DNA from: Natronomonas pharaonis DSM 2160
Lineage (GTDB): Archaea; Halobacteriota; Halobacteria; Halobacteriales; Haloarculaceae
Length of the DNA: 64,000 nt
NCBI RefSeq assembly: GCF_000026045.1
Contig: NC_007426.1
Coordinates: forward strand, 496,001 to 560,000
Direction of reading: 5' to 3'
Below the pieces are notes generated by a model, which searched no databases, was not told where the DNA came from, and was given only the letters and a program-made list of their open reading frames with translations. Positions 1 through 64,000 of the stretch are shown here, one piece after another. Each line of letters opens with the position of its first letter. Position 1 is the first letter of the stretch. Both the position numbers and the translations under genes were made by a program.

Positions 1-878
1 AGCAGCTCCGCGAGATGGTCGACCAGCTCGCCGACGCTGGCGCGGACGTCGTCTTCTGCCAGAAGGGCATCGACGACATGGCCCAGCACTACCTCGCACA
101 GGAGGGCATCCTCGCCGTCCGTCGCGCCAAGAAGTCCGACATGAAGGCCCTCGCGCGAGCGACCGGCGGCCGCGTCGTCTCCAACATCGACGACATCACC
201 GCCGACGACCTCGGCTTCGCCGGCTCGGTCTCCCAAAAGCCCATCGCCGGCGACGAGAAGATCTTCGTCGAGGATGTCGACGAGGCCAAGGCCGTCACGC
301 TCATCCTCCGCGGCGGCACCGAACACGTCGTCGACGAAATCGAGCGCGCCATCGAGGACTCGCTGGGCGTCGTCCAGACGACCCTCGAGGACGGACAGGT
401 CCTGCCCGGCGGCGGCGCGCCCGAAATCGCGCTGGCGCTGGCGCTGCGTGACTTCGCCGACTCCGTCGGTGGCCGCGAGCAGCTGGCCGTCGAGGCCTTC
501 GCTGACGCCGTCGATGTCATCCCGCGCACGCTCGCGGAGAACGCTGGTCTCGACCCCATCGACTCCCTTGTCGACCTCCGCAGCCAGCACGCCGAGGGCG
601 ACGACGCTGCCGGCCTCGACGCCTACACCGGCGATGTCATCGACATGGAGGAGGAAGGTGTCGTCGAGCCGCTCCGTGTCAAGACCCAGGCCATCGAGTC
701 CGCGACCGAAGCCGCGGTCATGATCCTCCGCATCGACGACGTCATCGCTGCTGGCGACCTCGCCGGCGGCGCCTCCGACGACGACGATGATGAGGACATG
801 CCTGCCGGCGGCGGCGGCATGGGCGGCGGCATGGGCGGCATGGGCGGTATGGGTGGCGGCATGGGCGGCATGATGTAA
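1..878 (+). CDS. ths: Thermosome (group II chaperonin) subunit, 3' part
   Basis: This is the C-terminal part of an archaeal group II chaperonin subunit; the reading frame is already open at base 1, so the start lies outside the window. The visible protein covers the end of the apical domain and the intermediate and equatorial domains, including the ATP-site stretch 'LPGGGAPE'. It ends in an acidic run followed by a Gly-Met-rich tail (repeats of GGM), typical of haloarchaeal thermosome subunits and thought to project into the folding chamber. Thermosomes are cytosolic ATP-driven protein-folding rings of eight or nine subunits. The family call is secure; which paralog it is cannot be told. Confidence 0.95.
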
Positions 879-1002
879 GCCGGTTTCCGAGCACCCACAC
901 CATCCACGTCGGCCCGCTCCGCAACGCTTCCGAACCCTTCACACGCCGTTTCTTTCTTCGGTACGCGATAACGGTTTAGCCACTGCTGCCGTATCGTGCG
1001 AT

Positions 1003-1551
1003 ATGCGACTGTTCGTTAGCGCGACCGTTGCCCCGCTCTCGGATGCGATTGCTGACATACAGGCTCCACTACGCGGACTGGACGGGCTGCGGCCGACTGA
1101 CCCACAGCAGGCCCATATCACGATGAAGTTTCTCGGAGCGGGCGACCACGATACAGACGCTCTGGCTGCTGCCATCGAAACCGCTGTTGCCGATGCCGAC
1201 ACCGGCCCGTTTGAGGTCTCACTGGAAGGCGTCGGTGTCTTCCCGTCGCTGGAGTACATCAGCGTCGTCTGGCTTGGGGTCGGCGGGGGAAGTCGCGAGC
1301 TGACGCGACTTCACGAGCAGTTGGAGGCCGAGACGACGGCGCTGGGGTACGACGCCGAGTCCCACGAGTTTACTCCACACGTCACGCTTGCTCGGATGGA
1401 CAACGCGGCCTCGAAAGCCGAAGTACAGGAGTTCGTCCAGACTGCGGACCCGGATGCCGGTCGCGTCCGGCTCGAAGAATTGCGGCTCACCGAGAGTACG
1501 CTCACTCCGGACGGGCCGGAATACGAGACGCGACGGCGGTTCGAGCTGTAG
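1003..1551 (+). CDS. thpR: RNA 2',3'-cyclic phosphodiesterase (LigT/ThpR family)
   Basis: A protein of 182 residues, the usual size for the 2H phosphoesterase family. Both diagnostic His-x-Thr-x motifs are present: HITM at residues 38-41 and HVTL at 126-129. Family members hydrolyse 2',3'-cyclic phosphate ends of RNA and can join tRNA halves in vitro. The ATG at 1003 follows a TATA-like 'ggtttagc' near 973-980, consistent with a leaderless transcript. It is a single gene between the thermosome gene and the ribosomal protein cluster. Confidence 0.9.
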
Positions 1552-1570
1552 CCCCGCCCCAAAGGAACAA

Positions 1571-1580
1571 GAATTTAAAC
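1571..1580 (+). promoter_or_regulatory. TATA box for rpl39e-rpl31e-tif6
   Basis: The AT-rich 'gaatttaaac' stands in GC-rich surroundings 25-34 bases upstream of the rpl39e ATG at 1605, the position expected for a leaderless or near-leaderless haloarchaeal transcript. Confidence 0.6.
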
Positions 1581-1604
1581 GCCGCGGCGGAAAGGTCGCC
1601 TACT

Positions 1605-1757
1605 ATGGGTAAGAAGTCGAAGGCCAAGAAAAAGCGGCTCTCGAAGCTCGAACGACAGAACAGCCGCGTCCCGGCGTGGGTCATCATGAAGACGGACCGC
1701 GACACGATGCGCAACCCCAAGCGCCGCAATTGGCGGCGGAGTGACACGGACGAATGA
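1605..1757 (+). CDS. rpl39e: Large ribosomal subunit protein eL39
   Basis: A small basic protein of 50 residues beginning [19 protein letters not shown] and containing '[10 protein letters not shown]' and a C-terminal NPKRRNWRR-type segment. These are hallmarks of L39e, which lines the exit tunnel of archaeal and eukaryotic ribosomes. The stop codon overlaps the ATG of rpl31e (ATGA at 1754-1757), so the two are translationally coupled. Its basic composition contrasts with the acidic proteins around it, as expected for an rRNA-binding protein. Confidence 0.95.
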
Positions 1758-2026
1758 GCGCTGAATTCGACGAGCGCGTCATGACGGTCCCGCTGCGCGA
1801 TGTCCTCGCGGAGTCGAAGGGCCAGCGCGCCGACAAGGCGATGAGCCTCGTTCGCTCGCACCTCGCACAGCACTTCAACGTCGAGGAAGACGCCGTTCGA
1901 CTGGACCCCTCCATCAACGAGGCGGTCTGGGAGCGCGGCCGCTCGAAGCCGCCGAGCGAACTGCGCGTTCGCGCCGCCCGCTTCGAAGAAGAAGGCGAGG
2001 CGGTCGTCGAAGCAGAGACAGCATAA
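1754..2026 (+). CDS. rpl31e: Large ribosomal subunit protein eL31
   Basis: A protein of 90 residues matching L31e, with the family stretch [18 protein letters not shown] near the N-terminus and '[20 protein letters not shown]' in the middle. L31e sits on the outer rim of the exit tunnel in archaeal and eukaryotic ribosomes. The start overlaps the stop of rpl39e and the next gene begins one base after this stop codon, so this is an rpl39e-rpl31e-tif6 operon, a common archaeal arrangement. Confidence 0.95.
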
Positions 2027-2027
2027 C

Positions 2028-2693
2028 GTGCTTCGCGCGGCGCTTTCGGGGTCGTCCTACGTCGGCGTTTTCGCCACCGCGACTGACGAGTACCTTCTCG
2101 TCCGTCCGGACATAGAGGAATCACTACAGTCGGAGTTCGAGACCGAACTCGATGTCACGGCGGTCCCGACGACGATTGCCGGCTCCGGCACCGTCGGGTC
2201 GCTTGCGGTCGGCAACGAGAACGGGCTCCTCGTCACCGAGCGGGTCACCGACCGCGAGCGGGACCGATTGGAGACCGAGACCGGTCTACCGGTCGTCGAA
2301 CTGCCCGGCAACATCAACGCCGCCGGGAACGTTGTCCTCGCTAACAACGAGGGCGCGTTCGTTCACCCGGACCTCTCGCGGGACGCCCTCAGCGCCATCG
2401 AAGAGGCGCTTTCGGTCCCTGTCGAGCGGGGCCGCATCGCCGACGTACAGACGGTCGGCACCGCCGCCGTCGTCACCGACGATGGTGTGTTGTCGCACCC
2501 GAAGACGACCGACGAGAAGCTCGACTTCCTCGAAGAACTGTTCGGAGTCTACGCCGACATCGGGACAATAAATTACGGCGGCCCGCTCGTCGGCTCCGGA
2601 CTCGTCGCCAACAACACCGGCTACATCGCCGGCGAGGAGACGACCGGGCCGGAGCTGGGTCGCATCGAGGACGCCCTCGGCTTCATCCAGTAA
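2028..2693 (+). CDS. tif6: Translation initiation factor 6 (aIF6)
   Basis: A protein of 221 residues with the five-fold repeated alpha/beta propeller of eIF6, seen as recurring asparagine-rich turns ('GNENGLLV', '[10 protein letters not shown]', '[10 protein letters not shown]'). The factor binds the large ribosomal subunit and blocks joining to the small one. The start is GTG at 2028, one base after the rpl31e stop. A short T run about 20 bases after the stop ('cctttttgccc') may end the transcript. The rplX and prefoldin genes that often follow aIF6 in archaea are not here. Confidence 0.93.
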
Positions 2694-2799
2694 CCGCTCG
2701 GCTTTCGCTGCCCTTTTTGCCCGCTGTCACCCCCGCCGACGGCGGGTCCGTTTCGCAACTACCAAATAGCCGCTTTCCGAAGCGTCGGATGATATAATT

Positions 2800-3138
2800 A
2801 TGGCCAGGCCAGAGGTTCTTGAGCAAATCAAGGAGGCCGAGGGAGAGGCCGACGATATCGTCGCCGAAGCGGAACAAGAGCGCGAAGAGCGCATCGCTGA
2901 GGCGCGTGAGGAGGCCGACAGCATCCGCGAGGAGGCCCAAGAGGAGGCCCAACAGCTCAAGCAGGAGCGTCTCGAAGAGGCGCGCGAAGAAATCGAGGCC
3001 GAGCGCGAGGACATCCTCGCCGAGGGCGAAAGCGAGCGTGAGGCACTCGAATCGCGCGCCGAGGAGAACCGGGAGGAAGTAATCGAATACACGGTCGAAC
3101 TCTTCAAGGAGGCGGTGGATGTCCAGTCTCAGACCTAA
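2800..3138 (+). CDS. atpH: A-type ATP synthase subunit H (peripheral stalk)
   Basis: A protein of 112 residues that is almost entirely charged coiled coil, rich in Glu, Arg and Ala, beginning 'MARPEVLEQIKEAEGEA'. It is the first gene of the A-ATPase operon. Subunit H pairs with subunit E to form the peripheral stalks. An AT-rich 'gatgatataatt' ends just before the ATG, and upstream the intergenic gap contains a T run closing the previous operon. The C-terminus overlaps the start of atpI by 20 bases. Confidence 0.88.
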   Translation: MARPEVLEQIKEAEGEADDIVAEAEQEREERIAEAREEADSIREEAQEEAQQLKQERLEEAREEIEAEREDILAEGESEREALESRAEENREEVIEYTVELFKEAVDVQSQT

Positions 3139-5341
3139 ACGGATGAGCCGGGTCTCGGTAACGGGATCCAAACGCGTGATGGACGAGGCCATCGAGGCCA
3201 TCCACGGTCTCAATCTCGTCCACGTCACCGACTACGACGGGAGCTGGGAGGGCTTCGAGCCCGGCGACCCGATAGAGGGAGCCGAAGAAGCGGCCCAAAA
3301 GCTCGTCACCGTCCGTGCACTCGAAAGCACCCTCGGCGTCACCGAAGAAGACGCCGGACCGACCCGGATCATCGACGACGACGAACTCGAAACCAAGCTC
3401 GAGGAGACCCGCACGCGGGTCAACGACCTCGATGACCAGCGTTCGGAGCTCCGAACGGAGCTTCGGGAGATCGAAGAGCAGATCGATGCCGCCCGCCCGT
3501 TCGCGGAACTCGGCATCGACCTCGATTTGCTTTCGGGATATGAGTCGCTGACCGTCGCGGTCGGCGAAGGCGACGCCGACGAGCTCGAAGCGGCGCTTTC
3601 GGAGGCCGACGAGGTCGACGGCTACGAACTCTACACCCAAGACGACTACGTCGCCCTGTTCGTGTACCCGGACGTACACCTCGATGACGTGCTCGTCGGG
3701 GCTGCGTTCACGGAGTATGAGATTCCCGACCTCGGGAACGGCGACGAGGCGACGAGCCCCGAAGCCTACATCGAGGACCTCGGCCACCGGAAGCAGAAAA
3801 TCGAATCCGAACTCGAAACCATCGAGAACAAACTCGGCGACCTGAAACACGAGGTTGCCGGCTTCCTGCTGGCTGCCGAGGAGAAACTCTCAATCGAGGT
3901 CCAGAAACGCGAGGCCCCGCTTACGTTTGCGACGACCGAGAACGCCTTCGTCGCCGAGGGGTGGGTTCCGACCGAACGGGTCGCCGAACTCGAAGCGGTA
4001 CTGGACGACGCCGCCGGCGACCACGTCGAGGTCGAAGAGCTCGAACAGATGGCCTACGAAGAAGGCCACGCCCACGAGCGAGAGCACATCGAGGACGGTG
4101 CCGAAGAGGGCGAGGCGGTCGCTGACGGCGGCCACGCCATGAGCGGCGGCTCACCCCCGGTCGTTCAGGATAACTCCAAATCGGCCAAGCCGTTCGAGAT
4201 GTTGGTCAGCGTCATCAACCGGCCGAAATACAACGAGCTCGACCCGACGCTCGTGTTGTTCCTGACGTTCCCGGCGTTCTTCGGGTTCATGATCGGTGAC
4301 GTCGGCTACGGTATCCTCTACATGCTGATGGGCTGGGCACTGATGACGAAGTTCGACAGCCCAGGCTTCCGGAGCCTCGGCGGCGTTGCTATCTGGGCCG
4401 GTGTCTTTACGACCATATTCGGCGTGCTGTACGGCGAGTTCTTCGGGCTCCACGAGCTCGGTTACGTCGTCTTCGGCGAGGGCGGCTCGCCGATGACAAA
4501 GGGCCTGTCGCCCGCTAACATCGCCTTCGCGTGGGCGTGGCTTATCGTGAGCCTCGTGCTCGGTCTCATCCACCTGTCCATCGGTCACATCTTCGGCTTC
4601 TTCGATGACCTGAGCCACGGCATCGTCGACGCCGTCACCGAGAACCTCTCGTGGCTGATGCTCATGCTCGGCGCATGGGTGTGGGTGTTCAGCACCCACC
4701 TCCAGGATGTCAAGCCGGAGCTACTGTTCACGACGTTCAACGCCGAGGGTGCGACCGTCGCCGGCGAGGCCGTCGCCGCACAGGAAGTCGCCTACGAACT
4801 CGGCTTTGCTGGCTTCCCCGAGCAGGTCGGCATCATCGGCGGTGTCATCGCTCTGGTCGGGCTGGCGCTGCTCATCTACGGTGAGGGCGGCATCGGGCTG
4901 CTTGAGAGTCTGAACGTCTTCGTCAACGTCCTCTCGTATACCCGTATCGCCGCGGTCCTGCTCGCCAAGGCCGGGATGGCCTTCGTGGTCAACCTGCTGG
5001 TCTTCGGTGCCTACCAGGACCCCGACGGCGGCGTCCACTTCATCTACAACGAGATGGGTAGCATGGAGGCCGCAAACCAGGCTGTCGCCCAGCAGGGTGG
5101 CGAAATCATGTTCGGTGGGCTGATTACTGACACCAGCGGCGCGATGTTCGTCTTCGCGCTGCTTGTCGGTGCGCTCATCTTCGTCATCGGTCACATCCTC
5201 GTCCTGCTGCTCGGCATCTCGAGCGCCGGTCTACAGGGTGTCCGCCTCGAGTACGTGGAGTTCTTCAACAAGTTCTACGAGGGCGGCGGCAAGCCCTACG
5301 AGCCGTTCGGCTACGAGCGGAACTACACGACAGAGGACTGA
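3119..5341 (+). CDS. atpI: A-type ATP synthase subunit I (membrane stator)
   Basis: A protein of 740 residues with a cytoplasmic N-terminal half containing coiled coils (about residues 80-130 and 215-250), then a His/Glu-rich linker (about 320-350), then a C-terminal membrane domain of seven or eight helices. The essential arginine of the proton path is seen in 'VLSYTRIAAVLLAKAG'. Subunit I is the a-subunit equivalent, carrying the proton half-channels. The ATG at 3119 lies inside the end of atpH; an in-frame ATG at 3143 is an alternative start, but the residues LRPKRM before it look like part of the conserved N-terminus. Confidence 0.95.
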   Translation: MSSLRPKRMSRVSVTGSKRVMDEAIEAIHGLNLVHVTDYDGSWEGFEPGDPIEGAEEAAQKLVTVRALESTLGVTEEDAGPTRIIDDDELETKLEETRTRVNDLDDQRSELRTELREIEEQIDAARPFAELGIDLDLLSGYESLTVAVGEGDADELEAALSEADEVDGYELYTQDDYVALFVYPDVHLDDVLVGAAFTEYEIPDLGNGDEATSPEAYIEDLGHRKQKIESELETIENKLGDLKHEVAGFLLAAEEKLSIEVQKREAPLTFATTENAFVAEGWVPTERVAELEAVLDDAAGDHVEVEELEQMAYEEGHAHEREHIEDGAEEGEAVADGGHAMSGGSPPVVQDNSKSAKPFEMLVSVINRPKYNELDPTLVLFLTFPAFFGFMIGDVGYGILYMLMGWALMTKFDSPGFRSLGGVAIWAGVFTTIFGVLYGEFFGLHELGYVVFGEGGSPMTKGLSPANIAFAWAWLIVSLVLGLIHLSIGHIFGFFDDLSHGIVDAVTENLSWLMLMLGAWVWVFSTHLQDVKPELLFTTFNAEGATVAGEAVAAQEVAYELGFAGFPEQVGIIGGVIALVGLALLIYGEGGIGLLESLNVFVNVLSYTRIAAVLLAKAGMAFVVNLLVFGAYQDPDGGVHFIYNEMGSMEAANQAVAQQGGEIMFGGLITDTSGAMFVFALLVGALIFVIGHILVLLLGISSAGLQGVRLEYVEFFNKFYEGGGKPYEPFGYERNYTTED

Positions 5342-5465
5342 CCACCCCCCCGCCGTGTCTTCCGTTTCGAATCGCGCTAGTTTTGCCGGCCAATAAACAT
5401 CAGGAACAGCCTGTCTGTTTACCGTTGTCATGCGAAGCGACCGGCGTCTCTCGTCGGCGTTTGGG

Positions 5466-5476
5466 AAGTTTTATGA
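5466..5476 (+). promoter_or_regulatory. Possible internal promoter before atpK
   Basis: The gap between atpI and atpK is about 200 bases and AT-richer than the coding DNA. It contains 'aagttttatga', a TATA-like element about 65 bases upstream of the atpK start. This could drive extra transcription of atpK, whose product forms the multi-copy rotor ring. The rest of the gap holds no gene that I can support. Confidence 0.35.
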
Positions 5477-5539
5477 ACTCACTACGAACATATCCGACTG
5501 TTCGGAAAGCAGTCAATCCACACCAACGGAACACAAACC

Positions 5540-5818
5540 ATGTTTGAACTTGCTACTGTCGCGAGCAGTGTTGCACCGGTACTTCAGAACGGCGCGGAAG
5601 CTGTCGAGGCCGGCGGTCCGGCCCTCGACGCTAACGCGGTTGCGGCGCTTGCGGTCGGTCTGGCCGCGCTCGGCGCGGGTTATGCAGAGCGGGGCATCGG
5701 TGCGGCGGCCGTCGGCGCGATGGCCGAAAACGAGGACCTCTTCGGTAAGGGCCTTGTCCTGACGGCCCTGCCGGAGACACTCGTGATTCTGGCGCTGGTC
5801 GTCGTCTTCGTGGTCTAA
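5540..5818 (+). CDS. atpK: A-type ATP synthase subunit K (proteolipid rotor)
   Basis: A protein of 92 residues with two hydrophobic helices (about 32-60 and 70-92) joined by a polar loop, the usual c-type hairpin. The second helix carries the ion-binding glutamate at position 79 in 'LPETLVI'. An Ala/Gly-rich first helix with 'GAGYAERGIGAAAVGA' is typical of the family. About 27 residues precede the first helix and may be a cleaved or periplasm-exposed leader, as in other haloarchaeal K subunits. Many copies assemble into the membrane rotor ring. Confidence 0.92.
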   Translation: MFELATVASSVAPVLQNGAEAVEAGGPALDANAVAALAVGLAALGAGYAERGIGAAAVGAMAENEDLFGKGLVLTALPETLVILALVVVFVV

Positions 5819-5840
5819 ACCACACCCAACTTTTCCAACA

Positions 5841-6419
5841 ATGAGCCTTGATACGGTCGTAGAGGACATCCGAGACGAAGCCCGCGCGCGTGCAGACGAG
5901 ATTCGGAGCGAGGGGGAAGAACGCGCCGAGGAGATTATCGACGAGGCCGAGCGGGAGGCTGACGACATCGTCGATGAGGCCGAGCGGGAGGCCGAGCGGA
6001 AAATCTCCCAAGAGCGCGACCAGAAGCTCTCCAGCGCGAAGCTCGAGGCCAAGCAGGCCCGCCTCGAAGCGCGCCGGGAGGTACTCGAGGAGGTCCACGA
6101 CGACGTCGAAGCACAGATCGCCGACATCGACGGCGACGAGCGGGAGGCGCTGACCCGGTCGCTTTTGGACGCCGCAGCCGAGGAGTTCGACGGGGATTCG
6201 GTCCGGGTCCACGGCCACGAGGACGACGCTGACCTGCTCGAAGGTATCGTCGCCGACTACGACGGCTTCGAGGTCGGCGAGCCGGTCGACTGCCTCGGCG
6301 GCGTCGTCGTCGAGTCGGATGCCTCACGCGTTCGAGTGAACAACACGTTCGACTCCATCCTCGAGGATGTCTGGGAGGAGAACCTGCGCGAGATAAGCGC
6401 GCGTCTGTTCGAAGAATGA
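5841..6419 (+). CDS. atpE: A-type ATP synthase subunit E (peripheral stalk)
   Basis: A protein of 192 residues. Residues 1-100 form a long charged coiled coil and the remainder is a globular domain that contacts the catalytic head. It forms the peripheral stalk heterodimer with subunit H. The gene overlaps atpC by four bases (ATGA), so it is coupled to the downstream subunit. Confidence 0.9.
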   Translation: MSLDTVVEDIRDEARARADEIRSEGEERAEEIIDEAEREADDIVDEAEREAERKISQERDQKLSSAKLEAKQARLEARREVLEEVHDDVEAQIADIDGDEREALTRSLLDAAAEEFDGDSVRVHGHEDDADLLEGIVADYDGFEVGEPVDCLGGVVVESDASRVRVNNTFDSILEDVWEENLREISARLFEE

Positions 6420-7477
6420 ACGTCGAAACGGGCGGGAGTTCGAACTACGAATACGTCATCGCGAGGGTTCGCTCGCGGCGAGCGAAGCTGTTCGACGAGG
6501 ACGACTACCGGAAGCTGGTCCGGATGGGGCCGGGCGAAATCGCCCGGTTCATGGAGGAGACCGAGTACGAAACCGAGATGAACGCACTCGGGACCAGACA
6601 CTCCGGTGTCGACCTCATCGAGTATGCGCTAAACCGGAACCAATCGAAACACTTCGGAGACCTGTTGACGTGGGCGGACGGGTCGCTGTACAACTACATC
6701 GCCAACTATCTCCGGAAGTTCGACGCCTGGAACGTCAAGACGGCGATCCGTGGCATCTACACCGGAGCGGACAGCGAGGATATCGAGGACGACCTCATCC
6801 GAACGGGGGAGTTCTCCGAACAGACACTCGACCGGCTGCTTGAGGCGACATCGATGGAGGAACTCGTCGAGCAGCTTTCGGGGACTATCTTCGGAGAGCC
6901 GCTCGAAGAAGCGCTCGAAGAGTACGAAGACCAAGGCGTGCTCGTGCCGCTTGAGAACGCCGTCGACCGCGCGTTCTTCTCGCATTTGCTCGACGACATC
7001 GGGTCTGTCGAGCCGGACTCGCCGAAGGCCCTCTACCGGGAGTTCCTCGAAGCCGAAATCGACTTCCGGAACCTCCGGAACGGGCTGCGCATCGCCAGAA
7101 GCGGTGCCGACATCGACCCCTCGGAGTACTTTATCGAGGGTGGACAGCTCTTCGGGCCCGACGAGCTACGGCAGCTGGCAGCAAACACTGACGAGCTCGT
7201 CGCTCGCATCCGCGATAGCGCCTACGGCGACGACCTCGCGTCGGCGCTCAACGAGCTGGAGTCGGCTGACAGCCTCATCCAGTTCGAGCACGCCCTCGAT
7301 GCGGCGCTGCTCGAATACTCCGGAAAGCTGTCGAACCGATATCCGCTTTCGGTGTGTCCGATTCTGGCGTATATCCTCGCCAAGGAGCGCGAGGTCGAGA
7401 ACATCCGTGCTATCGCTCGCGGCCGCGAAGCCGGACTCTCCGTCGAGGAGATCGAAAACGAGCTGGTGATACAATGA
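6416..7477 (+). CDS. atpC: A-type ATP synthase subunit C (central stalk socket)
   Basis: A protein of 353 residues matching the V/A-type subunit C (d-like) family, all-helical and funnel-shaped, which links the rotor ring to the central stalk. Recognisable stretches include 'YEYVIARVRSRRAKLF' near the N-terminus and 'ILAYILAKEREVENIRAIA' near the C-terminus. It overlaps atpE upstream and atpF downstream by four bases each, indicating tight translational coupling. Confidence 0.92.
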   Translation: MNVETGGSSNYEYVIARVRSRRAKLFDEDDYRKLVRMGPGEIARFMEETEYETEMNALGTRHSGVDLIEYALNRNQSKHFGDLLTWADGSLYNYIANYLRKFDAWNVKTAIRGIYTGADSEDIEDDLIRTGEFSEQTLDRLLEATSMEELVEQLSGTIFGEPLEEALEEYEDQGVLVPLENAVDRAFFSHLLDDIGSVEPDSPKALYREFLEAEIDFRNLRNGLRIARSGADIDPSEYFIEGGQLFGPDELRQLAANTDELVARIRDSAYGDDLASALNELESADSLIQFEHALDAALLEYSGKLSNRYPLSVCPILAYILAKEREVENIRAIARGREAGLSVEEIENELVIQ

Positions 7478-7794
7478 GCCAGGAAATCGCCGTCGTCGGC
7501 AGTCCGGACTTCACGACGGGCTTTCGGCTCGCGGGTGTCCGTCGGTTCGAGAACGTCTCGGACGCCGACAAGGACGAACAGCTCGACGACGCCGTCACAT
7601 CGGTGCTTGAAGACGACGATGTCGGTATCGTCGTCATGCACGACGACGACGTCGAGGTGCTGTCACGCACAGTGCGACAACGAGTCGAAACGAGCGTCGA
7701 GCCGGTCGTGGTCACCCTCGGTGGCGGCACCGGCTCGGGCAATCTGCGCGAGCAGATCAAACGCGCCATCGGCATCGACCTGATGGACGAGTAA
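7474..7794 (+). CDS. atpF: A-type ATP synthase subunit F (central stalk)
   Basis: The ATG at 7474 overlaps the atpC stop and gives a protein of 106 residues starting '[19 protein letters not shown]', the classic subunit F N-terminus, with a Rossmann-like alpha/beta core and '[10 protein letters not shown]' in the middle. Subunit F belongs to the central stalk next to subunit D. A longer upstream start is possible but would overlap most of the atpC C-terminus in another frame. Confidence 0.92.
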
Positions 7795-7796
7795 TC

Positions 7797-9554
7797 ATGA
7801 GTCAAGCAACTGCAAGCGAAATCACGGACGAGGGCGTAATCGAGAGCGTCAGTGGTCCTGTTGTGACCGCTGTCGACCTCGACGCCCGGATGAACGACGT
7901 CGTCTACGTCGGCGAGGAAGGACTGATGGGCGAGGTCATCGAAATCGAAGGCAACCTCACCACCATTCAGGTGTACGAGGAAACCTCCGACGTCGCCCCT
8001 GGCGAGCCGGTCGAAAACACCGGCGAGCCGCTGTCGGTCGACCTCGGCCCGGGCATGATGGACAGTATCTACGACGGCGTCCAGCGCCCGCTGGACGTCC
8101 TCGAAGAGAAGATGGGGGCTTTCCTCGACCGCGGTGTCGACGCCCCCGGTATCGACCTCGAGAAGACCTGGGAGTTCAATCCCGAGGTCTCCGAGGGAGA
8201 CGAAGTGTCGCCCGGCGACGTCGTCGGTATCGTTCCCGAAACAGAGAGCATCGACCACAAGGTACTGGTGCCGCCGGACTACGAGGGCGGCGAGGTAACC
8301 GCCGTCGAGTCGGGTAACTTCACCGTCGACGAGACGGTCGTTGAACTCGACAGCGGCGAAGAAATCCAGATGCGGCAGGAATGGCCGGTTCGGGAGCCGC
8401 GCCCGACGGTCGAAAAGGAGACGCCGACGACGCCGCTGGTCTCCGGCCAGCGCGTCCTTGACGGTCTTTTCCCCATCGCAAAGGGCGGAACGGCCGCCAT
8501 TCCGGGGCCGTTCGGCTCCGGAAAGACGGTCACCCAGCACCAACTCGCCAAGTGGGCCGACGCTGACATCGTCGTCTACGTCGGCTGTGGCGAGCGTGGC
8601 AACGAGATGACGGAGGTCATTGAGGACTTCCCCGAGCTGGAAGACCCCAAGACCGGCAAGCCGCTGATGAGCCGAACGTGTCTCATCGCGAACACGTCGA
8701 ACATGCCGGTCGCAGCGCGTGAATCCTGTGTCTACACCGGAATCACCATCGCCGAGTACTACCGCGACATGGGGTACGACGTGGCGCTGATGGCCGACTC
8801 CACCTCGCGGTGGGCAGAGGCCATGCGTGAAATCTCCTCGCGGCTCGAAGAGATGCCCGGCGAGGAGGGGTACCCGGCGTATCTGGCCGCCCGCCTCTCG
8901 GAGTTCTACGAGCGGGCCGGCAAGTTCCAGAACATGAACGGCAGCGAAGGGTCGATTTCGGTTATCGGCGCGGTGTCGCCGCCCGGCGGCGACTTCTCGG
9001 AGCCGGTCACCCAGAACACGCTGCGTATTGTCAAATGCTTCTGGGCGCTGGACGCCGACCTCGCGGAGCGTCGGCACTTCCCCTCTATCAACTGGAACGA
9101 GTCCTATTCGCTGTACAAAGAACAGCTCGACCCCTGGTGGCGCGAGAACGTCCACGAGGAGTTCCCCGAGGTCCGACAGTGGGCCGTCGACGTGCTCGAC
9201 GAGGAAGACGAACTACAGGAGATTGTCCAACTCGTCGGGAAGGACGCGCTACCGGAAGACCAGCAGCTCACGCTTGAGGTCGCCCGGTACATCCGTGAGG
9301 CGTGGCTCCAGCAGAACGCCTTCCACGATGTCGACACCTACTGCGAACCGGAGAAGACCTACCAGATGCTGACGGCCATCCAGCACTTCAACGACGAAGC
9401 CTTCGAAGCGCTGGACGCCGGCGTCCCCGTCGAGGAGATTATCGACGTCGACGCCGTGCCGCAGCTCAACCGGATGAACACCCAAGAGGACTACGAAGAG
9501 TACATCGAGGAGCTGAAAGGCGACCTTACCGACCAGCTCCGGGAGCTCTACTGA
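7797..9554 (+). CDS. atpA: A-type ATP synthase catalytic subunit A
   Basis: A protein of 585 residues. The N-terminal beta-barrel is followed by the A-specific non-homologous insert (about residues 110-200), then the P-loop GPFGSGKT at 237-244, the GERGNE segment, '[16 protein letters not shown]' and a helical C-terminal domain. This subunit hydrolyses or makes ATP at the interface with subunit B. The P-loop region is uninterrupted, so no intein of the kind known in some archaeal A subunits is present. Confidence 0.97.
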
Positions 9555-9557
9555 ACC

Positions 9558-10973
9558 ATGCAGAAAGAATACAAGACCATCACGGAAATCAGCGGTCCGC
9601 TGGTGTTCGCCGAGGTCGACGAGCCGGTCGGCTACGACGAAATGGTCGAAATCGAGACGCCGAGCGGCGAGACTCGCCGCGGTCAGGTGCTCGAATCGAC
9701 CTCCGAGTTCGTCGCCATTCAGGTGTTCGAGGGTACCTCGGGCATCGACCGGAACTCGTCGGTTCGTTTCCTCGGCGAGACGCTCCAGATGCCGCTGACG
9801 GAGGAACTGCTCGGGCGCGTCCTGTCGGGCTCCGGTGAGCCAATCGACGGCGGCCCCGAAATCGAACCTGACGAGGAACGCGAGATCGTCGGCGCGGCTA
9901 TCAACCCGACGGCTCGTGAGTATCCCGAAGAGTTCATCCAGACTGGCGTCTCCGCCATTGACGGGATGAACACCCTCATCCGCGGCCAGAAGCTCCCCAT
10001 CTTCTCGGGGTCGGGGCTGCCGCACAACGAGCTTGCGCTCCAGATTGCGCGACAGGCGAGCGTCCCCGAAGAGGAATCGGGCGACGACGAAGCGGGCTCG
10101 GAGTTCGCCGTCATTTTCGGTGCGATGGGTATCACCCAGGAAGAGGCAAACGAGTTCATGGACGACTTCGAGCGTACCGGCGCGCTGGAACGCTCCGTCG
10201 TCTTCATGAACCTCGCCGACGACCCGGCAGTCGAGCGGACCGTCACGCCGCGGATGGCGCTGACGACCGCCGAATACCTGGCCTTCGAGGAGGGCTACCA
10301 CGTACTGGTCATCCTTACGGACATGACCAACTACTGTGAGGCGCTCCGCGAAATCGGTGCCGCCCGTGAGGAGGTCCCGGGCCGCCGTGGCTACCCCGGG
10401 TATATGTACACCGACCTCGCACAGCTCTACGAGCGCGCCGGCCGTATCGAAGGCCGTGAGGGCTCTGTCACGCAGATTCCCATCCTCACGATGCCCGGCG
10501 ACGACGACACACACCCGATTCCGGACCTGACCGGCTACATTACCGAGGGCCAAATCTACATCGACCGGAACCTCAACAGCCAGGGCATCGAGCCCCCGAT
10601 CAACGTCCTTCCGAGCCTCTCGCGGCTCATGGACGACGGCATCGGTGAAGGGTTCACACGCGAAGACCACCCCGACGTCTCCGACCAGGCGTACGCCGCC
10701 TACGCCGAAGGTGAGGACCTGCGCGACCTCGTGAACATTGTCGGCCGCGAAGCGCTCTCCGAGCGTGACAACAAGTATCTCGACTTCGCCGACCGGTTCG
10801 AAGAAGAGTTCGTCCAGCAGGGCTACGACACGAACCGCGATGTCGAGGAGACGCTCGACCTTGCGTGGGAACTCCTGAGTGACCTTCCCAAAGAAGAGCT
10901 CAACCGTATCGACGAGGAGGCCATCGAGGAGTACTACGTCGAAGACGAGCAGGCCGCACAGACGGCCGACTAG
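9558..10973 (+). CDS. atpB: A-type ATP synthase regulatory subunit B
   Basis: A protein of 471 residues, the non-catalytic partner of subunit A. It lacks a consensus P-loop and has '[17 protein letters not shown]' where the P-loop would be, as expected for B subunits, plus 'TRMAL'-type and '[20 protein letters not shown]' motifs. It is the last gene of the cluster; the subunit D gene that completes the central stalk is not downstream, where a divergently oriented regulator begins. Confidence 0.96.
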
Positions 10974-10985
10974 AGGCGACGCGGA

Positions 10986-10999
10986 CGTTCTTTTTTGTT
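10986..10999 (+). terminator. T-rich terminator of the A-ATPase operon
   Basis: The sequence 'gttcttttttgttctt' lies about 12 bases after the atpB stop. Archaeal termination is typically at oligo-T tracts without a stem-loop, so this is a likely end of the eight-gene transcript. Confidence 0.5.
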
Positions 11000-11043
11000 C
11001 TTAGCGCATCGGACAGTACAGCGAGCGTAGCGACGCCGCCGCG

Positions 11044-11478
11044 TCAGCGTGGGATAATTTCGTCATTATCGTCGACGAACGTGTACTCGACGGACCCAAC
11101 GCCGTCGACGGTCCGAACGCGGCTGACGAACGTCCCGATGGCATCGACCTCACCCTCGGCGACGAAGAGTTCGAGGCACGCCTCGCCGGCGTGGCTGTGA
11201 ACGTTCGATGTGACAAGCTCGTCGTGTTCGTGCCGGAGCGTCGACAGCGACGACTCCGCGTCGGTGTCGTGGTCGAACATAACCGCAACGATACAGACGG
11301 CCGGCGATGTCGGAACCGACTGGTCGTCGAACTCGGTGAGCACCTTTCTGGTACCCTCTCTGACGGCCTCGCTGCGGCCACTGTAGTCGTGTTCGTCGAT
11401 GAACTCGTCGAGGCGGTCGAGAAGCGACGCCGGCATCGAGACGCTCACCACTGGCATACTCGACATTGTATCTCCCAC
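11044..11478 (-). CDS. nikR: NikR-like ribbon-helix-helix metal regulator 1
   Basis: A protein of 144 residues (or 140 from the internal start at 11466). The N-terminal ribbon-helix-helix domain reads 'VVSVSMPASLLDRLDEFI', and a C-terminal ACT-like regulatory domain follows. Candidate metal ligands are His83/His85, His94, His96 and Cys101. The 11-residue spacing from His83 to His94 matches NikR, although the step from the paired histidines to the cysteine appears one residue shorter than in E. coli NikR as I remember it. NikR proteins repress nickel uptake genes when loaded with metal. It is divergent from the first CobW-type GTPase, with an inverted repeat between them. Confidence 0.8.
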   Translation of the reverse strand: MGDTMSSMPVVSVSMPASLLDRLDEFIDEHDYSGRSEAVREGTRKVLTEFDDQSVPTSPAVCIVAVMFDHDTDAESSLSTLRHEHDELVTSNVHSHAGEACLELFVAEGEVDAIGTFVSRVRTVDGVGSVEYTFVDDNDEIIPR

Positions 11479-11512
11479 GGCTTATCTGTTGTTATTATAG
11501 AGTTCAGATTTC

Positions 11513-11544
11513 GTAATAGCTAGCAACTTATTAGTCTCTATTAC
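11513..11544. promoter_or_regulatory. Inverted repeat between nikR-1 and the CobW gene
   Basis: Perfect 7-base arms GTAATAG (11513-11519) and CTATTAC (11538-11544) are separated by 18 bases in the AT-rich divergent promoter region. The wide spacer between short arms is the layout of NikR operators (in E. coli 6-base arms and a 16-base spacer), though here the dyad is longer. A role as operator for one of the two NikR-like proteins is inference. Confidence 0.4.
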
Positions 11545-11557
11545 CAAAAGCACCTCG

Positions 11558-12763
11558 ATGAGCGACACAATACCGGTCACGGTACTTTCCGGAGCGCTTG
11601 GTGCCGGGAAGACGACAACGTTGAACCACGTTTTGACCGCTGACCACGGACTTGAGGTAGCCGTACTGGTCAATGACATGGGCGAAGTCAACGTCGATGT
11701 CGACCACGTCGACCAGCAGTCACAGCTCTCACAGACCGACGAGGAGGTAATCGAAATGTCGAACGGCTGCATCTGCTGTCGGCTGCGCGGCGATATGCTC
11801 GACGCAGTCGGCTCGTTGGCCGCCTCGCGGGAGTTCGACTACCTGCTCGTCGAATCGTCGGGCATTTCCGAGCCGATTCCGGTCGCACAGACGTTCACGC
11901 TCGGCTTTGAGGACGCCGACTACGACCCGACCACGGACTATCACCTCGATACGATGGTCTCGGTCGTCGACGCCCACGCGATGTACGAGGGCTTCGATTC
12001 CGGAGCCGCTCTCGCCGACGAAACTGCCGGTGGGGGCACTGACCGTGTTCCCGAGGAGGTCCTGATGGACCAAATCGAATTCTGTGATGTCCTCTTGCTC
12101 AACAAATGTGACCTCGTCCCGGACGACGAACTCGATGCCATTGAGGCGGTACTGGAGACACTCCAGCCACGGGCCGAAATCCTCCGCACTGAGTTCGGAG
12201 CGGTCGACCCGACCGACATTCTCGATACCGGCCGCTTCGACTTCGAGATGGCCCGCGACTCGGCCGGCTGGAAACACGAACTCCAACACGACCACCACCA
12301 CGACCCGAGCGAGGAGCACGGCGTCGAGTCGTTTGTCTTCCGTGCCAACCGCCCGGTCCACCCCGAGCGATTCGAGTCGCTGCTTTACGACCTGCCGGAG
12401 TCCGTCATCCGTGCCAAGGGGTTCTTCTGGTCGGCCGGCCGCGAAGACATCTCGATGGGGCTCGACAAGGCCGGCCAGTCGGTCCGTGCCGGGCCGAACG
12501 GCCGCTGGATAGCGACGCTGCCACCGCAAGAACAGCGGCGCTATCTTCAGGCGCTCCCCGGCCTCGAAGACGAGTGGGACGACCAGTGGGGCGACCGTGG
12601 TGCCGAACTGGTCTTCATCGGCCGCAACTACGACCCACAGCAGCTCGAAGCGCGGCTCGAAGCCTGCCTGCTGACTGACGACGAGATGGACGACGACTGG
12701 AGCCGCTATCCGGACCCGTTCGGAACCGAGCGCCAGCGGGAGTTCGCGCTCGCGGACGACTGA
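11558..12763 (+). CDS. CobW/COG0523 family GTPase 1 (metallochaperone)
   Basis: A protein of 401 residues. The P-loop GALGAGKTT is at residues 12-20, the switch segment 'NDMGEVNVD' near 39-47, the metal-binding CxCC motif at Cys71/73/74, a guanine motif NKCD near 185, and a C-terminal CobW_C domain after a short His cluster (HDHHHD). COG0523 GTPases deliver metals (Zn, Co, Ni or Fe) to client proteins. The next gene, one base downstream, is a paralog. Position beside nikR suggests metal-controlled expression; the metal cannot be read from sequence. Confidence 0.88.
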   Translation: MSDTIPVTVLSGALGAGKTTTLNHVLTADHGLEVAVLVNDMGEVNVDVDHVDQQSQLSQTDEEVIEMSNGCICCRLRGDMLDAVGSLAASREFDYLLVESSGISEPIPVAQTFTLGFEDADYDPTTDYHLDTMVSVVDAHAMYEGFDSGAALADETAGGGTDRVPEEVLMDQIEFCDVLLLNKCDLVPDDELDAIEAVLETLQPRAEILRTEFGAVDPTDILDTGRFDFEMARDSAGWKHELQHDHHHDPSEEHGVESFVFRANRPVHPERFESLLYDLPESVIRAKGFFWSAGREDISMGLDKAGQSVRAGPNGRWIATLPPQEQRRYLQALPGLEDEWDDQWGDRGAELVFIGRNYDPQQLEARLEACLLTDDEMDDDWSRYPDPFGTERQREFALADD

Positions 12764-12764
12764 G

Positions 12765-14042
12765 ATGTCCGTCCCCGTCACTATCCTCGCAGGCACGCTC
12801 GGAGCCGGCAAAACGACGCTGCTCAACCACGTCCTTGAGGGCGACCACGGTCGCGAGGTAGCCGTCCTCGTCAACGACATGGGCGAGGTCAACGTCGACG
12901 CCTCAGCAATCGAACGGTGGGTCGATGACAACGACGTCGTCGAGCTATCGAACGGCTGTATCTGCTGTGGAATGCAGGGCGAGCTCGAACGGGCGGTCGT
13001 CGACCTCGCGTTGGGAGAGTCGTTTGAACACCTCCTCGTCGAGCCGTCCGGTATCTCCGAGCCATCGGCGGTTGCCGAACAGTTCGCCCGCGGCCGCGCC
13101 GCCGGCTTCTACCAGCTCGCCAGTGTTACGACCGTCGTCGATGCCGAACAGTTCTACGCTGCCTTCGGCGACGGCGACGCTCGTCGCCGCGGCGCGGCTG
13201 CGGACGGCACTAGGCCACTTTCGGACCTCATCGTCGATGGTGTCGAGTTCTGTGACCGTCTCGTCGTCAACAAGCGCGACCGGGTAACCGAGGCAGAACT
13301 GGAGACCGTCGTCGAGACGATACGCACGCTCCAGCCGGACGCCGAGCTTCGGCGGACGGCGTTCGGGTCTGTCGACCCAGAGTGGCTGCTTGACGACAGT
13401 GCGTTCGATGCCGAAGCGGTCGCTGGGTCGGCCCGCTGGAAGCGGGTGCTCGAAGCATACAACGACGGTGCGGCCCAAGTTGACGGACACGCTCATACTG
13501 CCGAGGGCCACGACGACGGGAGCCACGACCACCACAGCCACGACCGTGCGGAAACCCACGACCACGAGCACGACCACGAGCACGACCACGACCACACCCA
13601 CCCTCCGGAACAGTACGGTGTCGAGTCGTTCGTCTATCGCCGCCGCCGGCCGTTCCATCCCGAGCGGCTCTCGGCAGTGTTGACCGCCCTACCGGACGAG
13701 GTCGTCCGGGCGAAAGGATGGCTCCATGTCGCCGGTCGGCCGGACCATGCGCTGCACCTATCGTTTGCAGGCTCGCAAACCCACGTCAAGGTCGCCGGCC
13801 GCTGGATCGCCTCGCTCGATGAAACAAAGCAGGACCGCTACCGCCGGCGACGGGACCCCGACTGGGACGACCAGTGGGGTGACCGAGAGACGAAGCTCGT
13901 CTTCATCGGCCAGTCGTTTGACACCGCTGCGCTTGAAGCACGGCTTGATGACTGTCTCGCCACCGAAGCCGAGCGGGTCGACGGCTGTGATGGTGTCCCG
14001 AATCCGTTCCCCGGTGCGGAGACGACGGAGGTGCGACTGTGA
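12765..14042 (+). CDS. CobW/COG0523 family GTPase 2 with His-rich loop
   Basis: A protein of 425 residues, a tandem paralog of the preceding gene. The P-loop GTLGAGKTT is at residues 10-18, the CxCC motif at Cys65/67/68, a guanine motif NKRD near 169, and a CobW_C domain at the C-terminus. Between the two domains, residues 241-280 contain 15 histidines alternating with acidic residues, a metal-storage loop seen in some COG0523 proteins and in nickel chaperones such as HypB. The gene overlaps the next one (GTGA), so the three genes from 11558 form one operon. Confidence 0.88.
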   Translation: MSVPVTILAGTLGAGKTTLLNHVLEGDHGREVAVLVNDMGEVNVDASAIERWVDDNDVVELSNGCICCGMQGELERAVVDLALGESFEHLLVEPSGISEPSAVAEQFARGRAAGFYQLASVTTVVDAEQFYAAFGDGDARRRGAAADGTRPLSDLIVDGVEFCDRLVVNKRDRVTEAELETVVETIRTLQPDAELRRTAFGSVDPEWLLDDSAFDAEAVAGSARWKRVLEAYNDGAAQVDGHAHTAEGHDDGSHDHHSHDRAETHDHEHDHEHDHDHTHPPEQYGVESFVYRRRRPFHPERLSAVLTALPDEVVRAKGWLHVAGRPDHALHLSFAGSQTHVKVAGRWIASLDETKQDRYRRRRDPDWDDQWGDRETKLVFIGQSFDTAALEARLDDCLATEAERVDGCDGVPNPFPGAETTEVRL

Positions 14043-14587
14043 CCGACAAACGCCGTCCTCCTGCTGACCGACGCGGCACTGACGACGACGGCCACGCGGT
14101 CGTCGACCCGCTCTATGTCGCGGTCATAACAGTGTCCTCCTCGCGCGATGTCGACGACGACCCCGGTGGCGATGCGGCCGTCGATTGCGTCGAAGCAGCC
14201 GGCGGACGGGTCACGGCCCGCCGAGCAATCAGCGATGATTTCGCTGCTATCCGCGGGCTCGTCTCGCGGCTTGCTGCCCGCGAGGATGTCGACTGCATCG
14301 TCACGACCGGCGGCACCGGGATGACGATGGATGACGTGACGCCAACCGCCTGCGAAGGGCTCTTCGAGCGGGAGATTCCCGGATTCGGCGAGCTTTTCAG
14401 GCAGCTTTCCTACGACGAAATCGGCCATCGGGCGATGGCCTCACGGGCGATAGCCGGCATCGTCGCCGGCGTCCCGGTCTTTTGTCTCCCCGGTAGCCGC
14501 GCCGCGGTCGAGACGGGCCTTACCGAACTCGTACTCCCCGAAGCGCCGCATCTAGCCGGACTGGCGACACGCCATCAGTTCGATTGA
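14039..14587 (+). CDS. moaB: MoaB/Mog-like molybdopterin-binding protein
   Basis: A protein of 182 residues started by GTG overlapping the upstream stop. It has the MoaB/Mog fold signature 'TTGGTGMTMDDVTPTA' and a later 'GVPVFCLPGSRAAVETGL'. Such proteins adenylylate molybdopterin or bind it during molybdenum cofactor synthesis. Placement behind two metal-chaperone GTPases is unusual for a housekeeping moaB and suggests either a metal-insertion link or a second copy with a special role. The first ~25 residues are charged and unlike the family core. Confidence 0.8.
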   Translation: MTDKRRPPADRRGTDDDGHAVVDPLYVAVITVSSSRDVDDDPGGDAAVDCVEAAGGRVTARRAISDDFAAIRGLVSRLAAREDVDCIVTTGGTGMTMDDVTPTACEGLFEREIPGFGELFRQLSYDEIGHRAMASRAIAGIVAGVPVFCLPGSRAAVETGLTELVLPEAPHLAGLATRHQFD

Positions 14588-14813
14588 CAGTCGGGGGCTT
14601 TTGCCTAATCTAAAACCCGTGTGAGGTGTCCGACTTATCCTCTGTATCTTGCACACCCCGACTTATCAACTCCAGTAGATGCGCTGTTTTGAATCCTGAA
14701 GCAGCAGCGAGCGACATCGGCTGAAAAGGTGGCGCGCACAGCAGCCTGAACGCGTACCATTCCGTTCGTTGCATGACACAGCGACGCTATATCGCTCCCC
14801 CGAGCGGGGACCG
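14588..14813. other. 226-base intergenic region between convergent genes
   Basis: No gene is supported here. The 10-base sequence CCGACTTATC occurs twice, at 14630-14639 and 14658-14667, 28 bases apart on the same strand. The purpose is unknown. The base composition is less GC-rich than the flanking genes. Confidence 0.4.
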
Positions 14814-16247
14814 CTAGTCGGTCGCCGCGGCGTCCGGCACTGGGTCAGATTCGGCCGCCGGCTTCGTCGCACCGGCCGCCGCAACGGCGATGGCTGCGAG
14901 GACAAACGCCAGCATCACGAGCGCAACCGGGCCGACGACAGCACCGTAGCCTGCTTCCGGGTCGATGCCGAGGATGGCACCGCCGGCGAAAAGCACTGCC
15001 GCCCCTGCTGCTGCCGGTGCGGCGACCTGCTGTCGCAGACGCGGCGGCATCGGACGCCGTCCAGCCACGGCATCGAGGCTAGCATACCGACCCGAAAGCG
15101 TCGCGGCGACGAGCGCGCTCGCGAACAGAAGCGGCGCGAGCCGGACGAACCCAAGCCCTATCAGCACGACCAGATATCCGGCTCCGACGGTGCCCGCCAG
15201 CCGCGTCCGATAGCCGACGAGCAGGGCCGCTCCGACTGCTGTCTGCACAGCCGCGAAGACGACGACCCAGAACGGAAGCGTCGGCAGCACGACCGTCTCG
15301 ATGGCCGTCGCGACCGGCCCGACGTGTGCGGGAACGATTGTTTCGGCGAGAAGCTCCGCCTGAGCATCAACCGACGCCCAGCCCGGAAGCCCGTTCACCC
15401 CGGCATGGTCGCGTACGAACACTTCATGCAGGAACCGATAGCCGACGAAGGCACGAACCATATCGGCGGCGACAGCGACCGGCTCGCCACCACGATAATA
15501 CAGCGCGAGGCCGCCGGCAACCAGCCCCAGCATGACGGCTACTTCAAGCCCGACAAGCGCCTGCCGTGTCACCTCACGACCGGGGACCGACAGGAGATAA
15601 TACACCGAGAGTACGCTGAGGGCGGCGACAGCCCCGGGCAACACGGAACGCGACGGCCGCGGCAGCACCGACAGGGTCGCGATGCGGTCCGATAGCTGCG
15701 CGAGTCGTCCGGACCGGGCCGCGATGAGGCCGTCGAGCCCGTAGTGGTGGCCGGCTCGTGTGACGAGCAGGAACGCTATCGGGACGCCAAAGAGCGGCGA
15801 CGTTCTGATGGTCCCGAAGTGGAACACCGGAACGAAATACAGCAATCCCACGACCGCAGCCGGTCGGTTCCAGAACCCGACGACAAAGGCGAGTCCGACA
15901 GCCAGCTGTGCAACGACCGCAACGACGCTCCAAAAGCCGGCGTATGGCAGCACCACACCCTCCAACAGCGCGGCATACCAGCTGTACGTCCCTTCTTCAA
16001 TTGCGCGTCCTGCGGCGGCGTTCGCCAGCACCTCGCCAGCGTTTTCTCCAACCCATCCCGGGTTCGGCTCAAACGGTGGCCACGCCAACTGTGGCGCACC
16101 GAGCTTCCACCAGCCACCGACGGTGAGTTCGTACAACAACAACAGCCCGACAAAGACCCGGACGCTGGCGACCCAGCCCCCGGCCCGTTGCCGGAACGAG
16201 CGTTCGTCGTCCGCTACACTGACGGCTTCAGCTATTCGATTTAACAT
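14814..16247 (-). CDS. DoxX-like integral membrane protein, two-part
   Basis: A protein of 477 residues with many hydrophobic helices. The first half begins with 'VASVRVFVGLLLLYELTVGGWWK', cut short here, followed by a large extracytoplasmic loop, as in DoxX/DoxD-type membrane subunits. The second half repeats a similar helix pattern from about residue 255 ('RAFVGYRFLHEVFVRDH'), so this looks like an internally duplicated DoxX-like protein. The electron donor or substrate is not evident. The AT-rich 'gttaataaaata' upstream (about 16271-16282) is positioned as its TATA box. It lies inside the metal-handling island. Confidence 0.6.
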   Translation of the reverse strand: MLNRIAEAVSVADDERSFRQRAGGWVASVRVFVGLLLLYELTVGGWWKLGAPQLAWPPFEPNPGWVGENAGEVLANAAAGRAIEEGTYSWYAALLEGVVLPYAGFWSVVAVVAQLAVGLAFVVGFWNRPAAVVGLLYFVPVFHFGTIRTSPLFGVPIAFLLVTRAGHHYGLDGLIAARSGRLAQLSDRIATLSVLPRPSRSVLPGAVAALSVLSVYYLLSVPGREVTRQALVGLEVAVMLGLVAGGLALYYRGGEPVAVAADMVRAFVGYRFLHEVFVRDHAGVNGLPGWASVDAQAELLAETIVPAHVGPVATAIETVVLPTLPFWVVVFAAVQTAVGAALLVGYRTRLAGTVGAGYLVVLIGLGFVRLAPLLFASALVAATLSGRYASLDAVAGRRPMPPRLRQQVAAPAAAGAAVLFAGGAILGIDPEAGYGAVVGPVALVMLAFVLAAIAVAAAGATKPAAESDPVPDAAATD

Positions 16248-16403
16248 CTAACGCAACAGTGTTGTTGGAAGTTAATAAAATACTCGAACTGTTATTATTG
16301 TCGGGTTCCAGGATGACCCGTACCGTCAGGCCAGCCGTGGTAGTTGACGCTGCCAACAAAAGACGATCTGTTGATGAGGTGGTTCAGGGTGTTACGCGAG
16401 CGT

Positions 16404-16556
16404 TTAGTGGGACTGGTGAACGTGCTCGCGCAGTTCGTCCGTCTCGCCGAACGATTCGTTACAGACAGCACAGGTGTCGTGATGGAGCGCAACGTGTTGG
16501 GTGACACCGGCTGCCGATTCGAACTCCGAGTCGCAGGCCGAGCAAGCGTAGCTCAT
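16404..16556 (-). CDS. Small double C2H2 zinc finger protein (50 residues)
   Basis: A 51-codon reading frame starts at the ATG complementary to 16554-16556. The protein begins MSYACSACDSEFESAAG and contains two C2H2-type units: Cys5/Cys8 with His21 and His25 or His26, then Cys29/Cys32 with a later His pair before the C-terminus. Short haloarchaeal zinc finger proteins of this kind are common and mostly uncharacterised. A TATA-like element (complement of 'acataaaaag' at 16581-16590) is correctly spaced, and an inverted repeat flanks it. Context suggests a metal-linked regulator, but this is inference. Confidence 0.8.
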   Translation of the reverse strand: MSYACSACDSEFESAAGVTQHVALHHDTCAVCNESFGETDELREHVHQSH

Positions 16557-16560
16557 TACA

Positions 16561-16599
16561 TTAGCAACTCATGATTCGACACATAAAAAGAGTTGTTAA
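16561..16599. promoter_or_regulatory. Inverted repeat flanking the zinc finger gene's TATA box
   Basis: The arms TTAGCAACTC (16561-16570) and GAGTTGTTAA (16590-16599) are complementary at 9 of 10 positions with a 19-base spacer that contains the likely TATA box. This is a typical repressor operator position. The half-site TAGCAAC also occurs at 11521-11527 in the nikR-1/CobW gap. Confidence 0.5.
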
Positions 16600-16708
16600 G
16601 AAAACCACTTCGGAACGTGATGTATTTTAATAACATCGCTCCGGGCAGATAGCATCACCTCCGATAAACGACTGAAAAAGAGCGTGTCCGCCGAACGCGT
16701 ACCGGCCG

Positions 16709-17473
16709 TCAGAAGACTCCAGTGATGAACCCAAGCCCGACGATGACGAGCACGGCCGCAGTGAGCGTCGGCAGGTACGGGGTGTACTGCTCGATTCGCT
16801 CTCGGTGGGTCTGATAGCCCGCAATCAAAAGCAACGTCGGTACGAGAATCGCGACGATGACAGCGACCGAGTAGATGAGCATGAGTTCAAGACAAAACTC
16901 CGTGCCGGCACAGATTGCCAGCACCTGAATCGGCTCCTCGTGAGCAAAGCCCAAGACAAGCGCCGTCACGCCGAGCGTTCGGAGCCCGCGTTCGGCGTCG
17001 CTCTCGTCGAGGTGTGCGTGTCCGCCGCCGTCCGGGAGGTACGACCGGACTGTGCCGACGATATTGTCAGCACCGTGCTCGTGGTGAACGTCGCTGTGCT
17101 CGTGGCTGCCGTGGTCACCACCGTGTCCGTGGTCGTGGTCGTGATGGGCATCCTCGCCGTCGCCGTGCTCGTGGACGTGTCCGCCGCTGACGTACTCGTA
17201 GATGCCGAGCAACACGAGCAATCCCCCAGCGAGCGGCTTCATCCATGGCCCCTCTGCAAAGGAGGCAAACGCACTGAACGAGACGTACGCCGCCACGAGC
17301 GCGACGCTGCTTATCAGGTGGCCGACGCCGAGTACCAGTGCCGCAACAGTTCCGCTGACCCACTGTCGCGGCTGGTCGAGCGCGTAGACGGCCGCTATCG
17401 GCCACCCGTGGTCCGGGAGTACACCGTGTACCATCCCGAGTGCGATGACGCCGGCGACGAGCGGAGCGTCCAT
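16709..17473 (-). CDS. NicO-type nickel/cobalt membrane transporter
   Basis: A protein of 254 residues with about six or seven membrane helices. Helix 1 carries the Ni/Co permease signature H-x4-D-H as His16, Asp21 and His22 in 'MVHGVLPDHGW'. A cytoplasmic or extracytoplasmic loop at about residues 99-154 is extremely rich in His and Asp, as in RcnA/NicO exporters and some importers. Direction of transport is not evident. The gene is divergent from the second NikR-like gene and the gap between them holds a near-perfect palindrome. Confidence 0.8.
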   Translation of the reverse strand: MDAPLVAGVIALGMVHGVLPDHGWPIAAVYALDQPRQWVSGTVAALVLGVGHLISSVALVAAYVSFSAFASFAEGPWMKPLAGGLLVLLGIYEYVSGGHVHEHGDGEDAHHDHDHGHGGDHGSHEHSDVHHEHGADNIVGTVRSYLPDGGGHAHLDESDAERGLRTLGVTALVLGFAHEEPIQVLAICAGTEFCLELMLIYSVAVIVAILVPTLLLIAGYQTHRERIEQYTPYLPTLTAAVLVIVGLGFITGVF

Positions 17474-17508
17474 ACCGAAACCTCCGTATTCGTTCCGTAA
17501 ACGGGTTT

Positions 17509-17537
17509 TTACTACCGAATCGTCGATTCCGTAGTAA
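17509..17537. promoter_or_regulatory. Near-perfect 29-bp palindrome, candidate NikR operator
   Basis: The arms TTACTACCGAATCG (17509-17522) and CGATTCCGTAGTAA (17524-17537) match at 13 of 14 positions around a single central base. The outer half-sites TTACTAC and GTAGTAA are 15 bases apart, close to the NikR layout of 6-base half-sites 16 bases apart. It lies 36-64 bases upstream of the transporter start and about 40 bases upstream of the second nikR-like start, so it could control both. Confidence 0.65.
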
Positions 17538-17575
17538 GCCGAACCGATATCTTCCCGGCGGCCTTAGGCCCGCGT

Positions 17576-17956
17576 ATGCGAACGAGTCTCGCTGTCCCCG
17601 AAGAACTCCTGTCGGAATTCGACGCGACGTGGCAAAAAGAGGGCCTCGACTCGCGGTCGCGTGCCATCCGGGAAGCGATGGCGGAGTACGTCGAGCGTCA
17701 CGAGGCGCTCGAAACCGCCGACGGACCGGTCGCGGGGGTCGTTGTCTTCGACTACGAACACGAGGAGGTTATCGAGAACCTCCATGGCGTCCAGCACACC
17801 TACCAGGATGTCATTGTCTCGACGAGCCACGCCCATCGGGGCGAGTGGTGTCTGGAGACGCTCTTTGTCGATGGCGACGCGGCGGCTATCCGGGAGTTGG
17901 TGTACCAGCTGAAGGATTTCGACGGCGTCCGCCGCGTTCGGACGATGGTGCTGTAG
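17576..17956 (+). CDS. nikR: NikR-like ribbon-helix-helix metal regulator 2
   Basis: A protein of 126 residues with an N-terminal ribbon-helix-helix (MRTSLAVPEELLSEFDATW) and the ACT-like NikR C-terminal domain. Candidate ligands are His74, His85, His87 and Cys92. His74-His85 spacing equals that of NikR, and the His-x-His-x4-Cys step matches its paralog at 11044. It is shorter than regulator 1 at both ends. Its divergent neighbour is the NicO-type transporter, with the palindrome between, which makes metal-dependent repression of that transporter the simplest hypothesis. Confidence 0.8.
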   Translation: MRTSLAVPEELLSEFDATWQKEGLDSRSRAIREAMAEYVERHEALETADGPVAGVVVFDYEHEEVIENLHGVQHTYQDVIVSTSHAHRGEWCLETLFVDGDAAAIRELVYQLKDFDGVRRVRTMVL

Positions 17957-17991
17957 GCCGACAGCATATTGTTCTACAGAGATATAGGCAG

Positions 17992-18076
17992 AGTGCCTCG
18001 GGGTCGTACGGAAGACTTCGTCTTCCGTGATGACGAGACGCCTTCGGCGTCTCGAACCACTTGCCCCCGAGGTACT
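17992..18076. repeat. Composite palindrome, cloverleaf-like (85 bases)
   Basis: An outer stem pairs CCTCGGGG (17996-18003) with CCCCGAGG (18065-18072) and extends a few pairs further out on each side. Inside it are two perfect hairpins: CGGAAGAC/GTCTTCCG (18009-18016 with 18020-18027) and CGAGACGCC/GGCGTCTCG (18034-18042 with 18046-18054), both with the loop TTC. It lies between convergent genes. It could be a bidirectional terminator, a structured RNA, or a short non-coding mobile element; I cannot decide between these from one copy. Confidence 0.7.
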
Positions 18077-18098
18077 TCACAGATACTCCCTTCCGTCG

Positions 18099-19328
18099 CT
18101 ACGGACGCCAATCGCGATGGTCGGCGTGCCGCTCAGCGATGGCCGCAGCGGCGGCCGTCGGGAGTCGACCCTCCTCAGTAACGATGCCGTCGACGAGCGA
18201 CGCCGGGACGCGCTCGAAGGCCGGATTGTACACCGACACGTCGGCGTCACCGTCGTAGACCGCCTCCGGCGGCCCGGTTTCGATGTCGGCCGCCGTCGTC
18301 GGCGACATCTTGTCCCGCGAGCAGACGGCGAGACACTCGATGTCGGTGTCGGCGGCCGCAAGCGCCGCGGGATGGGAGCCGACCTTGTTGATGACGCTGC
18401 CGTCTGCCAGTACAGTGTCGGCACCGAAAACGACTGTCTCGATGTCAGCCGTCGACAGCGCCGCTGTGACGGCGGCGTCGGCACACACCGTAACGTCAAT
18501 CCCGGCTTCGGCCAGTCGCTCGGCTGTCCCGACCCCCTCCCGTCCGGGGCGGGACTCGGCGACCACGACCCGGCTGGGTTCTGCCTCCAAAATCGCCGCC
18601 TCGACGGTTCCCGACCGCGAGAGCGTTAGCACCCGCTCGCCGAGGCTGTCGGCAGCGCGGCTGGCCGCCTCCGCGCCGGCTTCCAGCGCCGCTTCGCAGG
18701 CGTCCATCGCCGCTTGGCAGACCGCCATCGGCGTCCGGCCGGCTGCCGATAGCACTCGGCTAATGCGGTTGCGGACGACGGCCATGCTCGGCCGCGCCGC
18801 CAGCAGCGCTCGACCGGTTTCGGCGACGGCGGCGTAGTCGTCGACTTCGGCCGCCCGGTCACGGAGGGCCTCTAGCGCCCGCAACGAGAGTGCCGCCGCG
18901 CCGCGGTCGGTGTCCATCCGGACAGTCTCGACTGCCGGGCCGACCGCGCGATAGGCCGCCCAGAGCTTCGGCACCGTTTCACGGTCCCGTATCACCGGGG
19001 GCTGGAGCCACTCGACGGCCGCGACTTCCTCGTTCGGCGTCACGTCGCGGTGTTCGACAGCAAAGAGGTACGGATGAACCATCCATCGCCGGCCACATTC
19101 GTCGTCGTCGACCGTTACCGGCTCTCCACGGCGGACGAGGGTGGCTGCCGACAGCAGTCCGACTTCCTCGTCTATCTCCCAGCGGGCAGCCTCGTCGGGG
19201 TTCCCCTCGGTGTAGCCGGAGACGCCGCCCCACCGGCCGGCGTAGGTGCCGACGGCGTCGCTCCGTTCGACGAAGAGCACCTCAGTGCCGTGTCTGAGAA
19301 AGCACGTAACGACGTGCTCGGTCTCCAT
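18099..19328 (-). CDS. Nudix-like domain fused to IF-2B-type domain
   Basis: A protein of 409 residues, started at 19328 ('METEHVVTCFLRHG') because an upstream extension would run through the divergent gene. Residues 1-140 form a Nudix hydrolase domain with a near-consensus box ending 'WEIDEEVGL'; the usual Arg of the REUXEE core is Trp and there is one extra residue. Residues from about 150 resemble the eIF-2B alpha / ribose-1,5-bisphosphate isomerase family, with 'VVFGADTVLADGSVINKVGS' as the signature. Such IF-2B-like proteins isomerise sugar phosphates or methylthioribose phosphate. The substrate is not identifiable. Confidence 0.8.
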   Translation of the reverse strand: METEHVVTCFLRHGTEVLFVERSDAVGTYAGRWGGVSGYTEGNPDEAARWEIDEEVGLLSAATLVRRGEPVTVDDDECGRRWMVHPYLFAVEHRDVTPNEEVAAVEWLQPPVIRDRETVPKLWAAYRAVGPAVETVRMDTDRGAAALSLRALEALRDRAAEVDDYAAVAETGRALLAARPSMAVVRNRISRVLSAAGRTPMAVCQAAMDACEAALEAGAEAASRAADSLGERVLTLSRSGTVEAAILEAEPSRVVVAESRPGREGVGTAERLAEAGIDVTVCADAAVTAALSTADIETVVFGADTVLADGSVINKVGSHPAALAAADTDIECLAVCSRDKMSPTTAADIETGPPEAVYDGDADVSVYNPAFERVPASLVDGIVTEEGRLPTAAAAAIAERHADHRDWRP

Positions 19329-19379
19329 ACCGGAGTGCCGACCCGATAACGTATCAATCCCCGGACCGTCCACCTCTGC

Positions 19380-19871
19380 ATGGAGGTCGCGATTCTCGCC
19401 GACACGCACGTCATGTCGCGGGCCGCGGCGATTCCCGACTGGGTTACAGAGACGGTCCAAAGCGCCGACCATGTCATCCATGCTGGCGATTTCGACTCCA
19501 GGCCGGCATACGAGGAACTCGACTCGCTGGCCGCGTCGCTGACCGCCGTCGCGGGCAACATGGACCACGGGCTTGATCTGCCCACCGTCGCCACGGTCGA
19601 CCTCGCCGGCGTCCGGTTTGTCGTCACGCACGGTGACGGCCCCGACGAGGGGTACAAGGAACGCCTCGCCGCCATCACCGACACCCACGCAGCGGGGACG
19701 ACCGTCGGCGTGGGGGGACACACCCACCGGGTTCTCGATACCGAGGTTGACGGCTACCGGCTCTGCAACCCCGGCAGCGCAACGGCCGCATGGCCGGCCC
19801 AAGAGGAGACGATGCTGGTGGCGACCGTTGCCGGTGGCGATGTCGAGCTCGCCCTCCGGCGTGGCGACTGA
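19380..19871 (+). CDS. YfcE-type metallophosphoesterase
   Basis: A protein of 163 residues with the calcineurin-like phosphoesterase motifs in order: 'ILADTHV' (D-x-H), 'HAGDF' (GD), 'GNMDH' (GN-D), 'THGD' and 'GGHTHR' (GHTH). This is the short YfcE/MJ0936 type of cytosolic phosphodiesterase. It begins 51 bases from the divergent Nudix/IF-2B-like gene. The physiological substrate is unknown. Confidence 0.9.
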   Translation: MEVAILADTHVMSRAAAIPDWVTETVQSADHVIHAGDFDSRPAYEELDSLAASLTAVAGNMDHGLDLPTVATVDLAGVRFVVTHGDGPDEGYKERLAAITDTHAAGTTVGVGGHTHRVLDTEVDGYRLCNPGSATAAWPAQEETMLVATVAGGDVELALRRGD

Positions 19872-19959
19872 CGCCCCGTGGCGGTAGGTTGTCTCCCCGT
19901 GGCCGGAGACTGTCTCCGGTATCTCGGCCCTTTTTGGTCGCTCGTCGCCTCAATCCGGT

Positions 19960-20721
19960 ATGGAGGCGCTCGCCGTAGACGGGTTGCCGGAGATACACGA
20001 GGGCGACGACCTCGCCGCCCTGCTTGAGGACCGCGTCGACTTTGCGGACGGCGACGTGCTCTGTGTCGCCAGCACCATCGTTTCGAAGGCGGAGGGACGT
20101 GCTTTCGACCGTGAGTCGTTCCCGCCGAGCGACCGTGCCAAGGCCATTGCCGACCGGCTGTCGACGATTACCGGCGAACAAAAAGACCCCCGATTTGCAC
20201 AGGCAGTGCTCGAAGAAAGCGAGGAGCTGCTGACCGAATCGCCGTTTTTGCTGTCGGTGACCCGGTTCGGACATATCACGGTCAACGCCGGCATCGACCG
20301 CTCGAACGTCCCGGGGGCCGACCTGCTCCTGTTGCCCGAGGACCCGACCGCCTCAGCGGAGCGGCTCTCCTCGGCGCTTGGCGTTCCGGTGGTCGTCACC
20401 GACACGTCCGGCCGCCCGTTCCGCTACGGCCAGCGCGGCGTCGCCGTCGGCTGGGCCGGACTTCCAGCCGCTCGCGATTGGCGCGGCGAGACCGACCGGG
20501 ACGGCCGCGAACTCGGCGTCACCGTGCAGGCGGTCGTTGACGAACTTGCCGCGACAGCGAACCTCGTTGCCGGCGAGGGCGACGACGGCACGCCGGCTGT
20601 CGTCGTCCGCGAGTGGTCGTTTGGCGACCACGACGGCAGCGACCTGCTGTTCCGCCGCGAGGAAGACGACATCGTCCGCGAGGCGCTCCGCCAGTGGACG
20701 TTCGACGGACATCAACAATGA
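19960..20721 (+). CDS. cofE: Coenzyme F420:L-glutamate ligase (CofE)
   Basis: A protein of 253 residues of the CofE (FbiB N-terminal) family, which adds glutamates to F420-0 using GTP. Recognisable segments are 'CVASTIVSKAEGR' near residue 40, 'GHITVNAGIDRSNV' near 105 and 'VVVTDTSGRPFRYGQRGVA' near 150. The stop overlaps the ATG of the next gene, an F420-dependent reductase, giving a cofactor-and-consumer pair. A T run about 30 bases before the start may terminate the preceding gene. Confidence 0.93.
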   Translation: MEALAVDGLPEIHEGDDLAALLEDRVDFADGDVLCVASTIVSKAEGRAFDRESFPPSDRAKAIADRLSTITGEQKDPRFAQAVLEESEELLTESPFLLSVTRFGHITVNAGIDRSNVPGADLLLLPEDPTASAERLSSALGVPVVVTDTSGRPFRYGQRGVAVGWAGLPAARDWRGETDRDGRELGVTVQAVVDELAATANLVAGEGDDGTPAVVVREWSFGDHDGSDLLFRREEDDIVREALRQWTFDGHQQ

Positions 20722-21707
20722 TTGGCATCGAACTCACCCCCGAACACCCCGTCAGTCGCATCGCCGAACTGGGCGAACAGGCCGAAGCCGAGGGCTTCGA
20801 CACCGTGTTCGCCTCCTGTCACTACAACAACCGCGACCCGTTTGTCGCCTTGGACCGCATCGCCCGCCGAACCGACACGGTTCGGCTCGGCCCCGGCGTC
20901 GCCAACCCTTACGAGACCCATCCCGTCACACTCGCCTCGCGGGTGGCGACGCTCGATGAGGCCTCCGACGGTCGGGCTGTCCTCGGTGTCGGTGCCGGCG
21001 ACGCTTCGACGCTGGAGAACCTCGGCTTCGAGCGCGAGCGGCCGCTACGGCGCGTGCTGGAGACGTTCAAGGTCGCTCAGGACCTCTATGCCGGCGAGCG
21101 CGTCGACCACGACGGCACGTTCCGAGCGGCCGACGCCGGCCTCAACTACGCCGATACCGTCGGCGAGGTGCCGGCCTACGTCGGCGCACAGGGTCCGCAC
21201 ATGATTCGCATGGCGGCCAAACACGCCGACGGCGTCCTGCTAAACGGTTCGCACCCGCGTGATTTCGAGTGGGCCGCAGACCAGGTCGACGCCGGCCTCG
21301 AGGACCGCCCGGACGAGCGCGGTTCCTTCGACTTCGCCGCCTACGCGTCCGTCTCCGTCGCCGACGACGCCGAGGCTGCCCGGGCCGCCGCTCGGCCACC
21401 GGTCGCGTTTATTGCCGCCGGCGCGGCTCCGCCGGTGCTTGACCGACACGATATCGACCACGCGGTGGCAGAGCAAATTGGAGACCACATCTCCGCCGGC
21501 GCGTTCGACGAGGCGTTCGACGCCGTGACGCCCGCGATGCTGGAGGCGTTCTGCATTGCTGGGACGCCGGAAACGGTCGGAGAACAAATCGATGACGTAT
21601 TGGAATACGCTGATAGCTTCGTTGCCGGGTCGCCGCTTGGCCCGGACCTCGATGCCGCCGTCAGGCTGGCTGGTTCGGCTCTTCAGAGCCGGATAGACCG
21701 CGCTTGA
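20718..21707 (+). CDS. mer: F420-dependent Mer-like oxidoreductase
   Basis: The ATG at 20718 overlapping the cofE stop gives 329 residues, the size of 5,10-methylenetetrahydromethanopterin reductase. It is a luciferase-like TIM barrel beginning 'MIGIELTPEHPVSRIAELG', with 'RLGPGVANPYETHPV' and 'LGVGAGDASTLENLG' as family segments. Haloarchaea lack methanogenesis, so these Mer homologs are thought to work in folate-type C1 metabolism or on another F420-linked substrate. An in-frame upstream extension overlapping cofE is not likely to be used. Confidence 0.85.
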   Translation: MIGIELTPEHPVSRIAELGEQAEAEGFDTVFASCHYNNRDPFVALDRIARRTDTVRLGPGVANPYETHPVTLASRVATLDEASDGRAVLGVGAGDASTLENLGFERERPLRRVLETFKVAQDLYAGERVDHDGTFRAADAGLNYADTVGEVPAYVGAQGPHMIRMAAKHADGVLLNGSHPRDFEWAADQVDAGLEDRPDERGSFDFAAYASVSVADDAEAARAAARPPVAFIAAGAAPPVLDRHDIDHAVAEQIGDHISAGAFDEAFDAVTPAMLEAFCIAGTPETVGEQIDDVLEYADSFVAGSPLGPDLDAAVRLAGSALQSRIDRA

Positions 21708-21882
21708 TCGATGCGCCGATTGCGCCGAGCGTCAACGCGCCGAACGCCACCACGGCGACGGTGATGATGATAGCGCCGCTGAGAATCATCGAAGCGACGA
21801 GCGGGTCGATGCTGGCGATTTCGGCAAACTGCTCGACTGCGCCGACCGTATTCTCCCGGAGGCCGGTCTGTATCTCGACCAT
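21661..21882 (-). CDS. Small single-span membrane protein, unknown
   Basis: A protein of 73 residues with one long hydrophobic helix (about residues 28-60, 'ASMILSGAIIITVAVVAFGA') and a basic-then-acidic C-terminus. Its last 47 bases overlap the end of mer on the other strand. I do not recognise a family. Size and topology resemble short conserved haloarchaeal membrane proteins. Confidence 0.55.
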   Translation of the reverse strand: MVEIQTGLRENTVGAVEQFAEIASIDPLVASMILSGAIIITVAVVAFGALTLGAIGASIKRGLSGSEEPNQPA

Positions 21883-21978
21883 ACTAGGCGGATAGTCGCC
21901 CTCCTACTTGTGTGTGTCCGTCTCCCGTTCGGCGGTCTCGCCGGGCAGTTAAGTGGCTCCAACGTTCACTACTGTCGC

Positions 21979-22161
21979 ATGCGCGAGACCTCGCTTAACG
22001 ACTTCGCGGACGGTGCGGCCGATGGCTCGTCCGACGACACGGCGTCGGCCACGTACGTTTGGACGCCGTCCGACGCTGCTTGCGACGGCTGTGGTGTCTC
22101 CGTCGCCCGGCGCTGGCGTGCCGCCGACGGCCTTGTCTGTGCCGACTGCAAGGACTGGTAA
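21979..22161 (+). CDS. Small CxxC zinc protein
   Basis: A protein of 60 residues starting MRETSLNDFAD, with an acidic Ser/Asp-rich middle and a C-terminal treble-type zinc site formed by Cys-x2-Cys in 'CDGCGVSVARRW' and Cys-x2-Cys in 'LVCADCKDW'. This pattern matches a family of short haloarchaeal proteins of unknown function. An upstream extension exists but the chosen ATG begins the conserved part. Confidence 0.75.
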   Translation: MRETSLNDFADGAADGSSDDTASATYVWTPSDAACDGCGVSVARRWRAADGLVCADCKDW

Positions 22162-22173
22162 CCGCCCGTAGGC

Positions 22174-22302
22174 TCACTCGTTTTTACGGTGCCCACACCG
22201 GCGGCATCGGAACCCCTTCAGACCGCTTGTCGTCTCGACCCAGAAGACCTCGTAGTCGTGCCGACAGAGCTGCTGTTTGACTTTCGTTCGTACTGCTGTC
22301 AT
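22174..22302 (-). CDS. Small zinc-ribbon-like protein (42 residues)
   Basis: A 43-codon frame starts at the ATG complementary to 22300-22302. The protein has Cys13 and His15 ('QLCRHDYEVFW') and a C-terminal 'FRCRRCGHRKN' knuckle, which together could bind one zinc ion. It is basic and aromatic-rich, unlike a random shadow of GC-rich DNA, and the DNA upstream is AT-rich as expected for a promoter. Function is unknown. Confidence 0.6.
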   Translation of the reverse strand: MTAVRTKVKQQLCRHDYEVFWVETTSGLKGFRCRRCGHRKNE

Positions 22303-22477
22303 CAACAGTGTATCGTGTTTTGATGGACTTATGTCTTTTCCATAACGATATTTAATCTTGGATGTTTTCTTTGCTGTTGATTATCTGGCTGCCTGTAGTA
22401 TATTATCTCGTCCTTTCGAACACAGGTTTTCGCACCTTCGGCGAAACGTTTTGTCACGGGCGGATGAACTGCCACCG
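22303..22477. other. AT-rich intergenic region
   Basis: About 175 bases between a divergent pair of small genes, with distinctly lower GC than the rest of the window down to about 22420. It holds TATA-like elements such as 'gatatttaatc' (about 22348-22358). A perfect 8-base inverted repeat, ATCAACAG (22301-22308) and CTGTTGAT (22374-22381), encloses the most AT-rich part. I see no gene in it. Confidence 0.45.
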
Positions 22478-22828
22478 ATGCGCGCCCTCCAGTTTGCCCT
22501 CGCAGTCCTCCTTGCCGCCCCCGCCGGCGGGCTCGCCCTCGTCGGATACCTGTGGTATCGACACGCGCCACGACTGTACGCCCAGTGGCTTTTCCCCGAT
22601 GGTCGGCTTCACGCCGGGCTCGTTCGTTGCGGCGTGGCGGCGGGCTGTATCGCCTTCGGCGGTGTCCTGCTTGCGCTGGCGCTGGCGCTCGGTACCGGCT
22701 CCGTCAGCCACTCCGGTGTGGTGGTGTCGCCGCAGTGTCGCTTCCGGACGGCAGCGACGGGACTCCTCATCACCGCGGTCGCCGCGTTCAGCGCCGCGGG
22801 GGTTGGTTACGTTTCCGGCGAGCGGTAG
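22478..22828 (+). CDS. Putative membrane protein, unknown
   Basis: A protein of 116 residues from the ATG at 22478 with three hydrophobic segments (about residues 4-25, 45-70 and 88-112). The first could be a signal or membrane anchor and is followed by '[15 protein letters not shown]'. I do not recognise the family. It ends 55 bases before hisG and could share its transcript. Confidence 0.5.
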
Positions 22829-22883
22829 CGTCGCGGGCCACCGCTCCGACAGGACAAAGACGCCCCGCCTGCAAGACGACGGC

Positions 22884-23729
22884 ATGCGAATCGCGGTGCC
22901 CAACAAGGGACGTCTCCATGAGCCGGCGCTCGAGCTGCTCGAACGCGCCGGGCTACACGTACAGGACGGCTCCGACCGGAAGCTCTATGCCGATACCGTC
23001 GACCCCGAGGTGTCGGTGCTTTTCGCCCGGGCGGCCGATATCCCCGAGTACGTCGCTGACGGCGCGGCGGCGCTCGGCATTACCGGACTCGACCAGGAAC
23101 GCGAATCCGAGACCGACCTCGTCGACCTGCTCGATTTGGAGTTCGGAAGCTGCCGGCTCGTGCTCGCTTCGCCCGAAGACGGCGGGGTGAGCGCTCCCGA
23201 AGAACTCTCAGGCGGGACCGTCGCGACGGAATTTCCGAAGATTACCGAACGCTACTTCGAGGAGCTTGGGGTCCGGCCGGACATCGTCGAGGTCTCCGGT
23301 GCAACCGAACTGACACCCCACGTCGATATCGCCGACGCCATCGTCGACATCACCTCGACGGGAACGACGTTGCGGATGAACCGACTGGAAGTCGTCGACG
23401 AGGTGCTCGAATCGTCGGTACGGCTCTTTGCGGACCCGGCGGTTGCTGACGACCCGAAGGTAGAACAGGTCACAACGGCGTTTCGGTCGGTGCTCGATGC
23501 GGATGGCAAGCGCTATCTGATGATGAACGTCCCGGAGGACTCGCTTGACGCCGTCGAGGCGGAGATTCCCGGGATGGGTGGGCCGACCGTGATGGATGTC
23601 GCCGGTCAGGACACCGTCGCCGTACACGTCGTCGTCGACGAACGCGAGGTCTTCGAGGTCATCCCGAAGCTAAAGGCCGCCGGCGCGACGGACATTCTCG
23701 TCACCGAAATCGAACGGCTGGTGCCGTAG
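22884..23729 (+). CDS. hisG: ATP phosphoribosyltransferase (HisG, long form)
   Basis: A protein of 281 residues from the ATG at 22884 ('[19 protein letters not shown]'), the long form with a C-terminal regulatory ACT-like domain (about residues 205-281, with '[11 protein letters not shown]'). It catalyses the first step of histidine synthesis, condensing ATP with PRPP; '[13 protein letters not shown]' is the PRPP-binding loop. The longer open frame upstream is a different-frame shadow of the membrane protein gene. Other his genes are not adjacent, as is usual in haloarchaea. Confidence 0.95.
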
Positions 23730-23788
23730 CCCGGCGGCCGCGCGCTTGCCGAGCGGGGTCGGGCATCGATACGATATCTCGGACGCCG

Positions 23789-24352
23789 CTATCCGTCGAG
23801 CAGGCCGAGCTCTTCGAGCCGCGAGACGATTTTGTCGACGGCCTCGCGGGCGTCGTCCGGCTCTTTGCCGCCGGTGATGACGAGCTTTCCGGAGCCGAAA
23901 AGCAGCGCGACAACGTCGGGGTCGTCGAGCCGGTAGACGAGACCGGGGAACTGCTCGGGCTCGTACTCGATGTTCTCGAGGCCCAGTCCGATGGCGATGG
24001 CGTTGAGGTTGAGATTCCGTCCGAGGTCCGCAGAGGTGACGATGTTCTGGACGACAATCTCGGGGTCTTCGTCGACCTGAATTTCGAGGTCACGGAGCTT
24101 GTCGAAGACGATGCGGAGCGATTCGTGGACGTCGTCTGTCGACTTTGCGCCCGTACAGACGATTTTTCCGGAGCGGAAGATGAGCGCGGCGGACTTGGGC
24201 TCCTGTGTGCGGTAGACGAGGCCGGGGAACTGCTCGGGGTCGTAGTCGGCCCCCTCCAGGTCCATCGCGACGCTCTGGAGGTCGAGTTCCTGGCCGATGC
24301 CTGTCGAGGCGACGACGTTCTCGATATTGATAGTCTCCTTGGGGTCCTGCAT
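23789..24352 (-). CDS. tbp: TATA-binding protein (TBP)
   Basis: A protein of 187 residues made of two direct repeats of the TBP half-domain, seen in the paired segments 'YDPEQFPGLVYR' and 'YEPEQFPGLVYR', and 'SGKIVCTGAKS' and 'SGKLVITGGKE'. It is the general transcription factor that recognises TATA boxes. Haloarchaea often have several TBPs; this one sits alone. Its promoter region, divergent from the methyltransferase gene, contains 'tttataaacc' and 'cttaaatac' on its strand. Confidence 0.97.
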   Translation of the reverse strand: MQDPKETINIENVVASTGIGQELDLQSVAMDLEGADYDPEQFPGLVYRTQEPKSAALIFRSGKIVCTGAKSTDDVHESLRIVFDKLRDLEIQVDEDPEIVVQNIVTSADLGRNLNLNAIAIGLGLENIEYEPEQFPGLVYRLDDPDVVALLFGSGKLVITGGKEPDDAREAVDKIVSRLEELGLLDG

Positions 24353-24432
24353 GTCTCGACTTAAAACACGTATTTAAGGTTTATAAATGTACGTGGTCGT
24401 TTCCGCGTCGATGCATTCGTCCGGCGACCGCG

Positions 24433-24442
24433 CCGCTTATTT
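24433..24442 (+). promoter_or_regulatory. TATA box for the trmG10-like gene
   Basis: The element 'gcttatttaat' ends about 23 bases before the GTG start at 24466, as expected for a leaderless haloarchaeal gene, and supports that start choice. Confidence 0.55.
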
Positions 24443-24465
24443 AATCCGCGACGCCACCTGCGGAC

Positions 24466-25431
24466 GTGTATCTGCTCGAACTGGCGGGCGACGATGCTGA
24501 CCCGTTCGCGGTCTGTGAGGCGCGAACGCGCTGTTCGGCCGTCGAGCGGCTCGCGCCGGGGCTGGCGACGGCCCGGGGCGTGGATACGGCGACCGTCGGA
24601 ACGCTCGCCTACACCCGGCGTGTCTGTCGGCTGGTCGGCACCTGTAGCCCCGACATCGCGGCCGCGGCGGCGACGCTCGAGGCGGCCAGCGTCGACCGGA
24701 CGGGCACTGTCGCCGTCCGCGCTCGCGATGTGCGCGGCCTCGCTGACATCGACACGCAGGCCGCAGAGCGGCGGCTCGGGAGCGTCCTCGTCGACCGCGG
24801 GTTCGAGGTCGACCTTGACGCGCCGGACCACACGCTCGTGGCGCTTTTTTCGGCTGATGCCGCCGCAGTCGGTTGGCTATCGACTGAGACCACTCGCGAT
24901 TTCACCGACCGCCGGCCAACCGATAAGCCGTTCTTCCAGCCCGGGAGCATGGACCCGATGGATGCCCGCGCGGTGGCGAACATCGCCGGTGCGGCCCCCA
25001 ACGTGCGTATTCTCGACCCCATGTGTGGCACTGGTGGCATTCTCGTCGAAGCCGGGCTTGCCGGGGCGACCCCCGTCGGCGTCGACGCACAGCCCAAGAT
25101 GGTCAGCGGCGCGCGACAGAACCTCGACCACTATCTCACGGACGGTGCCGTTCTTCGCGGTGATGCGACGCGGTTGCCGTTCGCCGACGATAGCTTCGAC
25201 GGGGCCGTCTTCGATGCGCCATACGGCAGACAGTCAAAAATCGAAGGCCAGTCTTTAGCGACACTTGTCGGCGAGGCACTCGAAGAAGTCCGACGGGTCG
25301 CCGGCCGCACCGTCCTCATCGCCGACCGCCCGTGGAACGAGGCCGCCGACGCCGCGGGTTGGACGGTTGCCGAACGATTCGACCGCCGCGTCCACGGCTC
25401 CCTAACTCGATATATTCACGTCCTGCGATAG
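24466..25431 (+). CDS. tRNA (guanine-10-N2) methyltransferase, Trm11/TrmG10 family
   Basis: A protein of 321 residues from a GTG start. The N-terminal half is THUMP-like and the C-terminal half is a Rossmann methyltransferase with 'LDPMCGTGGILVEAGL' as the SAM-binding motif I and 'FDAPYGRQS' as the catalytic motif IV (DAPYG in place of DPPYG). Archaeal members make m2G/m22G at tRNA position 10. A well-placed TATA box precedes the GTG. Confidence 0.88.
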   Translation: MYLLELAGDDADPFAVCEARTRCSAVERLAPGLATARGVDTATVGTLAYTRRVCRLVGTCSPDIAAAAATLEAASVDRTGTVAVRARDVRGLADIDTQAAERRLGSVLVDRGFEVDLDAPDHTLVALFSADAAAVGWLSTETTRDFTDRRPTDKPFFQPGSMDPMDARAVANIAGAAPNVRILDPMCGTGGILVEAGLAGATPVGVDAQPKMVSGARQNLDHYLTDGAVLRGDATRLPFADDSFDGAVFDAPYGRQSKIEGQSLATLVGEALEEVRRVAGRTVLIADRPWNEAADAAGWTVAERFDRRVHGSLTRYIHVLR

Positions 25432-25442
25432 CTGACGGGCGG

Positions 25443-26441
25443 CTACCGGCCCAACTCGGCCAGTAGCCGGCTCAAATGTATGCGGTCGGTGTTCCCGGCG
25501 GCCATTTCGTGGTCGATTTCGCCGGCCAACTCGTAGACGCCGACGAGTTCGTCGCCGTCATAGCGGGCCCGCGCTGCCGCCAGCAGCTCCTGCAGTACGG
25601 CCGCTCCCTCGTAGCCGTCGTCGTAGAGCAGGTCGTCGAGGTCACTGCGTGCGTCCTCGAAGTCCCCGCTGTCGGCGGCCGCCAGTATCTCTTCCATTCG
25701 CTCCCGCAGGCCGATGTCGCCGAGCGCGTCGTAGGCGGCCTGCATCGTGACCTCGCCGGCCTCCTCGGCGGCTGTCTGCGCCCCGAGGATGGCCTTCCGG
25801 AGGTCCCCGTCACCGTATCCGGCGACGTATTCGAGGCCGTCGGCGTCGTACTCGACCCCTTCTGCCTCGACGATGGATTCGAGCACGGAGACGGTCTCTT
25901 CGTGGGACGGCGCCCGGACCGGGACCGGGAAACAGCGCGACTCTATCGGCGCGATGAGCTTTGAGGGCTGCCGGGTCGCGATGACGAACTGTGTGGCCTC
26001 GTAGTGCTTTTCCATCACCCGCCGCAGCGCCTGCTGGAAGTCCTCGCGTATCGCTTCGGCGTTATCAAGCAGGATGGTCCGGAACGACCCCGAGACCGGC
26101 TGATAGGCGGCCTGTTCTTTCAGCACGTGGCTTATCATGTCTCGCTTGGAGAGTCCTGACCGGCCTTCGAGAAACTGCGAGAATCGGTCGTCGTTTCTGA
26201 TTTCTTTTTTCGTCCGGTCGAAGAAGTCGGCGACGTTGATGACCACAAAATCGTTGTCGGGGTCCTCGTGGGTCGCCGCCGCCAGCGCACGCACCGCCGC
26301 TGTCTTGCCGGCCCCTCGCGGGCCGAAGACGACGAGGTTCATCGGCTCGGCGACGGCGCGGTCGAGATGGTCGCGGACCTCCGGCTGCGGGAGGGCTTCA
26401 AGCGCCGGGGCGTGTGTCTCCGTCCACAGCGGCGCGTCCAT
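25443..26441 (-). CDS. rfcB: Replication factor C small subunit 2-like clamp loader
   Basis: A protein of 332 residues from the ATG at 26441 ('MDAPLWTETHAPALEALPQ'). It is an AAA+ protein with Walker A GPRGAGKT at residues 40-47, the Ser-Arg-Cys sensor in 'IESRCFPVPV' and a C-terminal collar domain. The Walker B region reads 'ILLDNAEAI', so the canonical DEAD box is altered to DNAE, as expected of a structural or less active paralog. It should load the PCNA clamp together with other RFC subunits. Upstream ATGs would run into the divergent lipoprotein gene. Confidence 0.85.
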   Translation of the reverse strand: MDAPLWTETHAPALEALPQPEVRDHLDRAVAEPMNLVVFGPRGAGKTAAVRALAAATHEDPDNDFVVINVADFFDRTKKEIRNDDRFSQFLEGRSGLSKRDMISHVLKEQAAYQPVSGSFRTILLDNAEAIREDFQQALRRVMEKHYEATQFVIATRQPSKLIAPIESRCFPVPVRAPSHEETVSVLESIVEAEGVEYDADGLEYVAGYGDGDLRKAILGAQTAAEEAGEVTMQAAYDALGDIGLRERMEEILAAADSGDFEDARSDLDDLLYDDGYEGAAVLQELLAAARARYDGDELVGVYELAGEIDHEMAAGNTDRIHLSRLLAELGR

Positions 26442-26557
26442 ACAGGTGTCTGTGGCCCGCCCCGGCAAAAGCCCTCCTCTCTGTCGGCAGCGACCCGCGC
26501 TGGCCGCCGAACCGGAACGGCAAAGAGACTGCGGACGCAAGTGCCGGATTAATACCG

Positions 26558-26962
26558 ATGCGCTCCAGACGAACCGTGCTCGGGGCCGCCGCTGTCCTTG
26601 CGTCCGGCTTCGCCGGCTGTTTTAGTACTGAGGCTCCGGACGACCAAGAGCCCGAACGGACCCCCGACCGCAACAGCGAGCCGGTGTATGTCCTCCGCGC
26701 CGCATTCGCTTACCAGTCGGACGACCTTGAGCCGGTGCTTTCGACTGACGACGACGCTGTCGCTGATTTCGAGACGCTCTATTCGCTCATCATCGCTGTG
26801 ATGGACGAACACGGAACCGTCGCCGAAGAAATAACTGCGGCCGAAGCAGAGCGGTTCAAAGACCTCACCGAAGGGCTCGAATATCACGGCGCTGGAAACC
26901 CGCCCGGCTATTATATCGACCACGAGGGGACGCTTATTTCCGTCAGCTATGATGAGCGGTAG
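26558..26962 (+). CDS. Small Tat lipoprotein, unknown
   Basis: A protein of 134 residues from the ATG at 26558, which begins a signal peptide with a twin arginine and a lipobox: 'MRSRRTVLGAAAVLASGFAG' followed by Cys. The mature part is acidic and has no recognised domain. It is probably exported folded and lipid-anchored outside the cell. The longer upstream frame overlaps rfcB and lacks a signal at its start, so it was not used. Confidence 0.7.
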   Translation: MRSRRTVLGAAAVLASGFAGCFSTEAPDDQEPERTPDRNSEPVYVLRAAFAYQSDDLEPVLSTDDDAVADFETLYSLIIAVMDEHGTVAEEITAAEAERFKDLTEGLEYHGAGNPPGYYIDHEGTLISVSYDER

Positions 26963-27043
26963 CCCCCGCTGTCCCCGCACACATAGCCTGCCGTCCGGCG
27001 GAACCGACAAGGTTTAGTAGGCAAACCCGCTTGCTACGAATGC

Positions 27044-27116
27044 AGTCCCGTGGGGTAGCGGCCAATCCTTCGAGCTTCTGGGGCTCGAGACGGAAGTTCG
27101 AATCTTCCCGGGACTA
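27044..27116 (+). tRNA. tRNA-Gln (anticodon CTG)
   Basis: A 73-base cloverleaf. The acceptor stem AGTCCCG (27044-27050) pairs with CGGGACT (27109-27115), discriminator A at 27116. The anticodon arm has stem CGAGC/GCTCG with loop TTCTGGG, anticodon CTG, and the T arm is GGAAG-TTCGAAT-CTTCC. No CCA is encoded and no intron is seen. A TATA-like 'ggtttagtag' lies about 25-33 bases upstream. Confidence 0.95.
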
Positions 27117-27188
27117 CTTCTCTCCGACACAGACTGTACAGCCGCCGGACCGTGGCTCCTATATCCGCCGCCTGCGGACTGTCGGATA

Positions 27189-28523
27189 ATGACTGACAGC
27201 CCTGCCTCCCCGTCGTCGACGCGCCGCCGTCTGCTTTCGGCTGCCGGTGTGGCAGTGACGGCGGGGCTTGCGGGCTGTACGGGACTCGGCTACGCCTACC
27301 GCCGCGACCAGTCCGCGTTCGACCCGGCGCTGGTGCCCTACAACGAGACCTACCCGGACGACGACGGTGTCACGATGTTCCGGCAGGGGCTCCGGCGACT
27401 CGGCTACTACCCCGACGCGACTGTCCCGGATACCGTTTCGGTCGCGTGGGAACGGCCGATAAACGAGGTTGGACACACCGCCGCCAAGGCGAGCCCGCGG
27501 CCCACCCCGGACGGCGAAACGGTGCTGATTCCGGCCGACACCGGCGAGCTACACGCCCTGACGCCAGCGGGCGAGGAGCGCTGGAGCGTCCAGACGGATG
27601 CGACGAACCTCGGCTTCCACGGAACGCCGCTTGTCGTCGACGGAACCGCCTACATCGGCGGCTACGATGGTGCGATGTACGCCTTCGATGTCGACTCCGG
27701 CCAGCGGCGCTGGAAAACCTCCCGTTGGCGGCTACGTGGGGCTATCGCCATCGGGTCGAGTCCGGCTTACTGGGACGGCGTTATCTACGTTGTCGCGGAG
27801 TACAACCACCCGTGGCAACAGCCGTCCGGAACGATGTGGGCGCTCGATGCCGAGACGGGTCGGCCGTTGTGGCACGACAGCCGCCTGTGGGGGATGCCAC
27901 ATCCCTCGACGGCCATCGACCCCGCAACCGAGCGCCTCATTACCGGCTCCAACGACGGCGTCTGTTACTGCTGGGAGTTTCCGTCGATGGCGTTCGAGTG
28001 GTCCTTTCAGACCGACGGCGAAATCAAGGGCACCATACCCACCTACGACGGCGGCGCGTTCGTCGGTTCGTGGGACGGCCACCTCTATCGGCTCGACCTC
28101 GAAGACGGCACCGAAGAGTGGCGCTTCGAGACAGGGCGCGTCGTGATGTCCAACCCGGGCATCGGTCCCGACGAAGGGGTCGTCTATTTCGGCAGCGACG
28201 ACAACCGCGTGTACGCCCTTGACGCCGACAGCGGCGAGGAGCTATGGTCGACGAACGTCGGCGGCAACGTCATCGGCTCGCTGTCGGTAACGCAGGAGAC
28301 GGTACTCGTCGGCTCCTACGATGGCCACCTGTATGCCTTGCGACGCGATACCGGCGAACGCCGGTGGCGACATCCCTGTCGCGGCCACGTCACAAGCGAG
28401 GCCGTTCCGCACGACGGCCGCATCTTCGTCGCCGAGCGGGGGGTCTTCGAGAATTACTGGGACGACGACGAGCCGACGACGTTCGTCGAGCCCGGCCACG
28501 CCTACGCGCTCGTCGGCGAGTAA
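27189..28523 (+). CDS. Tat-exported PQQ-repeat beta-propeller lipoprotein
   Basis: A protein of 444 residues. A twin-arginine signal (STRRRLLSAAGVAVTAG) ends in the lipobox LAG-Cys. The mature protein contains about seven PQQ-type WD-like repeats, with recurring 'GTAYIGGYDGAMYAFDVDSG' and 'YFGSDDNRVYALDADSG'-type strands. Such propellers may bind a quinone cofactor or act as scaffolds; without dehydrogenase residues visible, enzymatic activity cannot be claimed. It probably sits on the outer face of the membrane. Confidence 0.85.
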   Translation: MTDSPASPSSTRRRLLSAAGVAVTAGLAGCTGLGYAYRRDQSAFDPALVPYNETYPDDDGVTMFRQGLRRLGYYPDATVPDTVSVAWERPINEVGHTAAKASPRPTPDGETVLIPADTGELHALTPAGEERWSVQTDATNLGFHGTPLVVDGTAYIGGYDGAMYAFDVDSGQRRWKTSRWRLRGAIAIGSSPAYWDGVIYVVAEYNHPWQQPSGTMWALDAETGRPLWHDSRLWGMPHPSTAIDPATERLITGSNDGVCYCWEFPSMAFEWSFQTDGEIKGTIPTYDGGAFVGSWDGHLYRLDLEDGTEEWRFETGRVVMSNPGIGPDEGVVYFGSDDNRVYALDADSGEELWSTNVGGNVIGSLSVTQETVLVGSYDGHLYALRRDTGERRWRHPCRGHVTSEAVPHDGRIFVAERGVFENYWDDDEPTTFVEPGHAYALVGE

Positions 28524-28613
28524 CACCGGCTGACAAATTTTGCGGATACCGAATCGGTGGACTCAGCGGCACGAGCCGTGCGTTTCAAATCGTATGCGAA
28601 CACACAGGCCCGT

Positions 28614-30119
28614 ATGTCAGCCTCAGAGCTCGCGGCGCAGATCGAAGCGGCCCTTTCGGTCGACCGGGAGGAGTTCGCGTCGCGGGTTGAAGCGGAAAAA
28701 GAGGTGTTGCGTGGGGAAATCGAGGACGGGACCTTCGACAACCCGCAGGCTATCGTCGGTCTCGAATACGAGTTCTACGCTGTTGACGCCGAGACGGACG
28801 CACTGATGCGGGTGCCGCGCCGGCTGCTGGAGTACATCGGCTTCGAAAAGGAGCTTGGCCTCCACAATGCCGAACTGTCGACGACGCCGCAGCCACTTTC
28901 CGAGTACGGCCTCCGGGCACAGGAGGCCGAGGTCCAAGCGAAGCTCGATGCTGCCGAGACAGAGGTCAACCGTGAGGGGATGGCGCTTGTCAGCGACGGC
29001 CTGTGGACGGTCCCGCCCGTCGGCGAGACGGCAGCGGCGTATCTCACAGACAGCATCGAGGAAGACGGAATGCGAATGGCCGCGAACATGTCGCGTGCGG
29101 TGCGCTATCACGCGATGGCGAACACTGAATACGCCCCCGAACTCCAGCTTGACGCGCCACACGTTTCGCTGTCGTCGGAGACGGTGATGCCCGAAAGCCT
29201 CATCACCTCGATACAGCCGCACTACCAGGTCCCACACGCCCACGACCTGCCGACGTACTTCCGGTATGCGCTCCGCGTTGCCGGCCCGCTCTTGGCGGTC
29301 GCGGTCAACTCGCCGTTCTTCCCGCCGGACCTGTACGACGCCGACGGCGAAACCGTCCTCGACGACTGCTGGATGGAGAACCGCGTCCCCGTCTTCGAGT
29401 CGGTGCTCAACCCCGCCGACGAGCGAAAGGTCTCCTTCCCGAAGGATATCGACAGCGTCGACGAGGCGCTGGACCGCATCGCCGCCGACGAGACGGTCGT
29501 CCCCGCGGATGTCGACCCCGAGGGGCGGTTCGACGACGAATTCGCTCACTTCCGGCACAAACACGGCAGCTTCTGGCGGTGGGTCCGGCCGGTCTTCGGT
29601 GGGCCGACCCGGACGAGCGCCAACGCCCGCATCGAGTTCCGGCCGCTTCCCGGCCAGCCGACCGTCCGGGATACGATTTCGCTGCTGGCGGTGTTTGCCG
29701 GCCTCATGGAGAGCCTGCCGCGCAGGGAACATCCCATCTACCATCAGGACTGGGCGACCGCCGAAGAGAACTTCTACCGCGCCGTCCGGGACGGGCTGGC
29801 GGCCGACATTCGGTGGCGGACCGCCGACGGCACGGAGACAACCGACACCGAGGAGCTGTACGCCGAGCTCTTCGAAATCGCCCGGGACGGCCTCGAACTT
29901 CGGGGACTCGATGCCGAGGCGTCGAACCGCTATATTCAGCCGCTCCGCGAGCGCGTCGACCGGCGGGTGACGCCCGCCCGCTGGAAGTACGAACACGTCG
30001 CCGACGCCGTCGCTGACGGGGAGCCGTTCGCACAGGCCGTCTGGGGGATGCAGGCCGAATATATCGAGAACCAGTCGGAGACGCTCATCGAGGGCGCGTT
30101 TGTCGACTGGCTCTACTGA
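28614..30119 (+). CDS. Glutamate-cysteine ligase-like carboxylate-amine ligase
   Basis: A protein of 501 residues from the ATG at 28614. It has the GCS2/carboxylate-amine ligase signature 'IVGLEYEFYAVDAET' near residue 48, and later 'NARIEFRPLPGQP' with metal-binding acidic residues. Members join glutamate to an amine using ATP. The experimentally known haloarchaeal gamma-glutamylcysteine synthetase is clearly shorter as I recall, so this may be a different ligase of the same superfamily. It is a single gene following the propeller lipoprotein. Confidence 0.65.
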   Translation: MSASELAAQIEAALSVDREEFASRVEAEKEVLRGEIEDGTFDNPQAIVGLEYEFYAVDAETDALMRVPRRLLEYIGFEKELGLHNAELSTTPQPLSEYGLRAQEAEVQAKLDAAETEVNREGMALVSDGLWTVPPVGETAAAYLTDSIEEDGMRMAANMSRAVRYHAMANTEYAPELQLDAPHVSLSSETVMPESLITSIQPHYQVPHAHDLPTYFRYALRVAGPLLAVAVNSPFFPPDLYDADGETVLDDCWMENRVPVFESVLNPADERKVSFPKDIDSVDEALDRIAADETVVPADVDPEGRFDDEFAHFRHKHGSFWRWVRPVFGGPTRTSANARIEFRPLPGQPTVRDTISLLAVFAGLMESLPRREHPIYHQDWATAEENFYRAVRDGLAADIRWRTADGTETTDTEELYAELFEIARDGLELRGLDAEASNRYIQPLRERVDRRVTPARWKYEHVADAVADGEPFAQAVWGMQAEYIENQSETLIEGAFVDWLY

Positions 30120-30142
30120 CGCGACAGCCTCCCGGTCGCCCG

Positions 30143-31351
30143 TCAGACCAGCACTTCGACCGCGTAGCCGGCGTCTTCCAGCGCGTCGAGCAGCTCTACG
30201 ACGTGGTCGTGGCCCCGCGTTTCGAGGTCGAGTTCGACCTCCGCGGCGTTCATGGCAATGTCTTTCGAGGCGCGGTCGTGTTCGATGGCGTAGATGTTTG
30301 TCCGGTGGTCGACGAGCAACCCCACAAGCTCCTGTAGCGCACCGGGACGGTCTTTCAGCACGGTCTTGATACGCAGGAACCGGCCGCGTTCGACGAGCCC
30401 GCGGGTAATCACTGTCGTTAGCACGTTGAGGTCGATGTTACCGCCACACAGCGCGGGAACGATGGTCTCGTCGTCCGCATAGTCGAAGCGCCGCTCTAGG
30501 ATTGCTGCCAGCGGTACTGCGCCCGCCCCCTCGACGAGCGTCTTGGACCGCTCTAACAGAGCCGTCAACGCGTGGGCGATTTCGTCATCGGAGACCGTAA
30601 CGACCTCGTCGACCCGCTCGGCGATGACATCGAAGGTGCGGTCGCCGACCTTCCGGGTCGCGATGCCGTCCGCGATGGTGTCGACCGCGTCCCGCTCGAC
30701 GACCTCGCCCTTTTCGAGGGAGTCGGCGGCGCTTGCCGCGCCTTCGGCCTGCACGCCGACGACGCGGGCGTCGGTCTGTTCTTTGACCGCTGTCGCTACC
30801 CCCGCGATGAGTCCGCCGCCGCCGATAGGGACGACGACGGTCTCGACGTCGGGGCACTGCTCGACGATTTCGAGGCCGATAGTTCCCTGTCCGGCCATCA
30901 CTGCCGGGTCGTCAAAGGCGTGAACGAACGTCCGACCCTCTTCGCGTTCGATTTCGTGTGCGCGTTCGGCGGCGGCGTCGTAGTCGATGCCGTGGAGCCG
31001 CACCTCCGCGCCGTAGGAGCGCGTGGCGTTGATTTTCGATATCGGCGCGTGTTCGGGCATCACGATGACGGCGTCGACGCCCGCCTTCGAGGCCGCCAGC
31101 GCGACACCTTGGGCGTGGTTGCCGGCGCTGGCAGCGACGACGCCGGCTTCGCGGTCGGCCGCTTCGAGCAACGCGACCTTGTTCGTCGCGCCGCGAATCT
31201 TGAACGACCCGGTCCGCTGGAAGTTCTCCAGTTTCAGCCGCACGTCAGCACCGGTGCGCTTCGAGAACGTCGTCGAGTGTTCCAGCGGCGTCTGTCGGGC
31301 CGTCTCCGCCACACGGGGTCGCGCCGCGGTCACGTCGGCGAGTTCGAGCAT
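30143..31351 (-). CDS. ilvA: Threonine ammonia-lyase with ACT domain (IlvA)
   Basis: A protein of 402 residues. The PLP-binding lysine lies in 'TGSFKIRGATNK' and the glycine-rich phosphate loop in 'VPIGGGGLIAGVA'. A C-terminal ACT domain (about residues 325-402) would give feedback control. The enzyme converts threonine to 2-oxobutanoate, the first step of isoleucine synthesis. The catabolic threonine/serine dehydratase of the same family cannot be excluded. It is followed upstream by about 237 bases without a supported gene. Confidence 0.92.
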   Translation of the reverse strand: MLELADVTAARPRVAETARQTPLEHSTTFSKRTGADVRLKLENFQRTGSFKIRGATNKVALLEAADREAGVVAASAGNHAQGVALAASKAGVDAVIVMPEHAPISKINATRSYGAEVRLHGIDYDAAAERAHEIEREEGRTFVHAFDDPAVMAGQGTIGLEIVEQCPDVETVVVPIGGGGLIAGVATAVKEQTDARVVGVQAEGAASAADSLEKGEVVERDAVDTIADGIATRKVGDRTFDVIAERVDEVVTVSDDEIAHALTALLERSKTLVEGAGAVPLAAILERRFDYADDETIVPALCGGNIDLNVLTTVITRGLVERGRFLRIKTVLKDRPGALQELVGLLVDHRTNIYAIEHDRASKDIAMNAAEVELDLETRGHDHVVELLDALEDAGYAVEVLV

Positions 31352-31588
31352 ACCGTCTCTATTCGGGGTAGTACGGTATGCCTTCCGACGTGTGTCGCTG
31401 TCGCTTTTGGACTCGTACAGAAAGGGGAAGGAGCGTGTGCATCTACGTCTGCGGCAGCGAGCATGATAAAACCCGCGTATGCGCGGTGAAAGTGAAACTG
31501 ACAGACGGCAGCGGGGTGAAACTGTTGTCTGACGGTCGTTCGACGAACGGCCGACGCGCAGCGAAAAGAGCGTAACGGCCAGCGGAGC

Positions 31589-32020
31589 CTACTCGACCGG
31601 GATGCTGTGGCCGTCGGTGTCGGCGTCGACCTTCGGCAGCGTGACCGTCAACACGCCGTTCCGATACGTCGCCTCACAGGCCGTCTCATCGACGGCTTCG
31701 GGCAGCCGCACCGAACGGCTCACGCTCTGCTGGCTGCGCTCTCGTCGGAGATACCGGCTTCCATCCCCGTCGGTTTCCTCGTCGGCCGCAACGTTGGATT
31801 CGGTCTTTGTCGCCGAAATCGTCAGCGTCTCTCCGGCGAGTTCGACGTCGATGTCGCCTTCGTCGAAGCCCGGTACGTCGACCGTCACAACGTAGGCGTC
31901 GCCGCGGTCCTCAAGGTCGACCGGGGCCGACCCACCGAGTAGCTCGTCGTCGAGCGGTTCGAGCTGGCTGCTCATCCGGTCGAACATCCGTTCGAGCTCC
32001 TCGAATGGGTTCCGTGTCAT
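31589..32020 (-). CDS. hsp20: Hsp20/alpha-crystallin small heat shock protein
   Basis: A protein of 143 residues with a central alpha-crystallin domain ('VDLEDRGDAYVVTVDVPGF' and 'YRNGVLTVTLPK', the latter being the conserved GVLTV-type motif) and a C-terminal I-x-V ('SIPVE'). It acts as an ATP-independent holdase. The element 'gaactaaag' (complement) at 32045-32053 is placed as the TATA box of a leaderless transcript, a common heat-inducible arrangement. Confidence 0.92.
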   Translation of the reverse strand: MTRNPFEELERMFDRMSSQLEPLDDELLGGSAPVDLEDRGDAYVVTVDVPGFDEGDIDVELAGETLTISATKTESNVAADEETDGDGSRYLRRERSQQSVSRSVRLPEAVDETACEATYRNGVLTVTLPKVDADTDGHSIPVE

Positions 32021-32044
32021 AGCACGTTCCAGTAGTACGTGGCT

Positions 32045-32053
32045 GAACTAAAG
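32045..32053 (-). promoter_or_regulatory. Promoter of the hsp20 gene
   Basis: On the minus strand the sequence reads 'ctttagttc', 25-33 bases upstream of the ATG at 32020, and has no other plausible TATA-like competitor in the short gap to the ABC permease gene. Confidence 0.45.
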
Positions 32054-32093
32054 CGTTACCCGGGAGACAGCCGGGCAGAAACGGGTGGTCGGG

Positions 32094-32963
32094 CTACAGG
32101 TCCGCCGCGTCGAATCGCAGGTAGCCGACCGCCAGCGGGACGGCTATCCAGACGACCATGATGACGAAGCCGAACCAGTCCTGTGCGTAAAACGGGAGTT
32201 CGGCCATCGTTTCCTGTGCCTCTTGGCTGTCATCGAGCAGTCGGACAACCCACAGGGTTCCCTGCTGATAGGCGGTCGTCGGGTCGACAATAAACAGGAA
32301 GTTCGCGAGGTTCTGAATCCACTCGGGGAACTGCTCGCCACCTTCGGGGAACGAAAACCCGTTGAGTGCGTAGGCGAGCCCCTGTACAAGCACGCCCCAG
32401 AGGAACTGGAAGACGACAAAGAGCCCGAATGCGCCGTAGGCGGCCCGGGACGTTGAGGCGGTAAACGCCGAGACGCCAACCGTGATTGCGACAAACACCA
32501 GCGCAAACAGCAGGGAGACGGCGACGAAGACGAGATACTCCAGCACGGAGAACGCATCGGCCAGTACGGCGGTGACGACGAGGCCGACCGCAAAGCCGAC
32601 AAGCAGCGCGACGCCGACAACGGCGCTCCGGCCGACGAACTTTCCGGCGACGATATCGCGGCGGCTGTTCGGCAGCGACAACAGGAGCTTGAGGCTCCCG
32701 CTGTCGCGTTCGCCCGCCAACGACCGGTAGGACGCTGCGATGGCGACAATCGGAATAAACACCGCCGTTGCGGAAACGAGCCCCGCAATCAGCAGCCCGG
32801 TCGTCACCTCGCCGGTCAGAGCGGCCTGCTGTGGCGGGTCGATTTCACTCACCACGTAGGCAGCCCCGGCCGCAAACACCGCAAACAGTACCGTCAGGAC
32901 AACAAGCAGCCGGGAGCGTATCGCATCCCGGAAATCCTTCTCGGCGACGGCCATCCAGCTCAT
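32094..32963 (-). CDS. ABC-2 type transporter permease
   Basis: A protein of 289 residues with six hydrophobic helices, starting 'MSWMAVAEKDFRDAIRSRLL', typical of ABC-2/NosY-type permeases (the elbow helix 'FRDAIRSRLLVVL'), and with a characteristic 'SYRSLAGERDSGSLKLLLSL' loop. It overlaps the ATPase gene upstream by four bases, so the two form one exporter. Substrate is unknown. Confidence 0.88.
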   Translation of the reverse strand: MSWMAVAEKDFRDAIRSRLLVVLTVLFAVFAAGAAYVVSEIDPPQQAALTGEVTTGLLIAGLVSATAVFIPIVAIAASYRSLAGERDSGSLKLLLSLPNSRRDIVAGKFVGRSAVVGVALLVGFAVGLVVTAVLADAFSVLEYLVFVAVSLLFALVFVAITVGVSAFTASTSRAAYGAFGLFVVFQFLWGVLVQGLAYALNGFSFPEGGEQFPEWIQNLANFLFIVDPTTAYQQGTLWVVRLLDDSQEAQETMAELPFYAQDWFGFVIMVVWIAVPLAVGYLRFDAADL

Positions 32964-33868
32964 CGCTGTCCCTCCGTGTAGGCCGCAAACAGCTCCTCCA
33001 GCGAGGCTTCTTCAGTCGAGAAGTCCTCGACGGTCGCTCCTGCCGCTTCGAGTTCGCTGACAACGGCCGTCTTTACCCCGTCCTCGCAGTTGACCCGAAG
33101 TGTCGTCCCGTCGATTGCGATATTCCCGACGCCATCGAGGCTGCTGAGCCGGTCCTCGGTGCCGTCCGGGACCGTGTCGACTTCGACGACGAGCGTCGAG
33201 CCGTCGCCGACGGCGTCTCGGAGGCCGCTGATGCTGTCGGTGGCGACGACCTCGCCGTTCCGAATAATGCCGACACGGTCACAGACGGCCTCGACCTGTC
33301 CGAGAATGTGGCTCGAAAAGAAGACGGTCGCGCCGTTTTCGGCCTCGTCTTCGACGATTTCGCGCAGTTCGCGTGCGCCGTTGGGGTCCAGCCCCGAGGA
33401 CGGCTCGTCGAGTACGAGCAGGTCCGGGTCGCCAGCCAGCGCCATCGCAAGCGCGAGCCGCTGTCGCATCCCCGTCGAGAAGCCGCCCGCTTTCCGACCG
33501 GCATCGTCTTCGAGGCCGACCCGTTCGAGCAACGCTTCGGGGTCGTCGTCGGCGTCCTTCGAATCGACCGCGAAGGCGACGTGCTCCCGCGCCGAGAGCC
33601 GGTCGTAGACGCTGAACCCTTCGGGAAGCACGCCGGTTCGTTCCCGCACCGCGACGCTTTCCTCGCCCGCGTCGTACCCGAGGACGCGCACCGACCCGGC
33701 GTCGGGGCGGACGAAATCTAACAGGATGTTGATTGTCGTCGACTTTCCGGCCCCGTTAGGGCCGAGAAAGCCGAAGATTTCGCCCTCCTCGACTTCGAGG
33801 TCGACGCCGGAAAGCGCCTGTACGTCGCCGTAGGCCTTTTCGACGCCGTCGAGTTCGATGGCGGCCAT
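32960..33868 (-). CDS. ABC transporter ATP-binding protein (ABC-2 exporter)
   Basis: A protein of 302 residues with Walker A 'GPNGAGKST', the Q-loop region, the signature 'FSTGMRQRLALA' and Walker B 'LLVLDEPSSGLD'. About 70 residues follow the ATPase core, as in DrrA/NosF-type ATPases. It partners with the permease encoded next, probably as a homodimer, exporting an unidentified lipid, drug or protein. The start overlaps no upstream gene; a 55-base gap separates it from the small protein gene before it. Confidence 0.92.
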   Translation of the reverse strand: MAAIELDGVEKAYGDVQALSGVDLEVEEGEIFGFLGPNGAGKSTTINILLDFVRPDAGSVRVLGYDAGEESVAVRERTGVLPEGFSVYDRLSAREHVAFAVDSKDADDDPEALLERVGLEDDAGRKAGGFSTGMRQRLALAMALAGDPDLLVLDEPSSGLDPNGARELREIVEDEAENGATVFFSSHILGQVEAVCDRVGIIRNGEVVATDSISGLRDAVGDGSTLVVEVDTVPDGTEDRLSSLDGVGNIAIDGTTLRVNCEDGVKTAVVSELEAAGATVEDFSTEEASLEELFAAYTEGQR

Positions 33869-33922
33869 GTTGGTGTCGGCTTTTTGCCCGACGGAATATA
33901 GGCCTTGAGGCTCGCAGCCGGT

Positions 33923-34186
33923 CTAGACAGTTTCGTCGGGGTCGTGGTTCTCGCGGACGCGCTGTACTTCCTCGGCGTATCGTTGCTGTGTCGCCTCGTC
34001 GCGGACCGCATCCAGCTTTTCGGGGTCGACTTCGATGGCGGCTGTGACGTCTTTTTTCCGAAGCAACTGAACACTGAGATGCTTGACCCGACAGCGGCTC
34101 CCGTCAGGCGTCGCATACACCAACTCGACGAGCGACTCGTCGCCGTACTCGCGTTCGACGAGCCACAGGCGTTCGGTGTCGGTCAT
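33923..34186 (-). CDS. Conserved-looking small protein, unknown
   Basis: A protein of 87 residues beginning '[18 protein letters not shown]'. It appears to be a small alpha/beta domain with an acidic, helical C-terminus; no motif is recognised. It is divergent from uvrC by 83 bases. I believe it is real because the reading frame is complete and has haloarchaeal composition, but no function can be given. Confidence 0.6.
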
Positions 34187-34269
34187 TGTCCGTGCTGGGG
34201 CTGCCGGCCGCTTGTACGTGCCGCTTGCGACACGTCACGCTGATTGGCGCTCGACCCCAACCTGATGCT

Positions 34270-35997
34270 ATGGATGCGAGCGCGGTTCGGAAGCGGGCCG
34301 CCGAACTACCGGCCGAGCCCGGCGTCTACCAGTTCGAGGCCGGCGAGTCGGTACTGTACGTCGGCAAGGCCGTCGACCTCCGCGAGCGGGTTCGCTCCTA
34401 CGTTGCCCCCCGGAGCGACCGCATTCGGCGGATGGTTGAGGCGGCTGCGGCCGTCGACTTCGCAGTCACGGATACGGAGACACAGGCGCTGTTGCTGGAG
34501 GCAAACCTCATCAAGCGCCACCAGCCGCGATACAACGTCCGGCTGAAGGACGACAAGTCGTATCCGCTCGTCCAGTTGACGGCCCACGAGGCCCCGCGCA
34601 TCGAGATTACGCGGACGCCCGACGAGGCTGCGACCGTCTTCGGCCCCTACACAGACAAATCACGGGTCGAAACCGTCGTCAAGGCGCTCCGGGAGACCTA
34701 CGAGCTTCGGGGGTGTTCCGACCACAAGTACGAGGGCCGCGACCGGCCGTGTCTCGATTACGAACTCGGACTGTGTTCTGCTCCCTGTACCGGCGAAATC
34801 GACACTGACGCCTACGCCGAGGACGTCGAATCCGCGCGTCGCTTTTTTGACGGTGAGACGGGCGTCCTTGCCGAACCGCTCCGCCGGGAGATGGAGACAG
34901 CCGCGGCGTCGCAGGCGTTCGAGCGGGCCGCCTCGCTCCGGGACCGACTGGAGGCCGTCGAGACGTTCCACGAAGGAGGCAGCGAAGCCGTCTCCGGCCG
35001 CGGCGGTCGCCGCCTCGATGTCCTCGGGGTTGCCGTCGAAGGCGAGTCGGCGACCGTCGCCCGCCTCCGCAGCGAGGACGGCAAGCTCGTCGAACGGGAC
35101 CGACATCGGGTGGATGCGCCAGCCGACGCCGAGTCGGTGCCGTCCGTGCTCGCGGCGTTCATCCCGCAGTTCTACGCCGAACGGTCGCTTCCCGATGTGC
35201 TGCTGTTGTCCGAGCGATACGACGACGAGGAACTGGACCAGTGGCTCCACGCCGAGGGTGTCGATATCCGTGTTCCCGGTGCGGGCCGGGCGGCAACGCT
35301 CGTCGAGTTAGCGCTGAAGAACGCCCGGCGGACGACCGCGGAGGCCGACGGCCCGACGGCACTGGCCCGGCGGCTCGGTATCGACCGCCCGGAACGCATC
35401 GAGGGCTTCGACGTGAGCCACGCCGGCGGGAAAGACGCCGTCGGGAGCAACGTCGTCTTCGTCGACGGGAGCCCCGAAACGGCCGACTACCGGCGGCGCT
35501 CGCTCGACGATGAGAACGACGACTACGCGAACATGCGGCGGCTGGTCCGGTGGCGGGCGACCCGCGCCGTCGAGGGCCGCGACGACCGTCCGACGCCCGA
35601 CCTATTGCTTATCGACGGCGGCGACGGCCAGCTCGGGGCGGCACAGGACGCCCTCGCCGAGACGGGCTGGGACGTGCCCGCCATCGCTCTCGCGAAAGCC
35701 GACGAACTCGTTGTCACGTCTGACGGCGTTGCTGACTGGGATGACGGGCCTGCCCTGCGGCTGCTCCAACGCGTCCGTGACGAGGCCCACCGCTTTGCGG
35801 TCCAGTATCACCAGCAGGTGCGCGATGCGGTGTCGACACCGCTGGATTCGGTGCCCGGCGTCGGCCCCGAACTCCGAGAGCGGCTGCTCAAGCGGTTCGG
35901 CACTGTCGACGGCGTCCGGTCAGCGTCTCGCGAGGAACTCGAACGCGTCGACGGCGTCGGCGAGGACACCGCCGCGGCTATCGACGCCGCGCTGTAG
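34270..35997 (+). CDS. uvrC: Excinuclease ABC subunit C (UvrC)
   Basis: A protein of 575 residues from the ATG at 34270. The GIY-YIG nuclease domain is at the N-terminus ('[20 protein letters not shown]'), a UVR motif for UvrB contact follows near residue 200, then the RNase H-like C-terminal nuclease ('[15 protein letters not shown]', '[10 protein letters not shown]') and two helix-hairpin-helix motifs at the end. It makes both incisions in bacterial-type nucleotide excision repair, a system haloarchaea acquired. The longer upstream frame is rejected because the GIY-YIG domain starts just after this ATG. Confidence 0.96.
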
Positions 35998-35999
35998 CG

Positions 36000-36737
36000 C
36001 TACCGCCGCACCGCGAGCACCGACAGGTCCGAAAAGGCCGTCTCCGCTCGCGTCTCGATGTCGGCCGCAAGCGACGAAAGCGACGTCTTCGTGACGGCCT
36101 CGTCCTCGTGGGTCAGCCGCTCGAAGACGAGCGCCTCACAGTCCGGCGCGCCGGCCGCACGCAGCCGATGGGCGATTCGCTCGGGCATCCAGTCGAACGG
36201 CCGCGGCAACACGAGCAGGTTGCGGTCGCCCACGTCCCGCTCCAGCCGCCGAAGGTCGGCTTCGATGGGGCCGCTCTTGTGAAGCGTTACGAATGTCGTC
36301 TCCTCCATCGGCGTCCGGGCTCGGGAGGCCGCGACCTGTAGCGATGAAATCCCCGGAATGACTTCGACGGGGCTGTCGACGGCCGCTTCGACCTTCCCGA
36401 CGAACTGGTACCCGGAGTGGTTCGGGTCGCCCATCAGCACCGCCGTCCCGCGGTCGCCGTCCGCGATGCGCTCGCTGAACTGTGCCAGCACCGCCGGCTC
36501 GTCGTCGTAGCCGCAGGTCAGCGCGTCGCCGGTGAGCTCCTCGCTGACGAAGTCGACGACCGTCTCGAAGCCGACGACGACATCGGCCTCGCGTATCGCC
36601 CGCGCGCCGCGGCGCGTGAGATACTCGGTCGTCCCGGGACCGATACCGACCGCATACACCGGCTCGCCGGCCTCGCTTTCGGGAGTGCTGGCTGCGGCTG
36701 CGGCCGGTTCGTCGGGAAACTCGACCGGGTCGGTCAC
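36000..36737 (-). CDS. cbiE: Cobalt-precorrin-7 C5-methyltransferase (CbiE)
   Basis: A protein of 245 residues with a SAM-dependent tetrapyrrole methyltransferase core: 'VYAVGIGPGTTEYLTRRG' at about 27-44 and 'AVLMGDPNHSGYQ' in the middle. It is CbiE-like in size and motifs and pairs with CbiT (at 53338) to form precorrin-6Y methylating/decarboxylating activity. The first 26 residues are an acidic, Ala/Pro-rich extension. It overlaps cbiC by four bases and ends the leftward cobN-cbiC-cbiE operon. Confidence 0.88.
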   Translation of the reverse strand: MTDPVEFPDEPAAAAASTPESEAGEPVYAVGIGPGTTEYLTRRGARAIREADVVVGFETVVDFVSEELTGDALTCGYDDEPAVLAQFSERIADGDRGTAVLMGDPNHSGYQFVGKVEAAVDSPVEVIPGISSLQVAASRARTPMEETTFVTLHKSGPIEADLRRLERDVGDRNLLVLPRPFDWMPERIAHRLRAAGAPDCEALVFERLTHEDEAVTKTSLSSLAADIETRAETAFSDLSVLAVRR

Positions 36738-37423
36738 AGCTCCACCTCGCCGTCTCTGGCGTCGCTTGCGACGTGAATCAGCTCGTTTGTCAGCCCCGCT
36801 GCCAGTCCGCTGCCGCCGCGTCGGCCGACGTTCGTGACCGTGGGGACGCCGTGTTCGGCACAGACCGCACGGAGCCGCTTGCGACTCTCTGCGGCCTTGA
36901 CGAAGCCAACCGGCGTTGCGACGACGACGGCCGGTCGGGTGCCCTGCTCGATGCAGTCGGCAAGCGCTAGCGCTGCCGTCGGTGCGTTGCCGATTGTTGC
37001 GATGGCGTCGTCGTAAACGCCGTCGCTATCCAGCTCTAGCACCGAGGCCGCTGTCCGTGTCATCCCCGTCTCGGCGGCCAGTTCCGCGCCGTTGCCGATT
37101 GCCTTCCGTACCGGGCAGTTGTGGCCCCGTCCGGTGATTCCCTCCTTGACCATCGTGATGTCGGTGACGATGGGCCGCTCGTCAAGCACCGCCCGCGCGC
37201 CGTTGCGTACCGGCTCGCTTTCGTCCGTGCCGGTAAACCGCATGAGGTGCTGGAACTCGGGGTCGCCGGTCGCATGGACCGACTTCGCCCGCATCCGGTC
37301 GGCGAGCGTCTCCTGTGGGACGAGGTCGTGGACGCGGTCCATGCTCGTCTCGGCGATATCCATCGCTTCCGATGTCGTCGCCCCGAGGTCAGCGTACTCC
37401 TCGAACGTCTCGTCAGTCGTCAT
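36734..37423 (-). CDS. cbiC: Cobalt-precorrin-8 methylmutase (CbiC)
   Basis: A protein of 229 residues with the CbiC/CobH hallmarks 'RMRAKSVHATGDPEF' (containing the catalytic His) and 'ATIGNAPTAALAL'. It moves the C11 methyl group to C12 to form cobyrinate. The start overlaps the end of cobN. It lies between cobN and cbiE in the same leftward transcript. Confidence 0.93.
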   Translation of the reverse strand: MTTDETFEEYADLGATTSEAMDIAETSMDRVHDLVPQETLADRMRAKSVHATGDPEFQHLMRFTGTDESEPVRNGARAVLDERPIVTDITMVKEGITGRGHNCPVRKAIGNGAELAAETGMTRTAASVLELDSDGVYDDAIATIGNAPTAALALADCIEQGTRPAVVVATPVGFVKAAESRKRLRAVCAEHGVPTVTNVGRRGGSGLAAGLTNELIHVASDARDGEVEL

Positions 37424-40400
37424 CGCTTGTCACCTCCTCGCCGCTATCGGCGGTTGCCCTCGCTTCGAGGTCACCGTCGACCTGCAGATTGAGGTCCGTG
37501 AGACGCGACTCGATGTCGTCTTCGGCATCCCAGAGGCCGCGTTCGATGGCCTCAAGCAGCGTATCCGTAATCGACTCCAGCGCCCACGGGTTGACATCCC
37601 GAAGCCACTCTTGGCGGTCCGCATCGAGGGCGTAGGCCTCGGCGACTTCGCGCCACAGGGTGTCGCTGACGACGCCGGTCGTCGCATCCCAGCCGAGCGT
37701 CACGTCGACGGTCTTCGAGAGGTCGCCAGCGCCCTTGTAGCCGTGGTCCTCCATCGAGTCGAGCCACTCAGGATTGAGCACGCGCGCCCGCATCGCCTTC
37801 CGGACCTTCTCTTCGTTCGTGTAGACATCGACGTTGTCCGGGTCCGAGGAGTCACCGACGTAGGAGGCCGGCTCCTCGCCGGCCACCTCCGAGACAGCGG
37901 TGATAAAGCCGCCGTGGAAAGCATACCAGTCCGAGGAGTCGAACTCGTCTTGTTCCATCGTGTCCTCGATTTTGACCGTCGCCTCGACGCTGCCGAGACG
38001 GCGGCGGAAGGCGTCGTGGTCTTCGCTGACGCGGCCGCGGGAGCCGAGCGCGTAGCCCCCCCACTGGACGTACACCTCCGCGAGGTCGGCGCGGTCCTCC
38101 CAGTTGCCTTCGTCGACGGCCTTGTTCGTGCCCGCTCCGTAGCCGCCCGGCTTGGTGGTAAAGACCCGCGGCAGGGCGGCCTCACGGGCCGCATCGGGGT
38201 CGAGCCCGTCGGCTTCGAGCGATTCGGCCTCCTCCTCGACGTGCTTTTTGACGAAGTTGTCCTCGTGGCTCTCGTCGAGGTCGGCGACGGCTTCAACGGC
38301 GTCGTGGATGACGCCCGCGGCCTGTGGGAAGGCGTCTCTGAAAAGCCCGGAGACGCGCGTCGTCGCGTCAACGCGCGGGCGACCGAGCTCGTCGAGCGGT
38401 ATCGGCTCGACATCGTCGATTCGTCCGGCGTCAGTCCAAACCGGACGGACGCCCATCAGTGCCAGCACCTGTGCGATGGTTTCGCCGCGGGTCCGGACTG
38501 TCGGCGTCCCCCACGCGACGACGCCGACCTCCTCCGGGTAGTCGCCGTGCTCGTCGTGGTGTCGCGCGAGGGTTCCGTCGGCGACCTCCTTGCCGACCTC
38601 CCAGGCGGATTTCGCGGGGACCTTCCGGGGGTCGAGCGTGTAGAAGTTCCGGCCCGTCGGCAGCAGGTCGACACCACCGCGGGTCGGCGCGCCGGAGCCG
38701 CCCGGCGGGACGTATTCGCCGGCGAGCGCGTCGGCCGTCTGTGATATCTCGGCTTCGGCTCCGAACACCCGCGGTGCAGCCTCCTCACAGATGTAGGCCA
38801 GCACCTCCCGGAGGTCGTCGTGTGCGCCGCCGGCGACGCGGGCGTCACCGAGCGGCTCGATATCGACGACAAGCAGGTTCATCGTCACCTCGTCGTCGGG
38901 GCCGGCATCGGGTTCGGCTTCGGGCACGTCGAACCCGTGGTCCGCAAGCGTCTCGACCAACTCGACGCTGGTCTCGTAAACCGCGTCAGCAGCCTGTGAG
39001 TAGGTCATCCCGAGCGTCTCGTCGTACTCGCCGGGGGAGTCGAGCATCCGCTCGTAGTCGACACCTAACACGCCGGCGACGGACGCCCGAAGCGATGGCG
39101 CGCCGGGGTTTTCCAGCCGCGTCAGCGCGATGAGGTACTCGACCAGTGTCTCGCCTTCGGGCGGTTCGCCCATCGTGTGGAGCCCCTTCCGAATCTGGGT
39201 GGTCTTGACGTCGGTCAGATAGCTGTGGACCCGCTCTACGAGTTCGTCGATGTCGACTTCGTCGCCGTCGACATCGCCTTCGGCGAGCGTCGTCCCGGCT
39301 TCAGCCGGCCCGCGAACGTCCGCAGCCTCGTCGATTTCGCCCGCGATGCCGAGTTCGACGGCCAAATCGAGTGCTTCGATTTTCTCCCGCAACAACCGCT
39401 CGACGGTCTCGCCGGCTTCGCTGCCGGCCTCCCGGTACTGGTCGGCCAGTTCCTCCAGTTCGGCCAACTCGTCGTAGGTGCCGGCGTTTGCCATCGGCGG
39501 CGTCAGGTAGTCGACGACGGTGGCATAGGAGCGGCGCTTTGCCTGTGTCCCCTCGCCGGGATTGTTGATGATGTACGGGTAGACGTTCGGCAGGTCCGCC
39601 ACGAGGGCGTCCGGCGCGCTCTCGGCGTCGAGGCCGACGGTTTTGCCCGGAAGCCACTCCAGCGACCCGTGGGTGCCGAGGTGGACGACGGCGTCGGCCT
39701 CGAAGCTGTTCCGCAGCCACGCATAGAAGGCGTAGTAGTCGTGCGGCGGCTGCAGGTCAGAATCGTGATAGACCTTTTCGGGGTCCATCCCGAACCCGCG
39801 CGGCGGCTGGACGGTCACCAGCACGTTTCCGAACTCCGCGCCGGGGATGGCGAACGGTCGTTCCGGCGGCTCGCCCCACTCGTCGACGACGTTGTCGCGG
39901 AACGCGGGGTCGGCGTCGGCCCACCAGTCCCCGTACTGCTCGGGCGAGACGACATCGACCGATAGCTCCCGAACGTCGTCCGGAGCGACCCAGCGGTCAT
40001 CGAGCGTCAACTGCGAGGTCAGCGTCTCGATGAGCGATTGGCCGGAGTCGGGGAGCCGCCCGCCGAGGTCGTACCCACGGTCCCGGAGCGTCTCAAGCAG
40101 GTTGACCGTCGAAGCCGGCGAGTCGAGGCCGAATGCCGTTCCGATGCCGTCGTCGCTCGGTGGGTAGTTGTGGAGGACGACGGCGACCCGCTTTGCATCG
40201 TTTGGCGTATAGCGAAGCGTCGCCCAGTTGACCGCCAGCGACGCCGCGTGCTCGATACGGTCTTCGATGGGGAAATGCTGTTTCGGCGCGGTGCCGAGCC
40301 CCGCGTCGTCGTCGGTGCGTTCCTTACCGGAGATGGGATGGGTGATGACGTTGCCGTCGAACTCCGGGAGCGCAACCGACAGGGCGAGTTCGAAGCCCAT

Positions 40401-41312
40401 CACGCCGGTGTCGCTGGATTGATACCGCGAGCGGGACCGCATCGTCGTCACCGTCTGGATGACGGGGACCCCGAGACGGTCGAGGAAGACTTCCTCGGCG
40501 TCTGCACCCTCGTCGTCGGCGTCGCGGCCGCGTTCGGACATCGACAGCGAAAACATGAACGATGAACAGACCGCATCGACCAGCGGCTCGCCGTCCGAAT
40601 CGGTCAACCAGTTGTCGACGACCCATTCGGCGTCGCCGGCCCGCGCGTCCGGGTCGGTTCCCTCCTCGCTGCTGTCGGTGACCGGGTTACAGAAGACCGG
40701 CAGCGCATCGGCCCCTTCGGCCTCGATGGCCCGGACCAGCGCGTCGACGTACCGGGTGTTTTCGTGTGTCCAGTGGGACTCGTAGAACCAGACGGCGACC
40801 GTCGGGCGGTCGGGGTCGAGCGTCGCTCGCAGCTCCTCGTAGGACACACCGGGGTGGTCAGGATGGTAGACCCCTTCCGTCGGAAGTTCGACCGGCGGGT
40901 CGTAGCTCGGTTCGACAGCGGTAAAGCGGTCTGTGAGATATCGGACAGCGTTGGCGAGGTTGGCGCTGCCGCCCTTCTCCAGATACTCACAGACGGTGTC
41001 CCGGACACTGCCCGGAACCGTCGTATCCTCGACGGCGAAGGCGTCGCCGGTCGCCTTCACGATGACGGGGACGCCGGCCTCATAACAGCGGTCGATGGCC
41101 CGGTCGTAGCCCGGCATGCTGTCTTCGCCGCCGTGGAGCCAGAGGACGACGACATCGCAGTCGGTCAGTTCGTCGCAGAACGCCTCGACGGCTTCGGGGT
41201 CGTCGAGGTCGCTCTCCGAACGGACGACGAGGTCCGTCTCGACCTCGCCGGCGGCGCGAGCGAGCGCGCCCAATTCGTTCTCGGTTGCGGTGTAGAGTCC
41301 GACGCGTGGCAT
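37413..41312 (-). CDS. cobN: Cobaltochelatase subunit CobN
   Basis: A protein of 1299 residues from the ATG at 41312 ('MPRVGLYTATENELGALAR'), the size of the large subunit of CobN/ChlH-type chelatases. Family segments include 'VHLGTHGSLEWLPGKTVGL' and 'VPPGGSGAPTRGG'. CobN inserts cobalt late, with ATP-driving subunits of the ChlI/ChlD type, here encoded by the divergent neighbour. The longer frame upstream of the chosen ATG overlaps that gene and is not used. It is the first gene of the cobN-cbiC-cbiE operon. Confidence 0.94.
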   Translation of the reverse strand: MPRVGLYTATENELGALARAAGEVETDLVVRSESDLDDPEAVEAFCDELTDCDVVVLWLHGGEDSMPGYDRAIDRCYEAGVPVIVKATGDAFAVEDTTVPGSVRDTVCEYLEKGGSANLANAVRYLTDRFTAVEPSYDPPVELPTEGVYHPDHPGVSYEELRATLDPDRPTVAVWFYESHWTHENTRYVDALVRAIEAEGADALPVFCNPVTDSSEEGTDPDARAGDAEWVVDNWLTDSDGEPLVDAVCSSFMFSLSMSERGRDADDEGADAEEVFLDRLGVPVIQTVTTMRSRSRYQSSDTGVMGFELALSVALPEFDGNVITHPISGKERTDDDAGLGTAPKQHFPIEDRIEHAASLAVNWATLRYTPNDAKRVAVVLHNYPPSDDGIGTAFGLDSPASTVNLLETLRDRGYDLGGRLPDSGQSLIETLTSQLTLDDRWVAPDDVRELSVDVVSPEQYGDWWADADPAFRDNVVDEWGEPPERPFAIPGAEFGNVLVTVQPPRGFGMDPEKVYHDSDLQPPHDYYAFYAWLRNSFEADAVVHLGTHGSLEWLPGKTVGLDAESAPDALVADLPNVYPYIINNPGEGTQAKRRSYATVVDYLTPPMANAGTYDELAELEELADQYREAGSEAGETVERLLREKIEALDLAVELGIAGEIDEAADVRGPAEAGTTLAEGDVDGDEVDIDELVERVHSYLTDVKTTQIRKGLHTMGEPPEGETLVEYLIALTRLENPGAPSLRASVAGVLGVDYERMLDSPGEYDETLGMTYSQAADAVYETSVELVETLADHGFDVPEAEPDAGPDDEVTMNLLVVDIEPLGDARVAGGAHDDLREVLAYICEEAAPRVFGAEAEISQTADALAGEYVPPGGSGAPTRGGVDLLPTGRNFYTLDPRKVPAKSAWEVGKEVADGTLARHHDEHGDYPEEVGVVAWGTPTVRTRGETIAQVLALMGVRPVWTDAGRIDDVEPIPLDELGRPRVDATTRVSGLFRDAFPQAAGVIHDAVEAVADLDESHEDNFVKKHVEEEAESLEADGLDPDAAREAALPRVFTTKPGGYGAGTNKAVDEGNWEDRADLAEVYVQWGGYALGSRGRVSEDHDAFRRRLGSVEATVKIEDTMEQDEFDSSDWYAFHGGFITAVSEVAGEEPASYVGDSSDPDNVDVYTNEEKVRKAMRARVLNPEWLDSMEDHGYKGAGDLSKTVDVTLGWDATTGVVSDTLWREVAEAYALDADRQEWLRDVNPWALESITDTLLEAIERGLWDAEDDIESRLTDLNLQVDGDLEARATADSGEEVTSDDD

Positions 41313-41328
41313 AATGTTGATAAACTCC

Positions 41329-41346
41329 GGTTGTTCTAATACAACC
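41329..41346. promoter_or_regulatory. Palindrome in the cobN/chlID divergent promoter
   Basis: The arms GGTTGT and ACAACC are separated by TCTAAT. The site occupies the 34-base gap between the cobN ATG (41312) and the GTG of the fused chelatase gene (41347), next to TATA-like 'ttgataaac' (rightward) and the complement of 'ttctaata' (leftward). It is placed to control both directions. The core TTGT-N6-ACAA is the inverse orientation of the core found near cbiH and cbiT. Confidence 0.55.
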
Positions 41347-43473
41347 GTGATTGACAACGGGGACGGCAAAAGCGTTTCCACGCCGTTCGGCGCGGTGGTC
41401 GGACAGGAGCGGCTCAAGCGGGCGCTGTTGACCGTCGCGACCGACGACGGGCTGGGGGGGCTGTTGGTCGCCGGCGAAAAGGGGACGGCCAAGTCGACGC
41501 TCGTCCGCGGACTCGCGGACCTGCTCCCCGACCAGCGTGTCATCGCCGATTGCCCGTACCGCTGTCCGCCGGACGACCCTGACAGCCAATGTGCCGACTG
41601 CCGGGAGCGAACGGACCCACCGGTCGAGACCCGGCCGGTACCGCTCGTGACGCTGCCGCTGGGAGCGACCCGCGAGCGGGTCGTCGGGACGCTTTCAGTG
41701 TCGGACGCGCTGTCCGGCGAGGCGAACTTCGAGCCGGGACTGCTCGCTCGTGCCAACCGCGGCATCCTCTATGTCGACGAGGTCAACCTTCTCGATGACC
41801 ACCTCGTCGACGTACTGCTCGATGCGGCCGCGTCCGGCGAAAACCGGGTCGAACGCGACGGCGTTAGTGTCACCCACCCCGCTGCGTTCACCCTTGTCGG
41901 GACGATGAACCCCGAGGAGGGCGACCTCCGGCCACAGCTCCGTGACCGCTTTGCCCTCTCGGTCGAGGTTGCCGGCGAGACCGACATCGAAGACCGGGTC
42001 GCCATCATCGACGGCGCACTCGGCAAAGCGGAGCCGGACGACGACACCGACAGCTACCGAAAGCGGCTACAGGCGGCCCGCTCGCTGCTTCCGTCGGTCG
42101 AGTTGACCGACGAACAAAAGCGGGACATCGCCGACCTCTGTCTCGACGCCGGCGTCGACGGCCACCGTGCCGACATCGCGACCGCCCGCGCCGCCCGCGC
42201 GCTTGCGGCCCTTGACGGCCGGCCGACGGTCACTGACGGTGACCTACAGCAGGCCGCGGCGTTTGCGCTTGCCCACCGGATGCGGTCGACCCCGTTCGAG
42301 GACGCTCCCGACGCCGACTCCGTCATCGACGACCACTTCGAGGACGGCAACGAGGCCGAATCGGGCGACGAGAAGACGGATGACGGTGAGACAGACGCTG
42401 AAGGCGGTGCCGACGCCGACAGCGGCGGCGAGGCGGGTTCGGACGGGGACGGCGATGCTGCGACAGATGAAGACGCCTCCGCCGAGCCGGACTCGGACGG
42501 CGAATCGGGCTCCGAAGACGGCCCCGGCAGCGAGGACACTACTGACCCATCGGGCGGCGACGGAGGCGACAGCTCCCGACAGCCGGCCGAGGGCGACGCC
42601 GACCCGTCGGATGACGGCGGCCAAGGGGACGCTTCGGACGACCCAAAGCCGTCAGATGACGCCGACGAGGAGGCGACGCCGCTCGTCCCCGGCCAAAACC
42701 GGCAGGCACCCGGAGCCGCCGATGCGCCGGACGTCGAATCGCCGGCCGTTGACACGGCAGGCGACACGGGTAGCGGCTCGGCACGGACCCAGCGCGGCGA
42801 CCGAGGCGCACGCGTCAGAACGGAGCCGGCCGACACAGACGACAGTGCCGTTGATGCCGCGGCATCGGTCCGCGCCGCCGCAAAGCACGGCCGGAACCGG
42901 CCGACGGACCGCGACCTCCGACGGTCGGTCCGGGCGGGCGACAGCGAGGCGCTCGTCGTCTTCGCCGTTGATGCCAGCGCCTCGATGCGGCCGGCGATGC
43001 GCTCTGCGAAGGGCGTCGTTCTCGAGCTGCTGGAGGGGGCCTACACCGAACGCGACAGCGTCGCAGTCGTCGCGTTTGCCGGCGACGACGCCGAGGTGCT
43101 CTTGCCGCCGACGGATTCGGTGACGCTTGCGGCCAGACATCTCAAGGACCTCCCGACCGGCGACCGGACACCGCTCCCCGCAGGGCTCCGGACGGCTGCC
43201 GAAGTCGTCGACCGGGCTGACCCCGATGCCGCCGTCGTGGTGGTCGTCTCCGATGGCCGCGCCAACGCGGCCGACTCGCCGACCGCCGACACCGAGGCCG
43301 CCGCCGCTGCCCTCGCCGAGACGGACGCGCGGGTCGTCTGTGTTGATGCCGGCGACGAGGACAGCCGGGGGTTGCTCCCGGCGGTGGCCGACCGGACTGC
43401 CGGCCGGCTCGTTCCGCTCGCCGAGTTGACGCCGGAGCGGGTCGACGACGAGCTTGGCCGGGTCAGCCGATAG
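41347..43473 (+). CDS. Fused ChlI/ChlD-type chelatase ATPase subunit
   Basis: A protein of 708 residues from the GTG at 41347; an ATG 33 bases upstream is possible but lies in the shared promoter. Residues 1-330 are a ChlI-like AAA+ domain with Walker A 'GEKGTAKST' (43-51), 'DCPYRCPP' and 'GTMNPEEG'. An acidic Asp/Glu/Gly linker follows (about 330-470). The C-terminal third is a ChlD-like VWA domain with the MIDAS start 'FAVDASASMRPAM'. It probably powers CobN as a single polypeptide replacing CobS and CobT. Confidence 0.9.
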   Translation: MIDNGDGKSVSTPFGAVVGQERLKRALLTVATDDGLGGLLVAGEKGTAKSTLVRGLADLLPDQRVIADCPYRCPPDDPDSQCADCRERTDPPVETRPVPLVTLPLGATRERVVGTLSVSDALSGEANFEPGLLARANRGILYVDEVNLLDDHLVDVLLDAAASGENRVERDGVSVTHPAAFTLVGTMNPEEGDLRPQLRDRFALSVEVAGETDIEDRVAIIDGALGKAEPDDDTDSYRKRLQAARSLLPSVELTDEQKRDIADLCLDAGVDGHRADIATARAARALAALDGRPTVTDGDLQQAAAFALAHRMRSTPFEDAPDADSVIDDHFEDGNEAESGDEKTDDGETDAEGGADADSGGEAGSDGDGDAATDEDASAEPDSDGESGSEDGPGSEDTTDPSGGDGGDSSRQPAEGDADPSDDGGQGDASDDPKPSDDADEEATPLVPGQNRQAPGAADAPDVESPAVDTAGDTGSGSARTQRGDRGARVRTEPADTDDSAVDAAASVRAAAKHGRNRPTDRDLRRSVRAGDSEALVVFAVDASASMRPAMRSAKGVVLELLEGAYTERDSVAVVAFAGDDAEVLLPPTDSVTLAARHLKDLPTGDRTPLPAGLRTAAEVVDRADPDAAVVVVVSDGRANAADSPTADTEAAAAALAETDARVVCVDAGDEDSRGLLPAVADRTAGRLVPLAELTPERVDDELGRVSR

Positions 43474-43530
43474 CTGTGGCGGGGGACCGCAACCTTTACA
43501 ATTTCATTTTCAGTAGAACAATCTGAGTTT

Positions 43531-43716
43531 ATGAGCTCACACGAGACTGTTATCGACCGACTTGAATTGGCCCGCAGCGACCTCTCGCTGGCGCAGGTGG
43601 CTGCTGCCCTCGGCTTCGGGGCAGCGATAGCGTTCACGCTCGTCTTCCTCCAAGAGCCGCTGGTGCACGACGCGACGCACAACTTCCGGCACGCCGCCGG
43701 TATCGCCTGCCACTGA
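43531..43716 (+). CDS. cbtB: Cobalt transporter subunit CbtB
   Basis: A protein of 61 residues with one membrane helix (about 21-43) and a His-containing C-terminal tail ('VHDATHNFRHAAGIACH'), which matches CbtB. It is three bases from cbtA and 57 bases from the chelatase gene, with a TATA-like 'cctttaca' at 43493-43500 just upstream. CbtA and CbtB are predicted cobalt uptake proteins usually found with B12 genes. Confidence 0.88.
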   Translation: MSSHETVIDRLELARSDLSLAQVAAALGFGAAIAFTLVFLQEPLVHDATHNFRHAAGIACH

Positions 43717-43719
43717 CCG

Positions 43720-44493
43720 ATGATATCCGACTACCTCCAGCGCGGCGTCGCCGCCGGTCTCACCGCCGGCCTCGCCTACGCGCTCTACATGGTCACTGTC
43801 GGGAACCCGCTGACCGACTACATCCACGACGCCGGCCACAGCCACGACGACGGCGGTCACGGCCACGACGACGGTGGTCACGGCCACGAACACGCCGCTG
43901 AGGCACACGAACACGCCGGCCACGCCGTTTCCGAGACGACGACGGCCATCGTTAGCGCCGGCAGCGGCGTCCTCTGGGGTATCTTCCTCGGTGGCGTCTT
44001 CGCTGTCGCGCTGTACGTCTTCGAACCAGCCCTTCCCGGCGTCGGCGATGTCAAGGCCTACGTGCTTGCTGGCGCGGGCTTTTTCAGCGCCTCCGTTATG
44101 CCGTGGCTGGTTCTCCCGCCGGCCGCTCCCGGCGCGGAGAACATCTACGGCATCGAGACGCGGCTGGCCATCTACCTCGGCTTGGTCGTCGCCGGTGCTG
44201 TCGTCTCCGCGCTCGCAATCGCCGTGTACAACCGCGCTAGCCGCCGTCACGTCGGCCTCGGTGTGCTCGCAGGCGCAGTCCCAGTCGTCGCCGCCGTTGT
44301 CGCTATCCCGGTCCTTTCGCCGACCGTGGTGTCTCATCCCGGCCTTGATGCCGAACTCGTCTCGACGTATCAGGCGCTCGCCGCGCTGAGTCAGGCCGCG
44401 CTCTGGCTTCTCATCGCCGGTGTCTTCTGTCGACTTGAGGGCCGCTTCGGTGGTGAGCCGGCCCGCCAGCGGGACGACGCCGTGGCAACGTAG
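43720..44493 (+). CDS. cbtA: Cobalt transporter subunit CbtA
   Basis: A protein of 257 residues with five to seven hydrophobic helices. After helix 1 there is a His/Asp/Gly-rich loop with repeated 'GGHGHDDGGHGHEHA' (about residues 36-68), a metal-gathering region. The remainder is hydrophobic with 'GAGFFSASVMPWL'. It forms the putative cobalt transporter with CbtB. Confidence 0.88.
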   Translation: MISDYLQRGVAAGLTAGLAYALYMVTVGNPLTDYIHDAGHSHDDGGHGHDDGGHGHEHAAEAHEHAGHAVSETTTAIVSAGSGVLWGIFLGGVFAVALYVFEPALPGVGDVKAYVLAGAGFFSASVMPWLVLPPAAPGAENIYGIETRLAIYLGLVVAGAVVSALAIAVYNRASRRHVGLGVLAGAVPVVAAVVAIPVLSPTVVSHPGLDAELVSTYQALAALSQAALWLLIAGVFCRLEGRFGGEPARQRDDAVAT

Positions 44494-44497
44494 ACGA

Positions 44498-44827
44498 ATG
44501 CAACGACGGACCGACGAACAGACGACGCGGCTCGACGCCTACGTCTTCGTCTGCACCAACGCCCGCGACTCGGAGTACGCCGCCTGCGCCGACGCCGGCC
44601 CCGGTGCCGAGGCCACCGTCGAGGCCGTCACCGAGTGGCTCCGTGAACGCGACGTGTACTGGAACGGCGTCGGCGTCTCGACGACTGACTGTCTCGGTCT
44701 CTGCAGCGAGGGCGGGACGGCGCTGACGATACAGCCACACGACGAGTGGTTCTCCGATGTCACTCCCGAGGACGTTCCCGAACTACTCGCGGAGGCCTTC
44801 GGTCCGGACGCAGCACAACTCGACTGA
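44498..44827 (+). CDS. [2Fe-2S] thioredoxin-like ferredoxin
   Basis: A protein of 109 residues from the ATG at 44498. Four cysteines in the pattern C-x10-C ('VCTNARDSEYAAC') and C-x3-C ('DCLGLC') match the thioredoxin-like [2Fe-2S] ferredoxin fold. It follows cbtA by five bases, so it belongs to the same transcript. A redox role in corrin synthesis or in cobalt reduction is inference. The same fold recurs at the C-terminus of CbiX. Confidence 0.8.
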   Translation: MQRRTDEQTTRLDAYVFVCTNARDSEYAACADAGPGAEATVEAVTEWLRERDVYWNGVGVSTTDCLGLCSEGGTALTIQPHDEWFSDVTPEDVPELLAEAFGPDAAQLD

Positions 44828-44830
44828 GGC

Positions 44831-45130
44831 CTACACGTCTATTTCGACGTCGATACGGTCCCAATCGACGACCGGCCGGTGGCCGCGGCCGCTGCGGTCG
44901 AACTCGACGAGGCCGAGTTCGCCGAGCTTCCAGAGATTGTCGTGGACCTGCCGGACATCACGGTCGACGAGCCGCGCCGTCTCGCGGATGCTTGCGGGCT
45001 CCTCGTCGGCGACCGTCCGGAGCAACTCGATGCTCGTCGGTCGGCAAAGCCGGTCGACCGACTCGCCGTCGAACTGAAGCGTCTCTTCGTCACCATTGGC
45101 CGCCAGCCGGACGACGATATCGTCTGACAT
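44831..45130 (-). CDS. Winged-helix regulator (HVO_A0114-like)
   Basis: A protein of 99 residues. A winged helix spans about residues 28-85 ('SIELLRTVADEEPASIRETA', then 'DRDVRQVHDNLWKLGELGL'). Such single-domain proteins are frequent haloarchaeal DNA-binding regulators. It is embedded between the cobalt transporter genes and the cbi genes, has its own TATA box, and is a candidate regulator of the cluster; this is inference from position only. Confidence 0.75.
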   Translation of the reverse strand: MSDDIVVRLAANGDEETLQFDGESVDRLCRPTSIELLRTVADEEPASIRETARLVDRDVRQVHDNLWKLGELGLVEFDRSGRGHRPVVDWDRIDVEIDV

Positions 45131-45150
45131 ATCTTCGCCCCCGACCGTGG

Positions 45151-45161
45151 CGGATATAATA
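45151..45161 (-). promoter_or_regulatory. TATA box of the winged-helix regulator gene
   Basis: The complement of 'cggatataata' gives TATTATATCCG about 21-31 bases before the ATG at 45130. Just upstream, TTGT (45162-45165) and ACAA (45174-45177) face each other with an 8-base spacer, similar to but longer than the palindromes near the other cobalamin genes. Confidence 0.45.
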
Positions 45162-45168
45162 TTGTGGC

Positions 45169-46377
45169 TTATGACAACATTCGCAGCGAGTATTCGCCGC
45201 GTAGCGTCTCATCAACGTGGTAACGGACCGGCTCTTCGACGACAGCCCCGCGCTCGCCGTCGACTGCGGCGGCGGTCACGACACCGTCGGTCGATGCTGC
45301 GGCGACCGGCCCATCGGCGACATCGAACAGCGTCCAGCCGTGGACAGTGGGGTCGCAGTCCCGGAAGTGCTGTGCAGTCGGGACGAGCATCCGCTCGCCG
45401 TCCGTGCCGACTTCGTGGGCGAACCCGCCGACGGCTGCCTGCCAGCGCCGTTTGCCGTCCGGCGTGTAGCCGAACGCCGTCTGCTCGTTTTCGTGGCGTT
45501 CGTCCGTCTCGCGGCCCTCCTGTGGAAACGTGTTGCCGGTCAGGAAGACGGCCCCCGACGCCGTCGCGTGGACGTGGTTCGGATACGTGTAGACGCCGCC
45601 GTCCGACTGCGGCCGCCCGAGGTCGACGGCCCACTCGACGCTCCCGTCGGTGAGTCGGTAGCCGCGGTAGTCGGCGTGGCTCGTCACGACGACACTGCCG
45701 TCGGCGACGGCGACGTCCCCGACCCGGCGGTCGGCCCCCGGTTTGGGGTCCCACGTCCAGCGCTCGCTGCCGTTGTCGTCGAGCACGACAAGCCCGCTGT
45801 CGTGGCCGCCCGGGCAGCGATTGTACGCGACTGCGACGCCGTCCCCTTCGTCGAGCGGCGCGACTCCAATCGGCGAGGCGTCGGCGTCGTACCGCCAGCG
45901 GAGCGTCCCGTCGCGTGCGAACGCGTAGACGCTGCTCTCGAAGCCACGGCCGCCGTTACGGCGCTCATAGCGGCGCGCAGCGACGAAACAGGTGCCGTCG
46001 CTGCCGACGGCGGCGTCGACGACCATCGGGAGGAAAAACCGGGTGTCCTTCGTCGGCCCACCGACATCGTCGGCGGCGTCGTGCTGCCAGCGCCTTTTGC
46101 CATTCCGGGAGCGGCACTGTATTCGACCGCGCTCGGAGCGTTCGCCGACGAGTACGCCGTCGCCGGTCGAAACGAGTGTGACTGCGCTTCCCGTGCCATC
46201 GACGGTCCAGCGCTCGGTCCCGTCGTGTGTGAACGCCGCGACGGTCCCGTCGGCGCGGCCGACGACCGGCCCGTCGCCGTCGAGTGTCACCCCCGAGCGA
46301 CGGCCCGCCTGCCGGGAGCCGCAAGGGTCGATGTCTCCGAGGGCGGCCGTCGCTGACAGTGTCAGGTCGCTACTCAT
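45169..46377 (-). CDS. PQQ-type beta-propeller protein in the B12 operon
   Basis: A protein of 402 residues from the ATG at 46377 (MSSDLTLSATAALGD). Six or seven PQQ-like repeats are seen, such as 'GTVAAFTHDGTERWTVDG' and 'SVYAFARDGTLRWRYDADA'. No signal peptide is present, so unlike the lipoprotein at 27189 it should be cytosolic. It overlaps DUF3209 by eight bases and ends the cbiH operon. Its role in B12 synthesis is unknown; a scaffold or partner-binding function is possible. Confidence 0.75.
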   Translation of the reverse strand: MSSDLTLSATAALGDIDPCGSRQAGRRSGVTLDGDGPVVGRADGTVAAFTHDGTERWTVDGTGSAVTLVSTGDGVLVGERSERGRIQCRSRNGKRRWQHDAADDVGGPTKDTRFFLPMVVDAAVGSDGTCFVAARRYERRNGGRGFESSVYAFARDGTLRWRYDADASPIGVAPLDEGDGVAVAYNRCPGGHDSGLVVLDDNGSERWTWDPKPGADRRVGDVAVADGSVVVTSHADYRGYRLTDGSVEWAVDLGRPQSDGGVYTYPNHVHATASGAVFLTGNTFPQEGRETDERHENEQTAFGYTPDGKRRWQAAVGGFAHEVGTDGERMLVPTAQHFRDCDPTVHGWTLFDVADGPVAAASTDGVVTAAAVDGERGAVVEEPVRYHVDETLRGEYSLRMLS

Positions 46378-46741
46378 CGACGGGAAACGCCTCGTGAAGG
46401 GTGTGGTGGCTCTCGCCGAGGTCATCCAGGAAGGCGTCACCGTGGGACAGCAGCCGTTCGAGGGCGTTTTCGGCGTCGCGGACGGCGACGAGCCGTCCCC
46501 GGAGGTAGTCGTAATCCGGGGCCTCGGGGTCGGCCTCGGCGATTTCGGCTTCGAGTTCGACGAGTGCCGTATCCAGATGGCGGCGACACGCGGCGAGGCT
46601 TTCGGCGTCGGCAAGCGCCGCGATGTGTGGTTCCGGGTCATCGCCCAGTTCGTCACGGGCATGGCGTCGCGTGGCGTCGTCGCCGATGCCGAGGCTGTTC
46701 ATCAGTCCGAGTCGGAGCGCTTCGATTTCGTGGCAGCTCAT
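46370..46741 (-). CDS. DUF3209 family protein
   Basis: A protein of 123 residues beginning 'MSCHEIEALRLGLMNSLG', which I recognise as DUF3209, a family that accompanies CbiX in cobalamin gene clusters. It is helical and acidic, with conserved Cys3 and His4. The start overlaps the cbiX stop and its end overlaps the propeller gene. Function is unknown. Confidence 0.75.
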   Translation of the reverse strand: MSCHEIEALRLGLMNSLGIGDDATRRHARDELGDDPEPHIAALADAESLAACRRHLDTALVELEAEIAEADPEAPDYDYLRGRLVAVRDAENALERLLSHGDAFLDDLGESHHTLHEAFPVDE

Positions 46742-47928
46742 AATGTCTGGTCAACGAGTTCGGAAACGATGCGGTCACGTTCCAGCGACGAAGCGATACG
46801 GTCTACGTCTTCGGGGGCGACACCCCCGTACCAGACGTTGTCGGGATAGACGGCGACGTTCGGCCCGTCACCGCAGCGGTCGAGACACGACGACCGGGTG
46901 ATGCGAGCATCGATACCGCGGTCTCTGACGGCCTGTCGGAGCCGTTCGAGGACCGTCGCCGCGCCGGCGTCGGCGCAGGTACGGTTCGTACAGACGGTGA
47001 CGTGTTTGTCCGGCGCGTCGTGGACGTGCGGCTCCTCGTCGATGTCGGAGCGGTCGGCGTGGGCCGCCTGATGTGTCATCGCGCGCAACATCGCGCGAGC
47101 GCCGCCGGCTTCCCCTTCGAAGCCGTCCAACTCGACCTTGTACTTGCAGGTGTCACACGACATCGAGACGTCACCCGTCCGGGCCTCCTCGAAGCGGTCG
47201 GCAAGCACCGTCAGCAACCGGTCGTCGGTCCCGAGCGGGTCCCCGCAGGCGGCCTCGGCGTAGCGGTACTCGTCGTCGAACGTCGCCGTCGTCTCGCGGA
47301 TACGCTCTGTCAGTACGCCGTCGCCCAGCATGTACGGCAGCACGACGACGGCATCGGGACGGCGTTTGGCAACGGTATGAAGCGCCGGCTCCAGCAGCGG
47401 TTCGGTCACGCCGATAAACGCCGCTTCCACGTCCGCGAACGCTCGCCCCTCGTAGAGCAGTCGAGCGAGCTTGTGTACGTCGCCGTTGGAGTCCGGGTCG
47501 GACGACCCCCGAGCACACAGCACCACGACGACATCGTCGTCCTCGCGGTCGACATTCAGCTCAGCCTCGACAGCCGCCGCCCGGTCGTCGAGCAGCTCGA
47601 CGATGGCGGGGTGGACGCCGAGATGCCGTCCGTTGTGGACATTCACATCGGTATGCTCGGTACGGGCCTCGTTGACCACGAGCGGCACGTCGGCCTTGAC
47701 GTGACTGGCTGCAAACAGCGACAGTGGGATGACGGTGACATCGGAAACCGACGGCGCGACCGACTCGATGGCCTCGGGGATTGACGGCTCGGCGAGTTCG
47801 ATGAATCCGGCGGTGACGGGAAACCCGAGTCGGCCTTCGAGCCCCGCAGCCAACGTCCGGACCTGTTCGTTGGACTTCTCCCGCCGAGAGCCGTGTCCCG
47901 CGAGCACGACGGCTTCCGCATCGAGCAT
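46738..47928 (-). CDS. cbiX: Sirohydrochlorin cobaltochelatase CbiX with C-terminal ferredoxin domain
   Basis: A protein of 396 residues from the ATG at 47928. Two CbiX halves are present: 'LAGHGSRREKSN' (residues 9-20) and 'VVLCARGSSDPDSN' near 145. After 'SMSCDTCKYKVELDGFEG' the C-terminal part (about 310-396) is a thioredoxin-like [2Fe-2S] domain with C-x4-C ('CTNRTC') and C-x3-C ('CLDRC'). CbiX inserts cobalt early, into sirohydrochlorin. The start ATG touches the upstream gene's stop, and a longer frame upstream was rejected. Confidence 0.9.
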   Translation of the reverse strand: MLDAEAVVLAGHGSRREKSNEQVRTLAAGLEGRLGFPVTAGFIELAEPSIPEAIESVAPSVSDVTVIPLSLFAASHVKADVPLVVNEARTEHTDVNVHNGRHLGVHPAIVELLDDRAAAVEAELNVDREDDDVVVVLCARGSSDPDSNGDVHKLARLLYEGRAFADVEAAFIGVTEPLLEPALHTVAKRRPDAVVVLPYMLGDGVLTERIRETTATFDDEYRYAEAACGDPLGTDDRLLTVLADRFEEARTGDVSMSCDTCKYKVELDGFEGEAGGARAMLRAMTHQAAHADRSDIDEEPHVHDAPDKHVTVCTNRTCADAGAATVLERLRQAVRDRGIDARITRSSCLDRCGDGPNVAVYPDNVWYGGVAPEDVDRIASSLERDRIVSELVDQTL

Positions 47929-48596
47929 TAGTCCGCCTCCGCCTGCTCGATGCTCCGTCGGAGCTTTCGCCGTCGGCTCGGGGCGAAGCAGCCGTCGTCG
48001 TCGCTGCCGTCGTAGAGCCACTCACCGAATGCCGGCACGGCACCGTCGTCGATGCCGAACCAGAAGCCGCCCGAGGAGGTCTCGTCGATGTCGCCGTACG
48101 GAGCGTCTACGTCCGCCTCGTCGAGCAGTCCCTGTATCCGCTCCAGCAGCGCCCGGTCGTCGTGAACGAAGGAGACGCCGACGGCTCCGGCGGAGGATTT
48201 GAAACACACTGTCCCACAGCCTTCGAGCAGTCCCCGGAGGAGCTGTCGGTCGTGGGTCGTCAGCGTATCCAGTCGGTAGCCGCCGGGGTCGCCCTCGAAC
48301 GGCAGCCCGAGGGCCGCCGCCGCACGGTCGCCGACCGGGCCGTGTAGCTGGACGGTATAGCGGTCTTCGTTTCTGGTAATCGACGTGTCGTGTGCGTACT
48401 CGCGGTCGACCGTTTCGTGGTCGACGGCGTCGGCCCCGGCGATGGCTGCGAGTCGGTCGGCGGCCGTTTCGTCGCTCGTCCGGACGGTGACGCCGCCGGT
48501 GGTCACCTCGCCGTCACCGGCGACGCGGCCCCAGAAGTAGGCCGTCTCGGGGTGGGCATCAAGCAGCGTCTTCGGTGCAGTCGCGTGCTCGCTCAT
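47928..48596 (-). CDS. LAGLIDADG-like protein of the B12 operon, unknown function
   Basis: A protein of 222 residues that I do not assign to any cobalamin enzyme. Two segments resemble LAGLIDADG homing endonuclease motifs: 'AYFWGRVAGDGEV' at residues 19-31 and 'LLRGLLEGCGTVCF' at 119-132, about 100 residues apart as in two-repeat members. In the second the usual acidic residue is Cys, so nuclease activity is unlikely. It lies between a ferredoxin gene and cbiX with overlaps on both sides. A domesticated DNA- or tetrapyrrole-binding role is inference. Confidence 0.6.
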   Translation of the reverse strand: MSEHATAPKTLLDAHPETAYFWGRVAGDGEVTTGGVTVRTSDETAADRLAAIAGADAVDHETVDREYAHDTSITRNEDRYTVQLHGPVGDRAAAALGLPFEGDPGGYRLDTLTTHDRQLLRGLLEGCGTVCFKSSAGAVGVSFVHDDRALLERIQGLLDEADVDAPYGDIDETSSGGFWFGIDDGAVPAFGEWLYDGSDDDGCFAPSRRRKLRRSIEQAEAD

Positions 48597-48817
48597 GCGT
48601 CACTCACCTCGATTGCGTCGGTCGGACAGGCCGCAGCGGCTTGTTCGGCGGCCTCGCGTTGGTCGTCGTCGAACGTCGCCGAGAGGATGCCCTCGGTTCG
48701 TTCACCGCCCGGCAGGGTCACGAGACCGTCCTCGGCCTCGGCGAACCGGTCGTCCCGGACCAGGCAGGCGAAGATTCCCTCGCAGGCGTCCATATCGACG
48801 GTAATCTCGTATGCCAT
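48593..48817 (-). CDS. Three-cysteine ferredoxin, probably [3Fe-4S]
   Basis: A protein of 74 residues starting MAYEITVDMDACEGIFAC. The cysteines are Cys12, Cys18 and Cys64 ('AACPTDAIE'), exactly three, in the C-x5-C ... CP arrangement of [3Fe-4S] or incomplete [4Fe-4S] ferredoxins. It overlaps the next gene by four bases. It probably donates electrons to a reductive step in B12 synthesis. Confidence 0.8.
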   Translation of the reverse strand: MAYEITVDMDACEGIFACLVRDDRFAEAEDGLVTLPGGERTEGILSATFDDDQREAAEQAAAACPTDAIEVSDA

Positions 48818-48821
48818 CGTT

Positions 48822-49835
48822 CTAGTAGTCGTATTTCGTCTCGTAGCCGCGGGGCGTCACCATCCGGTCGTCCCAGACGTACGTCTCCTCGTTGCCGACG
48901 ATGATGGTCGTCGTCATGTCGACGATGTCTTCTTCGCCGAGTTCCGGCAGCGTGCCGAGGTCCGTAATCAGCGTCTTTTCGTCGTCGCGCGATGCGCCGT
49001 GGACGATGCCGACCGGCGTCTCCGGGTCACGGTGTTCCAGCAGAATCTCACAGCAGGTCTGGAAGTTCTCCCGCCGCTTGCGGCTCCACGGGTTGTAGAT
49101 GGCGATGGTGAACCCCTCGGGAGCGACCGCGTGCAGGCGGGATTCGATTTCTTCCATCGGCGTCAGGTGGTCGGAAAGCGACACTGAGACGGTGTCGTTG
49201 ACAAGCGGCGCGCCGAGTCGAGCGCCGCAGGACTGGGCCGCCGGCACGCCGGGAACAACCTCGAAATCGACCGCCGAGGCTGTCCCGCCTTTCGATTCGA
49301 GAATCTCAAGCGCCAGCCCCGCCAGCGCGTAGACGTTCGGGTCGCCGGAGCCGATGATGGCGACGTCGTTGCCCGCCAGCGCCCGGTCGATGGCCTCCTC
49401 GGTCCGGGAGACCTCCCCGCACATCGGCGTCGAGTGGATGTCGTCGGCCGCCTCGACGATGTCATCGGGCAGCAACTCGACGTAGGTCGTGTAGCCGACG
49501 ATATGCTCGGCGTCGGCGAGTGCCGCCTTCGCTCGTGCGGTCATCCCCTTTGGCTTGCCGGGGCCGAGGCCGACGGCGACGAGCCGGCCGGGCTCGGCAT
49601 CGAAGTCGTCGACGGTCGCGCCGACCTCGTCTTCCTCGCTGTCGCTGCCGCCGCACGTCGAGTCGGACTCCGAGCCGCTGTCGGCTCCACACGCGCTTTC
49701 TGTCTCGGTGGTGGTGTCCGTTTTCGATGCGCCGCATTTGCTTTCGGATTCGGTGCTTGCCTCCGCCTCGGAGGCCCCACATTTCGATTCCGTCGTCGAT
49801 GCGTCCGTCGTCTCGGTGGTGTCGTCGGTGCTCAT
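48822..49835 (-). CDS. cobJ: Precorrin-3B C17-methyltransferase (CobJ/CbiH type) with Cys-repeat leader
   Basis: A protein of 337 residues. The methyltransferase core begins near residue 85 ('RLVAVGLGPGKPKGMTARA') and includes 'IIGSGDPNVYALAGL' and 'FEVVPGVPAAQSCGARLGA'. Before it is an unusual 84-residue acidic, Ser/Thr-rich leader with Cys19, Cys34, Cys49 and Cys61, each followed by Gly, spaced 15, 15 and 12 apart. No ATG or GTG is seen between the first codon and the core, so the leader is probably translated. It is a paralog of the next upstream gene. Confidence 0.88.
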   Translation of the reverse strand: MSTDDTTETTDASTTESKCGASEAEASTESESKCGASKTDTTTETESACGADSGSESDSTCGGSDSEEDEVGATVDDFDAEPGRLVAVGLGPGKPKGMTARAKAALADAEHIVGYTTYVELLPDDIVEAADDIHSTPMCGEVSRTEEAIDRALAGNDVAIIGSGDPNVYALAGLALEILESKGGTASAVDFEVVPGVPAAQSCGARLGAPLVNDTVSVSLSDHLTPMEEIESRLHAVAPEGFTIAIYNPWSRKRRENFQTCCEILLEHRDPETPVGIVHGASRDDEKTLITDLGTLPELGEEDIVDMTTTIIVGNEETYVWDDRMVTPRGYETKYDY

Positions 49836-49839
49836 TGGT

Positions 49840-50691
49840 TCAGAAATCTTCGACCTCGCGGCCGCCGCGTGGCGTCACGAGGTACGTTTCGTAGTCGTTT
49901 TCCCATTCGTGGCTCTCGTGGGTTCCCACGAGAATCGAGGTGCCCATGCCGCCGACCTTCTCGTCGTGGTCGGTCGCCGCTCCGAGCGTGGTGATGGTGT
50001 GTGTCTCGTCGTCTACGTTCCGGCCGGCCTCGCCGCGGCCGGCGTCGTTGAAAATGGCGACCGGCACGTCGTCGGCCCGCTCTTCGCGGATGACTTCGAT
50101 GGCGCGTTCGTAATCGCGCCAGCAGTTGTACAGCACGATGACAAAGCCGGCGATTGCCGCCGCGCGGAGCTTTTCTTCGATTTCGTCCCAGCCGCGCCAC
50201 TTGTCGGACAGCGAGACGGTACAGAAGTCGTTCGAAAGCGGCGCACCGAGGTTCGCCGCCCCGCCCAGCGCCGCCGTCACGCCCGGAACGACCTCAATCG
50301 GGATGTCGTCGGCGTCCTCCTCGTCGGCCATCAGGAAGACCAGGTCGCTCTTGCCGTAGACGTTGGGGTCGCCGCCGGAAACGTGGGCGACGTCCTCACC
50401 GTTTCGGACGCGCTCGAAGGCCTCCCGAGCGAGTTCGACCTGCCGTCCCATCGACGACCGGACGATTTCCTGTTCGGTGCCGTTCGGCCGGGTAGCCGTC
50501 CCGCCGTCGGTTTCAGCTTCAGGGGGTAACGTGCCGTCCCGCCGCAGGAACTCCTGATAGAGGTTCGAGGCGATGACACAGTCCGCAGTCTGGATGACAT
50601 CCCGCGCCCGCTGTGTCATCGCGTGTGGGAGCCCGGGGCCGATGCCGACGATGTACAGTGTCCCCATCGACTCGCCGTCCGACGCCGTCAC
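49840..50691 (-). CDS. cbiH: Precorrin-3B C17-methyltransferase (CbiH type)
   Basis: A protein of 283 residues from the GTG at 50691. The SAM-dependent core has 'LYIVGIGPGLPHAMTQRA' at about 12-29, 'VSGGDPNVYGKSDLVFL' and 'IEVVPGVTAALGGAANLGA'. It and the following gene are both C17-methyltransferase-like, so one may have changed specificity. The GTG overlaps the stop of a 23-codon leader frame. It opens the operon ending in the propeller gene. Confidence 0.88.
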   Translation of the reverse strand: MTASDGESMGTLYIVGIGPGLPHAMTQRARDVIQTADCVIASNLYQEFLRRDGTLPPEAETDGGTATRPNGTEQEIVRSSMGRQVELAREAFERVRNGEDVAHVSGGDPNVYGKSDLVFLMADEEDADDIPIEVVPGVTAALGGAANLGAPLSNDFCTVSLSDKWRGWDEIEEKLRAAAIAGFVIVLYNCWRDYERAIEVIREERADDVPVAIFNDAGRGEAGRNVDDETHTITTLGAATDHDEKVGGMGTSILVGTHESHEWENDYETYLVTPRGGREVEDF

Positions 50692-50759
50692 GGTTGTCCT
50701 CCGCCGGTCCGTGGCGGACCGTTCGCGTAATCGTCCGTCTGTTCCATGTCGTCGGACAT
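50688..50759 (-). CDS. Possible 23-residue leader peptide before cbiH
   Basis: An ATG at 50759 opens a frame of 23 codons starting MSDDMEQTDDYANGPP whose TGA overlaps the cbiH GTG. A TATA-like element (complement of 'tatctaaag', 50792-50800) is at the right distance for a leaderless start at this ATG, which makes it the first open frame on the transcript. It might be a coupling or regulatory leader or a remnant. No homologs are known to me. Confidence 0.35.
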   Translation of the reverse strand: MSDDMEQTDDYANGPPRTGGGQP

Positions 50760-50767
50760 AGGCCGCG

Positions 50768-50785
50768 GCACAATAACAATTGTGC
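50768..50785. promoter_or_regulatory. Palindrome upstream of the cbiH operon
   Basis: Perfect 6-base arms GCACAA and TTGTGC are separated by TAACAA. The site sits between the TATA-like element and the first ATG of the leftward transcript, so a protein bound here would block initiation. It shares ACAA-N6-TTGTGCT with the cbiT site at 53907. Confidence 0.6.
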
Positions 50786-50810
50786 TTGTTGTATCTAAAG
50801 TCGATTTGTA

Positions 50811-51776
50811 CTACTTCCCGATGGCGACCGTCACGGCCTCGTCGAACCGCTCTTTCTCCCGGAGCAGTTCGTGGTCGCGGCCGCCCGCTATCGCCGACGC
50901 CTCAGCGATGCCGGGCCAGCCGATGAGCTCCTTGGCCCGGGACGGCGACGGCCCCTCGTGGTCTAAGAGCGTCTCCTTGTCGAAGCACACGACGCCGACG
51001 CCGATTTCCTCGGCGGCCTCGTAGAGCCCCGCTTCGCCTTCCTTGCGGGTTGCCGTGGCGACGAACTCGACATCCGAGATGTCGTGTTCCGTCTCGCCGA
51101 GCGCAGCCTCCCATGCGTCGAGGACCTGCTCTTTTCGGACGCCGTCGACGGTTCCGGTTCCGAGGACGACGCCGTCGTCGCTGTTGCGCTTGAGGACCGT
51201 CACATCGTCGCCGACGAGCACCGCCCGCGGGCCGTCGAGCCGCTCGACCGGCCCGAGTTCGTCGTTGAGAACCGCGAGATTCGTCGCCACTGTCGAGTCG
51301 CCGTTGACGACGTGTGAGTCGAGCGCCTTCGCCTTCGACTCGACGCCTTGCTTGCCGGCGGCCTCCGAGGCGGTCGTCATCGCCGGAACCGCACCCAGCT
51401 TCGAGAGGTCGTGTGCGACCTGGTTTGCGCCGTGGTGGCCGCCGGTCAACGGGATGGCCCACGTCAGCTCCTCGTCGATGACGACGACGGCCGGGTCCTC
51501 CCACTTGTCGTCGAGCAGCCCGGCGGTCTTCCGCATCGCGATGCCGGAGGCCATGAGGCCGACAAAGCAGTCGTAGTCGCCCCAGTTGTCGGCGAAGACC
51601 TCGCCGTGGTAATCAAGAATGTCGATGCGCTCGTAGTCGTCGCTCAGTTCCGCTCGAATCTCTTCGGCGACGGGTCGTTTTCGCTCGAAGCTGACGATGC
51701 CGATCTCCTCGGCGACCTCGCCGTCGGAGTCGGGCGTCGAACAACTGCCGCCGTCGCTGTCGTTGGTATCACTCAT
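50811..51776 (-). CDS. cbiG: Cobalt-precorrin-5A hydrolase (CbiG)
   Basis: A protein of 321 residues with the CbiG N-terminal and C-terminal domains: 'DYDCFVGLMASGIAMRKTAG', cut here, 'ITGGHHGAN'-like 'LTGGHHGANQVAHDLSKLGA' and a C-terminal 'TATRKEGEAGLYEAA'. It opens the delta-lactone of cobalt-precorrin-5A with loss of acetaldehyde, a step of the anaerobic route. The first ~25 residues are an acidic leader. It is the last of the cbiT-L-F-G operon. Confidence 0.9.
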   Translation of the reverse strand: MSDTNDSDGGSCSTPDSDGEVAEEIGIVSFERKRPVAEEIRAELSDDYERIDILDYHGEVFADNWGDYDCFVGLMASGIAMRKTAGLLDDKWEDPAVVVIDEELTWAIPLTGGHHGANQVAHDLSKLGAVPAMTTASEAAGKQGVESKAKALDSHVVNGDSTVATNLAVLNDELGPVERLDGPRAVLVGDDVTVLKRNSDDGVVLGTGTVDGVRKEQVLDAWEAALGETEHDISDVEFVATATRKEGEAGLYEAAEEIGVGVVCFDKETLLDHEGPSPSRAKELIGWPGIAEASAIAGGRDHELLREKERFDEAVTVAIGK

Positions 51777-52650
51777 TGGTGTCGTCGGTGTCGCTTTCGG
51801 TTTCGCCCCGCTTTGCCCACCCGCCGTACAGATACGACCGCTCGTAGCCGGCCCCGGCCGCCGCGTCGCCGATGAGTACCAGCGCCGAGGCGCGGTAGCC
51901 GGCCGCCTCGACCTTCTCGCCGATGTCGCCGATGGTTCCTTCGATGATGTCCTCGTCCGGCCACGAGGCGTGATAGACGACCGAGACCGGTGTCTCGGGG
52001 TCGGCTCCTTCCTCGACGAGCCGCTCCATCGTCTCGGCGACCGCGTGCGTACCGAGATAGACGCAGGCGGTCACGTCGCCCATTTCGACGAACTCCGCCA
52101 GATGGTCGTCTTCCGGGTCGAGTGTCTTTCCCTGCGGCCTGGTGAAGACGACGTGGTTTGCCGTCTCGTTGAGCGTCAACTGCGTTCGCAGCGTCGCGCT
52201 GGCCGCGAAGGCCGCGGTCACGCCCGGCACAATGTAGGTGGGGACGCCTTCGTGTTCGAGGGCGTCCATCTGTTCCAGTGCCGCCCCGTAGATGGCGGGG
52301 TCGCCGCTGTGGAGCCGGACGACCGACCGCCCGTCCTCGTAGGCATCGCGCATCAGCGGCACCAGCTCTTCGAGGTCCTTGCCGACGCTGTTTACGAGCT
52401 CGGCGTCGTCACAGTACGCCTCCAGTAGCTCGCTGTTGACCAGCGAGCCGGCGTGAACGACGAGGTCGGCCGATTCGACGGCTTCCTTGCCCGCGACGGT
52501 CAACAGTCGGGGATTGCCCGGCCCGGCACCGATGAAGGGAATCCCCTCTTGGCTGTCGCCAGCGACGTGTTCGTAGACGCGCTCGTCGCGCTCGTGGGCG
52601 TGTTTTTTCCGCTCGGCGTCGATGGCTGCCTGCGGGTCGGTCTCAGTCAT
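51769..52650 (-). CDS. cbiF: Cobalt-precorrin-4 C11-methyltransferase (CbiF)
   Basis: A protein of 293 residues. The core includes 'IPFIGAGPGNPRLLTVAG' near residue 37, 'VVRLHSGDPAIYGAALEQM' and 'YIVPGVTAAFAASA', matching CbiF/CobM. It methylates C11 using SAM. It overlaps cbiL and cbiG by eight bases each. Residues 1-35 are a charged helical extension. Confidence 0.93.
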   Translation of the reverse strand: MTETDPQAAIDAERKKHAHERDERVYEHVAGDSQEGIPFIGAGPGNPRLLTVAGKEAVESADLVVHAGSLVNSELLEAYCDDAELVNSVGKDLEELVPLMRDAYEDGRSVVRLHSGDPAIYGAALEQMDALEHEGVPTYIVPGVTAAFAASATLRTQLTLNETANHVVFTRPQGKTLDPEDDHLAEFVEMGDVTACVYLGTHAVAETMERLVEEGADPETPVSVVYHASWPDEDIIEGTIGDIGEKVEAAGYRASALVLIGDAAAGAGYERSYLYGGWAKRGETESDTDDTNE

Positions 52651-53341
52651 CCGACACCCCCTCGAAGGCCGCTGTCACCGGCTCTTCGAGCGCCTCCGGT
52701 CGTTCGGCGTAGGCGACGGTGTAGTAGTCGCGCTCGGCCAGCGCTGCCGGGTCGTCAGTGATGACACTCTCGTGGCCGTCCATGAAGAGCCGCCGGCCGT
52801 ACGTGACCTCATACCCTGCCTCCCGGAGCTTCTCGTGTGTCGTGGGCACGTCGGTCACTTTGAACAACACCAGCCGGTCGGGGCCGACCGGTGCCGCGCC
52901 GCCGTCGGCCTCCCGGAGCGCGAGCTCGGAGCCGGCGGTGATTTCGACATCGAGCGCCGTCGCAAAGGCCGTCACCGTCGAGACGCCGGGAACGACCTCG
53001 ACATCGACTGCCGGATGGAAAGCATCGAGGGTCCGGCGCAGATGGCCGAACGTCGAGTAGACGTTCGGGTCCCCGAGCGTGACGAACGCGGCTGTTCCGT
53101 CGGTCGCAACTGGTGCGACCGCCTCGGCGGCCGCCTTCCATGCGCGGCGAAGCTTTTCTTCGTCCCGCGTCATCGGGAAGTCGAGGTCGCCCAGCTGACT
53201 CTCGTCGACGTATTCCGTAGCGACGTTCCGGGAGAGCCGCCCCGGCGTGTAGACGACATCCGCCGATTCGAGCACCTCCCGCCCGCGGACGGTTATCAGG
53301 CCGGCGTTGCCCGGTCCGAGCCCGACGCCGTACAGCGTCAT
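52643..53341 (-). CDS. cbiL: Cobalt-factor II C20-methyltransferase (CbiL)
   Basis: A protein of 232 residues starting 'MTLYGVGLGPGNAGLITVRG', with 'FVTLGDPNVYSTFGHLRRTL' and 'EVVPGVSTVTAFATALD', the pattern of CbiL/CobI. It adds the C20 methyl group. It overlaps the cbiT stop by four bases and cbiF by eight. Confidence 0.92.
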   Translation of the reverse strand: MTLYGVGLGPGNAGLITVRGREVLESADVVYTPGRLSRNVATEYVDESQLGDLDFPMTRDEEKLRRAWKAAAEAVAPVATDGTAAFVTLGDPNVYSTFGHLRRTLDAFHPAVDVEVVPGVSTVTAFATALDVEITAGSELALREADGGAAPVGPDRLVLFKVTDVPTTHEKLREAGYEVTYGRRLFMDGHESVITDDPAALAERDYYTVAYAERPEALEEPVTAAFEGVSDD

Positions 53342-53877
53342 TGTGCGCCTCCAACGATGACGTAGACCGGGTTGTCAGATTCGAAGCTGGTCGCGCCGGC
53401 GAGTTCGTAGCCGGTCGAGACCTGCAGTTGGATAACCTCCTCGAAGAGGTCCCGCTCCCGGAACGCCCGGACGGCGTCGCCGGCGACCTCCAGCCGTGAC
53501 ACGTTCATCACGATTCGGTCGATGCCGTTTTCGGCGGCGAAATCGAGCACCGCCCCGTAGTTCCTGGAGCCGCCGAGAAACAGCGCGTCAGCATCCGTGG
53601 GTAATCCGTTGGGAGCCTCCGCCTGCCGGAGGTCGACATCCTCGATGCCGTTTGCGTCGAGGTTTTTCGCTGCCGTCTCGATGCGGGTTTCCTTCCGTTC
53701 GACCGCGGTCACCGTCCCGGCCTGCCGGGCGGCCTCGATGGTAACCGCGCCGGTACAGGCCCCGACCTCGGCGAAGTGGTCTTCGGGTGTAAGGTTGAGC
53801 TTCCCGAGCGTCACCGACCGGACCTCCGGCTTTGTCGGCCCGGCTTTCGCATCGTGCGGAAGCGCCGTGCGTGTCAT
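53338..53877 (-). CDS. cbiT: Cobalt-precorrin-6B C15-methyltransferase, decarboxylating (CbiT)
   Basis: A protein of 179 residues from the ATG at 53877 ('MTRTALPHDAKAGPTKPEVR'). It is a class I Rossmann methyltransferase with 'FAEVGACTGAVTIEAARQ' as motif I, where CbiT usually has G-x-G-x-G; here the second glycine is Cys-Thr-Gly spaced. It acts at C15 and decarboxylates the C12 acetate, working with CbiE. It is the first gene of the cbiT-L-F-G operon. Confidence 0.9.
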   Translation of the reverse strand: MTRTALPHDAKAGPTKPEVRSVTLGKLNLTPEDHFAEVGACTGAVTIEAARQAGTVTAVERKETRIETAAKNLDANGIEDVDLRQAEAPNGLPTDADALFLGGSRNYGAVLDFAAENGIDRIVMNVSRLEVAGDAVRAFRERDLFEEVIQLQVSTGYELAGATSFESDNPVYVIVGGAQ

Positions 53878-53906
53878 GGAACAGGCTAACCGTAGCTGCC
53901 GACAAA

Positions 53907-53920
53907 ACAATTTTGGTTGT
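53907..53920. promoter_or_regulatory. ACAA-N6-TTGT site upstream of cbiT
   Basis: ACAA (53907-53910), spacer TTTTGG, TTGT (53917-53920), followed by GCT. It lies 30-43 bases before the cbiT ATG, over the expected TATA/BRE position, in an AT-rich stretch. The core and the trailing GCT match the site before the cbiH operon. Confidence 0.5.
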
Positions 53921-54022
53921 GCTAGGGAAAATCTGATTTATTAAGCTCGCCCGTTCCCGGACAGTCAAAACCGATGTTGGGCTTGCCGAACGCTTATGCC
54001 CGCGTCGGCCGAATACAATGGT

Positions 54023-55174
54023 ATGCTTACGCCCCTCCAGATTGGTGAGACGGTCATCCCCGTCGTCGCCCTTCTGTTGCTCGTCGTGGCGGTCGTCGCA
54101 GTGTATCAGGCCGTCGAAATCGTCGATGCCTACGAGAAGCGGGCGTTGACGGTTTTCGGCGAGTACCGGCGGCTGCTCGAACCGGGTATCAACTTCGTCC
54201 CGCCGTTCGTCTCCCGGACGTACACCTTCGATATGCGAACCCAGACGCTCGATGTCCCGCGGCAGGAAGCGATTACCCGCGACAACTCGCCGGTGACCGC
54301 CGACGCCGTCGTCTACATCAAAGTCATGGACGCAAAGAAGGCCTTCCTCGAAGTTGACAACTACAAGAAGGCCGTCTCAAACCTCGCCCAGACGACGCTC
54401 CGTGCCGTGCTCGGCGACATGGAACTGGACGATACGCTGAACAAGCGGCAGGAAATCAACGCCAAAATCCGCAAGGAACTCGACGAACCGACCGACGAGT
54501 GGGGTATCCGCGTCGAATCCGTCGAGGTCCGCGAGGTCAACCCCTCGAAGGATGTCCAGCAGGCCATGGAGCAGCAGACCTCCGCCGAGCGGAAGCGGCG
54601 TGCGATGATTCTCGAAGCGCAGGGTGAACGGCGCTCCGCCATCGAGAAGGCCGAAGGTGACAAGCAGTCCAACATCATCCGCGCACAGGGTGAAAAGCAA
54701 AGCCAGATTCTGGAAGCCCAAGGTGACGCCATCGGGACCGTGCTGCGCGCAAAGTCCGCCGAGGCAATGGGCGAACGGGCGGTCATCGAGCGCGGCATGG
54801 AGACGCTCGAAGAAATCGGCAAGGGCGAATCGACGACCTTCGTCCTCCCACAGGAGCTTACGTCCCTGCTGTCCCGCTACGGCAAGCACCTCACCGGCAG
54901 CGATGCCGCCGACCAGTCCCAACTGCTCGAGGGACTCGAATTCGACGACGAGGCGCGCGAACTGCTCGGCCTTGACAACATCGAGGAAATCCTCGGCCAG
55001 ATAGACGAGGAAGCCGAGGTGGACCCAAAAGAGATGGAAGCAGAGGCGCAGGCGATAAAGAGCGGTGAGGACCCGGCCAACATCAAAGACCCCGACGAGG
55101 TCATCGCCGAGATGGACGAAGAGATGCCCGAAGGCGGTCTCGACGACGCTGACCTCGAACGCGAATCGAACTAA
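54023..55174 (+). CDS. SPFH/stomatin-like membrane protein
   Basis: A protein of 383 residues from the ATG at 54023. One N-terminal membrane helix (about 12-32) is followed by the SPFH/band 7 domain ('EKRALTVFGEYRRLLEPGIN', 'DNSPVTADAVVYIKVMD'), a long coiled coil (about 185-255, with repeated 'AEGDKQS', 'AQGEKQS' and 'AQGDAIG' units) and an acidic tail. Such proteins organise membrane microdomains and often partner with proteases; no NfeD-type gene is adjacent. Confidence 0.92.
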   Translation: MLTPLQIGETVIPVVALLLLVVAVVAVYQAVEIVDAYEKRALTVFGEYRRLLEPGINFVPPFVSRTYTFDMRTQTLDVPRQEAITRDNSPVTADAVVYIKVMDAKKAFLEVDNYKKAVSNLAQTTLRAVLGDMELDDTLNKRQEINAKIRKELDEPTDEWGIRVESVEVREVNPSKDVQQAMEQQTSAERKRRAMILEAQGERRSAIEKAEGDKQSNIIRAQGEKQSQILEAQGDAIGTVLRAKSAEAMGERAVIERGMETLEEIGKGESTTFVLPQELTSLLSRYGKHLTGSDAADQSQLLEGLEFDDEARELLGLDNIEEILGQIDEEAEVDPKEMEAEAQAIKSGEDPANIKDPDEVIAEMDEEMPEGGLDDADLERESN

Positions 55175-55220
55175 CCGCGGTTGCGAAGCTGTTTTATTAT
55201 CACCTCACTAACTGCGACCA

Positions 55221-55829
55221 ATGACCGATGGGGGTATCGACGAGGGCAAGCGCGCGACGCTCAAGCGCTTTGCCGCCCTCGGCGCGACGACGCCGCTCGT
55301 CCGGCTCTCGGCTGACGACGGCGGCGAAAACGAGACCAGAGACGCCATCGTCGGCTATCTGGCGACGACCCCCGGCGCGCACTTTTCGAAGCTCCGTGAT
55401 GACCTCCAGTTGGGAACCGGTGAGACCCAGCACCATCTCCGGACGCTCGAAGAGGACGGCACCATCGAACACCGGAAGGACGGCGAGTACAAGCGGTACT
55501 TCCCGGCGGGCCGCTTCTCGGAGCACGAACAGCGAGCGCTGGGGTATCTCCGCCGTGAGACGCCCCGCCGGATGCTCATCGAACTGCTTTCGGACCCCCA
55601 GATTTCCGGTAGCGATATCGCCGACGCTCTCGGTGTCTCACGGTCGACGGTCTCAAAATACGCTGCAGAACTGGAGGCTGCGGGCCTTCTCGACCGCGAG
55701 GACGGATACACCGTCCGACAGCCGGAGACGCTCGTCGCGCTGGTCGTCCGATACGCCGACTCCTTCGGGCCGGCAGCGGTCGCCTTCGCCGACACTGTCG
55801 ACGAGTACGTCAGCTACGACCCGCCATAG
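55221..55829 (+). CDS. Double winged-helix transcriptional regulator
   Basis: A protein of 202 residues with two winged-helix units: about residues 38-90 ('TRDAIVGYLATTPGAHFSKL') and about 110-165 ('ISGSDIADALGVSRSTVSKY'). It resembles haloarchaeal regulators of the membrane-associated and stress type. It follows the stomatin-like gene after 46 bases. The target is unknown. Its last 16 bases overlap the convergent gene. Confidence 0.8.
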   Translation: MTDGGIDEGKRATLKRFAALGATTPLVRLSADDGGENETRDAIVGYLATTPGAHFSKLRDDLQLGTGETQHHLRTLEEDGTIEHRKDGEYKRYFPAGRFSEHEQRALGYLRRETPRRMLIELLSDPQISGSDIADALGVSRSTVSKYAAELEAAGLLDREDGYTVRQPETLVALVVRYADSFGPAAVAFADTVDEYVSYDPP

Positions 55830-56068
55830 ACGTCTACCTTCCACGTCGTCCCCGAGGAGTAGCCCCACTTTTCGACGCTAACGTCGACATCGCTTTCCTG
55901 GATGGCGGTCATGTTCGCGCCGACTTCCTTTGCGGACATGTCGAGCGCGTCGCCGATGAGCCGCGATTTGAAATACGTCTTCGTCTGGCCCTTCTCTCGG
56001 AGGTAGGTGAGGATACGTCGCTGCTTTCGGGTGAGGTCAGCCGTCGCCGCTGCCGCAGTCGCGCTCAT
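55814..56068 (-). CDS. Small winged-helix-like haloarchaeal protein
   Basis: A protein of 84 residues from the ATG at 56068. Residues 13-84 read 'TRKQRRILTYLREKGQTK' then 'FKSRLIGDALDMSAKEVG', a winged-helix-like sequence, ending 'KWGYSSGTTWKVDVYGG'. I recognise it as a conserved haloarchaeal family (DUF7123, from memory). It is probably DNA-binding, but no function is known. Confidence 0.75.
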   Translation of the reverse strand: MSATAAAATADLTRKQRRILTYLREKGQTKTYFKSRLIGDALDMSAKEVGANMTAIQESDVDVSVEKWGYSSGTTWKVDVYGGS

Positions 56069-56208
56069 AGTAACTCCTTCGACAGCGACCCCAAAAGGGC
56101 GTTTGGTACGGTCGGTCAACACACCGCTTGCGTGCGGTTTTACTAACGTTTTTCCACCATTGCTCACAGCTTCCATGCGGTGTTGGTACGGGTTGGAAAC
56201 GCCCGGCG

Positions 56209-56601
56209 TTATTCGATGATTTCGCCGACAGCGAAGTTCGATTTCACCTCGGAGACCTCTATCTTGACCCGCTCGCCGACCTCCGCGTCGGGGACGATGA
56301 TGACGTAGCCGCGTTCGACGCGGGCGATACCGTCGCCCTGCTTGCCAAGGTCCTCGATTTCGACGTATCTGATTTCGCCTTCTTCGACCGGCGGCTGGGG
56401 TTCGTCGCTCGGGGCCGCGGACGCCCCGCCCGTTTCTGTCTGGGCGGCTTCCGCACCGCTGATGAGCGCGACGCGATAGGTGTCGCCGGCCTCGATAGCT
56501 CCGGTATCGACCTCGCGGCGCGGCACCTCGACAACGTATTTGTCCTCGGTCTCCTCGACCTCGGCGCTGAACAGACACAAGAGTTTCTCGGAGATTTCCA
56601 T
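56209..56601 (-). CDS. TRAM domain protein
   Basis: A protein of 130 residues with a C-terminal TRAM domain (about 75-130, 'VEIEDLGKQGDGIARVERG' and 'KIEVSEVKSNFAVGEIIE'). The N-terminal half contains an unusual beta-rich segment 'VVEVPRREVDTGAIEAG' and a Pro/Ser linker. TRAM domains bind RNA; archaeal TRAM proteins behave like cold-shock RNA chaperones. Confidence 0.88.
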   Translation of the reverse strand: MEISEKLLCLFSAEVEETEDKYVVEVPRREVDTGAIEAGDTYRVALISGAEAAQTETGGASAAPSDEPQPPVEEGEIRYVEIEDLGKQGDGIARVERGYVIIVPDAEVGERVKIEVSEVKSNFAVGEIIE

Positions 56602-56640
56602 AGACGTTCGGTTACGCTATGTGAGACAAGCCTATAGAAG

Positions 56641-57321
56641 CTATCGTCTGTCGAGGGGGGTCCCATCGGGTCGCTTCGACCCCTCGGAATCGTGGACGAC
56701 CGCACCGTCGGCATCCGGGCGCGGCTCGTAGCGCTCCCGGAGTTCGATTGCTTCCTCCAGGTCCCGTATCGACCGCTCTTTGAGCGTCTCAGCCAGCTCC
56801 TCAGCGGTTTCCCGGTCGATGTCGCGGCCGAGTCCCTCACACTCGTGGGCGCGGACGAGCCCTTCGCGGTCGACCGCCTCCCCCATCGGCTCGCCGGTGC
56901 CACCCAGTGCGAGACTGAACGGGTAGGTCTGACAGACGAGCGGCCGGTCTTCGTGGACTGTACACGCTCCGGTTCCGTCGTCGGCCTCCTCGTAGAAGGT
57001 ACAGTCGCCGCAGGCGTCGGTCTGCAACGCCCACTCGAAGGTCTCACCGGTCCCGTCCTCGTCGAGTCCGTAGGGCATCGGGCGAGCCACGTCCCGCCAG
57101 TCGTAGCTCGTCTCGAAGCGCTCATCAGCGGCCGCCTGCAGTTGTCGGACCTCGTCCGGAAACACGGTGGCGGTGTGAGGCTCGGTCCCTGCTTCGTCGT
57201 CGATTGCCGTACAGCAGCCGCCACAACGGGTACACTCGAAGCCGATAGACTCGATGGCGTCGGCCAGTTCGTCGACCGACAGCGACTCGGCGCGGCCGAG
57301 GGCGGCTTCGAGGCTCTCCAT
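56641..57321 (-). CDS. YkgJ-type cysteine cluster protein
   Basis: A protein of 226 residues from the ATG at 57321 (another ATG six bases earlier is possible). The cysteine cluster signature 'FECTRCGGCCTA' is near residue 29, with later cysteines in 'DACGDCTFYE', 'GACTVHEDRPLVCQTYPF', typical of UPF0153/YkgJ proteins that bind zinc or an Fe-S cluster. Function is unknown. Confidence 0.85.
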   Translation of the reverse strand: MESLEAALGRAESLSVDELADAIESIGFECTRCGGCCTAIDDEAGTEPHTATVFPDEVRQLQAAADERFETSYDWRDVARPMPYGLDEDGTGETFEWALQTDACGDCTFYEEADDGTGACTVHEDRPLVCQTYPFSLALGGTGEPMGEAVDREGLVRAHECEGLGRDIDRETAEELAETLKERSIRDLEEAIELRERYEPRPDADGAVVHDSEGSKRPDGTPLDRR

Positions 57322-57445
57322 GTCCACCCGTTCGGTTCAGCGCGGTTAACCGCAGCGGTGCCGGACGGCGGGACGGGCTTTGTCCCCGCCGTGAAAAAGA
57401 GGCTGAACGGGTGCCAGACTGCGATAGCACGGCTCCCGAGCCGGC

Positions 57446-58219
57446 CTAGCCGGCCGGGTCGGCGTGTGCGCCGTCCCACGTTATGTGTCCCTCGTGGGCC
57501 AGTTTGTCGAGGTGTGCTCGAACCGTCTGCCCCGCAAGGTCGCGGACGCCGTCGAGGTCCTTTTCGTAGGCCGTATCCAGTATCGATGCCACCGTTCGGC
57601 TACCGTCTTCGACGGCCGCCAACACGCGGCGCTCGCGGTCGCGACGATGGTTGATGAGCCGCTCACAGACCTTCCGTGGCTCATCGATGACCGGTCCGTG
57701 GGCCGGGTAGAGCCGCTCGGGGTCCATCGCCCATACCCGGCGGAGCGATGTCAGGTAGGCGCGCATATCGCCTTCGGGTGCGCCGACGACAACGCTGCCC
57801 GCCGCGACCGCGAGGTCACCGACGACGAGCGCGCCAGCGGCATCGAAAGCGACATGCTCGGGCGCGTGTCCCGGCGTTTCCCGGACGATGACGTTGCTGC
57901 GGCCCGCCGGTACCTCCGTTCCGTCCCGGAACGTCCGGTCGGGGCGGATACCCGTTGCCGCCTCGAAGCCGTCGCCACGGCCATACCGACACCACACGGT
58001 CGCGTCGGCAATCCGGGCGTACTCCGAAACCGCCCCGACGTGGTCCGGATGGTGGTGGGTGACCGCGATATGTTCGACGCGGTCGAGCACCTGTTCGATT
58101 CGGGTGTCGGGTGCCGGCGGGTCGACAAGCAGCGCTTCCTCCCGGCCGATACAGTAGGCGGCGGTTTCGCCGCTGGGCGCCCGGGTCGGCACGGCGACCG
58201 GTAGCCGTTCGATGTGCAT
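57446..58219 (-). CDS. MBL-fold metallo-hydrolase
   Basis: A protein of 257 residues with the metallo-beta-lactamase motif 'VTHHHPDHVGAVSEY' (HxHxDH), 'ETPGHAPEHVAF' and 'VVGDLAVA', and a C-terminal winged-helix-like cap (about 195-257) as in LACTB2-type enzymes. It could be an RNase or a glyoxalase II-like hydrolase; the substrate is not determined. It is divergent from the RNase P RNA gene by 72 bases. Confidence 0.88.
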   Translation of the reverse strand: MHIERLPVAVPTRAPSGETAAYCIGREEALLVDPPAPDTRIEQVLDRVEHIAVTHHHPDHVGAVSEYARIADATVWCRYGRGDGFEAATGIRPDRTFRDGTEVPAGRSNVIVRETPGHAPEHVAFDAAGALVVGDLAVAAGSVVVGAPEGDMRAYLTSLRRVWAMDPERLYPAHGPVIDEPRKVCERLINHRRDRERRVLAAVEDGSRTVASILDTAYEKDLDGVRDLAGQTVRAHLDKLAHEGHITWDGAHADPAG

Positions 58220-58259
58220 GTGTGTCTCTCTGGCCGCCGGCGGCTAAACACCACCGAGT

Positions 58260-58268
58260 CACTTAACC
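58260..58268 (+). promoter_or_regulatory. TATA box of the RNase P RNA gene
   Basis: 'cacttaacc' stands 24-32 bases before the predicted 5' end of the RNA at 58292, in an otherwise GC-rich gap. Confidence 0.5.
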
Positions 58269-58291
58269 GGGGGAACCGACTAGTTAGAACT

Positions 58292-58662
58292 GGCAGAGGA
58301 AGCCCGGTCCCCGTGGGCGCGCTTTGTGCGCCCATGAGGAAAGTCCCCCCACCCTCCGGGCAGGTGACCGGACGCAAGTCCGGAGCGGGAGACCGCTGGC
58401 ACTGGAACAGAAACGAGACCCCTTCCGCCGAGCAATGAGGCGTGCGACCCGACCCGCGAGGGAAGGAAGCTAACCCGCCGAGCGCGCGTCGCCGTACGGC
58501 GACGCCCGGGCGAGCGGCATCAGCCGCGAGCCGACGCGGAAGAAGGGATGGAACGGCGAATCCTCACCGGTGCAAGCCCGTCGCAACATGGTAGCCCGGA
58601 GACGCGACGGGCGCTCAGCCGAATGCCGGGTCAAAACAGAAGGGGGCTTACTCTCCTCAGCC
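58292..58662 (+). ncRNA. rnpB: RNase P RNA (archaeal type A)
   Basis: The ends pair as helix P1: GGCAGAGGA (58292-58300) with TCCTCAGCC (58654-58662), 8 of 9 matches. Conserved RNase P RNA elements are present in order: GAGGAAAGTCC (CR I), ACAGAAA, the GGTGCAAGCC region and 'AGAAGGGGGCTTA' near the 3' end (CR V and P4). With proteins it cleaves the 5' leader of pre-tRNA. The exact ends are estimated from P1. Confidence 0.95.
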
Positions 58663-58690
58663 GTGTTTTCTCCGCGAGCCGCCGGCTCGG

Positions 58691-59059
58691 TCAGTTGAGC
58701 TCCCGGCTTCCGGGAATGACTTCGTCAACGGAGCTATCGACGAACGCCGCGTACTCGGCGGCCAGTTGGCTCGTCGAAACCATCGCGGTCAGCACCCGGT
58801 CCTCTGTCCGGTTTGAGAACGCCTCGGCCGCCTCGAACTGGCTGCCGACGACCTCGTGGGCCGGGTCGACATCGGCTCCGGTCGTCTCGTCGACCGTAGC
58901 CAGCGGTAGCTCCGCCGCCGCCTGCACCGCCCGAAAGCTCTCGCGGTTGAGTGTCGACCCAGTCGAGACGAGGTTGAACGCCGCCCGACTGAGCCGCTTC
59001 TGTGCCGTCGTCGCCTCGGGGAGCGGCGAGAGGTCGCCGCCGGGGAAGAACTGACGCAT
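58691..59059 (-). CDS. Protein of unknown function
   Basis: A protein of 122 residues from the ATG at 59059 ('MRQFFPGGDLSPLPEATTAQ'). It is mainly helical, with no cysteines or motifs that I recognise. An AT-rich stretch just upstream ('taataaacattc') suits a promoter. It lies between RNase P RNA and the aminopeptidase. Confidence 0.55.
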   Translation of the reverse strand: MRQFFPGGDLSPLPEATTAQKRLSRAAFNLVSTGSTLNRESFRAVQAAAELPLATVDETTGADVDPAHEVVGSQFEAAEAFSNRTEDRVLTAMVSTSQLAAEYAAFVDSSVDEVIPGSRELN

Positions 59060-59158
59060 GCTAGTATCTATCACGGCAAAGCAGCCTGACAGTAATAAAC
59101 ATTCGGAAGAAATCACCGAAACGGTGTTCGACAATAGTTGTTCGTTGCTTGCTGCCGT

Positions 59159-60283
59159 TCAATCCGGCCGCTTAGCCGCCTCGAAGCCGTCTTCAAAGTA
59201 AAACACGCCGTTCCGCTGGACGACGTCGCCGTCGACCTCGATGCGGGAGGCTTCCGAGAGGTCGGTAATCAGGTCGACGTGAACCGCCGAGTCGTTGCCG
59301 GACTCGCCGTCCGGCAGGTTCGCATCGTACGCCCGTCCCAGCGCCAGATGCGCCGTCTCACCCATCTTCTCGTCGAAGAGGATGTTGTCGGTGACGCGGT
59401 CGATGCCGCGGTTCATCCCGATACCGAGTTCGCCCAGTCGGCGTGCCCCCGCATCCGTCTCAAGTACCGACTCGATGACTGATTCTCCCTGTGCGGCCTC
59501 GTAATCGACGACTTCCCCCGCCTCGAAGACGAGCCGAACGTCACGGACCCGGCGGTCGGATATCGTCATCGGGACGTCGAAGAATACTTCGCCGTCGGCG
59601 TCGGCGGGGGCGGTAAAGACCTCCCCCGACGGCAGGTTGTGTGAATCGTAGGCGACCGATGCCGCGGAGTTGACCGCCGTTCGGTCGGCTATCGACAGTT
59701 GGATGTCGGTCCGCGGCTGGTCGTCTCGCTCTTTGACGATGCGGACCCGCTCGCCGTCGTCGAGCAGCGCTTTGACAGTCGCCATCCGCTCGGCGAGCGC
59801 TTCCCAGTCTCGGAGTACGGCGTTGTAGACGAACTCCTGATACGCCTCGTAGGCCATGCCGGCCTGCTGGGCGAGGCTCCGGGTCGGATGGACCGTCGAG
59901 ACCCAGTCAGTGTCCATCCGCGCGTCGCGAATATTGGCCCGGGCACGGGAGTAGGCCTGTCGCGTCTCGCTTTCGACATCGGCTGTCGCGGCGGTGTTCC
60001 GTCCGCCGCCGAGCCGGAGATACACGTCGGCCGCCGAAAGCAGCGCCGCCTCGTGGTCGCCGGCCTCGAAGTCGCCGTCGTGGGCTTGGAGGTACGCCCG
60101 CTGAAGCTCCGCGGAGCCGTACGTCGTCACGACGTTCGCGCCGACCTCGCCGAGGCGTTCGGCGACGGCGACAGCCAGTTCGTGTGCGTCCTCGGCGACG
60201 CTGATGACGACATCATCGCCGGGGTCGACCCGTGCGCTCCAGTCGACGAGCACCGCCGCGTGCTCCCGTACGCGTTCGTCCAT
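59159..60283 (-). CDS. M29 family metallo-aminopeptidase
   Basis: A protein of 374 residues of the thermophilic aminopeptidase T (M29) family. Family segments include 'GMAYEAYQEFVYNAVLRDW' and, in the C-terminal catalytic part, 'NRGIDRVTDNILFDEKMGET', 'HLALGRAYDANL' and 'GNDSAVHVDLITDL', which contain the Glu, His, Tyr and Asp metal ligands. It removes N-terminal residues from peptides in the cytosol. Confidence 0.9.
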   Translation of the reverse strand: MDERVREHAAVLVDWSARVDPGDDVVISVAEDAHELAVAVAERLGEVGANVVTTYGSAELQRAYLQAHDGDFEAGDHEAALLSAADVYLRLGGGRNTAATADVESETRQAYSRARANIRDARMDTDWVSTVHPTRSLAQQAGMAYEAYQEFVYNAVLRDWEALAERMATVKALLDDGERVRIVKERDDQPRTDIQLSIADRTAVNSAASVAYDSHNLPSGEVFTAPADADGEVFFDVPMTISDRRVRDVRLVFEAGEVVDYEAAQGESVIESVLETDAGARRLGELGIGMNRGIDRVTDNILFDEKMGETAHLALGRAYDANLPDGESGNDSAVHVDLITDLSEASRIEVDGDVVQRNGVFYFEDGFEAAKRPD

Positions 60284-60307
60284 GTAACCGCTATGTGGCG
60301 TCGGCGC

Positions 60308-61060
60308 TCAAAGCTTGTGTCGGAACGCCCGCAGCGCGTTCTCGCCGGTGTCGGTTAGCGACACCTGTTTCGTCCGGCCGACCGGCTCGATGTGAACGTA
60401 GCCGTTCGCCGAGAGCGGCTCCAGAATCCGGTTGTTCAGCAGCGCGAACTTCGCCTTATCGTTTGCCGGCTCCGAGCGGGTGAGGAAATCCAGCTGCTCG
60501 TCTTCGGCGAACTCGATGAGGTCGCTTTTCTTCGGCGTATAGGTCTCGCTGTCGCGTCTGTCGATGTAGTCGAGGACCCGCACCTGGTCTTCGGTCGGGG
60601 TCTCCAGCGGATACGAGGGGAGCTGTTCGGCGAACTGCATCCCCTCGGTGCGCGGCTGTTCGTCGAGTGGGTGGGCTCGCGTCTCCGGGTGGACGTGGTA
60701 GCCGCTTGCGTCGGTCGCCATACACGCCAGCGCCGCCCCGACTGTCGAGAGCTTCGGGCCGCTGGAGACGTTGACACGGACGATGTCGCCGTCGTGGCCG
60801 TGGACAATGGTTGTCACCTCGCCGAGCACGTCGTACATGTCATCGAGGTCGACCTCGCGGGAGCGGACGGTCATTCCTCTGTCTGTCAACTCAGTCACCA
60901 GTCGGTCGTGATACGACAGCTCCGTCCGCTCCCGCTCGCGGAGCAGATACAGCGTGTCAGCCCCGTATTCGAGCGCCGGGCGCTTGATGCGGTCGTACTC
61001 GTAGCCGACCGGCGCGACGTGGACCTCTTGGACGGGTCGGAGTTCGGTTTCCGAGCGCAT
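60308..61060 (-). CDS. CARF-like/HTH regulator (HFX_2341, DUF6293 type)
   Basis: A protein of 250 residues from the ATG at 61060. The N-terminal half ('VHVAPVGYEYDRIKRPALEY', then 'VRVNVSSGPKLSTVGAA') is a Rossmann-like CARF-type domain, and the C-terminal part (about 170-250) is a winged helix. The family is known from haloarchaeal transcriptional regulators related to Csa3, but no CRISPR array or cas gene is near. Multiple ATAGTA repeats lie in its own upstream region. Confidence 0.8.
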   Translation of the reverse strand: MRSETELRPVQEVHVAPVGYEYDRIKRPALEYGADTLYLLRERERTELSYHDRLVTELTDRGMTVRSREVDLDDMYDVLGEVTTIVHGHDGDIVRVNVSSGPKLSTVGAALACMATDASGYHVHPETRAHPLDEQPRTEGMQFAEQLPSYPLETPTEDQVRVLDYIDRRDSETYTPKKSDLIEFAEDEQLDFLTRSEPANDKAKFALLNNRILEPLSANGYVHIEPVGRTKQVSLTDTGENALRAFRHKL

Positions 61061-61062
61061 AG

Positions 61063-61123
61063 ATAGTATAGACTGTATTGATAGTACTGATACTATAATT
61101 GTATCTATTGTACCGATAGTATC
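61063..61123. repeat. Array of ATAGTA/TACTAT repeats, candidate operator
   Basis: ATAGTA occurs at 61063-61068, 61081-61086 and 61116-61121, and its complement TACTAT at 61091-61096. GATACTAT (61089-61096) and ATAGTATC (61116-61123) form a perfect inverted repeat with a 19-base spacer. The array begins three bases upstream of the CARF/HTH gene start and extends towards the divergent ArsR-type gene (ATG at 61170). Autoregulation is the simplest reading. Confidence 0.55.
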
Positions 61124-61169
61124 TCGGTAAAAACGAATAGAAACTCCCTCGAATAATGGATTGCAAGCC

Positions 61170-61514
61170 ATGTGCGTCAATGAACTGGTCCCCACCGAAC
61201 TCGACGCCGACAGCGACCGTGACCTCGAAACCGTTACTATCGACGACGGTGACGTACTTGAGGCGCTCTCCTCAGAGACCGCCCGGCGCGTGCTGCAGGC
61301 CCTCGACTCGGGGCCGGCCCCCGCCTCAGCGGTCGCCGAGACGGCCGGCGTCTCGATTCAGGTCGCGGCATACCACCTCGACCGGCTCGAAACCGCCGGG
61401 CTCGTCCGGACTGTCGCGACAAGCTACTCCGAAAAAGGACAGCCGATGGATATCTACGGACTGACGACGGACTCGTTCGTCGTCGAGCTATCGGGCGGTG
61501 ACAGCCCGCGCTAG
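61170..61514 (+). CDS. ArsR-type winged-helix regulator
   Basis: A protein of 114 residues from the ATG at 61170. It has an ArsR-like winged helix (about residues 24-85, 'VLEALSSETARRVLQALDSG' and 'SIQVAAYHLDRLETAGLV'). No cysteine metal site is visible in the helix. A TTG nine bases earlier is a weaker start option. It is convergent with the nitrite reductase gene by a few bases. Confidence 0.8.
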   Translation: MCVNELVPTELDADSDRDLETVTIDDGDVLEALSSETARRVLQALDSGPAPASAVAETAGVSIQVAAYHLDRLETAGLVRTVATSYSEKGQPMDIYGLTTDSFVVELSGGDSPR

Positions 61515-63265
61515 TCGTCAGCCGGCGACGGGGCCGGGGAGGCGTCCATCTCCGTCTCCTCGGCGTACGGATACCACGTCATCTTCGTGTTCTCGAGGTA
61601 CGGGTCCTCGTAGGAGGTCTCCTCCGGCTCCGCGAGGCCGCCCAACTCGTCTTCGCCGTGGCGGGCAATGAACTCCCGGAACGACTCGTCGCCCTCCCGT
61701 TCGGCTTCGTAGACGGCAAGGAGGTTCTGGATGTAGCCGGGCACTTCGTCGGCGGCCACGCGCATCTCGACCCAGTCGGCAAACTGCGGGTTCTCGCCGA
61801 GGCCGCCGCCGAGCCCGATGTCGAAGGCCTCGACCGGCTCGCCGTCCTTGCGGGTTTTCATACCGCGCAGGGAGATGTCGGCAATCTGCGGCTGGGCACA
61901 GGAGGCCGTACAGCCCGACAGATGGATGTGGAACTCGGAGACGCCCTCGGGGACATCGACGTTGTCCTTCAGCCAGCGGGCATAGCGGACCATTCGGTTT
62001 TTCGTCTCGACGATGGACAGCGAGCAGAACTCGGTGCCCGTACAGGCGATAGACCCGCGCAGGAAGGGATGGGGGTCCGGCGAGTGGTACTCCAGCAGGT
62101 CCTCCTCGAGGAATGCATCGAGGTCCTCCTCGGCGATGTCGGCGACGACGATGTTCTGTCGCTGTGTGAGGCCGATGAGCTCCGAGCCGTATTCGTCGGC
62201 GAGGTCGGCCAGTTCGATGACCTCTTGTGCTCCCATTCGGCCGACAAGCACCGAGAGACCGACGAAGTAGTTGCCGTCCGTCTGCTCGTGGACACCGACG
62301 TAGTCGCCGACCTCGTCGTTCCGTCCGGCGTTGTAGCTGTACTGCTCGCGGAGGTCCTCGCCGGCCGTCTTCAGCTCGAAGTCGACGTAGTCTTCCTGCA
62401 GCACGCGCCGGAGCTTCTCGGTCCCCCACTCGTCGACGAGGAACTTGATGCGGGCGTTGAAGCGGTCCTCACGGTCGCCGTGGTCGCGGAACAGCGCCGA
62501 AATCCCGCCGGCAACGTCGGCGACCTCCCCGGGGGTGACAAAGACGTCAATATCGCGCGCAAAGCGCGGCTCCTTCCGGGAGAGGCCGCCGCCGACGCGG
62601 ATGTTGAACCCTTTCGTCTCCGTGCCGTCGATTTCCTTGACAGCGGGCTCGAAGCCGAGGTCGTTGATTTCGGCCTGTCCCGACCCACGGGTGTCGCCCG
62701 TGACAGCGACCTTCCACTTGCGAGGGAGGTTGGAGTGGTCGTCGTTGCCCTTGAACGTCTCGTTGAGCTCCTTGATAACCGGCCACGCGTTGATGTGCTC
62801 TTTGGCGTCCCGGCCGGTCATCGGCGAGCCGACGATGTTCCGCCACGAGTCGCCACAGGCCTGCATCGTCGAGAGGCCGTTCGCCTCCAGCTTGTCGAAG
62901 ATTTCGGGGACGTCCTGCAGCTGAATCCAGTGGAGCTGAATCGCCTGTCTCGTCGTCCAGTCACAGTATGCCCCGCCGAATTCGGGGTTGTCGACGGGTC
63001 CGCGGGCGTACTCGTCGGCGATTTCGCCGACGACCCGAAGCTGGTCGGGTGTCAGCCGACCGTTCGGCGTCCCGATACGCATCATGAAGTAGCTCTCTTG
63101 GCCCTTCCGCTGGTGGTACAGCCCCCACCATTTGAACCGCTCGAACCACGCGTCACGTTCGTCCTCGGGGATGGCGCTCCAGCCCTCCTCGGCGAATTCG
63201 AAGAGGTGGTCACGGATTTCCGTTCCGTAGACCTCGTCTTTCCAGGCTTCGACCTTGCTCGGCAT
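61511..63265 (-). CDS. nirA: Ferredoxin-dependent nitrite/sulfite reductase
   Basis: A protein of 584 residues from the ATG at 63265, with alternatives six and 21 bases upstream. The two repeated halves of the siroheme/[4Fe-4S] reductase family are seen, and the cluster ligands are C-x5-C ('ACTGTEFCSL') and C-x3-C ('SGCTASCAQPQ'). The length and the motif 'YFMMRIGTPNGRLTPDQLR' fit assimilatory nitrite reductase (NirA), but sulfite reductase of the same family cannot be excluded. The small gene upstream on the same strand may share its transcript. Confidence 0.85.
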   Translation of the reverse strand: MPSKVEAWKDEVYGTEIRDHLFEFAEEGWSAIPEDERDAWFERFKWWGLYHQRKGQESYFMMRIGTPNGRLTPDQLRVVGEIADEYARGPVDNPEFGGAYCDWTTRQAIQLHWIQLQDVPEIFDKLEANGLSTMQACGDSWRNIVGSPMTGRDAKEHINAWPVIKELNETFKGNDDHSNLPRKWKVAVTGDTRGSGQAEINDLGFEPAVKEIDGTETKGFNIRVGGGLSRKEPRFARDIDVFVTPGEVADVAGGISALFRDHGDREDRFNARIKFLVDEWGTEKLRRVLQEDYVDFELKTAGEDLREQYSYNAGRNDEVGDYVGVHEQTDGNYFVGLSVLVGRMGAQEVIELADLADEYGSELIGLTQRQNIVVADIAEEDLDAFLEEDLLEYHSPDPHPFLRGSIACTGTEFCSLSIVETKNRMVRYARWLKDNVDVPEGVSEFHIHLSGCTASCAQPQIADISLRGMKTRKDGEPVEAFDIGLGGGLGENPQFADWVEMRVAADEVPGYIQNLLAVYEAEREGDESFREFIARHGEDELGGLAEPEETSYEDPYLENTKMTWYPYAEETEMDASPAPSPADD

Positions 63266-63351
63266 ATCCATTTCCAATACGCCCACCCATATACGACGCC
63301 CTCTGTCGTCAATCCTCCCCGTGTCTCGCTACTCCCGGAGATAGTTGCTGA

Positions 63352-63693
63352 CTATTCGGACGCGTCGGCGAGTCGCTGCCGGCGGCGGGGGATGTGGACG
63401 CTTTCGGTATCGACCGGGGAGAACGTTCCCTCCTCGGGGTCGACGACGCGGCCGAGCGTCAGCCAGTCGGTGACGCCGCTCTCGCCGCAGGCAATACACT
63501 GGCCGGCGATGCGCCCTTCGACGTTCGGGTAGTCGACGCCGATTTCAACGAAGCCCTCTGCCAGAAAGTCGGCCATTGCACAGTCGCAGAACTCGTGTCT
63601 GGCGAGCCACCAGAGGTCGCTGACGTTTACCTCCCGGGAGTCGTTGACGCTCAGCCACGCACCGTCGTCGAGTTGGTGTACCGAGGTCGGCAT
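63352..63693 (-). CDS. Cys-containing small protein, unknown
   Basis: A protein of 113 residues beginning MPTSVHQLDDGAWLSVND. Cysteines in 'ARHEFCDCAMAD' and 'GQCIACGESG' form a probable zinc or Fe-S site (C-x-C and C-x2-C). It is upstream of nirA on the same strand, separated by 86 bases, but no functional link is demonstrated. Confidence 0.6.
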   Translation of the reverse strand: MPTSVHQLDDGAWLSVNDSREVNVSDLWWLARHEFCDCAMADFLAEGFVEIGVDYPNVEGRIAGQCIACGESGVTDWLTLGRVVDPEEGTFSPVDTESVHIPRRRQRLADASE

Positions 63694-63888
63694 ACGGGTA
63701 CCACGCCCCCTGTCGGCCTAAGGCCGTCGGCCCTCGCAGTGGTTGCCGTCCGTCAGCGAACGCGGTGACGCCGTCTACGACTCGAACCCAACGAGGGCTC
63801 CCGAATATCTGCCTATACGGCCGTCAGAGAAACCGGAAGCAGCGGCCGGGACCGGAGAGCAGGGGAAATGGTTACGGGTGCGGAGCGG

Positions 63889-63897
63889 CTTAAGATA
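63889..63897 (+). promoter_or_regulatory. TATA box of the gene entering the right edge
   Basis: 'cttaagata' lies 23-31 bases before the ATG at 63920. The 200 bases before it contain no gene that I can support. Confidence 0.45.
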
Positions 63898-63919
63898 CTG
63901 CCCCGTTTAGGGTGGCGTG

Positions 63920-64000
63920 ATGACAGCACAACAGCGGGAGTCGGCGCGGCAGCACACCTCTGCCGACGTCGCTCCCGAGCTGTACGAGGTGACGCACCGA
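63920..64000 (+). CDS. Start of a gene truncated by the window edge
   Basis: Only 27 codons are visible, starting 'MTAQQRESARQHTSADVAPE'. The upstream TATA-like element supports this as a leaderless start. The product cannot be identified from so short a piece. Confidence 0.5.
   Translation, partial: MTAQQRESARQHTSADVAPELYEVTHR

Follow-up and report, generated by a model that had tools for sequence, protein, structure and literature searches.

The NikR operator of E. coli is the inverted repeat GTATGA-N16-TCATAC (PMC7055735), and NikR sites in deltaproteobacteria follow the pattern GTGTTAC-N13/14-GTAACAC (PMC545781). When loaded with metal, the characterised NikR proteins act as repressors of uptake genes (PMC7055735). 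A different arrangement is that of E. coli RcnR and RcnA, in which the regulator and a single His-rich transporter share an intergenic G-tract operator (TACT-G6-N-AGTA). The solved structure closest in sequence to the regulator described here is archaeal, Pyrococcus horikoshii NikR (2bj1), for which no operator was found in the papers searched. The same search, which left most subscription papers outside its reach, found no publication on NikR regulation in haloarchaea.

The locus studied here lies in a 64-kb stretch of haloarchaeal DNA (hereafter the window). A 29-bp dyad at positions 17509-17537, TTACTACCGAATCG T CGATTCCGTAGTAA, separates the gene of a NikR-family regulator, NikR3, from the divergent gene of a membrane protein, a putative metal transporter. 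From its inverted repeat (7-N15-7, no strand assigned) and from the orthologous dyads, we propose, with a probability of about 85%, that this dyad serves the neighbouring NikR3 as its operator and would shut down both genes, giving local control together with autoregulation. Very probably, the site turns a small metal switch of two genes on and off, one that has gone unrecognised in databases.

The regulator fold, the ligand pattern and a long inverted repeat that would be read by two ribbon-helix-helix (RHH) dimers recall the E. coli NikR/nik system, and the E. coli half-site TCATAC occurs as the right half-site in 19 of 51 haloarchaeal sequences. However, the haloarchaeal spacing is one base longer, the left half-site is TTANTAC, the core lacks symmetry and is rich in G, and in place of an ABC importer the target is one divergently encoded membrane protein under an archaeal promoter. 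With the deltaproteobacterial sites the haloarchaeal ones share inverted 7-mer half-sites and a metal-transport target (putative here), but they differ in half-site sequence and by the N15 spacer, and the deltaproteobacterial targets are nikMQO and nikK. As in RcnR/RcnA, a regulator and a single His-rich transporter would share an intergenic G-tract operator; the haloarchaeal regulator is nevertheless a NikR-type RHH protein and not RcnR/CsoR, its dyad spans 29 bp, and the transporter is distantly RcnA-like. An earlier note on this DNA had called the site close to known NikR operators. This holds for the type of dyad, since its half-sites are inverted, promoter-adjacent and two to three helical turns apart, as in NikR-type operators. 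It does not hold for the spacing, 7-N15-7 being one to two bases longer than 7-N13/14-7 or 6-N16-6, with N15 present in 36 of 38 gaps. Judged by sequence, the haloarchaeal site would act like published NikR operators, with its own half-sites, spacer (N15) and G-rich core.

NikR3 and the other NikR-type proteins

NikR3 (17576-17956, forward strand, 126 aa) combines an N-terminal RHH domain (PF01402, RHH_1, 5e-6) with a C-terminal NikR_C domain (PF08753, 2.9e-20), both above the Pfam cut-offs. Its best NCBIfam match, to the PRK01002 subfamily, reached 100.9 bits against a cut-off of 111, and the curated NikR equivalog TIGR02793 gave 52.5 against 175. The annotation "CopG family" carried by plasmid copies is probably due to these missed cut-offs; for the pair, databases give only this name and "hypothetical protein". 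In the tree, NikR3 formed a clade separate from NikR1 and NikR2 (support 100/99), and its closest PDB match, P. horikoshii NikR (2bj1, 2.9e-18), falls in a different clade. Sequence comparison thus describes NikR3 as a divergent clade, for which "NikR-family" is the fitting name and not "NikR orthologue".

The predicted His/His/His/Cys ligands (H74, H85, H87 and C92) are invariant in 16 orthologues and align with the NikR proteins of P. horikoshii, H. pylori and E. coli; PDB sequences of the family gave an independent alignment. The N-terminal MRTS, which includes the DNA-reading positions of the RHH strand, is also invariant in the 16 orthologues.

Three NikR_C proteins are encoded in this 2.75-Mb genome, namely NikR1 elsewhere, NikR2 at about 11044-11478 of the window, and NikR3. 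A second NikR-type dyad, TTATTAT-N14-GTAATAG, lies at 11492-11519 between nikR2 (11044-11478, reverse strand) and a ZigA-like COG0523 gene (11558, forward strand), and the orthologous nikR2 gaps of Halorubrum, Haloplanus and others contain TTATGAC-N14/15-GTAATAA. Positions 11558-14042 hold two tandem ZigA-like COG0523 GTPase genes and, after them, a gene with a MoCF domain; the second GTPase has a His-rich stretch. Other haloarchaea have this block next to NikR3. A possible TTAAC-N16-GTTAA dyad, read by eye, is located just upstream of the NikR1 gene (about 1886-1920 of locus L001).

A dyad conserved in orthologous gaps

The earlier note described a near-perfect palindrome in the gap between two divergent genes, with 13 of 14 arm positions matching around one central base. 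On re-reading the sequence, the arm match (arms of 14 nt, centre of 1 nt, 93% complementarity) was confirmed, as were the flanking genes and their orientations (membrane protein, 16709-17473, reverse strand; NikR homologue, 17576-17956, forward strand); the bounds of the gap, given as 17473-17576, are 17474-17575. Nowhere else in the 64-kb window do 14-nt arms pair with one mismatch or none around a spacer of 0-2. TTACTAC-N15-GTAGTAA with up to three mismatches occurs once in the window, against 0.2 by chance. A position weight matrix, whose training set includes the window dyad itself, scored the dyad at 32.8 bits, while no other independent place in the window reached 8.5 bits.

Some of the 40 relatives searched encode NikR3 orthologues (about 57-69% identity), and an alignment search returned 80 further orthologues, all haloarchaeal save one Euryarchaeota MAG. 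The same membrane protein is encoded nearby on the opposite strand in 46 of these 80 loci. The pattern TTANNAC-N15-GTNNTA has 9 fixed bases. A match at 8 or more of them was present in 36 of the 38 distinct divergent gaps, where dinucleotide shuffles at the same threshold predict 0.4, and a match at 7 or more in all 38 distinct close gaps. Apart from minor counts at 12 and 18, which probably reflect a TTGTTA repeat beside the left half-site, 15 was the only spacing that worked. When loci were sampled by the transporter instead of NikR3, the dyad agreed, with nikR3 divergent in nearly all cases. Conservation in orthologous gaps, whose failure the earlier note had named as refuting, is therefore strong, and it supports the proposed self-contained divergent pair with a NikR-type dyad.

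The consensus of 51 distinct sequences is GGTTG-TTANTAC-CGAANCGGGGGnnnC-GTMATAM. In the left half-site (TTACTAC in the window, 17509-17515, forward strand; consensus TTANTAC), T1, T2 and A3 are invariant, A6 is kept in 48 and C7 in 45 of the 51. In the right half-site (GTAGTAA, 17531-17537, forward strand; consensus GTMATAM), T24, T27 and A28 are invariant and G23 is kept in 45. Pairwise identity is about 0.8 in the half-sites and 0.30-0.36 in the outer flanks, and the mean symmetry of the dyad is highest at the centre predicted for it (0.47 vs a background of 0.25). What related operators conserve are the outer half-sites and the 15 bp between them, both pointed out in the earlier note. The near-perfect palindrome is present here but is not conserved: the arms match at 13/14 positions in the window and at 3-9/14 in all other sequences, and conservation is limited to the outer half-sites and a core that is G-rich and asymmetric. 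The right site was thus picked partly by accident, because the symmetry that drew attention to it is unique to the window. The inner arms, unconserved among the 51 sequences, were ruled out as a functional element. GGGG occurs in the core of 32 of the 51 sequences and the G-run is absent from the window's own copy; the conserved G-run region corresponds to 17521-17527 and its orthologous positions, and recalls the G-tract of E. coli RcnR.

If the palindrome had arisen by chance, or were what is left of a promoter and no operator at all, this would account for an inner-arm symmetry private to this genome, but not for 36 gaps against 0.4 expected nor for the identity of the half-sites relative to their outer flanks. 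We consider this explanation hardly credible, and for the half-sites a chance origin is already refuted by conservation across genera.

Profile searches pointed to local control, with one strong site per matching genome and no wider regulon in the nine genomes searched: the window's own genome gave one credible site (15.4 bits, E 0.077), and 7 of 8 other genomes gave one strong site each, with few extra weak matches. Some genomes depart from the usual arrangement. In G057, the dyad is kept at the transporter with nikR3 on another contig, so that action in trans is possible, and in G051 nikR3 and the dyad are both absent; these two cases agree with the operator model. Genome G071 (locus L156) is unexplained, as it keeps the transporter and the dyad, NikR3 was undetected in it, and the gene of a NikR-like protein with 38% identity lies elsewhere. 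This genome could suggest that the dyad belongs to NikR1, NikR2 or a DtxR/SirR-type protein, NikR3 being a neighbour or a second input. The closely similar dyad in the NikR2|cobW gaps and the predicted control of cbi genes by SirR in Halobacterium (PMC3600143) point the same way. However, the dyad and a divergent NikR3 co-occur almost without exception, and NikR1 homologues are found in most relatives searched, including genomes without NikR3. We judge it improbable that another regulator owns the site.

In other loci, extra DNA, probably mobile elements, splits the transporter gene (L041, genome G032) or parts the transporter from nikR3 (L066 and L067). Loci L052-L054, L070 and L087 carry NikR3 without a nearby transporter, with a variant dyad upstream (TTAGCAC-N15-GTAACAC/A) and COG0523 genes in the same loci.

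Promoter context and the proposed operator model

The edge of the dyad lies 34-41 nt from the transporter start in nearly all loci; the exceptions are distances of 48 and 56 nt in two loci with uncertain starts, and insertions in two others. The distance to nikR3 ranges from 31 to 99 nt, most commonly 35-37. In the window, these distances are 35 nt and 38 nt, respectively. Between the dyad and the transporter lies an A/T element, with A at -7 in all 51 sequences and A or T at -8 and -9 in all but one. In leaderless haloarchaeal transcripts, the TATA box is expected about 27 nt ahead of the start codon. The window has a TATA-like element (GTTTA, 17498-17502, reverse strand) at about this distance from the transporter start, by its position in the sequence the putative TATA box of the transporter promoter. 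Since the A/T element occupies the leaderless TATA position, the candidate operator would adjoin or overlap the BRE. The flank of the left half-site (GGTTT, 17504-17508, forward strand; consensus GGTTG) has a pairwise identity of 0.81 in the 51 sequences, against 0.30-0.36 for the outer flanks, and its complement is probably BRE-like for the transporter promoter. A dyad next to the BRE fits repression by blocking TFB/TBP, and also leaves room for activation.

In the model that we favour, a metal-loaded NikR3 tetramer would bind the two 7-bp half-sites via its two RHH dimers. As the TATA/BRE region of the transporter directly adjoins the proposed operator, which in most relatives lies equally close to the nikR3 start, bound NikR3 would keep out TFB/TBP and silence both genes. 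Binding by NikR3, its dependence on metal and repression rather than activation are what the sequence leads us to infer. The related dyad in the NikR2-cobW gap and the presence of NikR3 beside CbiM/CbiQ/CbiO uptake genes in several genera count for the model. Against it count the asymmetric G-rich core, unexpected for a simple symmetric NikR site, the spacer of 15 between 7-mers, longer than in published NikR operators, and the dyad of G071 without a detectable NikR3. The lack of a site near cbiM in NikR3-Cbi loci (none was found upstream of cbiM, with short upstream sequence in most loci), the modest profile score in the window's own genome, and the poor fit of the loop-free transporter to any characterised family also count against it.

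The putative transporter and a portable cassette

The membrane protein (16709-17473, reverse strand, 254 aa) carries a His-rich loop and is distantly like NicO/RcnA. Its orthologues beside NikR3 share 37-61% identity and the invariant motifs HG..P.HGWP, GHLISS-like and LGFAHEE. Among 116 well-assembled genomes, 66 encode a homologue, and one occurs in 32 of the 44 genera sampled in the order. The earlier note had labelled it a NicO transporter. Of 30 relatives, 24 matched NicO at E<=1 (best 3e-7) and 28 matched the RcnA subfamily model PRK10019 (best 7e-15). The window protein itself had no Pfam match at E 0.001, NicO included, and scored 22.5 bits with RcnA against a curated cut-off of 195. 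The signal leans on the His-rich loop: once the loop was removed, the RcnA match of the window protein was gone, two relatives tested fell to E about 0.01 with RcnA, their NicO/RcnA matches overall being marginal or absent, and no good match to any characterised family was left, so the label is weakly supported without the loop. An AlphaFold model built from 30 sequences (mean pLDDT 65) gave no significant PDB match. Next to the transporter gene, a 50-aa ORF (16404-16556, reverse strand) encodes a zinc-finger-like protein whose Cys and His motifs are paired.

NikR3 and the transporter form a portable cassette, patchy in its distribution and often plasmid-borne. In Halorubrum, Haloplanus, Haloferax, Haloglomus and Halostagnicola, NikR3 is found beside CbiM/CbiQ/CbiO, NikR2 and COG0523 GTPases, which argues for nickel or cobalt and mildly for uptake. 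In Halobacterium noricense, the cassette adjoins a heavy-metal P-type ATPase gene; this neighbour and plasmid carriage argue mildly for efflux. Nickel or cobalt is the favoured metal, and uptake appears slightly favoured over efflux. A viral carrier of NikR3 was rejected, as the viral contig collection held no relative.

The same operator could instead serve a metal-resistance switch, in which the transporter is an RcnA-like exporter and NikR3 a metal-relieved regulator or a metal-dependent activator bound just upstream of the BRE. The PRK10019 matches, the HGxEPGH motif and His-rich loop, the patchy and often plasmid-borne cassette with its P-type ATPase neighbour in H. noricense, and a dyad placed upstream of the TATA-like element and not over it would all fit. 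However, removal of the loop costs the window protein its RcnA match and weakens those of two relatives, the characterised metal-loaded NikR proteins repress uptake genes (PMC7055735), and NikR3 also adjoins Cbi uptake genes. We hold an exporter to be a tentative possibility with an appreciable, though minority, chance of being correct. A more specific proposal, doubtful at present, is that a NikR-family clade controls a new His-rich exporter family via an asymmetric G-tract operator upstream of the BRE, with metal as the on signal, opposite to classical NikR, in a cassette moving between chromosomes and plasmids.

With NikR3 as the probable owner of the dyad, the analysis places two proteins, listed as "CopG family" and "hypothetical", in a regulator clade and as its probable transporter target, and supplies a consensus for the operator. 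Since the cassette is present in the cultured genera Haloarcula, Halorubrum, Natrinema and Haloterrigena, direct tests can be made of NikR-type control at an archaeal promoter, of the metal involved and of what this new family of membrane proteins does.
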